Shown: piece after piece, positions 1 through 41,854 of the stretch | Numbering within the stretch: the first letter of the stretch is position 1 | How the letters are laid out: each line of letters opens with the position of its first letter | Source: a virus | Virus record (IMG/VR): IMGVR_UViG_3300028364_000065 | Coordinates: 1-41,854 of that record | Strand: one strand, 5' to 3' | DNA length: 41,854 nt | The notes under the pieces: generated by a model | What the model was told of the DNA's origin: nothing | Database searches by the model: none | The model's input: only the letters and a program-made list of their open reading frames with translations | Translations under genes and position numbers: made by a program

Positions 1-350
1 GATCGGGGAGGCACCTGCTCCGATCAATCTGGCCATTGAGGGAGCCGAAGGCTTCAAGGCCGCGACCATTCCGGTCGTTCTCACTTACGGGACCCCCGAT
101 CCCCTTCTCTGAACCACGAAAGGAACACAGGACATGGCACGCGCACAAGGAGCGCGGGCGCAGATGGCGCTCGCCTACGAATCCGTCTACGGCACGCCGC
201 CCGCGAGCGGTTATTTCAAAATGCCCTTCGCCAGCTCGACGCTTGGCGCGGAGCAACCACTGCTCGAGTCCGAGCTGCTCGGCTACGGCCGGGATCCACT
301 CGCGCCGATCAAGGACGCGTTGACCAGCGATGGCGACGTGGTGGTCCCAA
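1..350. repeat. Left copy of the imperfect terminal repeat
   Basis: Bases 1-350 match 41504-41854. They are identical up to base 214 except for one missing C near base 127. From base 215 on there are about 13 substitutions in 136 bases, mostly at third codon positions, with amino-acid changes F to T and S to A (twice). This shows that the genome is circular or concatemeric, and also that two alleles are present. Confidence 0.95.
2..112 (+). CDS. Tail terminator/minor tail protein, C-terminal fragment
   Basis: The last 36 codons of the tail-terminator-type gene that is complete at 41181-41615; the 5' part is missing because the window starts inside the gene. The translated residues, ending TYGTPDPLL, match the C-terminus of the complete copy exactly. 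It sits directly before the tail-tube gene, as the complete copy does. It is the left half of the end repeat and not a separate gene. Confidence 0.85.
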   Translation: MGEAPAPINLAIEGAEGFKAATIPVVLTYGTPDPLL

Positions 351-1075
351 TTGATGCGATCGGCTTTGGCTATTGGCTGAAGGCCACCTTTGGCGATCCG
401 ACCACGACCGGCGCGGAGGCGCCCTACAGCCACGAGTTCCGCTCGGGCAGCTGGATCCTTCCAAGCCTCGCCATCGAGATTGGCATGCCAGAAGTGCCGC
501 GCTTTGCGATGTACGCAGGCTGCGTGGTGGATCAGCTGTCCTGGCAGATGCAGCGCTCCGGCCTGCTGACTGCCTCGGTCAGCCTCATTGCTCAGGGCGA
601 GACCCCGGCAACCACCACCAACGTAGGTACACCGACCGAGATTGTGCTGCAGCGGTTTGGTCACTTCAACGGGGCAATCAAGCGCGACGGTGTGGCGCTG
701 GGCAATGTGGTCTCGACCCAGATTACCTATGGCAACAACCTCGACCGCATCGAGACCATCCGCGCCGACGGCAAGATCGACGGGGCCGATCCCTCCATGG
801 CAATGCTCTCGGGCAGCATGGAGGTCCGCTTTGCCGACACCACGCTGATGGAACAGGCGATCAACGGCACAGATTGCGCGCTTGAGTTCGCCTACAGCCT
901 GCCCACCGGAGAGAGCCTGACCTTCACCGCACATTCCGTTTATCTCCCGCGTCCGCGCGTCGAGATCGGCGGGCCGCAGGGCGTGCAGGCGACCTTCGAC
1001 TGGCAGGCCGCCAAGGACGCAGTCACCGGGCGCATGTGCACCGTCACGCTCATCAACGGCGTGGAGGCCTATTGA
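134..1075 (+). CDS. Major tail tube protein
   Basis: A 313-residue structural protein that forms the stacked rings of the tail tube. The call rests on position: it lies after the tail terminator and directly before the overlapping chaperone pair and tape measure, which is the conserved order in long-tailed phages. It is rich in beta-type segments without membrane helices, and its length suits a tail-tube subunit carrying an extra surface domain. The ATG at 134 has an AGG-rich leader. A second, diverged copy of its 5' end closes the window, so the product exists in two alleles. No catalytic motif is present or expected. Confidence 0.8.
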   Translation: MARAQGARAQMALAYESVYGTPPASGYFKMPFASSTLGAEQPLLESELLGYGRDPLAPIKDALTSDGDVVVPIDAIGFGYWLKATFGDPTTTGAEAPYSHEFRSGSWILPSLAIEIGMPEVPRFAMYAGCVVDQLSWQMQRSGLLTASVSLIAQGETPATTTNVGTPTEIVLQRFGHFNGAIKRDGVALGNVVSTQITYGNNLDRIETIRADGKIDGADPSMAMLSGSMEVRFADTTLMEQAINGTDCALEFAYSLPTGESLTFTAHSVYLPRPRVEIGGPQGVQATFDWQAAKDAVTGRMCTVTLINGVEAY

Positions 1076-1077
1076 TC

Positions 1078-1515
1078 ATGCTCAAACTTGACCTCTCTAC
1101 CGATCCGCGCTGGCTTGATCTTGCCCCCGGCGTCCGCGTGCGCCTGCTCCCGCTCACCACCGCGCTGATGGTGTCCACCCGCAACGATCCCAGCATCGAA
1201 GCGCTCCCCGAGGACGCCAGCAACGAGGACCGCGCGCTGGTCTTTGCCAAAGCGCTGGGCCGACGGGCCGTGGTGGAATGGGAGGGAGTGGGAGATATGG
1301 ACGGCAAGGTTCTGGAACTCACCCCCGAGGGTGTTGACGCCTTGCTCGACATCTATCCGATCTTCGAGGCCTTCCAGGCGGGCTATGTCGCCAAGGCACT
1401 GGTGTTGGATCAGGAAAAAAACGTCTCCGCGCCCTTGCTGACTGGCACTTCAGCGGGGGCGATCGATACTGCGAAGCCTGCCAAGGCCCGTGCCCGGACT
1501 GCCCGCAAAAAATGA
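1078..1515 (+). CDS. Tail assembly chaperone (gpG-like)
   Basis: A 145-residue protein in the slot of lambda gpG, between tail tube and tape measure. Such chaperones coat the tape measure protein and recruit tube subunits during assembly. It begins three bases after the tail-tube stop. Near codon 114 the mRNA reads GAA AAA AAC, a canonical A_AAA_AAC slip site, after which the -1 frame stays open into the next gene. Its own C-terminus is lysine- and alanine-rich. The stop overlaps the downstream start as ATGA, so both reinitiation and frameshifting can supply the second product. Function is inferred from position and the slip signal. Confidence 0.75.
   Translation: MLKLDLSTDPRWLDLAPGVRVRLLPLTTALMVSTRNDPSIEALPEDASNEDRALVFAKALGRRAVVEWEGVGDMDGKVLELTPEGVDALLDIYPIFEAFQAGYVAKALVLDQEKNVSAPLLTGTSAGAIDTAKPAKARARTARKK
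1416..1422 (+). promoter_or_regulatory. Programmed -1 frameshift heptamer A_AAA_AAC
   Basis: The zero-frame codons are GAA AAA AAC (1414-1422). A -1 slip continues CGT CTC CGC and so on with no stop until 1742, joining the first chaperone to the downstream gene as a ~221-residue fusion. This is the gpG/gpGT arrangement known from lambda and most long-tailed phages. Confidence 0.75.
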
Positions 1516-1742
1516 ACCAACCCCAGACCTTTGAGGGCGCACAGGTCTGGGACTTGGTCGGACGGCTGGGCGGCCAGCTGCGGGCGACGCAGAAGACCAT
1601 CCTTGGCTGGGACATGGGAGCTGCGCTGGCAATGGCGCAGGCGCTGGGCGTGAACGGCCTCGTGGCGATGGAGCTGCTGCCCGAAATCGAGGCGGTGATG
1701 GTGAAACGAGTCAACGAACGGATCGGAGATCAGCATGAGTGA
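1512..1742 (+). CDS. Second tail assembly chaperone region (gpT-like)
   Basis: A 76-residue reading frame whose ATG overlaps the previous stop (ATGA) and whose end overlaps the tape measure start. It lies in the -1 frame of the upstream chaperone, with which it is probably fused by frameshifting at 1416-1422. It contains the tract GWDMGAALAMAQALGVNG, the kind of short helical sequence seen at this position in Rhodobacterales phages and gene transfer agents. Independent translation is possible, but no strong ribosome binding site is seen. By analogy with gpT it would bind the tape measure protein. Confidence 0.65.
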   Translation: MNQPQTFEGAQVWDLVGRLGGQLRATQKTILGWDMGAALAMAQALGVNGLVAMELLPEIEAVMVKRVNERIGDQHE

Positions 1743-4143
1743 AAAGCGCGTGTTCGTGCGCCTCGCCGCCGTGGGCGGACGACAGGTCAAGGCGGAGCTG
1801 ACCGGCATTGGCGACGCCGGGGCCCGTGGCCTCGGGCGTCTGTCGCGCGAGGTCGATGTGGCGAACGCACGGCTTGCTGCCTTCACCCGCCGGGCCAAGA
1901 TTGCAGCGGCCGCTGCAGCTGCTGCTGTGGTGGCAGCCGGTGCCGCGATGATCGGCTCCGGACTGCAAACCATCGACGCACAGGCCAAGCTGGCACAATC
2001 GCTGGATACAACCGTCGAAAGCCTGCAGGTGCTGGAGCGCGCTGGTGAACTGGCTGGTGTTTCCATCTCGGGGATCGAGCAGGCCACCAAGGACATGACC
2101 CGTCGCCTCAGCCAGGCTGCAGCCTCTGGTGGGCCAGCGGCGGCCGCGCTGGACCGGCTGAACCTCTCCGCCGAGACGCTGATGGACATGCCACTCGATC
2201 AGCGTATCGCGGCAGTGTCCGCTGCCATGACTGAGTTTGTTCCCGAAGCAGAGCGCGCTGCCGTGGCAGGGCAAATCTTCGGCGAGGAAGGCTCAATCGC
2301 CATGTCGCGGATTGATACAGCGACGCTGCGCCAGGCGACGCAGGATGTGCAGGACTTTGGCATCGTCGTCTCCGAACAGGACGCGGACCAGATCGAGCGC
2401 ACCAATGATGCGATCTCACGGCTGGGCTTGATCTGGCGCGGTGTGTCGAACCAGCTGGCGGTCGCTGCAGCGCCCACGCTTGAGGCCGTGGCGGATGCGC
2501 TGGCAGCGATGGCGCGCACGACCGGGCCACTTGGAAGTGCCATTCAAGGTCTGTTTGAGAACATTGGACGCCTGACCACATTTGCGGTGACCTTCGCAGG
2601 CGTGATGGCGGGCCGGTGGGTGGCGGGACTTGTGGCCGCGACCTTCTCGGTCAGTGGGCTGGTGACAGGTCTGGTCTTTCTGCGCGCGGCGCTGATCCGC
2701 ACCGGCATCGGCGCGCTGATCGTTGGCGCAGGCGAGATGGTCTATCAGTTCACGCGGCTGGTTTCTGGCGCAGGCGGGTTCGGCAACTCGCTGGACCTGC
2801 TCAAGGACGTGGCTGTCGAGGTCTGGGACCGGGTATCGCTTAGCGCGGATGCGGCTTGGGCGCGCGTGGAAGCTGGTTGGGCCTCCGCGCAGGCTGGTAT
2901 TTACGACGGTTTGCAAGATGCAACAGCGGCGGTGGTCGGCTGGGCAAACAGCACCGTCAACACCTTCGAGGGCACATTTCTTGCAGTGCAGGCCATCTGG
3001 AGCGCGCTGCCGGATGTGTTCGAGCGCGTTGGTGCACTTGCAATCAACGGTCTGGTCGAGGTGATGGAGACCGGCATTGCGGGCATCACCGAGGCGATTA
3101 ACACAGTGCTGACCCTTGGCGGTCGACGTCCCGAATGGGCCATCGCCGCCCCTGATCTCTCGGAATGGAAGTCTGCAGTCCCGGAAGCCGTCAATCTGGG
3201 AGAGCGTGCGCGGGCAGCTTACGACAGCGCCTTCTCGGACAATCCCTTCCAGGTGCCTGAACTCTTTGGCGGCATGGCAGATGATGCGCGCGGTCGGGCA
3301 GCAGGCTATTCCGAGGCTGCGGGGATGCTGTCAGATGCAGCTTCGCGCCCCATGACCGCCTGGCAGGCGCTGAAGGATGCCATTTCTGGTGCGGGCGATG
3401 AAGGCACAGCGGCGCTCGAAAGTGCCGCCAATTCAGCGGACCGGTTCAACGATGCGCTGGGGGAGACCAAAGGACAGGCCGGGCGCGCAGGCGGTGCGGC
3501 AAAGCAGGCGGGCGCAGGCGCAGCCGACGGTGCCGAGGCGGCAGCCACTGGCTGGCAGGCGGTTGTGAACGCGGTCAGCGAATACGCGGACAAAGCCCGC
3601 GATGTGGGCGCGGACATCGGCAACGTGCTCGTGAGCGCGTTTCAAAGTGCGGAAGACGCCATCGGCAATTTCGTAAAGACCGGCAAACTGAATTTCAAAG
3701 GCCTGGTCACATCGATGATCGCGGACCTCGCCAAGCTTGGAGCGCGCAAGTTTATCCTCGGGCCTATCGCCAATGCGCTCTCCGGCGCGCTCGGCAATCT
3801 CGGCGGCATGTTTGCCGGGGTCTTCCACCAGGGTGGTCTCGTGGGCGGTCCTGCGCCCTCGCGCATGGTCCCGGCCATGGCCTTTGCCGACGCACCGCGC
3901 CTGCACAACGGCGGCTGGGCCGGGCTCAAATCCGACGAGGTCCCGGCGATCCTGCAGCGCGGCGAGCGCGTACTCAACCGCCGGGAAGCCCAAAGCTACG
4001 GCGACGCAGGCGGGCAGCGCGATGCAGCACCCGTCGTCAATATATCGATCCAGACCCGCGACGCCGAGAGCTTCCGCCAATCGCGCACGCAGGTCGCAGC
4101 CGATATCTCGCGCGCGGTCTCCATGGGCCGGAGGGGCATGTAA
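1735..4143 (+). CDS. Tail tape measure protein
   Basis: An 802-residue protein that sets tail length and threads through the tube. It is rich in alanine and helical, with a coiled N-terminus, an alanine-rich hydrophobic stretch near residues 60-80 and a long hydrophobic block near 280-340 that would act in membrane passage during DNA entry. The C-terminus has the lambda-type tail signature ILQRGERVLNRREAQ, usual in tape measure proteins, preceded by a glycine-rich part. It is the longest gene between the chaperones and Dit, as expected. It overlaps the chaperone frame by eight bases and ends one base into the next start. Confidence 0.9.
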   Translation: MSEKRVFVRLAAVGGRQVKAELTGIGDAGARGLGRLSREVDVANARLAAFTRRAKIAAAAAAAAVVAAGAAMIGSGLQTIDAQAKLAQSLDTTVESLQVLERAGELAGVSISGIEQATKDMTRRLSQAAASGGPAAAALDRLNLSAETLMDMPLDQRIAAVSAAMTEFVPEAERAAVAGQIFGEEGSIAMSRIDTATLRQATQDVQDFGIVVSEQDADQIERTNDAISRLGLIWRGVSNQLAVAAAPTLEAVADALAAMARTTGPLGSAIQGLFENIGRLTTFAVTFAGVMAGRWVAGLVAATFSVSGLVTGLVFLRAALIRTGIGALIVGAGEMVYQFTRLVSGAGGFGNSLDLLKDVAVEVWDRVSLSADAAWARVEAGWASAQAGIYDGLQDATAAVVGWANSTVNTFEGTFLAVQAIWSALPDVFERVGALAINGLVEVMETGIAGITEAINTVLTLGGRRPEWAIAAPDLSEWKSAVPEAVNLGERARAAYDSAFSDNPFQVPELFGGMADDARGRAAGYSEAAGMLSDAASRPMTAWQALKDAISGAGDEGTAALESAANSADRFNDALGETKGQAGRAGGAAKQAGAGAADGAEAAATGWQAVVNAVSEYADKARDVGADIGNVLVSAFQSAEDAIGNFVKTGKLNFKGLVTSMIADLAKLGARKFILGPIANALSGALGNLGGMFAGVFHQGGLVGGPAPSRMVPAMAFADAPRLHNGGWAGLKSDEVPAILQRGERVLNRREAQSYGDAGGQRDAAPVVNISIQTRDAESFRQSRTQVAADISRAVSMGRRGM

Positions 4144-4772
4144 TGGCGTTTCACGAGGTGCAGTTCCCCGACAACATCAGCCGCGGTGCACGCGGCGGAC
4201 CGCAGCGGCGCACGCAGATTGTTGAGCTGGCATCGGGCCGTGAGGAGCGCAACGCCAGCTGGTCCGCCTCGCGCCGCCGCTACGATGTCAGCTACGGCAT
4301 TCGCCGCGTGGATGATCTGCACGCGGTGGTCTCCTTCTTCGAGGCGCGGCTGGGGCGGCTCTACGGGTTTCGGTTCAAGGATTGGGCGGATTACAAATCC
4401 TGCGCGCCCTCAAAGGGTGTGTCCGAGATGGATCAGCTGATCGGCACCGGGGATGGCGAGACCACAGAGTTCGCGCTGAGCAAAGCCTATGGCACTGCGC
4501 CCCACATCTATCAGCGCCGCATCGAGAAGCCGGTCGCCGGAACAATCCGCATCGCGCTTGGCGGAGCAGAGCAGTTCAATGGCTGGTCCATCGATAATGA
4601 CACCGGGATCGTCACGTTTGATGCGGCTCCGGAATCCGACGTCTCCATCACAGCTGGCTACCAGTTCGACGTGCCCGTCCGCTTCGACAGCGATCTGATG
4701 GACGTCACCCTCGACATCGAGCGTCTCGGCTCGATCACCTCAATCCCGCTTGTGGAACTCCGCCTCAGCTAA
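4143..4772 (+). CDS. Distal tail protein, DUF2460 family (GTA gp12-like)
   Basis: A 209-residue protein of the DUF2460/TIGR02217 family, the distal tail (Dit-type) ring in Rhodobacter gene transfer agents. Recognisable parts are the start MAFHEVQFPDNISRGARGG, a middle RRYDVSYGIRR, and GFRFKDWADYKSC, all typical of the family. It begins at TAATG overlapping the tape measure stop. In gene transfer agents the next gene is the DUF2163 hub; here about 5.8 kb of other genes separate them, suggesting insertion of an adhesin module. The family is recognised with high confidence; the role is from the family. Confidence 0.9.
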   Translation: MAFHEVQFPDNISRGARGGPQRRTQIVELASGREERNASWSASRRRYDVSYGIRRVDDLHAVVSFFEARLGRLYGFRFKDWADYKSCAPSKGVSEMDQLIGTGDGETTEFALSKAYGTAPHIYQRRIEKPVAGTIRIALGGAEQFNGWSIDNDTGIVTFDAAPESDVSITAGYQFDVPVRFDSDLMDVTLDIERLGSITSIPLVELRLS

Positions 4773-4783
4773 GGACCTCGCCC

Positions 4784-6784
4784 ATGCAAACCTATACCGC
4801 CCTTGAACATCGCCCTGGCGATACGCCTCAGCTGTACGACATCGACGGCGGGCTTGTTGCGCAGAACGCAGACGGGAAAGTCGTCCGCCTCAATTCCAGC
4901 CAGCAGGTCACAGCCGTCACGCCAGTGCCAATCGAAAGCGCGGAGCGGTATAATTTCCGCGCAGTTTACCGGCGCGCGACCAACAGTCCCGATCCGTCTG
5001 ACGACGCAATTTCCTGCGGCATTGACTGGCTGGCCGCAGACAAGACCGCGCTGTCCACGACCACGATTGACACAGTCCTCAACCTCAAGGTTTCTGACGG
5101 TCGGCGCGAACTCCGGCGCGTGGTCACCGCTGCAGAAATCACACCTACCGAGCTGCAAGCGCCAGATGGCGCCCGCTACGCTGTGCCTTGGGTCCGCACT
5201 TTTGGCCTCAATCATGCCACGGACGTCGAGGTCTGCTCTCTAGAGCGTCTGAACTTTGTCTCGATCCCTGTCCAGCGGACCTTCTACGTGACGATGGACG
5301 GATCAGATACCAACTCCGGCAAGTCGCTGTCCGCTCCGCTCGCCTCGGTCGCCCAAGCGCTGGCCCGGATGGCGGATGAAGCACCCAACCCCTGCGCGGC
5401 GATCGTGCATCCAGGCGAGTATCTAGTAAAGCCAGACAGTGTGATCCCAGCGAATTGCGCCATCTATGGCTACGACCTGCGCGTCACGAAGCTGATCCTG
5501 TCGAACTCAGCGCAAACAGCGCCCGCAAGCGGCACGGCGCGGCGCAACAATATGTTCCTTATGAGAAACGGGATCAAAGCCCGCGGATTTACCTTCACGG
5601 GCCTTGAGCACGAGCCTTTCACGCTCGATGGCGGGCCGCCTCAAAAAGGCTACGCCTTTGCGTTCAATCCTGGCGAAGTCATCACCCGGTCGCCCTACAT
5701 CTCAGACTGCTCGATGTTGCATGACTTCTCGCAGGATCAGATGGCGCTGCCGATCGACAAGGCGAACGCGAACCCCCTGATGCCGCTCGGCGCAGGAAAT
5801 ATCCTTGCTGATGGTTCAGTTCTTGCGCCGTCCTCACCTCTGCGCTCGGTCGTCGTTGACAGCTTCACCTCCATCAATCCCAACGGCGTCGGCTATGCCA
5901 TAACGCGCAATGCCTTTGTCCAGCTGGTCTCGGTGTTCACCAACTGGTCGCGGGTTGGCCTCTGGGCGCACAATGGCGGGCAAGTGACCGTCGCAAACTC
6001 AAACAACACGTTTGGCGACTTTGCACTGGCATCCACAGGTTTCCGCCAAACCATCCAGATCAAAGGCGTGGCCGATCCCAGCGTGATCGAAGCATTTACG
6101 TCCTCAGCAAACCTGATCAGCACGCAAACCGAGGCAATAGTGACAGCTCTCATGGAGGTGCGCTATCCCACCATGACTGGGTGGGGCGGATTAACCGCGG
6201 ATCAAAGAACACTCACCGAGCGCGACACGCGCACATTGCTGCGCTCCATCGTAAACGATCTGCGCTCTGGCCAGGACAAGGGCGCGCAGTTCTTTGCCAA
6301 AGGGCTGTTCAATTGGAACGCGGAATATCTCTTTGCGACCTCGCTCCTGCAGCTGTTCCTCGACAGCTGGGAGCAGGTCCGCCTGGAGCTTCTTGGACGG
6401 CTCACCGATCCGGCCGCCGAGGCAATGGTTGACGGGCTGATCACTTTGATCAGCGATGTGGTCGCGAACCCTGCCAGTTTCCGGGTGGCATTCCCCTCGG
6501 TGATCGAAGCCACCGGCCAGCAATTCAGCAACGCAGGCAGCGGCGTCAACTACAACTCGCTGCCGTTCAGCCAGCGCGGCACCGGCGAAAACCCACCCCC
6601 TGCCGAGGCCATCTTCAAGGCCAATGGCGGCAAGGTCTTTGCGACCTTCTCTACCGAGGTTGGCGACACGTATCTCGGAGAGGACCTGCGCGTGGACTTT
6701 GAACGCAACACCATCGAGGGTCAGGCATTCAGTCGCGGCGTGCAGAACATCGCTCTCCCCCTCATCATCGGCATTGGAGGCTGA
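4784..6784 (+). CDS. Tail fibre/adhesin with right-handed beta-helix region
   Basis: A 666-residue structural protein of the tail tip. Residues 1-160 form a domain that could attach it to the tail. From about residue 165 the sequence YVTMDGSDTNSGKSLSAPL resembles the opening of DUF1565/pectate-lyase-like beta-helices, followed by HPGEYLVKPDSVIPANCAIY, a turn pattern common in marine phage fibres and structural proteins. A helical segment around 440-560 is unlike the rest. It lies between the Dit-like and hub genes, so a role in receptor binding or surface glycan contact is likely. No catalytic residues can be assigned. Confidence 0.6.
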   Translation: MQTYTALEHRPGDTPQLYDIDGGLVAQNADGKVVRLNSSQQVTAVTPVPIESAERYNFRAVYRRATNSPDPSDDAISCGIDWLAADKTALSTTTIDTVLNLKVSDGRRELRRVVTAAEITPTELQAPDGARYAVPWVRTFGLNHATDVEVCSLERLNFVSIPVQRTFYVTMDGSDTNSGKSLSAPLASVAQALARMADEAPNPCAAIVHPGEYLVKPDSVIPANCAIYGYDLRVTKLILSNSAQTAPASGTARRNNMFLMRNGIKARGFTFTGLEHEPFTLDGGPPQKGYAFAFNPGEVITRSPYISDCSMLHDFSQDQMALPIDKANANPLMPLGAGNILADGSVLAPSSPLRSVVVDSFTSINPNGVGYAITRNAFVQLVSVFTNWSRVGLWAHNGGQVTVANSNNTFGDFALASTGFRQTIQIKGVADPSVIEAFTSSANLISTQTEAIVTALMEVRYPTMTGWGGLTADQRTLTERDTRTLLRSIVNDLRSGQDKGAQFFAKGLFNWNAEYLFATSLLQLFLDSWEQVRLELLGRLTDPAAEAMVDGLITLISDVVANPASFRVAFPSVIEATGQQFSNAGSGVNYNSLPFSQRGTGENPPPAEAIFKANGGKVFATFSTEVGDTYLGEDLRVDFERNTIEGQAFSRGVQNIALPLIIGIGG

Positions 6785-6787
6785 ACC

Positions 6788-7207
6788 ATGGGAACCATCA
6801 TCACACCCCGTCCACCGCTAAACCTGTTCGAGGTGGTGCGCACTGAGATTGGGAGCGACTGGCAAACGATCTACGACGTGCCCAGCTATACGATCCCGGC
6901 CAATGGCCCGAACCCTTTGCGGGTGGTGGGTACGGCGGCGATCATGACGGGCCTCGCGGTCTGCCCCCTGACGCCAGCTGGCGCGACCATTTCAGCGCGG
7001 GTGCTGGCGGCAAACGGAGCGGACAACTTCCTGCTGATCGACGGTGCGTTTTCTCCTTCTGGTGACTTTCTGTCGATCTCGCTTGACCGCCAGGTGCTGA
7101 GAAACGGCGAGCAGCTTCAGGTCAAATGCGCTGCTGCGCAGACCGCCATGACGCATTTTAGCTTCATCCTCAATCAGCGCGAAGAATTCACGGAGATCCC
7201 AACATGA
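6788..7207 (+). CDS. Small tail-associated structural protein
   Basis: A 139-residue protein with no clear family. It appears beta-rich, with no signal peptide or membrane helix, and starts three bases after the preceding fibre gene; its stop overlaps the ATG of the DUF285-repeat protein (ATGA). The content (FSFILNQREE near the end, ISARVLAANG in the middle) resembles small jelly-roll-like accessory proteins encoded with fibres. A linker, fibre collar or chaperone role is possible. Function is inferred only from its place in the adhesin module. Confidence 0.5.
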   Translation: MGTIITPRPPLNLFEVVRTEIGSDWQTIYDVPSYTIPANGPNPLRVVGTAAIMTGLAVCPLTPAGATISARVLAANGADNFLLIDGAFSPSGDFLSISLDRQVLRNGEQLQVKCAAAQTAMTHFSFILNQREEFTEIPT

Positions 7208-9921
7208 GCGTGAAATATGGTTCCGGCAAGGGCAAGTTCGTCGGGCAGTCGCTCGTCTACCCATTCCCGATCCCGCTGGATGCGACACAGCACAACGGCG
7301 CGGTAATCGTTGCTGAGGACGGGCAGCTTTACTATTCCAACGGATCTGATTGGGTAATCCCGTCCGAGGTCGTGGAAATCTCGCGGCCTTCAGCGCGCGT
7401 CCCGACCAACTCGATGGAGCAGACGCAATTGCGATTATCTGCATTTAGAAGTCCCGCTGGCCTTTCGCAGGTCGGCATTCTATTCGAGATCAGCATGAAC
7501 GGCGTGGACTTTGTCGATGCGGAGACCCGACTGGTCAACGATGAGTTTGCTTCGCTCTACCAGCTTCTGTATCCCGAGGACGGTTTCGAGTCAGGCGACG
7601 AGATTTTCTGGCGCGGCAAGTATATTGGAACAGAGGGTGGTCAGTCCGATTTCTCGATCCCATTTCGGCAGACCTTCCCCAAGCTGATCGATGACCCCAT
7701 GCCAGTCACTCGCCAGGGCGCAGTCACTGGCACCGTTGAGCTTTCCCCGTTCTTCAGCGCGCTCGGCCTAGACTACGTCGAGACGCAAATTCAGTTTTGG
7801 GAAGACACTGCAAACCCCGCCGTGGACCCCCCGGTGGCAACGGTGACTTCGGTCAGCGGTGCTCTGATCAACTTGCCCACACAGCTGGTCGAAGGCCAAG
7901 CCTATCAGTGGAGCGGACGCTACGGCGGTCGGCAGGGCGGCGCTGGTCCGATCCTCTACACCGCCTTCACAGCACCACGCTTCATCCTCAAGGGTGTCGC
8001 CTCGATGATCTTGATCTACGATCCGGCTTTGGCTCTTAATCGCACGATCAACCTGCCGATGGGCGTCTACGGCGGGATCGTGAACGTAAATGTGGACTGG
8101 GGTGACGGCACTTCGAACGCCTACACCACTGGCGGCATTCGCTCAAAGACCTACGCAGCGGGCGTGACGGGTCTCGTCACTGTGATCATCAGCGGGCAGT
8201 TGGAGCAGTTCGGTGGCAACACAAACATCCAAGGGCTGATCCGAGTGGATAACATAGGTGTCGGCCTGGGCTTGAACTCTCTGCGCGAGATGTTCCGCAA
8301 CGTGACGTCCAATACCATCTTCTGCACGCCCAACATCCCGCCTACGGTCAAGAGCATTCAGGGGATGTTCTTTAACGCGGGTACCGTCACTTTCGACGTG
8401 ACCGGGTTTACTGTAGGCGAAGTGAAGGATTTTACCGAGTGTTTCCTGAATGCAGGGAGCTTTAACCAGAACATTAGCGGCTGGGATGTATCCAACGCCA
8501 ATAGTATGCGTGGTATGTTCCGAACCACGATTACGGGGCTTGATTATGTGTTCAACCAACCAATCGGTAGCTGGGACGTTTCTTCGGTCACGGACATGTC
8601 TTTCATGTTTAGCCGGAACGCGACTAATTCTGATTACTTTTTTAATCAGAACATCGGCGGGTGGGACGTGTCCTCGGTCACTAACATGTTTCAAATGTTC
8701 GGCGCGTCCCTGGTAGGCACTGACAGACCTCATTTGTTCAACAACGGGGGTACCGACTCAATCAAGAATTGGGACGTGTCTTCGGTCACTAACATGTCGC
8801 GCATGTTCTTTGGCTCTGGCGGACAATTCCAACAGCCCATAGCAGATTGGGACGTCTCTAGCGTCACAAATTTTCGTGGAATGTTCGATCGATCATTATT
8901 TAATCAGCCGCTCACGGGTTGGAACATTTCGGCAGCAATTGACGTAAGAGAGATGTTTGCAAATAGCCCATTTAACAACGACGTGAGCAACTGGGTGCTT
9001 CCCGCAAATATTCAGGCGCTTTTTCAAAGCGCAAAATCATTCAACCATCTATCAATTCTGTCTTGGGACACTTCGGGTGTCACAAACATGTCCCGACTGT
9101 TTATGGATGCAGATGCTTTCAACCAACCAATAGGCAGCTGGAACACGTTTAATGTAACCACAATGGAAGAGATGTTCTTTCCCGCGACGATCAACACTCG
9201 AATGAAATTCAACCGGCCCGTTGAGAATTGGGATGTTTCTAAAGTTATCAGCATGAAGCGGATGTTCGGTGGTTCCGGATCTTCGGATTTCAATCAACCA
9301 ATCGCTGCGTGGGACGTTTCCAAGGTCGAAGACTTTTCAGAGATGTTTTTCTGCTCAAATCCAACAAGGCCTAACAATTTCGACCAAGATATATCCGACT
9401 GGAAATTAAATACTCAATCCGCACTGATCAATGCAATGTTTGGTGGGCCGGGCTCTAATTTCTCTGCAGAGAATTACTCCAAACTTCTCGTCGGATGGTC
9501 CAACTCGATCATTGAGCTCAATGGTCCCTTCGGAGTTCTAGCTGGTTTTGGTGACCGCACCTATAACGACACGGATTACTTCGTGGGCGAACTCTACGAG
9601 AACGCTGTCGCGGCGCGTGCCTATCTGAGCAACTCTAACCGCCTGACGGTCTCTGACGCTGGCAATGCGAACGCAGATGGCAACTATCTGTTCGACGGCA
9701 CGGTACAGCTCTATGCCAACGGAAACGACTGGTATTTCATCAAGACCAGCGGTGTCTGGGAATTGCGCGACAACCTCGATGCCGTGCAAGCGACCCAGCA
9801 GGATGTGGGCAATCTCGCGGCACCTCAACTCGTTGATTCATGGAACGGCGATCTGGCAACCGCAACGGTCCTGCGCACGGGTGCGGCGTGGACCATCACA
9901 GACGGAGGGCTTGCAGCATGA
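7204..9921 (+). CDS. Putative receptor-binding tail protein with DUF285 (BspA-type) repeats
   Basis: A 905-residue protein. The N-terminus (1-270) is beta-rich; around residues 295-325 is a PKD-like VDWGDGTSN segment. Residues ~420-745 hold about twelve 23- to 30-residue units of the form FNQPIxxWDVSSVTxMxxMF, the DUF285/BspA-type leucine-rich repeat family otherwise found on bacterial and mycoplasma surface proteins. The C-terminus (~790-905) is a separate domain with YANGNDWYFI. The repeats are visibly AT-richer than neighbouring genes, suggesting transfer. It overlaps genes on both sides, so it belongs to the late operon. A role in adhesion is inferred from repeat type and place. Confidence 0.75.
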   Translation: MSVKYGSGKGKFVGQSLVYPFPIPLDATQHNGAVIVAEDGQLYYSNGSDWVIPSEVVEISRPSARVPTNSMEQTQLRLSAFRSPAGLSQVGILFEISMNGVDFVDAETRLVNDEFASLYQLLYPEDGFESGDEIFWRGKYIGTEGGQSDFSIPFRQTFPKLIDDPMPVTRQGAVTGTVELSPFFSALGLDYVETQIQFWEDTANPAVDPPVATVTSVSGALINLPTQLVEGQAYQWSGRYGGRQGGAGPILYTAFTAPRFILKGVASMILIYDPALALNRTINLPMGVYGGIVNVNVDWGDGTSNAYTTGGIRSKTYAAGVTGLVTVIISGQLEQFGGNTNIQGLIRVDNIGVGLGLNSLREMFRNVTSNTIFCTPNIPPTVKSIQGMFFNAGTVTFDVTGFTVGEVKDFTECFLNAGSFNQNISGWDVSNANSMRGMFRTTITGLDYVFNQPIGSWDVSSVTDMSFMFSRNATNSDYFFNQNIGGWDVSSVTNMFQMFGASLVGTDRPHLFNNGGTDSIKNWDVSSVTNMSRMFFGSGGQFQQPIADWDVSSVTNFRGMFDRSLFNQPLTGWNISAAIDVREMFANSPFNNDVSNWVLPANIQALFQSAKSFNHLSILSWDTSGVTNMSRLFMDADAFNQPIGSWNTFNVTTMEEMFFPATINTRMKFNRPVENWDVSKVISMKRMFGGSGSSDFNQPIAAWDVSKVEDFSEMFFCSNPTRPNNFDQDISDWKLNTQSALINAMFGGPGSNFSAENYSKLLVGWSNSIIELNGPFGVLAGFGDRTYNDTDYFVGELYENAVAARAYLSNSNRLTVSDAGNANADGNYLFDGTVQLYANGNDWYFIKTSGVWELRDNLDAVQATQQDVGNLAAPQLVDSWNGDLATATVLRTGAAWTITDGGLAA
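8455..9441 (+). repeat. DUF285-type coding repeat array (~12 units)
   Basis: Coding repeats of 69-118 bases, each giving a variant of FNQ-I--WDVSSVT-M--MF. Unit starts lie near 8461, 8551, 8641, 8759, 8827, 8899, 8971, 9041, 9119, 9209, 9289 and 9378. They have diverged at the DNA level, and base composition is lower in GC than in the flanks. Confidence 0.85.
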
Positions 9922-10118
9922 CAGAAATGAGAGCAGCGCACGAACTGATAAACGAGACCGACGCGCCGATCTATTGGGTCGCGCACGGTCCTGATCTGGC
10001 CTTTGGCACGCTCCAACCCGGCGGGCACCTAGCTACAGGCCAGGAGACCTTTGAGCAGTTTACCAGCCTGCGATTATGGCGTGGGCGGGTCATCGAACTC
10101 GGAGGCTCGTTCAAATGA
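9918..10118 (+). CDS. Small hypothetical protein of the tail module
   Basis: A 66-residue protein, translationally coupled to both neighbours: its ATG overlaps the adhesin stop and its TGA overlaps the next ATG. No family is recognised. The sequence is soluble and mixed, with WVAHGPDLAFGTLQPGG in the middle, and no membrane segment. The tight coupling with the heme-oxygenase-like gene suggests that they are made together. Function unknown. Confidence 0.55.
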   Translation: MTEMRAAHELINETDAPIYWVAHGPDLAFGTLQPGGHLATGQETFEQFTSLRLWRGRVIELGGSFK

Positions 10119-10615
10119 TGGGAGGTCTATACGTGCTGACCCGCGATCTACACCACGCCTGCGAGCAACATCCGCTGGGACAGGCAATGGTGAACGGCGC
10201 AGTCACCCCGCAACACTGGGCCGACTGGCTCTGGGCCATGCGCTGCTTGCACTCTGTCGTGGACGCAGAACTGCCAGCGCATATGGAGCGCGACGCTCTG
10301 TTTGGTGCCGACCTGTTGGTGCTGCCGAAAGCGCACGCCAGCCGTGCAGCGCTGCGCTATGCGCAAGACCTGATCGGACAGGATTGCACCGGTGCAGCTT
10401 ACGTCCTGCACGGCGCGCATCATTCTGGCGGCCGCGTGCTGGCACCCAAGATGGCCAAGCGGGGCCTGCCATCACTGCACACATCTTATCTTGATGCCGC
10501 TGCCTCGAAAGCATGGATTGTAGCGGCTCGCACCAGACTGGAGGCAACGCAGCAGGCGCGCGCGACTTTCCAGTGCCTGCTCGCGGTGATGGACGAGATC
10601 GAGGCTCGAAAGTGA
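10115..10615 (+). CDS. BphO-like heme oxygenase fold protein
   Basis: A 166-residue protein resembling bacterial biliverdin-forming heme oxygenases. The N-terminal helix TRDLHHACEQHPLGQAM has the H-x3-E spacing (His13, Glu17) of the heme-ligand helix, then a G-x-x-T...W..WL stretch typical of the next helices. Residues 94-110, AAYVLHGAHHSGGRVLA, match the BphO distal-helix pattern YVLEGs-LGGr. Family length is about 180-200, so this is slightly short. Heme oxygenases open heme to biliverdin, iron and CO. Its place between adhesin and hub genes is odd; it might have lost catalysis and serve structurally. The ATG at 10115 has GGAGG nine bases upstream; a GTG at 10133 also has GGAGG. Confidence 0.6.
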   Translation: MMGGLYVLTRDLHHACEQHPLGQAMVNGAVTPQHWADWLWAMRCLHSVVDAELPAHMERDALFGADLLVLPKAHASRAALRYAQDLIGQDCTGAAYVLHGAHHSGGRVLAPKMAKRGLPSLHTSYLDAAASKAWIVAARTRLEATQQARATFQCLLAVMDEIEARK

Positions 10616-11496
10616 AGGCCTTGCCCCCCGATCTGCAAGCCCATCTGGACAGCGCAGCAACCACGCTGGCCTGGTGCTGGCGTATCACGCGGGCTGACGG
10701 TGTTGTGCTCGGCTTCACCGATCATGATCGCCACCTGACCTTCGATGGAACCAGTTTCGAGCCCGAAAGCGGGCTTGTGGCCTCTGAGCTCCGCTCGGGC
10801 TCAGACCTCTCGGTCGATGCCCAAGACGCCGAGGGCGTGCTGACTTCCGACCGGATCACCGAGACCGACATCGCCGATGGCCGCTGGGACAATGCCGCAG
10901 TCGAGGTCTGGCGGGTGAACTGGGCCGACACCGGCCAGCGCGCACTTCTGCGCCGCGGGGCGATCGGCCAGATCAGGCGTGGTCGCTTGGCCTTTGTCGC
11001 CGAGGTGCGCAGCATGGCTCATGTGCTGGGACAGACCATCGGGCGCAGTTTCCAGGGCACATGCGACGCAGCATTGGGGGATGCGCGCTGCGGGATTGAT
11101 CTGGAGAGCCCCGCATTCAAGGGCACAGGCCTCGTGACAGAGCTGCTGCGCGACCGCGCGTTTCTCGCCTCGGGCATTTTCAGCTTTGCGGATGGGTGGT
11201 TTTCCGGAGGGACGGTTCAATGGTCCTCGGGCGCCAATGACGGACGGCAGGCTGAGGTCCTGATCCATACGGTCGCAGGCGGCATCGTGACCGTGACGCT
11301 GCTCGAAGCCCCGGTGCGGCCGATCGCTGTCAGCGATACCTTCGTGATCCGCGCTGGCTGTGACAAGCGCGCCGAGACCTGCCAAGCCAAATTCGCCAAT
11401 ATGGTGAACTTTCGCGGCTTTCCCGACATCCCCGGCCAGGACGCCGTGATCCGCTATGCCACCAAGGACGGTCGGCACCAGGGCAATGTGCTATGA
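10612..11496 (+). CDS. Baseplate hub protein, DUF2163 (GTA gp13-like)
   Basis: A 294-residue protein of the DUF2163/BR0599 family, which forms the hub below the distal tail ring in gene transfer agents. Family features are the N-terminal TLAWCWRITRADG, GFTDHDRHL, and the C-terminal cysteine cluster AGCDKRAETCQAKF followed by NFRGFPDIPG. Translation starts at GTG overlapping the previous stop (GTGA). It is followed directly by the NlpC/P60 peptidase and megatron, the standard gp13-gp14-gp15 order. The cysteines in the C-terminal domain suggest metal or Fe-S binding, as reported for the GTA hub. Confidence 0.9.
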   Translation: MKALPPDLQAHLDSAATTLAWCWRITRADGVVLGFTDHDRHLTFDGTSFEPESGLVASELRSGSDLSVDAQDAEGVLTSDRITETDIADGRWDNAAVEVWRVNWADTGQRALLRRGAIGQIRRGRLAFVAEVRSMAHVLGQTIGRSFQGTCDAALGDARCGIDLESPAFKGTGLVTELLRDRAFLASGIFSFADGWFSGGTVQWSSGANDGRQAEVLIHTVAGGIVTVTLLEAPVRPIAVSDTFVIRAGCDKRAETCQAKFANMVNFRGFPDIPGQDAVIRYATKDGRHQGNVL

Positions 11497-11978
11497 GCAA
11501 AGCAAAACAACGCCGCGCGCCGCACCCGGCCGATCCGGACGTGGTGGTGGCGGCCGCGCGCGCATGGCTCGGCACGCCCTATCACGATCAGGCCAGCGTG
11601 AAGGGCGTTGGGTGCGACTGCCTTGGCCTTGCACGCGGTGTCTGGCGCGAAGTGGTGGGCGTGGAACCTGTGCCGGTGCCGCCCTACAGCCGCGACTGGG
11701 GCGAGACGGGGCAGCGCGAGGTCCTCTTTGAAGGCGCCGCGCAAGCCATGATCCGGATCCCGGTCGAGAGCGCAAGTCCCGGCGACATGGTTCTTTTCCG
11801 CATGCTGCGCGGCGCGATCGTAAAACATGTCGGGATCCTCACCGAGTCTGACCGCTTTTTGCACTCCTACGACCGCCTCGGTGTGATCGAGGAACCCCTG
11901 ACCGATGCCTGGCGGCGGCGCATCGCCTTTGCCTTCCGTTTTCCGCGCAGCAAGCGCACCCGCAGAAAGAGACCCTGA
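11493..11978 (+). CDS. Tail-tip NlpC/P60 peptidoglycan peptidase (GTA gp14-like)
   Basis: A 161-residue cysteine peptidase of the phage TIGR02219 group that cuts peptide cross-links in the wall during DNA entry. The catalytic cysteine is Cys43 in VGCDCLGLARG, the histidine is His112 in VKHVGIL, and His124 is a candidate third residue. The N-terminal WLGTPYHDQ is typical. It has no signal peptide, as expected for a virion protein. It overlaps DUF2163 by four bases and lies four bases before the megatron. The C-terminal basic tail (SKRTRRKRP) may contact the partner. Confidence 0.9.
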   Translation: MSKAKQRRAPHPADPDVVVAAARAWLGTPYHDQASVKGVGCDCLGLARGVWREVVGVEPVPVPPYSRDWGETGQREVLFEGAAQAMIRIPVESASPGDMVLFRMLRGAIVKHVGILTESDRFLHSYDRLGVIEEPLTDAWRRRIAFAFRFPRSKRTRRKRP

Positions 11979-11981
11979 CGC

Positions 11982-14900
11982 ATGGCAACACTTGTTCTTG
12001 GCGCCGTCGGCACCGCCATCGGCGGCTCGCTGATCTCTAGCACCGTTCTTGGCTTTACCGGTGCGGCCATCGGCGGGTTTGTCGGCTCCACCATCGGATC
12101 TGTCGTGGACAGCTGGATCGTCTCATCGCTCACACCCGGCCAGCGGATCGAAGGCGCACGGCTCGACAGCCTGCGCATCACCTCCTCCACCGAGGGTGCA
12201 ATCCTGCCCCGCGTCTACGGGCGCATGCGCATGGGCGGAAACCTAATCTGGGCCACGGATTTTCGGGAGGAGACGCGCACGACCCGCCAGGGCGGTGGCA
12301 AAGGCGGTGGTCCAAGTGTTACCACCACCGAATACCTCTACTACGCCAGCTTCGCGGTGGCGATCTGCGAGGGCCCAATCAGCGGAATCGGCCGCATCTG
12401 GGCCGATGGCAAGCCTATGGATATGGAGGGCGTGGTCTGGCGCTGGTACCGGGGCGACGAGGGCCAGTTGCCTGACACCTTCATCGCGGCCAAGATGGGT
12501 GCGGACGCAACGCCCGCCTATCGCGGCACCGCCTACGTCGTGTTCGAGGAGCTCGCACTCGAGAAGTTCGGCAACCGCCTGCCGCAGCTGACCTTCGAGG
12601 TGTTCCGCCCGCTCGCCGACCCTGACACCGCCGAGGGTATGACCAAGGCGGTGACCATCAACCCGGCTTCCGGTGAGTTTAGCTACGCCACCCAGATCGT
12701 GCGCAAAACCGAAGGCGGGACCACCACAGCGGAGAACGCCAACGCGCTGGCCAACACGGCCGACTTTGTGGTCGCCATGGATCGGCTGCAAGCGCAGGCG
12801 CCCGAAGTGGAGAGCGCCTCTCTTGTCGTCGCGTGGTTCGGGGACGACCTGCGCGCGGGGAACTGCAAGGTTCGACCGGGCGTCGAGGTGGCCAGCAAGA
12901 GCACGACGCCCGCCTGGTCGGTCAACGGCGTGGCCCGCGCGAGCGCCTACCTTGTGAGCCAAGACAGCGACAACCGCCCCGTCTACGGTGGGACGCCGAG
13001 CGACCTTTCGGTGGTGCAGTCCATACAGGAGGTGAAGGATCGCGGGCTGCGCGTGACTTTCTATCCCTTTATGCTGATGGACGTACCCTCGGACAACACC
13101 CTGCCAAACCCCTACAGCGACAACGCCGCCAGCGCTGGGCAACCGGCGTTTCCATGGCGCGGTCGGATCACATGCAGCCCGGCGGCGGGTTTCGCAGGCA
13201 CGGTCGACAAGACCGCAACGGCAGCGGCGCAGGTCGCGGCACTCTTCGGCGCGGCCACGCCCGCCAACTTCGCGGTCTCGGGCACGACTGTCAGCTTTAC
13301 CGGCCCTGCCAGCGAATGGAGCGTGCGACGGATGATCCTGCACTACGCCCACCTCTGCAAAGCCGCCGGTGGTGTCGACGCCTTCATCATAGGCTCGGAG
13401 ATGCGCAGGCTGACGCAGGTACGGTCGGCGGCCGGGACATACCCGAGCGTCCAGCAGCTGCGCGATCTGGCGGCCGACGTGCGCGCGATATTGGGCCCAG
13501 GCACCAAGATCAGCTATGCGTCCGACTGGTCAGAGTATTTCGGCCACCACCCAGACGATGGGAGCGGCGACGTTTACTTCCATCTTGATCCGCTCTGGGC
13601 GGACCAGAACATCGACTTCATCGGCATCGACAATTACATGCCGTTGTCCGACTGGCGCGACGGCTACGAGCACCTAGACGCCCAGAACTGGCCGGTGATC
13701 TACGACCGCGCCTACCTGCAATCCAACATCGAGGGCGGCGAAGGCTTCGAGTGGTTCTACGCCAGCACGGCGGACCGCGCCGCGCAGAACCGCACGCCAA
13801 TCACCGATGGCTCCGCTGGCAAGCCATGGGTCTTTCGCAACAAGGACCTGCGCAGCTGGTGGACCAATCCGCATTTCAACCGGCCCGGCGGCGTCGAGAG
13901 CGCCACGCCCACCGCTTGGGTGCCGCAATCCAAACCCTTCTGGTTCACCGAGTTCGGATGCCCCGCCGTTGATCGCGGCACAAACCAGCCCAACGTGTTC
14001 TATGACCCCAAATCCTCCGAAAGCGCCGTGCCGCATTCCTCACGCGGCTGGCGCGACGACGCGATCCAGCGCGCCTATCTCGAAGCGACGCTCGACCATT
14101 GGGGCAAGCCTGCGAACAACCCGGTCTCGAGCGTCTATGGCGCTCCGATGGTGCATGTGCCGGAATGTGCTGCATGGACGTGGGACGCCCGCCCTTATCC
14201 CTTCTTTCCCGAGCTGGCGGATGTCTGGACGGACGGGGCCAACTGGCGGCTGGGCCACTGGCTGACCGGGCGGCTGGGATCGGTGTCGCTGGCCGCACTT
14301 GTCCGCACGCTCTGCCTGCGCGCCGGTCTGCCCGAAGAGCGGATCGACGTCAGCGGGCTTTGGGGCGCGGTCGAGGGCTATGTGATCACCGCTCTGGAAG
14401 CGCCCCGCACCTCGCTGACTACGCTGGCGCGGCATTTCGGTTTTGATGCCATCGAAAGCGAGGGCATGATCCGCTTTCTGATGCGCGGCCGCGCGCCGGT
14501 CGCGACGATCTCGCCCGAGGACATGGTCGCCGCGCAAAACGGCAACGGCGAGGTGATCGAGCTTACCCGCGGGCAGGAGACGGAGCTGCCGCAGGCTCTC
14601 AAATGGCAGATGGCGCGCTCTGATGAGGACTATGACTCAGCTGTGGTTGAGGCGCGCAGGATCACCGTGGAGGCGTCCCGCGTAAGCGCGGAGGCATTCC
14701 CGATCGCTTTGCCACCGGAAGAGGCGGAACGGCGCTGCCGACGTGCGCTGATGGAGGCTTGGGTGGGACGGGAAAGCGCAGCCTTCCGCCTGCCGCCCTC
14801 GCGGCTGGCCATCGATCCCGGCGACGTGCTGCGGCTGGATCACGACGACCGCCTGATCGACCTGCGCGTGATCTCCGTGGCCGACAGCGACGCGCGGTCG

Positions 14901-15947
14901 ATGGACACGCTGTTTCAGGACCGCATGGTCTATGATCTGCCACCCGGCCAGCCGCGCGCGACCTCGCTTGCCCAGCCCGTTGTCTTTGGCGGAACGGAGG
15001 TGGTGTTTCTCGATGTGCCGCAGCTTACCGAAGCGGAGACGGACCACCAGCCGCTGATCGCGGGTTTCGCCCGCCCTTGGCCGGGAAACGTCGCCGTGTG
15101 GCGCAGCTATTCAGACGAAGGATTTGAGCTCTTTCAAACATTCGGCACGCAGGCGCGCCTTGGCACTCTCGCCGCGGACCTTGCAGCTGGGCCGACCTCG
15201 CGCTTTGACATGGCCAACGCGCTGGTGGTCGATCTGCGCAGCGGCACGCTCGAGAACGTCACGGACCTTGCGCTCTTTGGTGGCGCCAACGCCCTCGCGG
15301 TAGAAAGCGCGCCCGGCGTCTGGGAGGTCGTGCAAGCCAGCCGCGCGGAGCTGGTGGCAAAAGGCCGCTATCGCCTCACCCGCCTCCTGCGCGGTCAACG
15401 TGGTACCGAGCAGGCGGTCGCGGCAAATGTAGCGGCAGGGGCGCGTTTTGTCGTGCTGGACGCCGCGCTGGCGCGCATGCCGCTCGCTCTGGCCGATCTC
15501 GGCTTGCCGTGGAAATGGCGCATCGGCCCGGCCTCGCTGCCCTTCACTGACGACAGCTACGTCGGCGCCTCCTTCACGCCCACAGGCGCGGGGCTGCGTC
15601 CCTTCTCGGTCGGCCATGTCGAGCAGCCGTCGCGGCGCGGGCGCATCCCGGGCGATCTGACGATCCGCTGGACGCGGCGCGACCGCGCTTTGCTCAGCGA
15701 CAGCTGGGCAGTGGTCGAGGTGCCTATGTCCGAGTCAAGCGAGGCCTATGAGATCGACATCCTCGACGGCGCAACTGTTAAGAGAACCTTTACAGTTGCC
15801 ACCCCAAGCGCGCTCTACACCGCCGCAGAGCAGGTGGCAGACTGGGGAGCCACGCTCGGACCCGGCGACACCCTCGATATCCGCATCGCACAGCTCTCCG
15901 CGCTCGTCGGGCGCGGCGCCACCCGGACAATAACCCTGACTTTCTGA
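11982..15947 (+). CDS. Host-specificity tail protein with GTA TIM-barrel domain (megatron)
   Basis: A 1321-residue protein homologous to gp15 of the Rhodobacter gene transfer agent. Residues ~5-45 are glycine-rich and hydrophobic and may insert in a membrane. Around 440-740 lies the GTA TIM-barrel-like region (SYASDWSEYFGHH, FIGIDNYMPLSDW, KPFWFTEFGCPAVD), resembling glycoside hydrolases; a phage tail domain follows (~780-960), then a beta-rich C-terminus. It closes the tail tip and may digest surface polysaccharide. It starts four bases after the peptidase. Similarity and order leave little doubt on identity; enzymatic activity is not proven for the family. Confidence 0.92.
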   Translation: MATLVLGAVGTAIGGSLISSTVLGFTGAAIGGFVGSTIGSVVDSWIVSSLTPGQRIEGARLDSLRITSSTEGAILPRVYGRMRMGGNLIWATDFREETRTTRQGGGKGGGPSVTTTEYLYYASFAVAICEGPISGIGRIWADGKPMDMEGVVWRWYRGDEGQLPDTFIAAKMGADATPAYRGTAYVVFEELALEKFGNRLPQLTFEVFRPLADPDTAEGMTKAVTINPASGEFSYATQIVRKTEGGTTTAENANALANTADFVVAMDRLQAQAPEVESASLVVAWFGDDLRAGNCKVRPGVEVASKSTTPAWSVNGVARASAYLVSQDSDNRPVYGGTPSDLSVVQSIQEVKDRGLRVTFYPFMLMDVPSDNTLPNPYSDNAASAGQPAFPWRGRITCSPAAGFAGTVDKTATAAAQVAALFGAATPANFAVSGTTVSFTGPASEWSVRRMILHYAHLCKAAGGVDAFIIGSEMRRLTQVRSAAGTYPSVQQLRDLAADVRAILGPGTKISYASDWSEYFGHHPDDGSGDVYFHLDPLWADQNIDFIGIDNYMPLSDWRDGYEHLDAQNWPVIYDRAYLQSNIEGGEGFEWFYASTADRAAQNRTPITDGSAGKPWVFRNKDLRSWWTNPHFNRPGGVESATPTAWVPQSKPFWFTEFGCPAVDRGTNQPNVFYDPKSSESAVPHSSRGWRDDAIQRAYLEATLDHWGKPANNPVSSVYGAPMVHVPECAAWTWDARPYPFFPELADVWTDGANWRLGHWLTGRLGSVSLAALVRTLCLRAGLPEERIDVSGLWGAVEGYVITALEAPRTSLTTLARHFGFDAIESEGMIRFLMRGRAPVATISPEDMVAAQNGNGEVIELTRGQETELPQALKWQMARSDEDYDSAVVEARRITVEASRVSAEAFPIALPPEEAERRCRRALMEAWVGRESAAFRLPPSRLAIDPGDVLRLDHDDRLIDLRVISVADSDARSMDTLFQDRMVYDLPPGQPRATSLAQPVVFGGTEVVFLDVPQLTEAETDHQPLIAGFARPWPGNVAVWRSYSDEGFELFQTFGTQARLGTLAADLAAGPTSRFDMANALVVDLRSGTLENVTDLALFGGANALAVESAPGVWEVVQASRAELVAKGRYRLTRLLRGQRGTEQAVAANVAAGARFVVLDAALARMPLALADLGLPWKWRIGPASLPFTDDSYVGASFTPTGAGLRPFSVGHVEQPSRRGRIPGDLTIRWTRRDRALLSDSWAVVEVPMSESSEAYEIDILDGATVKRTFTVATPSALYTAAEQVADWGATLGPGDTLDIRIAQLSALVGRGATRTITLTF

Positions 15948-15957
15948 AGGACACCCC

Positions 15958-16701
15958 ATGGCCGATACCACCACCAACCTCGCGCTGCCATTCATCCTGG
16001 CGGCGCAGGCCCAGAAGCATGTCACCCACAACGAGGCCCTGCGCCTGCTCGATGGCCTGATCCAGATGTCCGTGCTCAACCGCAACCTCGCAGCGCCGCC
16101 CGCCGCTCCGATCGAGGGCGCGCGTTACATCGTGGCCAGTGGTGCGAGCGGCGCGTGGTCGGGCTGGACCGGGGACATTGCGCTCTGGTCCGACGGCGCA
16201 TGGCTGCGCCTGCCAGCCCGCACCGGCTGGGTGGTCTGGGTGCAGGATGAGGCCCGCGTGGTCGTGCGGATCGGTGCAGCCTGGACGCCGCTGGACGCAG
16301 CCATGGGATTGCTGGCGCAGGCGGGCAGTGTCGAGGTCGCCAAGGGCGCGTTGGGCAGCACCACGGGCATGGCGGTCCTCGAGCAGACCCTCTCTGGCCT
16401 CTCAGGGGCCACCGTCACCTCCACCATCGAAATCCCCAACCGCGCCATCGTTCTCGGCGTCTCGACCCGGACCACCACAACGATTACCGGCGCGACCTCC
16501 TACGATTGCGGGATCGCGGGCGAGGCCGACAAGTTTGGCGGGGCGCTCGGCGTGGCCGCCGGTAGTACCAACACCGGCGTGATTGGCCCGCAGGCGTTCT
16601 ATGCAGACACGCCAATCCTGCTCACCGCCCAAGGCGGCAGTTTCACCGGCGGTGCCGTGCGCATCGCCATCCACTATCTGACGCTGGGAGGGCCCAACTG
16701 A
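15958..16701 (+). CDS. DUF2793 family tail/fibre protein
   Basis: A 247-residue protein of the DUF2793 family, found downstream of megatron genes in Rhodobacterales phages and gene transfer agents. The N-terminal region TNLALPFILAAQAQKHVTHN is diagnostic, followed by a WSGWTGDIALWSDGAW segment. The C-terminal ~100 residues are beta-rich and may bind surface structures. An AAGGAC element precedes the ATG. It is thought to be a tail-tip or head-spike component; the role is not settled in the family. Confidence 0.85.
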   Translation: MADTTTNLALPFILAAQAQKHVTHNEALRLLDGLIQMSVLNRNLAAPPAAPIEGARYIVASGASGAWSGWTGDIALWSDGAWLRLPARTGWVVWVQDEARVVVRIGAAWTPLDAAMGLLAQAGSVEVAKGALGSTTGMAVLEQTLSGLSGATVTSTIEIPNRAIVLGVSTRTTTTITGATSYDCGIAGEADKFGGALGVAAGSTNTGVIGPQAFYADTPILLTAQGGSFTGGAVRIAIHYLTLGGPN

Positions 16702-16746
16702 TGCGTGGGAAAATCAAAATTTACGAGAAAAAAGAAGGAGTAGGCG

Positions 16747-17013
16747 ATGATGCCAAATTGGGAAACGATACAGGCGGTCTGGCCACTGCTCCTGGGCTTG
16801 GCCGGTCTTTGGGCACGCATTGAAGTGGCTCTGTCCAAGGCGTCAGCACAGAGCAAGCTTAACGAGCGCGAGATCACAAAGCTGGAAGTGAAGGTCGAGG
16901 CGCAGGGGGAATCAGCCAACCAGCAAGCCATTCAGCTGGGCCGCATCGAGGGAAGCCTGCTTGGCATCGGCAAAACCCTCGACCGTCTCGACCGAAAGTT
17001 CCCAGACCGCTGA
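16747..17013 (+). CDS. XhlA-like small membrane protein, possible holin or holin partner
   Basis: An 88-residue protein with one hydrophobic N-terminal segment (VWPLLLGLAGLWARI) followed by a charged heptad-like coiled coil with repeated LxxxExxITKLEVKVE-type spacing. This resembles hemolysin XhlA-type proteins that stand before endolysin genes and help holin function. GGAG lies six bases before the ATG. A terminator separates it from the endolysin, which is unusual for a lysis pair. No other holin candidate with several membrane spans is seen nearby. Confidence 0.55.
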   Translation: MMPNWETIQAVWPLLLGLAGLWARIEVALSKASAQSKLNEREITKLEVKVEAQGESANQQAIQLGRIEGSLLGIGKTLDRLDRKFPDR

Positions 17014-17059
17014 TCTGTGCGTCTGAGCACGATCAAAACTCGATCAAGAAATTCACCAC

Positions 17060-17083
17060 CCGCCCTCGCAGGCGGTTTTTTTT
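17060..17083 (+). terminator. Intrinsic terminator before the endolysin
   Basis: CCGCC-CTCGCA-GGCGG hairpin followed by eight T residues (17076-17083). It lies between the XhlA-like gene and the endolysin ATG at 17104. It would reduce lysis gene expression unless late transcription is antiterminated. Confidence 0.75.
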
Positions 17084-17103
17084 ATGTCCGAAAGGAGCAC
17101 ACC

Positions 17104-18081
17104 ATGTCCTACAACCCAGCAATCCTCGAGGCGGCAGGCGGCCATCTCGGAACCGACGAGTGGCCAGGAGCGCGGCACAATCCCGCAATCCAGTCGATGT
17201 TCGCCGCATCAGGGCACAACCCGAACGAACCAGACGAGACACCTTGGTGCGCAGCCTTCGTCGGCGCGGTGCTGGCCGAGCTTGGCCTTCCCCACACCGG
17301 ACGTTTGAACGCGCGGTCCTATCTCGACTGGGGTGTCCCGGTTTCGATCCGTGACGTGAAGCCAGGCGACATCTGCGTTCTTTGGCGCGGGAGTCCGGAC
17401 GGCTGGCAAGGCCATGTCGCCTTCGTGGTTCGCTTTGATCGGGATCAGGTAATCCTGCGTGGCGGGAACCAGGGCAACAGTGTGTCAGACGCTCCCTATT
17501 CCCTCTCGCGCGTTCTTGGCTGGCGTCGGGCTGTTGCCATGGATGAAACTCAGCGTCCGATTTTGCGCGAGGGCGCGCGCGGAGCCTTTGTCGTCGACCT
17601 TCAGGACCAGCTGCAGCGGCTGGGCTACTTCGCTGGGCGTCTCGACGGTAATTTCGGCCCGCTGACCCGAGCAGCTGTTCTTGCGTTCCAAGCTGATGGC
17701 AAGCTCGACGTGGACGGCATCGTCGGTGGTGCCACCTGGGGTGCGCTGACTGATGCACCGCCGCGCGTGGATCGTGATGTTGACGCATCCAGCCTACGCG
17801 ACGCGGGAAGCCGCACCATCCGTGGCGCTGACCATGCCCAGGCAGGGACTGCGGCCACTGTAGTGCTTGGCGCGGGCACCGCGATGGTGGAGCGGGCTGA
17901 GGATGCGGTCTCCGCCATCGAGCAGGCGCAGGGTCTGGCGGACCGTGTCGCTGCTGTTCTTGGTGCCGCGTGGCCCGCGTTGGCCATCCTCCTGGTTGGG
18001 CTGGTTGTTATGGCGGTCCTTTCACGGATCAAGGCCGCGCGCATCGAAGATGCCCGCACCGGACGGAATCTGGCGCGCTGA
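17104..18081 (+). CDS. Endolysin: CHAP-like/TIGR02594 peptidase, peptidoglycan-binding domain, C-terminal membrane helix
   Basis: A 325-residue lysis enzyme. Residues 1-145 form the TIGR02594 cysteine peptidase, with Cys49 in TPWCAAFV and His104 in GHVAFVV. Residues ~154-215 form a type 1 peptidoglycan-binding domain (LQRLGYFAGRLDGNFGPLTR). After an alanine-rich linker, a strong hydrophobic helix at ~282-303 (WPALAILLVGLVVMAVL) precedes a basic tail, so the enzyme may be membrane-tethered until lysis. The ATG at 17104 has AAGGAGC upstream. It is followed directly by the spanin genes. The C-terminal anchor is less usual than an N-terminal SAR signal. Confidence 0.87.
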   Translation: MSYNPAILEAAGGHLGTDEWPGARHNPAIQSMFAASGHNPNEPDETPWCAAFVGAVLAELGLPHTGRLNARSYLDWGVPVSIRDVKPGDICVLWRGSPDGWQGHVAFVVRFDRDQVILRGGNQGNSVSDAPYSLSRVLGWRRAVAMDETQRPILREGARGAFVVDLQDQLQRLGYFAGRLDGNFGPLTRAAVLAFQADGKLDVDGIVGGATWGALTDAPPRVDRDVDASSLRDAGSRTIRGADHAQAGTAATVVLGAGTAMVERAEDAVSAIEQAQGLADRVAAVLGAAWPALAILLVGLVVMAVLSRIKAARIEDARTGRNLAR

Positions 18082-18082
18082 C

Positions 18083-18355
18083 ATGTTGGGGATAGCAGAA
18101 AGGATGCTGAACTCACCATTCGGGCGCGGCGTGCTGTTCGCGCTCGGCCTGATAGTCACCGCTGGTCTGCTGCTGCAGCGCGCTTTGCGCGGGGCTCGTC
18201 GTGCTGGGCGGGCAGAGCGTGCGGGTGAAATCGCAGAGGAGCGGGTGCGTGCCGCGCAAGAAACGCGCAGGAGGATTGAAAATGCGGACATTTCTAATGG
18301 TGATGCTGTCGATGATGGTGAGTGGTTGTTTCGGCGCGGGCAACGACCTGATTGA
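18083..18355 (+). CDS. Inner-membrane spanin (Rz-like)
   Basis: A 90-residue protein with an N-terminal membrane helix (GVLFALGLIVTAGLLL) and a charged, helical remainder rich in Arg, Glu and Ala, the layout of i-spanins that join with an outer-membrane lipoprotein to fuse the membranes at the end of lysis. It starts one base after the endolysin stop. The last third overlaps the next gene in another frame, the classic Rz/Rz1 arrangement. Sequence families of spanins are diverse, so the call is by architecture. Confidence 0.72.
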   Translation: MLGIAERMLNSPFGRGVLFALGLIVTAGLLLQRALRGARRAGRAERAGEIAEERVRAAQETRRRIENADISNGDAVDDGEWLFRRGQRPD

Positions 18356-18512
18356 CGATGCGACTCTGTGCGATCGGACTGCTGCAGCAACCACCATCCA
18401 TTCGGCCGCACTCGCTGAGGATGGCCAGCCACGGTCACGTTCTACCGGTCGCACACTGATCGCCCAGTTGGATGCGGGCTGTGGGCGGCGCACTTGGCAG
18501 CAGCACTGGTAG
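18282..18512 (+). CDS. Outer-membrane lipoprotein spanin (Rz1-like)
   Basis: A 76-residue protein that starts inside the i-spanin gene in a different frame. The first ~17 residues are a lipoprotein signal, with lipobox VSGC (cysteine at residue 16). AGGAGG lies seven bases before the ATG. The mature part is short (~60 residues) and hydrophilic. Together with 18083-18355 it would span the periplasm and fuse the membranes during lysis. It is not proline-rich as lambda Rz1 is, but position and lipobox are clear. Confidence 0.75.
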   Translation: MRTFLMVMLSMMVSGCFGAGNDLIDDATLCDRTAAATTIHSAALAEDGQPRSRSTGRTLIAQLDAGCGRRTWQQHW

Positions 18513-18522
18513 GAGGGAGGCA

Positions 18523-18741
18523 ATGGCACAAACACCCTTGCCCTTGGTTAAGCAGTCCGCAGACGGCCAGAGCTTCACCATCACCATGAGCCTATGGTCT
18601 GGCACCTATCGGCTCGATGCTTTGCCACGCCAGCTGAATTTCTATCGCAATCTGCGTGACAGAAAGAAAGGCGCTTACGCCAAACACTATGAGCTGACGG
18701 TGCGCGCATTGGAGGCATTCGCTCGCCAAATGAAAGAGTGA
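18523..18741 (+). CDS. Small hypothetical protein after the lysis genes
   Basis: A 72-residue soluble protein with a strong ribosome binding site (AGGAGGGAGG just before ATG). It contains DALPRQLNFYRNLRDRKKG and is basic. It is the last gene of the rightward late operon before the terminator at 18763. No family or function is recognised; the last gene of a late operon is often an accessory (moron-like) one. Confidence 0.65.
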   Translation: MAQTPLPLVKQSADGQSFTITMSLWSGTYRLDALPRQLNFYRNLRDRKKGAYAKHYELTVRALEAFARQMKE

Positions 18742-18762
18742 ATATTTTGCTGCTGAAATGTG

Positions 18763-18794
18763 AAAAGCGCCCCGGCTTCGGCTGGGGCGCTTTT
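18763..18794. terminator. Bidirectional terminator at the end of the late operon
   Basis: Perfect hairpin AAAAGCGCCCC...GGGGCGCTTTT with a short GC loop, flanked by A and T tracts on the two sides so that it can act in both directions. It lies between the convergent genes ending at 18741 and 18815. Confidence 0.88.
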
Positions 18795-18814
18795 GTCGTT
18801 TGGCGGCCCTGCTT

Positions 18815-19009
18815 TCAGTAGCAGGTTTCGCCAGCGTGTATTTGTGCCAGTCGTTCGGGGCCCATCTGGCGCGCCATCGCGGCGATCTCGTCAAAAAACT
18901 CCGGAGGCATTCCATTCAGCGTGGAGCCGATTGCAAAAGCCAGCGTCTCCATGTGCAGGGCGTCCAGTTCGGGCGAGCGCTTGGCAAGCGCTTTTTGGTA
19001 GATGGTCAT
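18815..19009 (-). CDS. Small hypothetical protein, minus-strand pair
   Basis: A 64-residue acidic protein beginning MTIYQKALAKRSPELDAL, mostly helical, with no membrane segment and no recognised family. I chose the ATG at 19009 because GGAGG lies 11 bases upstream; an in-frame ATG at 19027 gives six more residues. It follows the 19030-19251 gene closely and should be read from the same cassette promoter. Function unknown. Confidence 0.6.
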   Translation of the reverse strand: MTIYQKALAKRSPELDALHMETLAFAIGSTLNGMPPEFFDEIAAMARQMGPERLAQIHAGETCY

Positions 19010-19029
19010 CGTCGATGCATCCTCCATGG

Positions 19030-19251
19030 TCAGTCGAGCCAAAACTGTGTGGCGGTAATTGCGTGCAGGCGGAAGGTGTCCTCTGCGTGGCCTTCCTCGA
19101 AAGCCCAATACTCGTGGCTGGTGTGGCCCTCGCCAAAGCGACAGGCAGAAAGCGTCGTGCCGGTGAAGCGCGTCCGGAAGTAGGTGCGGCCGTCGGTTCC
19201 GGTGATTGCGTCGGGCATTTCGCTGGCAGGCGTGTGGATCTGCGTGGTCAT
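19030..19251 (-). CDS. Small hypothetical protein under the 120-bp control cassette
   Basis: A 73-residue protein with no recognised domain; it contains DGRTYFRTRFTGTTLS and EYWAFEEGHAEDTF and is probably a compact beta/alpha fold. Its start codon and GGAGACAAG leader lie inside the 120-bp repeat 19247-19366. A second copy of that leader stands before an unrelated minus-strand gene at 33089-33301. The cassette therefore behaves as a portable expression unit for small leftward genes. Confidence 0.6.
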   Translation of the reverse strand: MTTQIHTPASEMPDAITGTDGRTYFRTRFTGTTLSACRFGEGHTSHEYWAFEEGHAEDTFRLHAITATQFWLD

Positions 19252-19366
19252 GGTCTTGTCTCCGGGTCTGCTGCGTCGCGGGCTGCGTCGCTCTGTGTAA
19301 TCACATTCGCTCTTTGGGCGCTTGTAGTGTAGAGAAATCGCAGCAATATCATTGCTTTATAAGCGC
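19247..19366. repeat. Control cassette, copy 1
   Basis: 120 bases almost identical to 33297-33416: a few changes in the first 35 bases, then one in the last ~78. It contains the start codon and leader of a leftward gene and reaches toward the rightward methyltransferase gene. It includes the palindrome AGCAAT-ATC-ATTGCT at 19342-19356 and AT-rich promoter-like DNA. Confidence 0.9.
19342..19356. promoter_or_regulatory. Operator-like palindrome AGCAATATCATTGCT
   Basis: Perfect 6-base arms around ATC, present unchanged in both cassette copies (also 33392-33406). The half-site GCAATAT recurs in the double palindrome at 28480-28509. It probably binds a phage or host regulator. Confidence 0.5.
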
Positions 19367-19380
19367 GGCGCGGTGCTTGG

Positions 19381-19405
19381 CCTTTCCGCGCCTTTCCGCG
19401 CCTCG
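19381..19405 (+). repeat. CCTTTCCGCGCC leader motif, copy A (doubled)
   Basis: Two head-to-tail units of CCTTTCCGCG followed by CCTCGG, 35 bases before the methyltransferase start. See copies at 21158, 24622, 29124 and, reversed, 24172. Confidence 0.75.
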
Positions 19406-19439
19406 GAGCCTCCGCACAGCGTGACGCACAGTGCTGGGC

Positions 19440-20735
19440 ATGAACATGCCCCTTCAATATTTGAGCGTCTGCAGCGGCATCGAGGCCGCCAGCGTCGCAT
19501 GGGAGCCGCTCGGCTGGCACCCCGTCGCTTTCAGCGAGATCGAGCCGTTCCCATCGGCGGTTCTCGCCCATCATTACCCAAGCGTCCCGAACTGGGGCGA
19601 CATGACCCGTTTAAAGGAATGGCCGGATGCAGCTGTCGATCTTCTCGTTGGTGGAACCCCCTGCCAGTCCTTCAGCGTCGCCGGGCTCCGAAAAGGACTG
19701 GACGATCCGCGCGGCAACCTGGCCCTCGTCTATCTGGGACTGGTTGACCGCTACCGGCCCAAGTGGGTGGTTTGGGAGAACGTCCCCGGCGTCCTGTCAT
19801 CGAGCGGCGGACGGGACCTTGGTGCCTTCCTCGGGGGCTTGGGCGAACTCGGGTATGGGTGGGCCTACCGAGTGCTGGACGCTCAGTACATCCGAACACG
19901 CCGCTTTTCCGGTGCCGTTCCCCAGCGGCGACGCCGTGTGTTCGTTGTCGGATATCTTGGAGACTGGCGACCTCCCGCAGCGGTACTTTTTGAGCCCGAA
20001 AGCCTGCGCGGGCATCCTCCGCCGCGCCGCGAACAGGGGCAAGGATTTGCCCACGATGTTGCAGGGAGCCTTGTCAGCAGTGGTCGCGGAGTCGCAAACT
20101 GTGGCGAAACCAGAGGACAAGACCCTGTCGTCGGATTGATCCGGCAGGGTTTCGGAGGCGGCAACACCTCGGGACCAATCGACGTCGCCGCCTGCCTGAC
20201 CGCCAAAGGGCAGCGCATCGATTTCGAGGTCGAAACATTTGTGGCGCATACACTGCGAGGTGAGGGCTATGACGCGAGCGAGGACGGAACTGGCCGCCAG
20301 AATCTTGTTCCAATCGCATTCGACTGCAAAGGAAGCCAAGCGCAGGTGGACGTTTCCGGGGCCACGCCGACTCTCCGCGCCATGGGCAGCGCCGGATCGC
20401 TTGCCAATGCCGGTGGCCAGTTGGCTGTCGCGTTCGACCTTCGAGGCCGGGAAGGCGGCGCGATGCCGGAGGGACCGCACGACACCGCAAACATTCGCGC
20501 TGCCTCTGGTGGGTCGAGCCGGTCTTACATTGCCACGCGCTGGGCAGTGCGTCGACTGACGCCCCGCGAATGTGAACGGCTTCAGGGTTTTCCCGACGAC
20601 TACACGCTTATTCCATACCGGCATGGCAAGCCCGCTGCCGATGGCCCGCGCTACAAGGCGCTGGGCAACAGCATGGCGGTGAACGCCATGGAGTGGATCG
20701 GCCAACGCATCGATTTCGTTCGCAGCCTTCTCTGA
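19440..20735 (+). CDS. DNA cytosine-C5 methyltransferase
   Basis: A 431-residue Dcm-type enzyme that methylates C5 of cytosine in duplex DNA, probably to hide phage DNA from host restriction. Motif I is LSVCSGIEAASVAW; motif IV is GGTPCQSFSVAG with catalytic Cys75; motif VI is ENVPG (Glu113); motif VIII is QRRRRVF; motif X is ALGNSMAVNAM. A long variable region (~190-370) holds the target recognition domain. No restriction partner is beside it, so it is an orphan. The ATG at 19440 lacks a clear ribosome binding site; GTG 19431 and ATG 19446 are alternatives. The leader carries the CCTTTCCGCGCC motif. Confidence 0.93.
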   Translation: MNMPLQYLSVCSGIEAASVAWEPLGWHPVAFSEIEPFPSAVLAHHYPSVPNWGDMTRLKEWPDAAVDLLVGGTPCQSFSVAGLRKGLDDPRGNLALVYLGLVDRYRPKWVVWENVPGVLSSSGGRDLGAFLGGLGELGYGWAYRVLDAQYIRTRRFSGAVPQRRRRVFVVGYLGDWRPPAAVLFEPESLRGHPPPRREQGQGFAHDVAGSLVSSGRGVANCGETRGQDPVVGLIRQGFGGGNTSGPIDVAACLTAKGQRIDFEVETFVAHTLRGEGYDASEDGTGRQNLVPIAFDCKGSQAQVDVSGATPTLRAMGSAGSLANAGGQLAVAFDLRGREGGAMPEGPHDTANIRAASGGSSRSYIATRWAVRRLTPRECERLQGFPDDYTLIPYRHGKPAADGPRYKALGNSMAVNAMEWIGQRIDFVRSLL

Positions 20736-20760
20736 ACGCTCTTTCCTTTCTTCCGCCCAG

Positions 20761-20790
20761 GCCCTCGGCATTTCGCCGGGGGTTTTTCTG
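20761..20790 (+). terminator. Terminator after the C5 methyltransferase
   Basis: CCCTCGGC-ATTT-GCCGGGGG type hairpin followed by a TTTTT run, about 30 bases after the methyltransferase stop. It marks the end of that transcript before attP. Confidence 0.75.
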
Positions 20791-20838
20791 TTTGAAATCA
20801 ACGCCTCGCTGTTTTGCGTTCGTGGTCAGGGCAAAACA

Positions 20839-20860
20839 TTGAGTCATGCTTGAGTCAAAC
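20839..20860 (+). repeat. attP arm repeat, left
   Basis: Two TTGAGTCA-type octamers 13 bases apart, ending GTCAAAC. The same 22-base block, with one change, lies at 21112-21133 in the same orientation. Arm-type integrase sites typically flank the core like this. Confidence 0.65.
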
Positions 20861-20870
20861 CAAAACGACT

Positions 20871-20898
20871 AAAGCCCGACTGATTAGGGCGGGCTTTA
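20871..20898. terminator. Second hairpin before attP
   Basis: AAAGCCCG and CGGGCTTT arms around an 11-base loop, flanked by A/T. It may act as a bidirectional terminator shielding the attachment site from transcription. Confidence 0.55.
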
Positions 20899-20922
20899 AG
20901 CGTTTATATTAGCGTAGTTTTT

Positions 20923-20973
20923 TGGTTGCGGGAGTAGGATTTGAACCTACGACCTTCAGGTTATTAACCTGAA
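20923..20973 (-). other. attP core matching the 3' half of initiator tRNA-Met
   Basis: Read leftward: AACCTGAAGGTCGTAGG, then TTCAAATCCTACTCCCGC and AACCA, i.e. the 3' anticodon stem, T-arm, acceptor strand and CCA of bacterial tRNA-fMet as I know it. The 5' half is absent, so this is not a tRNA gene. At the anticodon stem the phage has a perfect palindrome TTCAGGTT-ATT-AACCTGAA (20955-20973). After integration the phage would restore the host tRNA 3' end. Confidence 0.82.
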
Positions 20974-21111
20974 TTTGGCAACTTATGAAAACCGCGCTAA
21001 AACAGTGATTTAGGCCGCAATCCTTTGAAATCGCGCGCTTTCCTTACCCTCATTAAGCCGCACTCGACCGCACCCGAGCGCACCAAACCGTGCTCAAACG
21101 GTGAACGTCGG

Positions 21112-21133
21112 TTGAGTCAGGCTTGAGTCAAAC
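21112..21133 (+). repeat. attP arm repeat, right
   Basis: Second copy of the TTGAGTCA pair, same strand as the left copy, about 150 bases right of the core. It differs from the left copy by one base (G for T at the middle). Confidence 0.65.
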
Positions 21134-21157
21134 TGCGAGCGGCGGGCCCGATGGCGG

Positions 21158-21180
21158 TTCCGCGCCTTTCCGCGCCTCGG
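21158..21180 (+). repeat. CCTTTCCGCGCC leader motif, copy B (doubled)
   Basis: TTCCGCG then CCTTTCCGCGCCTCGG, 54 bases before the Acb2-like start. Orientation points at the gene. Confidence 0.75.
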
Positions 21181-21233
21181 CGCCGCGCGCTTCCCGTCGG
21201 CATGTTAGTCCTGTTCAAACTTCAGGAGGCAAC

Positions 21234-21422
21234 ATGTCCAACCCCATCATCAAATACTTTGACTACGACCACCTTCCCGAGCCTCTGCAGGCGGTTTCCA
21301 AGTCCTTCGGAGAATTGGCCACGCAGATGAACGAGGCGCTGCCAGATGGACCGGAGAAAAGCGCCGGGCTTCGGAAGCTGCTCGAGGCGAAGGACTGCAT
21401 GGTCCGGGCGGCGCTTCAGTAA
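21234..21422 (+). CDS. Acb2/Tad1-hairpin-like small protein (candidate anti-CBASS sponge)
   Basis: A 62-residue protein: an N-terminal IIKYFDYDHLPEPLQAVS segment, then a helical hairpin ending LRKLLEAKDCMVRAAL. This F-Y-HLP--LQ-VS--F--LA ... LP--PEK---LRKLLEAKD--VRA pattern is one I associate with proteins annotated as Acb2/Tad1 hairpin domain. Acb2 and related proteins bind cyclic oligonucleotide signals and so block CBASS or similar defences. AGGAGG lies before the ATG. It stands directly next to attP, ahead of the integrase, a usual place for counter-defence genes. The family call is moderately sure; ligand and activity are inference. Confidence 0.65.
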   Translation: MSNPIIKYFDYDHLPEPLQAVSKSFGELATQMNEALPDGPEKSAGLRKLLEAKDCMVRAALQ

Positions 21423-21958
21423 TGGAGATAGATGACCGCTGGAAGATCGGCTTCAACGTGCCGTGGAATGCAGGCTGGTCCGCCGAGGACCGCTACGAAA
21501 TTCGCAACTGTAGGTGGGCCAGCGGTATGCCTGCAATTTGGTCGCCGCATAAGCCGGGCGAAGGCCACCCGATCTTCGCTAAGCCGCACATGGTCAGGCA
21601 ACGCCGAAGTATCGTCGAGTATCGCTGCACGGTGTGTGGGGAAAAGACCGATTGGACGGATCGCTGGTGGTTCCGGCTGGGATCGTCCGATTTGCCGGGC
21701 TGGGCGTTCGTAACGACCGAGAGCCCAGTCCACCGCGCCTGTGCCGATCTGGCAATGAAGGTCTGTCCACACTTGCGCTTGCTTAACGATGGACCGGTGC
21801 CTTTTGACCCGCCCGACGCTGTGCTGAAGGCCATCGTTGGCGGCGCGGCGACAGAACGGGACTTCGGCGTGGAGATCGGATCGCGCAAAGTAACCGGCCA
21901 TCTGAAATTTGCATGGCGGCGTGTTCCCACAAGCTTTCGGATGGAGTGGAGCGCATGA
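21422..21958 (+). CDS. Hypothetical protein with a zinc-knuckle-like CxxC...HxxC
   Basis: A 178-residue protein starting at TAATG overlapping the previous stop. Cysteines in YRCTVCGEKT and the later VHRACADLAMKVCPHL form a plausible zinc-binding set (CxxC, HxxC, C). The N-terminus contains many tryptophans. I know this pattern from unassigned phage proteins but not a function. Coupling to the Acb2-like gene suggests a shared accessory operon. No membrane segment. Confidence 0.6.
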   Translation: MEIDDRWKIGFNVPWNAGWSAEDRYEIRNCRWASGMPAIWSPHKPGEGHPIFAKPHMVRQRRSIVEYRCTVCGEKTDWTDRWWFRLGSSDLPGWAFVTTESPVHRACADLAMKVCPHLRLLNDGPVPFDPPDAVLKAIVGGAATERDFGVEIGSRKVTGHLKFAWRRVPTSFRMEWSA

Positions 21959-22107
21959 CCTGCCCTCCCTGCAACAACGACTGCCGCCAAGGACGTGACT
22001 GCCCCGCGCGAGTACGGCGAGAGCTTCGTTTCCCGCCCAGATGGTGGATCGCGCTGGGCGCAATCGTCGGCCTCCTGTTCTGGATCGATCTATTCTTGGT
22101 TCTTTGA
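21955..22107 (+). CDS. Small cysteine-rich membrane protein
   Basis: A 50-residue protein; the ATG overlaps the preceding stop (ATGA). The first ~20 residues hold four cysteines (TCPPCNNDCRQGRDC) and the rest is one strong membrane helix (WWIALGAIVGLLFWIDLFLVL). A short protein with a cytoplasmic zinc-knuckle-like head and one span. Function unknown; possibly superinfection exclusion. Confidence 0.5.
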   Translation: MTCPPCNNDCRQGRDCPARVRRELRFPPRWWIALGAIVGLLFWIDLFLVL

Positions 22108-22162
22108 CTTGACCCGTGGCGGCTTCAATGGCGTCACGGGACGTGTCTCAAATGGTGCGAAA

Positions 22163-23422
22163 ATGAGCAGCAGACAGCGATTGAAAGAAAAACTGGTCAA
22201 GGAGGCGGAGCCACGCGCGCGCCCCTACCAGCTGTTTGACGACGAGGTGCTGGGCTTCTCGGCGGTGATCCAGCGGACGGGAAGCCGCGGCTTCTACCTC
22301 GATTACACTATCAAGGGGCGGCAGCGCCGCATGGCCATCGGGCGCTGGCCGGAATGGAGCGTCGTGGCCGCGCGCGACCGCGCCAAGCAGCTGCGCCGCG
22401 ATATCGACGATGGCCACGACCCATTAGCAGAGCGCGAGGAAATCCGCGCAGCGCCACGGATCCCGGACCTGATCGACCGATACCTCCGCGAGCACGCCGC
22501 GCACCTCGAGCCGCGCAACGCGTCCGACCAAGCGTCGATGCTTCGGAAGCTGGTCGAGCCTCACTGGAAACATCGCCTCGTCTCGGAAATCGAGGCGTCT
22601 GACGTCGAGCGCATTCTCGGCATGATCGCCGAAGGGCGGGCGCGCCCGTCGAAGGACAAGGGCACGAGTCGACGCAAGAAGCTGGCACCCGCAAAGCCGA
22701 CACCGATCAGGGCGAACCGAGCGGGCGAGGTCCTGCGCAAGATGTTCAACCTCGCTGTGGCGTGGAAGATGCGCGCCGACAATCCCGCAGAGGGCTTCAG
22801 GCGACGCTTGGAGACAGAGCGGGAGCGGTTCCTGTCGATCAAGGAAATCACACGGCTTGGCGACGCGCTGCAGGCGGCGGATGACCAGCGCGCCGCCGCA
22901 ATAGTGCGAATGTGCATGCTGACGGGCGCGCGCCTGGGCGAGGTCCGGACGGCGCGGTTCGAGCAGTTCAACCTCGACCTGGGGACTTGGTCCAAGCCCG
23001 CAGCCAACACCAAGCAGCGCCGGGTGCACCGTGTGCCTATCTCTGCCGAGACAGCCGGGCTTGTGCGCCTGCGCCGTGTGGCGGTGCCGAAGGGATGCGA
23101 ATGGTTGTTTCCCGGCGACGCGCTGGGCGCGGACGGGATGCCAAAGGACCAGCCGGTGCAAGATATCAGGCGTTTCTGGACCGCGATCCAGACGGCCGCG
23201 CAGTTGCCCGAGGTCAGGATCCACGATCTGCGCCACACCTTCGCCTCTCTGCTAGTCAGCGGCGGTGCTTCGCTCGAGATGATCGGGAAGCTGCTGGGGC
23301 ACACGCAGATGCGGACAACGCAGCGCTATGCGCACCTTCTCGACAGCCCGCTTCGGGCGGGAGTGGACGCTGTGGCCGACATCATGAAAGCACGTCCGCG
23401 CGTGGTTCGAGGCGGCGAGTGA
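22163..23422 (+). CDS. int: Tyrosine recombinase integrase (DUF4102/P4-like)
   Basis: A 419-residue integrase. The N-terminal part (FDDEVLGFSAVIQRTGSRGF, RRMAIGRWPEWSV) is the arm-binding DUF4102-like domain; the core-binding domain follows (~100-230). Catalytic residues: Arg in TGARLGEVR, Lys in NTKQRRVHRVPI, His and Arg in HDLRHTFAS, His in LGHTQ, Tyr in TTQRYAH. The family commonly inserts in tRNA genes, consistent with the tRNA-fMet core at 20923. ATG at 22163 chosen because the family-like sequence begins there. A perfect hairpin overlaps its stop codon. Confidence 0.93.
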   Translation: MSSRQRLKEKLVKEAEPRARPYQLFDDEVLGFSAVIQRTGSRGFYLDYTIKGRQRRMAIGRWPEWSVVAARDRAKQLRRDIDDGHDPLAEREEIRAAPRIPDLIDRYLREHAAHLEPRNASDQASMLRKLVEPHWKHRLVSEIEASDVERILGMIAEGRARPSKDKGTSRRKKLAPAKPTPIRANRAGEVLRKMFNLAVAWKMRADNPAEGFRRRLETERERFLSIKEITRLGDALQAADDQRAAAIVRMCMLTGARLGEVRTARFEQFNLDLGTWSKPAANTKQRRVHRVPISAETAGLVRLRRVAVPKGCEWLFPGDALGADGMPKDQPVQDIRRFWTAIQTAAQLPEVRIHDLRHTFASLLVSGGASLEMIGKLLGHTQMRTTQRYAHLLDSPLRAGVDAVADIMKARPRVVRGGE

Positions 23423-23433
23423 TCGCCGCCTCG
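23408..23433. terminator. Hairpin at the integrase stop
   Basis: Eleven-base perfect arms CGAGGCGGCGA and TCGCCGCCTCG around GTGA, covering the stop codon, between convergent genes. There is no T tract, so termination efficiency is uncertain; it could protect the mRNA 3' end. Confidence 0.6.
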
Positions 23434-23442
23434 GTGCTTGGC

Positions 23443-23523
23443 TCATGGCGTCATGATCAGCAAAAGCCAGAGTATGGCGAACAGCGCCGCTGCGCCCAGC
23501 AAGTCTTCGAGGAATTCCCGCAT
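23443..23523 (-). CDS. 26-residue membrane microprotein
   Basis: A short ORF of 26 residues, MREFLEDLLGAAALFAILWL then LLIMTP, almost all one membrane helix. On the minus strand AGGAGGA lies six bases before this ATG, a stronger site than for any other start in the frame. It follows the 23526-24122 gene immediately. Such micro membrane proteins are easy to miss; function unknown. Confidence 0.55.
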   Translation of the reverse strand: MREFLEDLLGAAALFAILWLLLIMTP

Positions 23524-23525
23524 CT

Positions 23526-24122
23526 TCATTCCTCCTGCCGTAGGCGGTTCCAGAGCGGCGAGAGTTTTTTGCGGATCACGCTGTCGCTTGGGCTGCTCTT
23601 TCCGTCGGATTGGTCCAAGAACCAGTTCGACATAGCCTCGGTAAATTGCTTTAAGGTCGGCGGAACGCCATGCTCGTGGACGTAGATAGCAACCCCGCGC
23701 CAGAACTCGTCCCAATTGTACTTTGTCTCTGGTCCCTTTCCGGCGTGCGGCCTTCCGAAGATTTCATTCTCGGTCTCAAAGCGATGGAACTCGTCCGCGA
23801 GGATCAGCAAGTCGTCCATCGAGACGATCACCCCCTCCGCAGGCTCGGTGATCACCATCCACTCGTCCTTTCCCTGCGCGCGTACCCTGCGCACCGGCAT
23901 TTCCCTCGGCCCGGTCCCGGACCTCCGGAACATCGGCAATATATCGGCGACCGATATGGACACCAGCCCCGCAGCGGGTTCCCCCCCGCAATCCACCGGT
24001 GCTATTCCGGTGACAATCTCCAGCAGCCCCTGGTGGGCCCACCCTGCGATGTCCGCAGGCGCGTATCCCCACCGAGCAGCGGCCTCGGCCATCGTAAAGA
24101 AGACCCTTGGCAGCACACCCAT
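23526..24122 (-). CDS. Hypothetical protein with HTH-like N-terminus
   Basis: A 198-residue protein. The N-terminus (FTMAEAAARWGYAPADIAGW) resembles a MerR/excisionase-type helix-turn-helix that recognises a sequence or partner. The C-terminal ~70 residues are helical and rich in Trp and Lys (KYNWDEFWRGVAIYV, FTEAMSNWFLD). GGAGGT precedes the ATG. The leader carries the CCTTTCCGCGCC motif on the minus strand. Its place beside the integrase and opposite the early operon suits a lysogeny regulator, but this is inference. Confidence 0.6.
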   Translation of the reverse strand: MGVLPRVFFTMAEAAARWGYAPADIAGWAHQGLLEIVTGIAPVDCGGEPAAGLVSISVADILPMFRRSGTGPREMPVRRVRAQGKDEWMVITEPAEGVIVSMDDLLILADEFHRFETENEIFGRPHAGKGPETKYNWDEFWRGVAIYVHEHGVPPTLKQFTEAMSNWFLDQSDGKSSPSDSVIRKKLSPLWNRLRQEE

Positions 24123-24171
24123 GCTCGTACCTCCATTTCAGTTTCTCAAAGCGGTGCCCGCCCGCGCCCAA

Positions 24172-24185
24172 GAGGCGCGGAAAGG
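24172..24185 (-). repeat. CCTTTCCGCGCC leader motif, copy E (minus strand)
   Basis: Reads CCTTTCCGCGCCTC leftward, 50 bases before the start of the 23526-24122 gene. In this copy the motif also forms a CCGCGCC/GGCGCGG hairpin with the following bases. Confidence 0.75.
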
Positions 24186-24228
24186 TTCTTCAATTCAGTA
24201 GTTTGGAGTTACGTGGCGGATTTGCCCG

Positions 24229-24450
24229 TCAGGACCTGTCGCGGACCGCAATAAGAAGCGAGTCGATCACTTCCCTCCGATCGGCGAGCAGGACGCTCAG
24301 GTCGCGCCACACCCCATCGGGAACCTTGTTGTCGGCAATCCACTTTCGGACTGAACGGTCAGAGACCTTCAATTCCCGAGAAATGTCCGCCTGCCAACGA
24401 GGCCCGAAAAGTGCTTCGCCTATCGCAGCGAGCAGCGTCCTATCATCCAT
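24229..24450 (-). CDS. Small helix-turn-helix regulator
   Basis: A 73-residue protein starting MDDRTLLAAIGEALFG. Residues ~20-45 (DISRELKVSDRSVRKWIAD) fit a helix-turn-helix with a recognition helix. It lacks a C-terminal S24 or oligomerisation domain, so it is Cro-sized. It diverges from the excisionase-like gene across a 264-base control region and is the best candidate for the phage's lysis-lysogeny regulator. A weak GAAAG lies before the ATG. Similar small HTH proteins are common in Rhodobacterales prophages; operator specificity unknown. Confidence 0.65.
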   Translation of the reverse strand: MDDRTLLAAIGEALFGPRWQADISRELKVSDRSVRKWIADNKVPDGVWRDLSVLLADRREVIDSLLIAVRDRS

Positions 24451-24714
24451 AAGTGTGCTTTCGTGTGTGAGTTTTTCATTCAGCGGTTCTCCTGCCATCC
24501 GGGCAGGGGCGTCTCCCCTTGCCAACACGTTGACCATTTCCTCGAAAACCGAATTGCATCAAGTGGTTAATCGCATTCCGCGTCAACTATTTTTGATCTG
24601 CGGCGAGTGCGTTTCTTTTCCCACGCCTTTCCGCGCCTCGGTGCCTCCGCCCTTTATCGCTTTGGATGCACTCCAATCGCCGCCCGCACGTGGCAGCGCA
24701 ACGGAGGAAGACGA
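24451..24714. promoter_or_regulatory. Divergent early control region
   Basis: Separates the leftward HTH regulator and rightward early operon. It is AT-richer around 24531-24595, with a TTGAC on each strand (24530 rightward, 24580 leftward) as possible -35 boxes. An imperfect inverted pair GAATTGC / GCATTC lies at ~24550-24577. It also has leader motif copy C. Exact promoters cannot be set by eye. Confidence 0.5.
24622..24641 (+). repeat. CCTTTCCGCGCC leader motif, copy C
   Basis: ACGCCTTTCCGCGCCTCGG followed by TGCCTCCG, as in copy A. It lies 74 bases before the excisionase-like start. Confidence 0.75.
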
Positions 24715-24960
24715 ATGGCGGAAACGGAATACCCTCCCCCAGAAGCGGCAAAGCCGGGGCTTTTGGAAGACTGGATGGGCAGGGGAGAGCTCGCGGAAGA
24801 GCTTGGACTGTCGGTTGACACCTTGGCGCGCTGGGAAACGCGACGCATCGGCCCAACCTGCGTCCGGATCGGGAGGAAGGTGTTCTATCGTCGCGGCGCG
24901 GTCCATGAATGGCTGCGCGAGCAAGAGCGGCCGCGTGTCGGATCGGGTCCCCGCAAATGA
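24715..24960 (+). CDS. Excisionase-like helix-turn-helix protein
   Basis: An 81-residue protein of the MerR/Xis HTH_17 type: ELAEELGLSVDTLARWETRR then IGRKVFYRRGAVHEWL is the standard winged-helix layout (helix-turn-helix, wing, final helix). It would bend attP/attL DNA or act as a regulator. It is the first gene of the rightward early operon, opposite the integrase block, a classic Xis position. ATG at 24715 chosen for GGAGG eight bases upstream. Stop overlaps next start (ATGA). Confidence 0.72.
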   Translation: MAETEYPPPEAAKPGLLEDWMGRGELAEELGLSVDTLARWETRRIGPTCVRIGRKVFYRRGAVHEWLREQERPRVGSGPRK

Positions 24961-25259
24961 GCGCCCAAGTGATTCGCTTTCCGAGCATGAGCGTCGCCGA
25001 GGCGCGGTATATCATCGCCAACCCGGACATTCACTGCGACGCATCGGTGCTCGATGCCTGTGAGTTTCTGCAGACCTATGGCGACTGGATGGACCACGAG
25101 CGCGCGAAAGCGCTGCACGCCGCCATCGTTCGTGACGCTGTCGCGGAGATCAACCGCAAGGGGCGCATCCGGCGCGGGCTTGCGATCGCGGGCGACCTGA
25201 TCGGCGTCCTCAGCCTTTTCGGCATCCTCTACCTTTTCCTGATTTTCACACCCAACTGA
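24957..25259 (+). CDS. Hypothetical early protein with C-terminal membrane helix
   Basis: A 100-residue protein: a soluble helical head (~1-75) with PDIHCDASVLDACEFLQTYG, then a C-terminal membrane helix (LIGVLSLFGILYLFLIF). Coupled to the excisionase-like gene by ATGA. The tail-anchored form resembles membrane microprotein 23443-23523 in its last residues. No family recognised; a membrane-linked early role, such as exclusion, is possible. Confidence 0.6.
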   Translation: MSAQVIRFPSMSVAEARYIIANPDIHCDASVLDACEFLQTYGDWMDHERAKALHAAIVRDAVAEINRKGRIRRGLAIAGDLIGVLSLFGILYLFLIFTPN

Positions 25260-25270
25260 TGGAGGCGCGC

Positions 25271-25603
25271 ATGGCACGCGACGAACTTTCTTTTCTCGAA
25301 TTCCTGCAGAGCTTCCGACGCGGAGAGCTGATCGCCGAAGCCGACGAACAGTTAAGCGAGCTGATGGAGGCGATCCGCCGAACTGGCGGCAAGGGCGAGA
25401 TCAACGTCAAGCTGCCCTTTAAGGTCAACGAGGCTGGGCAGATCGAGTGCGTCCCACAGCTCACCAGCAAGAAGCCTCGGAAGCCGCTCGGCACGGGCAT
25501 CTACTACGTGACCGACGAAGGGCGCCTGACCCGGCGCGATCCCACCCAAGAAGACCTTTTTGACGAGCTCGAGGCGCGCCGCGAGCGCACGGACCTTCAG
25601 TAA
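25271..25603 (+). CDS. Hypothetical early protein
   Basis: A 110-residue acidic protein beginning MARDELSFLEFLQSFRRG, helical at the N-terminus and with a beta-like middle (EINVKLPFKVNEAGQIE). The ATG at 25271 has GGAGG five bases upstream; an ATG at 25259 overlaps the previous stop but has no such site. It stands before the DUF2303 gene, a pairing I expect in phages of this group, which might mean a joint role in recombination or replication. No motif allows a firm function. Confidence 0.6.
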   Translation: MARDELSFLEFLQSFRRGELIAEADEQLSELMEAIRRTGGKGEINVKLPFKVNEAGQIECVPQLTSKKPRKPLGTGIYYVTDEGRLTRRDPTQEDLFDELEARRERTDLQ

Positions 25604-25627
25604 CCACATCCCCGAAAGGACACGCAC

Positions 25628-26491
25628 ATGGCACCGAAACTCTCGCCGCAAGCCAGCAACAGCGCGCTGGTCGAAGCACATCCTGAAAGCGCGCTGGACG
25701 CCGCCATAAAGGCCGCCCGGCTCGCCTCCCCTGTAATCGATGGGCCGCATGGTGCGCGCCACATCCTCGTGCCCGAGGGCTTCCGCCTCGAGGCCGCCCA
25801 CGACCCGCACGCGCTCCCTCCGCACATCACCAAGACTGCGGTGGTAGTGGACCAGCGGGCGTCCCTCTCCGCCTACGTGAACCGCTTTTCTAACAGCCGC
25901 TCTGTGCTTATCGCGGATTACGACGCAGGTAGCATCAAGGCAATTCTCGACTGGCATCACGCCAACGAGGTGGTCGATGGCACGCCTCTCGTACCGCAAC
26001 CGCGCGAGCACAGTTGCACGCTGAAGCTTCGTCCCTCCGAGGAATTCAATCGCTGGGCGGAGATGGAGAACTCCTTTCACAGCCAGGCGGAATTCGCGGC
26101 GTTCCTCGAGGAAAACGCGGTCGACGTGACCGACCCCGAGCCCGCAGTCCTGATCGAGATCAGCCGCGATCTGGAAGGCACGCAGGGTGTGACCTTCAAG
26201 AGCTCGACGCGCCTCGAGAACGGAGACCGGTCCTTCGTCTACGAGACTGAGACCAAGGCGCGCGGGGACATAAAGGTGCCGCGCGAGTTTGTGCTCTCGA
26301 TCCCGCTCTACGACGGCGAAGCGCCGGTGCCGCTGCGCTGCGCATTTCGCTGGCGGATCAACGGCGGCCAGCTGCAAATGGGCTTTATCTGGCGCCGGGT
26401 GGAGTATCAGCGCCGCGCGCACTTCGCCCAGATCGCAACTGCAGCGTCGGAAGAGACCGGGCGGCCGGTGTTCTTCGGGAGGGTGTCGTAA
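25628..26491 (+). CDS. DUF2303 (YfdQ-like) protein
   Basis: A 287-residue member of DUF2303, to which E. coli prophage YfdQ belongs. Recognisable are HILVPEGFRLE at ~50 and the ending LRCAFRWRINGGQLQMGF. The family is widespread in phage early regions, often near recombination genes, and has no proven role. AAAGGA precedes the ATG. The stop overlaps the next start as TAATG. Length is typical for the family. Confidence 0.85.
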   Translation: MAPKLSPQASNSALVEAHPESALDAAIKAARLASPVIDGPHGARHILVPEGFRLEAAHDPHALPPHITKTAVVVDQRASLSAYVNRFSNSRSVLIADYDAGSIKAILDWHHANEVVDGTPLVPQPREHSCTLKLRPSEEFNRWAEMENSFHSQAEFAAFLEENAVDVTDPEPAVLIEISRDLEGTQGVTFKSSTRLENGDRSFVYETETKARGDIKVPREFVLSIPLYDGEAPVPLRCAFRWRINGGQLQMGFIWRRVEYQRRAHFAQIATAASEETGRPVFFGRVS

Positions 26492-26901
26492 TGCTCGACC
26501 TGAAGCAAAGCTATCTGGTCGCGTTCGACCCGCACGACACCGGCGAGCCGTTTGGCTTCATGCGTGCCAACATTTCTGGCCGCGAACAATGGTGGCTGGT
26601 GCAGGTCTGGGCAGAGGACAATCCGGACGAGACAGTCATGGTGCGGTTTCTCGAACAGGAAGGCTCGGACGAGGAACTGGTCGACTTTGCCGAAAACTAC
26701 GCTGGCCGCCCTTGGTATCCGATCCAGTGGATCAGCGACGAAATCCCCAAACGGTTCGCGCCTTCGTTCCGCCTCTCGCTCGACATGCCGGGCGGCAAAC
26801 GGATCACCCACGAGTGGGGCCCAGACGCGATTGGCGAAAGTGGTCGCAAGACAATCGACCGAATGATCGAGAAAGTATGCGAGGGCTTTGTCGATGGCTG
26901 A
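26491..26901 (+). CDS. Hypothetical early protein
   Basis: A 136-residue acidic soluble protein with no recognised domain. It is rich in Trp, Glu and Asp (SGREQWWLVQVWAEDNPDET). Starts at TAATG overlapping the DUF2303 stop; GGGAGG lies upstream. It belongs to the tightly packed early operon. Function unknown; small acidic phage proteins are sometimes DNA mimics, but nothing here proves it. Confidence 0.6.
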   Translation: MLDLKQSYLVAFDPHDTGEPFGFMRANISGREQWWLVQVWAEDNPDETVMVRFLEQEGSDEELVDFAENYAGRPWYPIQWISDEIPKRFAPSFRLSLDMPGGKRITHEWGPDAIGESGRKTIDRMIEKVCEGFVDG

Positions 26902-27103
26902 ACAGGTAGCCCAAAACTTGGCCTTCGGACGCTTCGGCATCCGGGAGCTCATCGATGAAGCCCAGCGCAAGGTGTTCATGCGCCGTCGCGTCTACCCCAA
27001 ACAGGTGCGCGCTGGGCGCATGTCTCAGGAAGATGCGGATCGCCGCATCGACCTCATGGAAGCGATCATCACCCGGCTGACGCGCACCGCTGGTGGGGAG
27101 TGA
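26894..27103 (+). CDS. Small basic hypothetical protein
   Basis: A 69-residue basic, helical protein with an RRRVYPKQVRAGRMSQEDAD segment, which I associate with small phage proteins near replication genes. It overlaps the previous gene by eight bases. No DNA-binding motif is certain. Function unknown. Confidence 0.6.
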   Translation: MAEQVAQNLAFGRFGIRELIDEAQRKVFMRRRVYPKQVRAGRMSQEDADRRIDLMEAIITRLTRTAGGE

Positions 27104-27108
27104 TCGCC

Positions 27109-27327
27109 ATGCCTCAGTACGACAACGTCGAGGACGACGGATTCATCACAGTGGTCGGGCTCACCCGAAAGCCGGAAGTCCCGGTCGACCAGCGCTGCGC
27201 AGACTGCCACCAGCCCGTCGCTCCTGACGGCTCGGGCCACCGCACATGGTGCCCGTTCTTCGGCAAGCAAGACGGTCCGCGCCTGCTGACCCGCACCCGC
27301 CATCCGGCGACGAGCATCGGGGAGTAA
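27109..27327 (+). CDS. Small zinc-ribbon-like protein
   Basis: A 72-residue protein containing CADCHQPV followed ~13 residues on by HRTWCPFF, a CxxC plus H...C arrangement that could hold a single zinc. GGGGAG precedes the ATG at 27109. It lies three bases before the MT-A70 methyltransferase gene and may be its partner, though this is inference. Confidence 0.55.
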   Translation: MPQYDNVEDDGFITVVGLTRKPEVPVDQRCADCHQPVAPDGSGHRTWCPFFGKQDGPRLLTRTRHPATSIGE

Positions 27328-27330
27328 ACC

Positions 27331-27936
27331 ATGACGCAGGACCTTTCCACCGCTGTCATGAAGCCCCTCTGGCCTGTTGGGCAGTTTGATCTGATCATGG
27401 CAGACCCGCCGTGGCGGTTCGCGACGCGTTCAAGCAAAGGCATCACTCACAAGGGCGCAGGCGGCCATTATCGCACCCTTCCGCTTTCAGAAATCATGGA
27501 TTTGCCTGTCGCTGATCTTGCCGCCCCTGATTGCCTTTTGTGGCTTTGGGCGACAAACCCCCTTCTGCCGCAGGCCTTTGAGGTGCTGGCTGATTGGGGG
27601 TTCACCTTCAAGACTGCCGGGCACTGGTGCAAGACGACATCGCGCGGTGGACTGGCCTTTGGCACTGGCTACATTCTGCGCTGCGCAGGCGAGCCTTTCT
27701 TGATCGGGACCCGCGGGCGACCGAGAAACACAAGATCGACCCGATCCGTCGTGATGGGGCAGGTGCGCGAGCACAGTCGGAAACCCGAGGCGGCTTACGC
27801 TGCAGCCGAGGCGCTGATGCCCGACGCGCGTCGCCTCGATATGTTTTCCCGCCAGCAGCGATCGGGCTGGACGGCCTTTGGCGATGAAGTCGGCAAGTTC
27901 GACGAGCCTCTGCTCCCGACGGAGGCGCAGGTATGA
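27331..27936 (+). CDS. MT-A70-type DNA adenine N6-methyltransferase
   Basis: A 201-residue enzyme. The catalytic motif DPPW lies at 25-28 (DLIMADPPWRF); the AdoMet-side motif is degenerate, as is usual in the MT-A70 family; LLWLWATNPLLP and HSRKPEAAY are further typical segments. It would transfer methyl to adenine N6 in DNA. It lies in the early operon with no restriction partner, so protection of phage DNA or gene control is likely. GGGGAG lies before the ATG; the stop overlaps the next start (ATGA). Confidence 0.9.
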   Translation: MTQDLSTAVMKPLWPVGQFDLIMADPPWRFATRSSKGITHKGAGGHYRTLPLSEIMDLPVADLAAPDCLLWLWATNPLLPQAFEVLADWGFTFKTAGHWCKTTSRGGLAFGTGYILRCAGEPFLIGTRGRPRNTRSTRSVVMGQVREHSRKPEAAYAAAEALMPDARRLDMFSRQQRSGWTAFGDEVGKFDEPLLPTEAQV

Positions 27937-28424
27937 TCATTCAAGCAGAGCCAAACCGCGTGCTGCCGATCGATCTCAATTCGGAAATCCAAAGGCGCAT
28001 CGTGGCCGGTCGGGTTCGTGTCGTCCATCAGACGGGGAAGCGTTATGCGCACCTCGAGCCCGGTGACGCCTTGTGGGTCCGAGAGGGCCTCACGATCCCA
28101 CATCGGCAATCAGGCGGCGACTGGTTAAGCGTCGTCTACACGTGTGATAGCGCGCCCAAGGACCTGCGCTGGCCAAAGGTCATCGCGCGCCCTTCAGAGG
28201 GGAAATTACCGCCCGGCGCGATGCCAATTCACGCGTCTCGGCTGTCGCTGATCGTCACCAGCGTGCGTCAAATGCGGCTGCAGCATATCAGCGAGAATTC
28301 GGCCGTGACAGCGGGCGTGGACCTGGAGCTTGGCGGCTTCGCAAATCCGCTTCGCCAGAACCAGGTATTCGAGCACGCTTCGGAAGCCTTTGGGCGAATG
28401 TGGGACTGCGCGCTCGATCCGTAA
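27933..28424 (+). CDS. ASCH/PUA-like domain phage protein
   Basis: A 163-residue protein with the layout of ASCH-like proteins common in phage early regions: LEPGDALWVREGL near residue 50 and MPIHASRLSLIVTSVRQMRLQHIS near 100-120. ASCH domains are PUA-like beta barrels thought to bind RNA or modified bases. Here it is coupled by ATGA to the adenine methyltransferase, which would suit recognition of modified nucleic acid, though this is inference. GGAGG lies upstream. Confidence 0.75.
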   Translation: MIIQAEPNRVLPIDLNSEIQRRIVAGRVRVVHQTGKRYAHLEPGDALWVREGLTIPHRQSGGDWLSVVYTCDSAPKDLRWPKVIARPSEGKLPPGAMPIHASRLSLIVTSVRQMRLQHISENSAVTAGVDLELGGFANPLRQNQVFEHASEAFGRMWDCALDP

Positions 28425-28479
28425 GAGTTAAGCAGCTCTTGCTGGACCGTGAATCCGGAGGTGATGGAGATCGGGATCC

Positions 28480-28509
28480 GCGCAATATTGCGCAATATCG
28501 CCGATATTG
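28480..28509. promoter_or_regulatory. Double palindrome between ASCH-like and VRR-NUC genes
   Basis: GCGCAATATTGCGC (28480-28493, perfect) directly followed by CAATATCGCCGATATTG (28493-28509, perfect 8-base arms). The GCAATAT half-site is shared with the cassette palindrome at 19342 and 33392. Probable operator or structured leader. Confidence 0.5.
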
Positions 28510-28537
28510 TTCCTGGCCTCGGCCACGGAGGCGTCCG

Positions 28538-28918
28538 GTGAAGAAGCGAGGCACGCCGGAGGCGGACATTCAGAGAGCCATCGTGAAGCTCCTGCGGGCG
28601 GTCCTGCCGAAGGGCTCGATCGTGCATCACGCGGCCAATGAGATCGCGGCTGGCGGGCGCGCTGGGCACGTTCGCCAAGCCATCCTGGTCGGCATGGGCG
28701 TGCACCCTGGATTCACTGATCTGGTGGTGCTTTCGCAAGGCAAGGTGATGTTCCTTGAGGTGAAGAGCAGGACCGGACGCCTGCGCCCAGCGCAGGAGGA
28801 ATTCCGAGACGCGGTTACCCAGCAAGGCTTCGGGTGGGCCCTCGTCCGTTCGGTCGACGACGCTCTGGCGGCGCTGCGCGCGCATGGCTTCGCGACGCGG
28901 ATCGGTGGCACGCCATGA
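28538..28918 (+). CDS. VRR-NUC domain nuclease
   Basis: A 126-residue nuclease of the VRR-NUC group, often a Holliday-junction or structure-specific endonuclease in phages. The core is GVHPGFTDLVVL followed by VMFLEVKSRTGRLRPAQEEF, the D...ExK metal site and the Q-xxF helix. The GTG start at 28538 is chosen because GGAGG lies upstream and family similarity begins at once (MKKRGTPEADIQ). A role in recombination or resolving replication intermediates fits the early operon. Confidence 0.85.
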   Translation: MKKRGTPEADIQRAIVKLLRAVLPKGSIVHHAANEIAAGGRAGHVRQAILVGMGVHPGFTDLVVLSQGKVMFLEVKSRTGRLRPAQEEFRDAVTQQGFGWALVRSVDDALAALRAHGFATRIGGTP

Positions 28919-29200
28919 GCGCGTCTTTCATCGATGAGATCGGGAAGGCAGGCCATTGATGCCCAATCCCACCATATACCGCGCCCAGCGCCCGCAGGAG
29001 CGCCGTTCGGCACCCTCTCCGCTAGGATGGGAGCCGGAAGCCGTCAAGCGGCCTCTGTGGCGCGCTCTGACAGCCTGTGGGCCATGTCGATTTTCTCGAC
29101 CGATCGGGAGGCGTGGCCAATCGAATTTCCGCGCCGCTCCGCGCCTACGCGCCGCTTCCCTAGTTGTTCCAAGGTCATCTCGGAAAGAGAGGTGAAAAAA
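28919..29200. other. Leader region before the replication block
   Basis: About 280 bases without a supported gene: only a 14-codon frame and a 78-codon arginine/proline-rich frame without family character, which I reject. It contains leader motif copy D and should hold a promoter for the downstream AT-rich gene. Confidence 0.5.
29124..29152 (+). repeat. CCTTTCCGCGCC leader motif, copy D (diverged)
   Basis: AATTTCCGCGCC, then GCTCCGCGCCTACG: the doubled form with some changes, 49 bases before the 29201 start. Confidence 0.6.
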
Positions 29201-29476
29201 ATGGCTGAATACAAAACTTCAACAGGCGTAAAGATGCTCTTGGAATTCGGAGGGTTTCTGACACATTCCGAATTTAGATTGCTGTTTGCTCTGTCTGATT
29301 ACCCTTGCGAGGCCAGCTTTCAAATAAGCGAGCAAGATGCGATTTGCGGCTTTGGTTTTGCTGACTTTGAAATTGACTCTGTTGTTGATAATTTAAACCG
29401 GAAAAGCTTCCCAATAGGCCTGTTTAAGGTCACGAAAGATGGCGGTTTGCGAACAATTGTTTGGACGCTGCCGTGA
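29201..29476 (+). CDS. AT-rich hypothetical protein before the replication gene
   Basis: A 91-residue protein starting MAEYKTSTGVKMLLEFGG. Base and codon use are much AT-richer than the neighbours, suggesting recent acquisition. It is alpha/beta with aromatic residues and no membrane segment; the middle TIHSE/LSDYP and ISEQDAIC-type segments could form a winged helix, but this is weak. GAGAGGTG precedes the ATG. The stop overlaps the GTG start of the replication gene, so the two are coupled. Family not recognised. Confidence 0.6.
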   Translation: MAEYKTSTGVKMLLEFGGFLTHSEFRLLFALSDYPCEASFQISEQDAICGFGFADFEIDSVVDNLNRKSFPIGLFKVTKDGGLRTIVWTLP

Positions 29477-30393
29477 GTGTTCAGGCTATCACTTGGGCTT
29501 TTCAAGCACCTGTCTCTGACCCAATCAAGAAATTTGTGCTGGTCACATTGGCAAATTACGCCGACGAATATGGCGTCTGTTGGCCGTCTCAATCGACGTT
29601 GGTTGCGGCCTGCGCTTGTTCCGAGAGAAAGCTCCAGTACAGCCTCAAAGCCTTGGAATCCGAGGGCTGGATCCAGCGCATTCCAAGGCGCCGACAAAAC
29701 GGTTCGCGGAGGTCGGACGCAGTTCTGCTTATAGGGTTCAATGAGCGGAAAATGCCGCGATCCGCTGACGAACACCCAATCTTGTCCCTACTAGATGTTG
29801 TGCCAAATGAAGAAGGCGACACAACCAACCCGCACGTGGTGCGGGGTCCCAACCGGCACCACGTGCCCCACCCCCCCGCACCACGTGCACCCCTTGAACC
29901 TTCACTTGAACCATCAAATACTACTACTGGCGCGAGCCCGACGCGCGACCCTTGGCTTGATGCGTGCCTCCAAGCTTTAAATCCAGAAGCCGTGGATTTG
30001 GGAACACTGGAGAAAACCCACGAGCTGATTGGGATCTGGCGGCGCGAAGGATACGATCTGGAAGCGCAGGTGCTGCCGGTCCTCAAGGCACGAACCGAAA
30101 CGCCTCGCGCGGGCAGCCAGAGGATCAAAAGCTGGGCCTACTTTCGAGAGCCGCTGCGTACTGCCCATGCTCAACGGCAGCGCCAAGCCGAAAGGGCGAA
30201 AATTGCTGAGAACAGCAATGCGCTTTCTTCGAAGGTCCCGTTTGATTACGAGAAACACCTCGCGTGGCTGGCCGAGTGGGTCAACTCCGGCAGGGGCGTT
30301 CCGCCCAGCCTGATCAACAACACCCAGCGCGACGCGCTGCTGGCCGCCGGGCTGGTGACGCGCGAACGGCTAAAGAAACTGCAAATCTACTGA
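29473..30393 (+). CDS. Phage replication initiation-type protein with winged-helix N-terminus
   Basis: A 306-residue protein. Residues 1-95 form a winged helix of the HTH_36 type (VLVTLANYADEYGVCWPSQS then CSERKLQYSLKALESEGWI), as in phage O-like and replisome-organiser proteins. A proline-rich linker (~125-150) leads to a helical C-terminal domain ending in GLVTRERLKKLQIY. GTG start at 29473 overlaps the previous stop. A structured gene-free segment lies 500 bases downstream and may be the origin. No helicase or DnaC-like partner is seen. Confidence 0.75.
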   Translation: MSVQAITWAFQAPVSDPIKKFVLVTLANYADEYGVCWPSQSTLVAACACSERKLQYSLKALESEGWIQRIPRRRQNGSRRSDAVLLIGFNERKMPRSADEHPILSLLDVVPNEEGDTTNPHVVRGPNRHHVPHPPAPRAPLEPSLEPSNTTTGASPTRDPWLDACLQALNPEAVDLGTLEKTHELIGIWRREGYDLEAQVLPVLKARTETPRAGSQRIKSWAYFREPLRTAHAQRQRQAERAKIAENSNALSSKVPFDYEKHLAWLAEWVNSGRGVPPSLINNTQRDALLAAGLVTRERLKKLQIY

Positions 30394-30407
30394 ACGAGGA
30401 AGCACGC

Positions 30408-30878
30408 ATGGATTTCACCGCACGCACCATTGAGGACCGCATGGAGGAGGCCGCGCTGACGCTGCGCCGCCTGCCCAACCCACCCGGGTCGGGCCCGAAG
30501 GGCTTCGGCCAGCCGTGGCCGGAGTACGTCCAAGACGCGAAGCACGCCTACGGCTACCACGAGGCTCGGATGCGCGTGGTGCCCAACGCAGGCGAAATCC
30601 AAAGGATGGAGGAATGCATCGAATGGCTGCGCTTCATCGGCCCAGAGGACGCCCGGATCGTGTGGCTTCGCGCCGAAAATCGTCGCTGGCGGCAGGTTTG
30701 TATCCAAGCTGGATGCGTTCGGCAGACCGCTTGGAGGCGGTGGGTGGCGGCGCTTCAAACCATCGCCAACCATATGAATAAAAAGAACAAATCAGCACGG
30801 CGACCAGCGGGCGCGAAAAAGGCGGCGGATGAACGCGCCGCGAAGTCGATAGCGAACGGCTCCAAGACGTTGCTTTAA
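30408..30878 (+). CDS. DUF6362-type helix-turn-helix protein
   Basis: A 156-residue protein. The N-terminus (RMEEAALTLRRLPNPPGSGP then KGFGQPWPEYVQD) and the later WRQVCIQAGCVRQTAWRRW helix-turn-helix are the pattern of DUF6362, found in phages next to replication genes. The C-terminus is a lysine- and alanine-rich tail. It probably binds DNA. Position after the replication gene and directly before the possible origin fits. GAGGAAG precedes the ATG at 30408. Confidence 0.75.
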   Translation: MDFTARTIEDRMEEAALTLRRLPNPPGSGPKGFGQPWPEYVQDAKHAYGYHEARMRVVPNAGEIQRMEECIEWLRFIGPEDARIVWLRAENRRWRQVCIQAGCVRQTAWRRWVAALQTIANHMNKKNKSARRPAGAKKAADERAAKSIANGSKTLL

Positions 30879-30983
30879 TGGCGCAAGGCGTTGAACTTTG
30901 GGCGCGACAGAACGCGGTGTTTTGGGGCACATTCACGATAGACTGGCGACAGGTGGTCGTAGAGGGACCATCCCCCGGCCCCA

Positions 30984-31030
30984 CCCCCCCCGGCTTTGGT
31001 TCCCCCCTGAAAGGGAACGTATGGGGGGGG
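30984..31030. repeat. Nested C8:G8 hairpin
   Basis: Eight C (30984-30991) pair with eight G (31023-31030). Inside lies a GTTCCC/GGGAAC arm pair (30999-31004 with 31013-31018). A strong extruded structure on either strand. Confidence 0.65.
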
Positions 31031-31069
31031 CAGAAGCGCGCTAAGTCTATAGTGATAAAGGTTTTTTCT

Positions 31070-31113
31070 GGGTTTCCAGTGTGGGTTTCCACTTTTGGGT
31101 TTCCGGGTTGCCA
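31070..31113 (+). repeat. GGGTTTCC iteron-like direct repeats
   Basis: Starts at 31070, 31083 and 31097, with a degenerate GGGTTGCC at 31105: regular 13-14 base spacing for the first three. They lie next to T-rich tracts. Possible initiator-binding sites. Confidence 0.55.
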
Positions 31114-31158
31114 CCACGATATTTTTTTACTGCCAGGCATTTATTGCCTCACCTCAAG

Positions 31159-31193
31159 GCCCGGTGCTCCGCCAAGCATCGGGCTTCTTTTTT
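31159..31193 (+). terminator. Strong intrinsic terminator after the early operon
   Basis: GCCCGGTGCT and AGCATCGGGC arms (one G:T pair) around CCGCCA, followed by TTCTTTTTT. It ends upstream transcription just before the ParB-methyltransferase start. Confidence 0.88.
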
Positions 31194-31204
31194 GGAGTTA
31201 AGAC

Positions 31205-32446
31205 TTGCAGATCGAGATGATGCCAACCGAGCGGCTCGTGCCCTACGCGCGCAACGCTCGCACCCATTCCGACGAGCAGGTCGCGCAGATCGCTGCCTCG
31301 ATCCTCCGGTTTGGTTTTACCAATCCGATCCTGATCGGCGACGACGATGTGATCATCGCTGGCCACGGTCGCTTGATGGCTGCGAAGCAACTCGGCTTGG
31401 ACGAAGTCCCGACCATCCGTTTGGCGCATCTGAACGAGGCGGAGCGCCGCGCGCTGGTCGTCGCGGACAACAAGATCGCGTTGAACGCCGGATGGGACAC
31501 CGACATTCTTTTTGAACAGATCGAGCTGATCCGCGCTGACGGCTTCGACATCGACCTGGTTGGTTTCTCAGACGAGGAACTGAAAGGGATGCTCGAGGAC
31601 ATTGAGGATCCAGAACTTGGCGACGGTGTTGAGGGCGAGGACGATGTGCCAGAGCCTCCGGCCGACCCGGTCTCGGTGCTCGGCGATCTGTGGACCCTTG
31701 GCAACCACCGGCTGCTCTGCGGAGACAGCACCCTTGCCACCGACGTCGAGCGCGTGCTCGGCGGTGTGAAGCCGCTTTTGATGGTGACCGACCCGCCCTA
31801 CGGCGTCGAGTACGACCCAAGCTGGCGCAACCAGGCGGGCGCGGCCAGCACCAAGCGGACCGGCAAAGTCCTGAACGACGACCGCGCCGACTGGCGCGAA
31901 GCCTGGGCGCTGTTCCCCGGCGACGTGGCTTACGTCTGGCACGGCGCGCTGCACGCCACTACGGTCGCCGAAAGCCTGATCGACACCGGCTTCAACATCC
32001 GGTCGCAGATCATCTGGGCAAAAGACCGTTTGATCCTCAGCCGCGGAGACTACCACTGGCAACACGAGCCCTGCTGGTACGCGGTCCGCAAGAAGGGCAA
32101 GGGACACTGGGCGGGCGACCGGAAGCAGACGACGCTCTGGCACATCGCCAACAAGGACCAGGACGCCGAGACAGTCCACGGCACGCAGAAGCCGGTCGAG
32201 TGCATGCGCCGGCCGATCCTCAACAACTCAAGCCAAGGCCAAGCGGTCTACGAGCCCTTCATGGGATCGGGCACCACGCTGATCGCGGCCGAGACGACCG
32301 GGCGCGTCTGCTACGGGATCGAGTTGAACCCCGCCTACATCGACGTGATCGTGGAGCGCTGGCAGAACCTGACCGGCCAGACCGCCGTCCTCGATGGTGA
32401 CGGACGCACGTTTGCAGAGCTGGTGGCGGAGCGGAAGGCGGCGTGA
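31205..32446 (+). CDS. ParB/Srx-like domain fused to DNA methyltransferase
   Basis: A 413-residue fusion. Residues 1-130 are a ParB-like nuclease/Srx fold (LVPYARNARTHSDEQVAQIA, then IIAGHGRLMAAK with the GHGR motif). Residues ~155-413 are an N6-adenine or N4-cytosine methyltransferase with DPPY at 196-199 and AdoMet motif EPFMGSGTTLIAAE near the C-terminus, giving the beta-class order. Typical for phage-encoded orphan methyltransferases. Translation probably starts at TTG 31205 with GGAG upstream; ATG 31217 is an alternative. The stop overlaps the next GTG. Confidence 0.92.
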   Translation: MQIEMMPTERLVPYARNARTHSDEQVAQIAASILRFGFTNPILIGDDDVIIAGHGRLMAAKQLGLDEVPTIRLAHLNEAERRALVVADNKIALNAGWDTDILFEQIELIRADGFDIDLVGFSDEELKGMLEDIEDPELGDGVEGEDDVPEPPADPVSVLGDLWTLGNHRLLCGDSTLATDVERVLGGVKPLLMVTDPPYGVEYDPSWRNQAGAASTKRTGKVLNDDRADWREAWALFPGDVAYVWHGALHATTVAESLIDTGFNIRSQIIWAKDRLILSRGDYHWQHEPCWYAVRKKGKGHWAGDRKQTTLWHIANKDQDAETVHGTQKPVECMRRPILNNSSQGQAVYEPFMGSGTTLIAAETTGRVCYGIELNPAYIDVIVERWQNLTGQTAVLDGDGRTFAELVAERKAA

Positions 32447-32754
32447 AGCAGTCCCGCCTCATGTCGGCTGTCGAGGCGGTCACCAACGTCGGGGTGGGCT
32501 TTGGCATCGCTGTTCTGACGCAGGCGACGGTGTTCCCACTCTTCGGGATCCACGCCACGATGGGCGAGCACTTGGCCATCGGTGGAGTCTTCACCGTGGT
32601 CTCGGTGATCAGGTCTTACGCGCTGCGGCGCTTATTCGAGGCTGTGCGGGAGCGCAGCGCATCCAAAACGAAAGAGACCGCGCTGGGCGCGGTCTGCTTC
32701 AAGTCAAAACGTGCTGGCGGCGATCAGGAGGCTTCGTCGTCCTTGATACGGTAA
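32443..32754 (+). CDS. DUF7220-like small membrane protein
   Basis: A 103-residue protein; GTG start overlaps the methyltransferase stop. KQSRLMSAVEAVTNVGVGFG followed by two membrane spans (IAVLTQATVFPLFGI; IGGVFTVVSVIRSYAL) and RRLFEAV is the pattern of a small phage membrane family I know as DUF7220-like. The last ~30 residues, after RERSASK, look like read-through past the normal end and overlap a hairpin and the convergent gene; the homologous part is ~75 residues. Function unknown. Confidence 0.7.
   Translation: MKQSRLMSAVEAVTNVGVGFGIAVLTQATVFPLFGIHATMGEHLAIGGVFTVVSVIRSYALRRLFEAVRERSASKTKETALGAVCFKSKRAGGDQEASSSLIR
32676..32694. terminator. Hairpin in the 3' end of the membrane-protein gene
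   Basis: Perfect GACCGCGC-TGG-GCGCGGTC arms between convergent genes; weak T content after it. Possible bidirectional terminator. Confidence 0.5.
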
Positions 32755-32951
32755 ACGCGCCCGCGTTCGGGTTCGGCTACAGAGTGGATGGTCAGCCCGA
32801 GCCGCTTTTTCAGGGCTCCGGACATGGCGCCGCGAGCGGTGTGTTTTTGCCAGCCGGTGGCGGCGACGATCTCGTCCAGCGTCGCGCCCTCCGGTTTGCG
32901 CAGCATGGCGATCAGCGCGGCCTGCTTGGTGTTCTTGCGGGTGCTTGTCAT
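32724..32951 (-). CDS. DUF3489 small protein
   Basis: A 75-residue member of DUF3489: TKQAALIAMLRKPEGATLDE, IVAATGWQKHTARGAMSGAL and KKRLGL...YRI match the family pattern of a compact winged-helix-like fold. It is common in alphaproteobacterial phages and plasmids. Start ATG overlaps the stop of the upstream minus-strand peptide. Probably a small DNA-binding protein; role unknown. Confidence 0.9.
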   Translation of the reverse strand: MTSTRKNTKQAALIAMLRKPEGATLDEIVAATGWQKHTARGAMSGALKKRLGLTIHSVAEPERGRVYRIKDDEAS

Positions 32952-33034
32952 TCGGCGTGCTCCCCTTCTTTGAAGGCGTCGAGGGCGTATTCTCGGCTGG
33001 TCATCTGGTCGATCCGGTTCTTGCGAGCGTGCAT
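32948..33034 (-). CDS. 28-residue peptide upstream of DUF3489
   Basis: MHARKNRIDQMTSREYALDA followed by FKEGEHAE. AAGGGA lies upstream and the stop overlaps the DUF3489 ATG (ATGA), suggesting translational coupling. Soluble and charged. Too short to classify. Confidence 0.45.
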   Translation of the reverse strand: MHARKNRIDQMTSREYALDAFKEGEHAE

Positions 33035-33058
33035 GGTCGTTGTCCCTTTGCGTTTGGG

Positions 33059-33079
33059 GCCCCTGCGCTGGGCAGGGGC
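33059..33079. terminator. Hairpin between small minus-strand genes
   Basis: GCCCCTGC-GCTGG-GCAGGGGC, perfect arms, no T tract. It lies just after the 33089-33301 gene reading leftward and may attenuate transcription into the DUF3489 pair. Confidence 0.5.
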
Positions 33080-33088
33080 TGGTGGGTT

Positions 33089-33301
33089 TCAGATGATGCC
33101 GAGTTCCTTCAGGAGCGTGGAGACCTCGATCAGTTCGATGGTCAGGCAGTCGATCCCGACCCGGCCAGCCATCCTGAACACTTCGGTGTTCAGGTTCTGC
33201 TGTAAGAAGTGGTTGTGCAGGTCGGTCGGTGTCATCTCTGCGTCTAAGCTGCTGCGGTCGATAAAGATGCGCGTCGTGTCGGATGTGGTTGCGATTGTCA
33301 T
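33089..33301 (-). CDS. Small hypothetical protein under the second control cassette
   Basis: A 70-residue protein with no recognised family: TPTDLHNHFLQQNLNTEVFR then AGRVGIDCLTIELIEVSTLL suggests two or three helices. Start and leader lie in the second copy of the 120-bp cassette. It is not similar to the gene under the first cassette beyond the first two or three residues, showing that the cassette has been reused for another gene. Confidence 0.6.
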   Translation of the reverse strand: MTIATTSDTTRIFIDRSSLDAEMTPTDLHNHFLQQNLNTEVFRMAGRVGIDCLTIELIEVSTLLKELGII

Positions 33302-33416
33302 GGCCTTGTCTCCGTGGCTGGTGCGTCGCGGTGTGCGTCGCTCTGTGTAATCACATTCGCTCTTTGGGCGCTTGTAGTGTAGAGAAATCGTAGCAATATC
33401 ATTGCTTTATAAGCGC
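33297..33416. repeat. Control cassette, copy 2
   Basis: Second copy of 19247-19366. It includes the start of the leftward 33089-33301 gene and lies 43 bases before the terminase small-subunit start on the right, so it may also serve the late operon. Confidence 0.9.
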
Positions 33417-33459
33417 CAACCACTGCGGCGCCGGGTGCGTTTAAAGGAGGTTAGGCTGA

Positions 33460-34062
33460 ATGGGACTGTCGCGCAGGCAATACGCCGCGCACCGGGGTGT
33501 GAGCCACACAGCGGTGGGCAAGGCGATCGCCACGGGGCGGATATCGGTCGAAGGCGACGGCACCATCGATCCCGTCAAGGCGGACAAACAGTGGGACGCC
33601 CAGACAGACCCGGCAAAGCAGCGGGGCCCCAACGCCAGGGCGATGGGCACGACGACAGCTGCTGGAACTGCGCGCGCGACGACCAAGGCAGTGCCAAGAT
33701 CTGCTATCGAGTCGGTCAGCGACACTTTGCGCGAAGCTGGCGCTGATCCAGAACCGACAGCGGGCGGCGGTGAAGTGTCGTTCCTCCGCGCGCGGATGGC
33801 CAACGAGGTGCTCAAGGCACAGACCGCAAAGGTCAAGCTGGCCAAGATGAAGGGCGAACTGGTTGATCGCTCGCGCACAACAGCCGTGGTTTTCGACCTG
33901 GCAAGGCGCGAGCGGGATGCCTGGCAGAACTGGCCGCCCCGCGTGGCAGCCAATATGGCGGCCGAGCTTGGCGTTGATCCGCACAAAATGGAGCAGGTGT
34001 TGGACAAATACCTGCGCAAACATCTGGCCGACATGGCCGAGGTGAAGCTTGAGCTCCGTTGA
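33460..34062 (+). CDS. Terminase small subunit (Nu1-like)
   Basis: A 200-residue DNA-packaging protein. The N-terminus GLSRRQYAAHRGVSHTAVGK is a helix-turn-helix that would bind the packaging site. The middle is low-complexity; residues ~110-200 (RMANEVLKAQTAKVKLAKMK, then WPPRVAANMAAELG) are the Nu1-like helical part that contacts the large subunit. AAAGGAGG lies before the ATG. It overlaps the TTG start of the large terminase. Opens the late morphogenesis operon. Confidence 0.85.
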   Translation: MGLSRRQYAAHRGVSHTAVGKAIATGRISVEGDGTIDPVKADKQWDAQTDPAKQRGPNARAMGTTTAAGTARATTKAVPRSAIESVSDTLREAGADPEPTAGGGEVSFLRARMANEVLKAQTAKVKLAKMKGELVDRSRTTAVVFDLARRERDAWQNWPPRVAANMAAELGVDPHKMEQVLDKYLRKHLADMAEVKLELR

Positions 34063-36034
34063 TTTCGACGGCGCGGAGGAAGTCCGGCGCGCATGGCTGG
34101 CCGGACTCGCTCCGGATCCCGCGCTGACTGTGTCGGAGTGGGCCGACCGGCACCGCATCCTGTCCTCGCGGGCGGCATCCGAGGCCGGTCCCTACAGGAC
34201 GGCGCGGACGCCGTTCATGCGGGCGATCATGGACGCGCTTTCGCCATCGAGCCCGGCGCAGCGTGTGGTGTTCATGAAGGCGGCGCAGGTCGGGGCGACA
34301 GAGGCCGGGAACAACTGGATCGGCTTCGCGATGCATCGGGCACCGGGCCCGTTCCTCGCGGTGCAGCCGACGGTCGATCTGGCAAAGCGCCTGTCGCAGC
34401 AACGGATCGACCCGCTGATCGAGGAAAGCCCGGAGCTGCGCGAGCTGGTCATGCCTTCACGGTCGCGGGACAGCGGCAACACGATCTTGGGTAAGCGGTT
34501 CCCAGGCGGACAGCTGGTCCTGACGGGCGCGAACAGCGCGGTGGGCTTGCGCTCGATGCCAGCGCGCTGGGTGTTCCTGGACGAGGTGGACGCCTATCCG
34601 GGCGATCTCGACGGGGAAGGTGACCCAATCGCGCTCGCAGAGGCGCGGACGATCAGTTTTGGCCACAGGAGCAAAGTGTTTCTCGCCTCGACGCCCACGA
34701 TCAAGGGCTTGTCTAGGATCGAGCGGGAGTACGAAATGAGCGATCAGCAGCGTTACCACGTTCCATGCCCGCATTGTGGTGGAATGCAATGGCTGCAGTT
34801 CGAGCGCCTCCGCTGGGAGAAGGGCCAGCCGGAAACGGCGCGTTACATCTGCGAGCACTGCGAAGAGCCCATCGCAGAGCGGCACAAGACCGCGATGATG
34901 GACGAGGCCAGCGGCGCGTGCTGGATGCCAACGGCTGACGCGGAAACGATCGCGAAAGCGAAGGCGGCAGGGGTGGTCGGATACCATATAAGCGGTCTGT
35001 ATTCCCCGCTCGGTTGGCTATCTTGGGAAGAAATCGCACGAGGATGGGAGCAGGCGACGGGTAATGACGCCGCTATGAAGACTTTGAAGAACACGGTTCT
35101 CGGCGAGACTTGGCAGGAAAAGGGCGAAGCGCCTGACTGGCAGCGGCTGTATGATCGCCGCGAGGACTGGCAGCTCGGTATGGCACCGGAAGGCGTGCTG
35201 GTTCTCACAGGCGGTGCGGACGTGCAGCGCGACCGCATCGAGATCGACGTTTGGGGCTGGGGCCGGAACCTGCGCTCTTGGCTGGTCGATCACATCGTTA
35301 TCGAGGGCGACACCGCACGGCCTGAAATCTGGGCCAAGCTGACGGAATTCTTGAACACAACCTGGCCGCACGAGGGTGGCGCCAACATGGCTCTGGCAAG
35401 AATGGCGATCGACTCCGGTGACGGCGTGACGACTGACGCGGTCTATTCGTGGGTTCGCTCGGTCGGGCGCGGTCAGGTGCTCGCGGTCAAGGGCGTGGCG
35501 GGCTTTGACCGATCAACGCCAGTGGACGGACCGACCTACGTCGAGACGACTGAGGGCGGTCGCAAACTCCGGCGCGGTGTTCAACTCTGGAAGGTCGCGG
35601 GCGCAGTATTTAAAAGCGAGACCTATCGCTTCCTGCGCCTGAACGCGCCGACGGAAGAGGACATTGCCGCGGGATCGGAGTGGCCGACCGGTTATATCCA
35701 CATTCCGAAGGGAACGCCTGCCGAATGGATGAAGCAGCTGACAGCCGAGCAGCTGATGACCATCAAGACACGGCAGGGCTTTCAGAAACTTGAATGGCAG
35801 AAATCGCGCGACCGAAACGAGGCGCTGGACTGCCGCGTCTACGCGCGCGCATCCGCTTGGCTGATGGGTCTCGACCGCTGGGACGATCGACGCTGGGAAC
35901 AGCTCGAAGAACAGATCAACACTGGCCGGGTGGATATCGCTGCAACAGCAGGTGTTCCAAACCGGCCATCAACAAAGCAGCAGCCGCGCCGCTCGTCCGA
36001 CTGGATGGGCTCGCGGGGCAGGAAATGGTTCTAA
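34049..36034 (+). CDS. Terminase large subunit, GpA family
   Basis: A 661-residue packaging motor of the lambda gpA type. N-terminal ATPase: Walker A-like KAAQVGATEAGNN (~77-89), Walker B WVFLDEVDAYP (~171-181). A zinc-finger pair CPHCGG...CEHCEE lies around 240-275. The C-terminal nuclease domain carries GGADVQRDRIEIDVWGW and later RNEALDCRVYARA acidic motifs. TTG start at 34049 with GAGGTG upstream, overlapping the small subunit. GpA enzymes cut at cos, so a cos site must exist but I could not place it. Confidence 0.95.
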   Translation: MSSVDFDGAEEVRRAWLAGLAPDPALTVSEWADRHRILSSRAASEAGPYRTARTPFMRAIMDALSPSSPAQRVVFMKAAQVGATEAGNNWIGFAMHRAPGPFLAVQPTVDLAKRLSQQRIDPLIEESPELRELVMPSRSRDSGNTILGKRFPGGQLVLTGANSAVGLRSMPARWVFLDEVDAYPGDLDGEGDPIALAEARTISFGHRSKVFLASTPTIKGLSRIEREYEMSDQQRYHVPCPHCGGMQWLQFERLRWEKGQPETARYICEHCEEPIAERHKTAMMDEASGACWMPTADAETIAKAKAAGVVGYHISGLYSPLGWLSWEEIARGWEQATGNDAAMKTLKNTVLGETWQEKGEAPDWQRLYDRREDWQLGMAPEGVLVLTGGADVQRDRIEIDVWGWGRNLRSWLVDHIVIEGDTARPEIWAKLTEFLNTTWPHEGGANMALARMAIDSGDGVTTDAVYSWVRSVGRGQVLAVKGVAGFDRSTPVDGPTYVETTEGGRKLRRGVQLWKVAGAVFKSETYRFLRLNAPTEEDIAAGSEWPTGYIHIPKGTPAEWMKQLTAEQLMTIKTRQGFQKLEWQKSRDRNEALDCRVYARASAWLMGLDRWDDRRWEQLEEQINTGRVDIAATAGVPNRPSTKQQPRRSSDWMGSRGRKWF

Positions 36035-36035
36035 A

Positions 36036-36242
36036 ATGGCTGAATTTACGCAGGCACAACTCGACGCGATCAAGCGGGCCTACGCCTCCGGCGTCACTGA
36101 GGTCAGCTACGATGGGAAAACCACGAAGTATCGGTCCCTGAACGAGATGAGGCAGATCATCGCCACGATCGAGGCCGATCTAGCGTGTCAGACGGGAAAG
36201 AAGCTGCCAATCGCTGGATTTGCCAGCTTCCGGAGGTCCTGA
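36036..36242 (+). CDS. Head-tail connector gpW-like protein
   Basis: A 68-residue protein: FTQAQLDAIKRAYASGVTEV followed by VSYDGKTTKYRSLNEMRQI is the gpW fold signature (two helices and a hairpin). It plugs the portal after packaging. It lies between the large terminase and portal, the lambda order. The stop overlaps the portal ATG. High confidence by pattern and place. Confidence 0.9.
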   Translation: MAEFTQAQLDAIKRAYASGVTEVSYDGKTTKYRSLNEMRQIIATIEADLACQTGKKLPIAGFASFRRS

Positions 36243-37771
36243 TGGCCGAGCGCATTCCTCCTCCCTTGCGTTATGGCCTGATCGACAGAGCCGTCGCAGT
36301 GTTTTCGCCTGAAGCGGCGCTGCGACGGCTCTACGCCCGTGACGCGATCGAGCGTAAACGCGGATACGAGTCCGCATCCAAAGGGCGCGGGACGGACGGC
36401 TGGCGGGCCACTGGCAACTCTGCCGACAAGGAAATCGCAGGCGCTGGGCCGATCCTGCGCGACCGCATGCGCGATCTGGTCCGCAACAACCCCATGGCCG
36501 CCCAGGCTGTGCAGGTTCTGGTCAACAACATCGTGGGCACCGGGATCCGGCCGCGCGCCGCTACCAGTGACCCGGCGCTGAACGAGCGCGTCGACGCGCT
36601 GTGGAAGAATTGGTCGCGCAACTGCGACCGCCACGGCCACACCGACTTCCACGGGCTGCTGAACCTCGCTGTGCGCGAAATGATCGAGGGCGGCGAGGTG
36701 TTTGCGCTTGCCCGTCCGACAAACAGACGCGGGCCCGGCTTGGTGCCGCTTCAGATCGAACTGAGGGAGGCCGACCATCTGGACGCCGCGCGCATGGACA
36801 ATCGTCCGGATGGCGTGCGCATCGACCAGGGGATTGAGTTTGACCGCAACGGTCGGCGCTCCGGCTATTGGCTGTTCCCGGATCACCCGGGCGGCACGGT
36901 CACCGTGTTCGGTCGGCGCTTCGAGTCAATCCGGATCCCGGCTGAGCGCGTGGCACACCTCTTCGAGCGCCAGCGCGTCCAGTCCCGCGGCGTCCCATGG
37001 GGCACGCCCGCCATGCGGCACATCCGTGATCTGGACGATTGGCAGACCGCAGAGCTGGTTCGAAAGAAGACGGAAGCCTGCCTTGTCGGGATCGTCTTTG
37101 GCGCGGAAGAAGCGGACCAGGGGATCGCACCCTCAGTCGAGGATTCAGAAGGCCACCGCATCGAGCAGTTCGAGCCCGGTCTGATCGCCTATGCCCGCAA
37201 CGGGAAGGACATCAAGTTCAACCAGCCCACCTCGACGGGCGGCATCGGCGAGTGGCTGCGCGGCCAGCAGCATCTGATTTCAGCGGGCTTTCGCGTCCCA
37301 TACGCGCTGATGACCGGCGACATGAGCCAAGCGAATTTCTCGAGCACGCGCGCTGGGCTGAACGAGTTTCGCCGCATGATTGAGCAAATCCAGTGGCAGA
37401 CCGTCATTCCGATGTTCTGCGAGCGCATTTGGGGATGGTTTATCGAGTATGCCCAGGACGCGGGCCTGCTGCCGCGCGGCGTTGAAATCTTCGCCGAGTG
37501 GGGCCCGGCTCGCTTCGAGAGCGTGAACCCGCTGCAGGACGCGCAGGCAGACCTGCTCGAGGTGCGTTCCGGCTTCGCCACGATCCCGCAGCAGATCGCG
37601 CGGCGCGGATACGATCCCGAAGAGCTCCTCAAAGAAGCCGCCGACTTCAATGCGAAGATGGACGCGCTCGAACTCGTCTTTGACGCCGACCCTCGAAAGG
37701 TCACCAAGGCTGGTCTCGTCCAGACCGCTGACCCCAACGCCGCGCCCTCGCGCGAGCCAGCAACGGAGTAA
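36242..37771 (+). CDS. Portal protein, lambda family
   Basis: A 509-residue portal forming the dodecameric ring through which DNA enters. MRDLVRNNPMAAQAVQVLVN, FDRNGRRSGYWLF, and later GTPAMRHIRDLDDWQTAELV and YALMTGDMSQANFSSTRAGL are family hallmarks. GGAGGT lies before the ATG at 36242. The length agrees with lambda gpB (533). Confidence 0.95.
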   Translation: MAERIPPPLRYGLIDRAVAVFSPEAALRRLYARDAIERKRGYESASKGRGTDGWRATGNSADKEIAGAGPILRDRMRDLVRNNPMAAQAVQVLVNNIVGTGIRPRAATSDPALNERVDALWKNWSRNCDRHGHTDFHGLLNLAVREMIEGGEVFALARPTNRRGPGLVPLQIELREADHLDAARMDNRPDGVRIDQGIEFDRNGRRSGYWLFPDHPGGTVTVFGRRFESIRIPAERVAHLFERQRVQSRGVPWGTPAMRHIRDLDDWQTAELVRKKTEACLVGIVFGAEEADQGIAPSVEDSEGHRIEQFEPGLIAYARNGKDIKFNQPTSTGGIGEWLRGQQHLISAGFRVPYALMTGDMSQANFSSTRAGLNEFRRMIEQIQWQTVIPMFCERIWGWFIEYAQDAGLLPRGVEIFAEWGPARFESVNPLQDAQADLLEVRSGFATIPQQIARRGYDPEELLKEAADFNAKMDALELVFDADPRKVTKAGLVQTADPNAAPSREPATE

Positions 37772-37776
37772 TACAC

Positions 37777-39834
37777 ATGCCGAGAGACACCTTGGACCTG
37801 CCCCTTATCGGGCGGGAGGCGATGGTGCGCGCCGACACGATCAACGAGGCCGAGCGCACCATCGATATCATCTGGACGACCGGGGCCACGGTCCAGCGCG
37901 CGCGATGGGAAGGCTGGGACGAACGCGTCGAATATGACGAAGAGCTGCTGGTCGACGGCAACTCGATCCGGCTCGATCGTCTCAACGAAGGCGCACCCTT
38001 TCTGGACAGCCACCGGACTTGGGGCGGTGTTTCCAATGTCCTCGGATCGGTCGTTCCGGGCTCTGTGCGCGTCGAGAACGGCCAAGGCACCGCGAAAATC
38101 CGCCTCACCAGCGCCGAGGACGCGGCACCCGCCATTCAGCGCATCCTCGAGCGCACCATCAACAAGGTCTCGGTCGGCTACCGGGTGCACCGGTACGAGA
38201 TCACCAAGACGGACGGCGCTCGCGAGCTATGGCGCGCCGTCGATTGGGAACCCTATGAGATTTCGGCGGTCGCAATGCCCGCCGATTCCGGCGCGAAAAT
38301 CCGCTCGGAGCAATCCGGACGAGAGACCCGCAACCCCTGCGTCATCACCCGGCGCGACACACCTGCCGCAAAGGCAACTTCTGGAAAGGAGGCAGCAATG
38401 CCACAAGAAAATGAAAACACGGCCGGTGATCAAACGACATCCGACCGCACGGATGCAGGCCAACAGACCCGCACCACCCAAACCACCCAGGCGCCCGCCA
38501 CCCCGCAAGCGCCGGTGATCGACGCAGAAGCGATCCGCGCTGAAGAGCGCACGCGCTCCTCAGAGATCGGCACGCTCTGCTCCCGGCACGGTCTTGAACC
38601 GGCGTTTCGCGATCAGCTGATCCGCGATGGCGTTTCGCTCGACCAGGCGCGCTCGCAGATCCTCGACAAGCTGGTCGAGACCGATCCGGCTGGTCGCACA
38701 CCCGAACCCGCCCCTGCTCAGGCGCGCGGCACCGGCGAGCGCGAGGTCCAGTACCGCGACGCAATGACAGAGGCGCTGATGCATCGCCACAATCCCGGTC
38801 GGCACGAGCTGACCGCGAATGGTCGGGAATTCCGTGGTCTTTCGCTGATCGAGATGGCTCGTCACGCCCTTGATCGCGCTGGTATCAGCACGCGCGGCAT
38901 GTCCAAGATGGAACTGGCCGGTGTTGCCTTCCAGGCGCGTGCCTCGGTCGGCTATCACTCAACCAGCGACTTCCCGGCGATCCTCGCGAACGTCGCGAAC
39001 AAGACACTGCGCGCGGCTTACGATGGCACCCCGCGCACGTTCGGTGCTTGGGCGCGGCGCGCGACGATTACGGACTTCAAGCCCGTGAATCGCACGCAGC
39101 TGGGCGGCGCGCCTGATCTTGAGAAGGTGCTCGAGTCCGGTGAGTTCCAGTACGGGACCATTGGTGAGGCAAAAGAGGCCTATGCGCTGGCGACCTATGG
39201 CCGGATCGTCTCGATCACACGCCAGACGCTGATCAACGACGACCTTGATGCCTTCACCCGCGTTCCCGCTGCCTTCGGTGCTTCTGCAGCCGATCTGGAA
39301 TCGGACATCGTCTATTCGATCCTGATGCAGAACCCAGCAATGGGCGACAGCGTGGCTCTGTTCGATGCTGCCCATGGCAACGTCGGCACCGCTTCGGTGA
39401 TCGGTGAAACCTCGCTTTCGGAAGCCTACCGCAAGTTCGCGCAGCAGACCGGGATTGAGGGTCGCAAGATCAGCATCCTGCCGCAATACATCATCGTGCC
39501 GCCAGGTCAGCGCTCGGTCGAGGCCCGCAAGCAGATCACGGCAACCACGCCTTCAAACACCGCTGACGTGAACCCGTACGCAGGGCGCATGCAGGTGATC
39601 GAGGAACCGCGCCTCATTCCGGCCAGTGGTCAGGACCCTTGGTTCCTCGCTGCTGATCCTTCGCGCATCGACACGGTGGAATACGCTTACCTCGACGGAC
39701 AGGAAGGCGTTTTCACCGAAACCCGGATGGGCTTCGAGGTCGACGGCATGGAGATCAAGGCGCGTCACGACTTCGCGGCCAAAGCGATTGACTGGCGCGG
39801 AATGTACAAGAACGCGGGCGCCGCCCCCGCCTAA
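37777..39834 (+). CDS. Prohead protease-scaffold-major capsid protein fusion
   Basis: A 685-residue fusion. Residues 1-185 are an S78-type prohead protease, with His79 in PFLDSHR and Ser132 in NKVSVGYRV. Residues ~205-330 are a Gln/Thr-rich, then helical scaffold-like region. Residues ~340-685 are a Mu-gpT-like capsid protein (ASVGYHSTSDFPAILANVAN, FGAWARRATITDFK, GRIVSITRQTLINDDLD). An internal ATG at 38398, with AAAGGAGG six bases upstream, can make scaffold-capsid alone (478 residues), so protease is made in small amounts. GGAG precedes the ATG at 37777. Confidence 0.92.
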   Translation: MPRDTLDLPLIGREAMVRADTINEAERTIDIIWTTGATVQRARWEGWDERVEYDEELLVDGNSIRLDRLNEGAPFLDSHRTWGGVSNVLGSVVPGSVRVENGQGTAKIRLTSAEDAAPAIQRILERTINKVSVGYRVHRYEITKTDGARELWRAVDWEPYEISAVAMPADSGAKIRSEQSGRETRNPCVITRRDTPAAKATSGKEAAMPQENENTAGDQTTSDRTDAGQQTRTTQTTQAPATPQAPVIDAEAIRAEERTRSSEIGTLCSRHGLEPAFRDQLIRDGVSLDQARSQILDKLVETDPAGRTPEPAPAQARGTGEREVQYRDAMTEALMHRHNPGRHELTANGREFRGLSLIEMARHALDRAGISTRGMSKMELAGVAFQARASVGYHSTSDFPAILANVANKTLRAAYDGTPRTFGAWARRATITDFKPVNRTQLGGAPDLEKVLESGEFQYGTIGEAKEAYALATYGRIVSITRQTLINDDLDAFTRVPAAFGASAADLESDIVYSILMQNPAMGDSVALFDAAHGNVGTASVIGETSLSEAYRKFAQQTGIEGRKISILPQYIIVPPGQRSVEARKQITATTPSNTADVNPYAGRMQVIEEPRLIPASGQDPWFLAADPSRIDTVEYAYLDGQEGVFTETRMGFEVDGMEIKARHDFAAKAIDWRGMYKNAGAAPA
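38398..39834 (+). CDS. Internal in-frame start: scaffold plus major capsid protein
   Basis: The ATG at 38398 (MPQENENTAGD) has a perfect AAAGGAGG six bases before it, while the fusion start at 37777 has a weaker GGAG. This would give an excess of capsid over protease, as with lambda C and Nu3. The capsid itself is probably cut from the scaffold by the protease. Overlaps 37777-39834 in the same frame. Confidence 0.6.
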   Translation: MPQENENTAGDQTTSDRTDAGQQTRTTQTTQAPATPQAPVIDAEAIRAEERTRSSEIGTLCSRHGLEPAFRDQLIRDGVSLDQARSQILDKLVETDPAGRTPEPAPAQARGTGEREVQYRDAMTEALMHRHNPGRHELTANGREFRGLSLIEMARHALDRAGISTRGMSKMELAGVAFQARASVGYHSTSDFPAILANVANKTLRAAYDGTPRTFGAWARRATITDFKPVNRTQLGGAPDLEKVLESGEFQYGTIGEAKEAYALATYGRIVSITRQTLINDDLDAFTRVPAAFGASAADLESDIVYSILMQNPAMGDSVALFDAAHGNVGTASVIGETSLSEAYRKFAQQTGIEGRKISILPQYIIVPPGQRSVEARKQITATTPSNTADVNPYAGRMQVIEEPRLIPASGQDPWFLAADPSRIDTVEYAYLDGQEGVFTETRMGFEVDGMEIKARHDFAAKAIDWRGMYKNAGAAPA

Positions 39835-39846
39835 ACCCCAATTGAT

Positions 39847-39870
39847 GCTGGGCCTCGATCGGGGCCCAGC
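39847..39870. terminator. Hairpin between capsid and decoration genes
   Basis: GCTGGGCC-TCGATCGG-GGCCCAGC, 8-base perfect arms without a T tract. More likely an mRNA 3' protection or partial terminator that keeps capsid mRNA in excess. Confidence 0.5.
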
Positions 39871-39899
39871 AAACCACCACATTCAGCGGGAGAACACCC

Positions 39900-40238
39900 A
39901 TGAAGAACTTTGTAGCAATGGGCGATACGCTCACCATCACTGCCGGTGCCGACATTGCGTCGGGCGCCGGTGTCCTCGTCGGCAGCCTGTTCGGCGTGGC
40001 GGCCGGTGCGATCGCCAATGGTGCGCAAGGCGTCATCAACCTGACTGGCGTCTACGATTTGCCAAAGGTGGCCAGTCAGGCTTGGACGGTCGGCGCTTTG
40101 GTCTACTGGACTGGCACCGCCTGCACAGCAACGGCCAGCACCAACAAGCTGATCGGCGTTGCTGTCGCTTCTGTCGGCGGGACCGCAGGCGAAACCGTCG
40201 GGCGCGTGCGTCTGAACGGTGCTGGCGTGACGGCCTGA
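39900..40238 (+). CDS. Decoration/capsid cement protein, DUF2190
   Basis: A 112-residue protein of the DUF2190 group, small beta-barrel proteins that stabilise the capsid. MGDTLTITAGADIASGAGVL and VYWTGTACTATASTNKLIG match the family. GGGAG lies nine bases before the ATG. Directly follows the capsid gene. Confidence 0.9.
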   Translation: MKNFVAMGDTLTITAGADIASGAGVLVGSLFGVAAGAIANGAQGVINLTGVYDLPKVASQAWTVGALVYWTGTACTATASTNKLIGVAVASVGGTAGETVGRVRLNGAGVTA

Positions 40239-40240
40239 TC

Positions 40241-40555
40241 ATGAACGCCTTCGCCGCCTCCATCGATCTTCTGTTTGAGGACCCGAACATGGCTGTCGAC
40301 GCTCTCTACCGGGCGGGCGGCGAAGGCGCCGGCACTCTTGTGCGCGTGATCCGGAAGGCACCTGACCAGCTGGCCAACTTCGGCGACAGCCGGTTTGTGA
40401 CGGACACTCTGACCCTCGACTTGCGGGTATCGGAGGTGCCAGCGCTTGCAAAGGGCGACACGCTCGAGATTGCAGGAGAGCTCTTTGAGGTGCGCTCGGA
40501 GCCAGTGCGCGACCGAGAGCGCCTGGTCTGGTCGACAGAAGGGCGCACGCTGTGA
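40241..40555 (+). CDS. Head-tail joining protein (gpFII-like)
   Basis: A 104-residue protein, beta-rich (TLTLDLRVSEVPALAKGDTL EIAGELF-type repeats), the usual adaptor between capsid/portal and tail terminator. Position after DUF2190 and length agree with the gpFII/Gifsy-2-like family. No clear ribosome binding site for ATG 40241. The stop overlaps the next GTG. Confidence 0.75.
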   Translation: MNAFAASIDLLFEDPNMAVDALYRAGGEGAGTLVRVIRKAPDQLANFGDSRFVTDTLTLDLRVSEVPALAKGDTLEIAGELFEVRSEPVRDRERLVWSTEGRTL

Positions 40556-41181
40556 GGGTTGGCCTCAACATTGTCGGCAACATCGTCGAGCAAATGCGCG
40601 AGGTCAGCGCTGATGGCGAGCGCGCAGTTTCCCGCGCAATGGCGGAGGCTGGAACAGGTCTTAAGAATGACTGGCGCGGACAAATCCTCGGCGCTGGGCT
40701 GGGCACGCGCCTCGCCCGCACCATCCGCTCGGCGGTCTATCCCAAGGGCATGGACTCGCTGAACGCGGCGACGATGGTCTGGACAAACGCACCAAAGGCA
40801 ATTGGCGCTTTCGAGCGAGGCGCGCTGATCCGCTCGAAGAACGGCTTCTATCTCGCGATCCCCACGCCTGCCGCTGGTGTAAAGGGCGTCGGAAATAAGC
40901 GGATCACGCCGGGCGGATGGGAGCAGCGGACTGGCCTGCGGCTGCGCTTTGTTTATCGTCGCGGCGCGCCGAGCCTGCTGGTCGCGGAATCGCGCCTCAC
41001 CAACAAGGGCCGCGCAGTGGCGTCTCGCTCCAAGACCGGGCGAGGCCTCGCAACGGTTCCGATCTTCATCCTCGTGCCGCAGGTCAATCTGCGCAAGCGT
41101 CTCGACCTCGCGCGCGACGGCGAAGCATGGGCGAACCGTGTGCCTGGCCTGATCGTCTCGAACTGGAAGGAAGGCACCTGA
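40552..41181 (+). CDS. Tail completion protein, DUF6441-like
   Basis: A 209-residue basic protein that I place in DUF6441, a phage family at the head-tail junction. Typical segments are GLKNDWRGQILGAGLGTRLA, GAFERGALIRSKNGFYLAIP and FVYRRGAPSLLVAE. GTG start overlaps the previous stop (GTGA). It probably joins tail tube and neck, as lambda gpZ does. Confidence 0.82.
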   Translation: MRVGLNIVGNIVEQMREVSADGERAVSRAMAEAGTGLKNDWRGQILGAGLGTRLARTIRSAVYPKGMDSLNAATMVWTNAPKAIGAFERGALIRSKNGFYLAIPTPAAGVKGVGNKRITPGGWEQRTGLRLRFVYRRGAPSLLVAESRLTNKGRAVASRSKTGRGLATVPIFILVPQVNLRKRLDLARDGEAWANRVPGLIVSNWKEGT

Positions 41182-41615
41182 TGCCCAGCAAGAGCGAAGC
41201 CGTTCTGCAGGCGTTGAACATCGCGCTGGCGACGACACTGCCCACAGGGGCCAAGCTGCTGCGCAACGCGGTGCTGCCCGAGCGGGTGCCTGCAAACGGG
41301 ATCATGATACTGCGCGATGGAAGCCCAGGCACGCCGGAGGCGCTCATGTCGCCGCCGCTCTACGTCTACGACCACCGCGCCGAGGTCGATGTGGTGGTTG
41401 AAGGAACGGAGGCCGCGCGGGAGGCCGCTTTCGACGCTCTAAAGCTGGCTATCCACGCGGCCATCGATGCGGACCGCACTCTGGGTGGTCTTTGCGATTA
41501 CGCGATCGGGGAGGCACCTGCTCCGATCAATCTGGCCATTGAGGGAGCCGAAGGCTTCAAGGCCGCGACCATTCCGGTCGTTCTCACTTACGGGACCCCC
41601 GATCCCCTTCTCTGA
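41181..41615 (+). CDS. Tail terminator/minor tail protein
   Basis: A 144-residue protein at the position of gpU-type tail terminators, directly after the completion protein and before the tail tube. It begins MPSKSEAVLQALNIALATTL and has an AEVDVVVEGTEAAREAAFDA segment typical of such small tail proteins. The start overlaps the previous stop by one base. The last 111 bases are repeated at the window start. Confidence 0.8.
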   Translation: MPSKSEAVLQALNIALATTLPTGAKLLRNAVLPERVPANGIMILRDGSPGTPEALMSPPLYVYDHRAEVDVVVEGTEAAREAAFDALKLAIHAAIDADRTLGGLCDYAIGEAPAPINLAIEGAEGFKAATIPVVLTYGTPDPLL

Positions 41616-41854
41616 ACCACGAAAGGAACCACAGGACATGGCACGCGCACAAGGAGCGCGGGCGCAGATGGCGCTCGCCTACGAATCCGTCTACGGCACG
41701 CCGCCCGCGAGCGGTTATACAAAGATGCCCTTCGCCAGCGCGACGCTTGGCGCGGAGCAACCACTGCTCGAGTCGGAGCTGCTCGGCTATGGCCGGGATC
41801 CTCTAGCGCCGATCAAGGACGCGCTGACCGCCGATGGCGACGTGGTGGTCCCGA
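41504..41854. repeat. Right copy of the imperfect terminal repeat
   Basis: Matches 1-350; it has one more C (41627-41628) and diverges from 41719 onward (~13 changes in 136 bases). See 1-350. Confidence 0.95.
41638..41854 (+). CDS. Major tail tube protein, N-terminal fragment (second allele)
   Basis: The first 72 codons of a tail-tube gene cut by the window end. They match 134-349 but have T for F at codon 28, A for S at codon 35 and A for S at codon 66, with several silent changes. GGAACCACAGG precedes the ATG. It is the second version of the gene at 134. Confidence 0.88.
   Translation, partial: MARAQGARAQMALAYESVYGTPPASGYTKMPFASATLGAEQPLLESELLGYGRDPLAPIKDALTADGDVVVP

Follow-up and report, generated by a model that had tools for sequence, protein, structure and literature searches.

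A divergent heme oxygenase family gene at the end of a mobile tail-fibre cassette in uncultivated phages

The gene at positions 10115-10615 of the window (the whole 41,854-nucleotide stretch of viral DNA analysed here) encodes a clear relative of the heme oxygenase (HO) superfamily and stands at the end of a mobile tail-fibre cassette, not in the baseplate hub operon that it abuts. We consider it somewhat probable that the product is a divergent heme-binding, probably catalytic HO that is made late in infection together with the fibres. To our knowledge, previously described phage HOs are metabolic genes carried by cyanophages and pelagiphages, in many cases together with bilin reductases. The proteins considered here form a new HO clade, present at 120 or more loci of uncultivated phages and in alphaproteobacterial prophages, that is tied to receptor-binding cassettes and not to pigment genes. 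This linkage suggests that heme has a part, so far unrecognised, in infection by these viruses, and the family provides a tractable protein with which to ask why heme is degraded by phages of non-photosynthetic hosts. A search confined to open-access papers, with subscription papers outside its reach, found no report of an HO beside phage tail genes.

Table 1. Genes of the fibre cassette and its downstream neighbour, with candidate active-site positions of the HO-family protein
Feature	Position	Strand	Remarks
666-aa tail fibre / baseplate-related protein, first cassette gene	4784..6784	+	PHROG tail fibre / baseplate wedge matches
fib139, all-beta cassette protein	6788..7207	+	HO gene follows in every relative with enough sequence to tell
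905-aa DUF285 repeat protein, variable fibre tip	7204..9921	+	Pfam DUF285 5.9e-82
Small ORF, 66 aa	9918..10118	+	ATGA-coupled to the HO gene
Heme-oxygenase-family gene	10115..10615	+	166 aa; 165 aa from second ATG
Proximal helix motif H12-H13-A-C15-E16	10151..10165	+	H12 = HO-1 His25 (heme ligand), E16 = Glu29
H45, D49	10250..10264	+	Align with HO-1 Tyr58, Glu62
Distal helix Y95-V-L-H-G99-A100-H101-x-x-G104-G105	10400..10432	+	Alignment to HO-1 and plant HO
R138, candidate propionate-binding Arg	10529..10531	+	HO-1 Arg183 equivalence inferred; plant HO Arg aligned
DUF2163 / phiJL001 Gp84-type baseplate hub protein, first post-cassette gene	10612..11496	+	Pfam 3e-61, 2.6e-27

The open reading frame starts with an ATG at 10115 that is preceded by GGAGG, has a second ATG at 10118, from which residues are numbered here, and ends with TGA at 10613-10615. 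Its overlaps with the small gene upstream (ATGA, 10115-10118) and with the hub gene downstream (GTGA, the hub GTG lying at 10612) agree with the coupling described in the first-pass annotation. A chance reading frame is ruled out because the protein has relatives in IMG/VR (31 by sequence scan, at least 120 by profile scan), because 29 columns are invariant in an alignment of 22 diverse members, and because dN/dS among close homologues is 0.07-0.17. On this comparative evidence the frame is a real and functional gene on which purifying selection is strong. An in-frame TGA reported for one other locus (L389) falls outside the HO domain.

The AlphaFold model of the gene product (pLDDT 95.9) contains eight helices, and its best 50 Foldseek matches in the PDB are all heme oxygenases, with rat HO-1 at E 3.4e-5 and TM 0.84. 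Against viral models there were two significant matches only, both named haem oxygenase. The model thus argues strongly that the protein folds as the helical bundle of the PF01126 superfamily; neither another fold nor loss of the heme pocket, either of which would have counted against the original reading, is predicted, and the proximal His-Glu dyad is present. In primary sequence, single-sequence searches were silent and the relation to HOs emerged with family profiles only. The window protein alone gave no significant match in Pfam, PHROGs or the PDB and no credible match among 50,697 GenBank phage records (best E 0.5); searches with three other members found no relatives in GenBank phage records, and a search with one member found none in plasmids. 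The family profile, by comparison, returned heme oxygenases as its best 19 matches among PDB sequences (E 0.0017-0.58), and one member, from another contig, passed the PF01126 cut-off of 23 with a score of 23.7.

The gene had initially been called BphO-like for its H-x3-E helix and the YVLHGAHHSGGR stretch, both of which are indeed in the protein (HHACE at residues 12-16 and residues 95-106, respectively). The likeness survives in part: the family has the HO fold and proximal His in common with BphO, and in profile-profile comparison BphO (98.9%, 4e-17) outscores canonical HO (96.9%, 1.5e-10). In the tree, however, the phage proteins and four prophage or chromosomal copies make up one clade (support 97/93) that stands apart from BphO and from canonical and cyanophage HO, with the BphOs across the midpoint root. 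The distal motif also departs from the BphO form, YVxEGSxLGG/A, in that the phage version, YVLxGAHxxGG, is one residue longer and includes Ala-His. The phage proteins are about 165 aa long, and their genes lie by fibre genes and not beside a bacteriophytochrome gene, a single chromosomal copy (L124) being the sole exception. As judged from tree and motif, the phage protein is a separate HO branch and not a BphO.

The residues aligned with known heme contacts, whose roles and conserved positions are described for HOs (PMC5623701), divide between the two faces of the heme site. His25 of HO-1 and its partner Glu29 are present as H12 and E16, the heme-edge residues Tyr134 and Arg183 correspond to Y95 and R138 (the latter equivalence is inferred), Gly143-Gly144 to the GG kink G104-G105, and Asp92 to D65. 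All 45 members compared (41 phage representatives and 4 prophage or chromosomal members) retain H12, E16, D49, D65, Y95, G104, G105 and R138. H12, E16, H45, D49 and H101 are invariant across the 41 phage representatives, and H45, found in 41/41 of these, is Gln in three of the four prophage or chromosomal members. C15, H45 and H101 vary among those four members, and H12 and E16 never do, the pattern that selection for heme ligation would be expected to leave. Four distal residues of HO-1 are absent: Tyr58 is replaced by His45, His132 by a residue other than His, Arg136 by Leu97 and Asp140 by His101.

These losses count against the HO reading, and the Asp140His substitution strongly lowers the activity of human HO-1 (PMC7948506). 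A100-H101 aligns with Gly139-Asp140 of HO-1 and also with the Ala-His pair that occurs naturally at this place in plant-type HO (GmHO-1/HY1), where Ala149-His150 supports an alternative hydrogen-bond network that replaces the HO-1 Asp in an active enzyme (PMC7948506). Arg136 and Asp140 do not define the HO superfamily as a whole, to judge by the analogy of an active plant HO that also has neither. With the proximal motif kept and A100-H101 as in the plant enzyme, the proximal side is classical and the distal side plant-HO-like. The analogy is confined to the distal pair, since in plant HO the helix with the proximal His is shifted and the Glu partner is not used, whereas the phage family keeps the Glu, and plant HOs have no close sequence relation to the phage family. 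With canonical HO-1/HmuO and the cyanophage Ho1 of P-SSM2 and its relatives the family has the fold and the H-x2-[AC]-E proximal motif in common, and with HO-1 the distal-helix spacing (Y-x4-A-H-x2-GG in the phage proteins), the GG pair and the Tyr134 and Arg183 positions; it differs from both in belonging to another clade and lacking the distal Asp.

The genomic setting also differs from that of other phage HOs. Cyanophage ho1 was not among fibre genes in three stretches read, one copy lying between ribonucleotide reductase genes. The vHemO genes of pelagiphages and freshwater phages, one of which makes biliverdin (PMC11480375), are phage-borne too but lie in hemO-pcyA/X-alaS cassettes at another genomic site. 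Neither a bilin reductase nor a Fer2 ferredoxin was found in 22 contigs of HO-bearing phages, which makes cyanophage-style pigment synthesis unlikely and means that host reductants would be needed.

In the window the gene order is tape measure, DUF2460, 666-aa fibre, fib139, DUF285, small ORF, HO, DUF2163, NlpC/P60 and GTA TIM-barrel. Of 79 hub-gene relatives, 63 have DUF2460 as the first gene upstream that could be identified, directly adjacent in 40, and a fibre-HO cassette occupies the DUF2460/DUF2163 site in only four window-like contigs. Because DUF2460 and DUF2163 are usually neighbours and the cassette stands between them in these four contigs only, the HO-ending cassette was inserted there. 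The placement of the gene in a hub-coupled tail operon therefore needs revision: the overlaps are real, but the hub coupling is peculiar to this phage group, and the gene ends a fibre cassette. The 66-aa ORF resembles the N-terminal domain of DUF4376 proteins of about 190 aa that precede HO in related cassettes; its homologue in one locus (L125) matches DUF4376 at E 3.9e-18, and the DUF4376 part is missing from the window ORF (9918-10118). The fold of fib139 gives weak jelly-roll-like matches only and nothing heme-related.

Related cassettes vary in content. The DUF285 tip is swapped for Mtd_N/collagen and other tips, and a 354-aa glycosyltransferase-2/TPR-like gene (L043:5573-6637) lies between fibre genes, upstream of tip and HO, in seven related cassettes. 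Two loci (L055 and L069) have the same fibre layout, with HO proteins 90% and 52% identical to that of the window, and these alleles suggest that a recombination boundary falls at HO.

Across phages, fibre-family genes lie upstream of HO in 36 of 42 non-redundant loci, and the next downstream gene comes from many families, with holin-like and M15 endolysin genes often following. A scan for the fib139 family (type-A fibres), made with an alignment built from HO-bearing phages and counted over the best 80 loci, placed HO 2-7.5 kb downstream in 39/39 judgeable loci (27 non-redundant); among the same best 80, no locus with at least 8 kb of downstream sequence is without HO. Tip proteins differ greatly among the 27 non-redundant loci, and HO distances are correlated with those of fib139 (Spearman 0.39, Mantel p < 0.001). 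In a second fibre family (type B), homologous to the first, HO is nearby in 16 cases and not in 33, and a search of the remainder of the latter contigs found HO mostly absent there. In one group (L080) the HO gene is away from fibre genes, one contig having a fibre gene about 46 kb off. In L080, L088 and L090 the gene sits among small non-tail genes, apart from fibres.

The explanation that we favour accounts for these observations as follows. In the protein, folded as predicted into the HO bundle, H12 would ligate the heme, E16 would keep the imidazole in place, and Y95 and R138 would secure the edge of the heme and its propionates, roles suggested by the invariance of the aligned residues. 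Heme would then be oxidised to biliverdin, CO and iron with electrons from host donors, the Ala-His pair serving on the distal side by analogy with plant HO. Co-translated with the fibre genes late in infection, the enzyme may act in the infected cell by lowering free heme and releasing iron during virion production. The gene travels from phage to phage along with its fibre cassette, a linkage that is observed directly, and its benefit may hinge on which host or receptor is selected by the fibre. An HO function beyond fibres is favoured by the L080 group and by the copy next to a bacteriophytochrome fragment, where a biliverdin-making BphO would normally stand, though the latter is a single case and its bphP is interrupted. 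Besides the lost distal residues, the short protein (165 aa against 190-230) and the missing bilin-pathway partners count against the HO reading. A late site beside fibres is odd for a metabolic gene, and heme breakdown alone does not explain the strict linkage.

How that linkage is to be explained separates the principal alternatives. The gene could be a passenger (moron), an accessory metabolic or lysogenic-conversion gene at the fibre/lysis junction whose link to fibres has no functional cause; this overlaps with the favoured explanation and differs from it on that one point. The fibre/lysis junction is a common insertion site, in keeping with the lysis genes that come next in many loci, and the integrase of the window phage and the copies in prophages fit an accessory gene. 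Patchy occurrence would be expected of a passenger, yet among the best 80 loci every type-A one with sufficient downstream sequence has the gene, and the strong purifying selection is likewise unfavourable; we regard this account as possible, with the balance leaning against it.

Alternatively, an HO that keeps its fold and heme site might have been repurposed to work with the fibre, as a heme-binding virion part, an assembly factor or a redox or heme sensor, instead of degrading heme. Its tightest link is indeed with the fibre module, whatever the unrelated tips, the cassette moves as a unit, and both the bilin-pathway partners and the distal catalytic Asp are missing. Against such a role, cassettes often already have a chaperone-like gene (DUF4376 or Phage_tail_APC), and a search of HO members for Tfa, DUF4376 or APC domains gave no match that would mark them as tail fibre assembly chaperones. 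No tail-domain fusion occurs among the inspected ORFs, the L080 group keeps the gene apart from fibre genes, and many type-B fibres do without it, so that we think repurposing unlikely. We are equally doubtful of a reading in which HO is an obligate partner of the receptor-binding module, with the virus sensing, carrying or removing heme for fibre function or receptor control; by one such route, lower host heme might raise the fibre's heme or iron receptors or keep them free. If true, this would be the first functional tie of heme chemistry to phage tail fibres.

Two further proposals fare worse. An HO-fold di-metal oxidase that binds no heme could be built from H12, E16, H45, D49 and H101, whose invariance in the 41 phage representatives fits such a site, but no diiron or TenA-type protein is among the best 50 PDB fold matches, and prophage members vary at H45 and H101 but not at H12 and E16; we hold this to be very improbable. 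Other phages are known to have HxH fibres that bear iron, and an Alteromonas phage was found with six potential iron-binding fibre domains, but the idea that HO frees heme iron to load such fibres is extremely improbable, since HxH is absent or single in nearly all cassette fibre genes and loading is disfavoured by this lack of enrichment.

Copies outside free phages are sparse. The family profile matched 6 of 395 genomes in the Aliiroseovarius family and 2 of 385 in its class, with one genome counted in both; the matches include prophages (in G001, G355 and G318 among others), and two weak ones are true BphOs beside phytochromes. In the chromosomal copy mentioned above (L124:8372-10151, minus strand), which nests inside the phage clade in the tree, the HO gene is separated by about 0.4 kb from the bacteriophytochrome fragment that follows it, an N-terminal piece interrupted by a transposase gene. 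This one locus suggests that a phage-clade protein can fill the place of BphO, possibly because a phytochrome locus captured a phage HO. Deletion tests are feasible with prophage copies, for instance that of Aliiroseovarius sp. S1123. The window phage is itself probably temperate, with an integrase at 21995-23422, and its 42 kb hold three DNA methyltransferase genes (19431-20735, 27331-27936 and 31205-32446), of the C5, MT-A70 and N6/N4 (with ParB_N) types.
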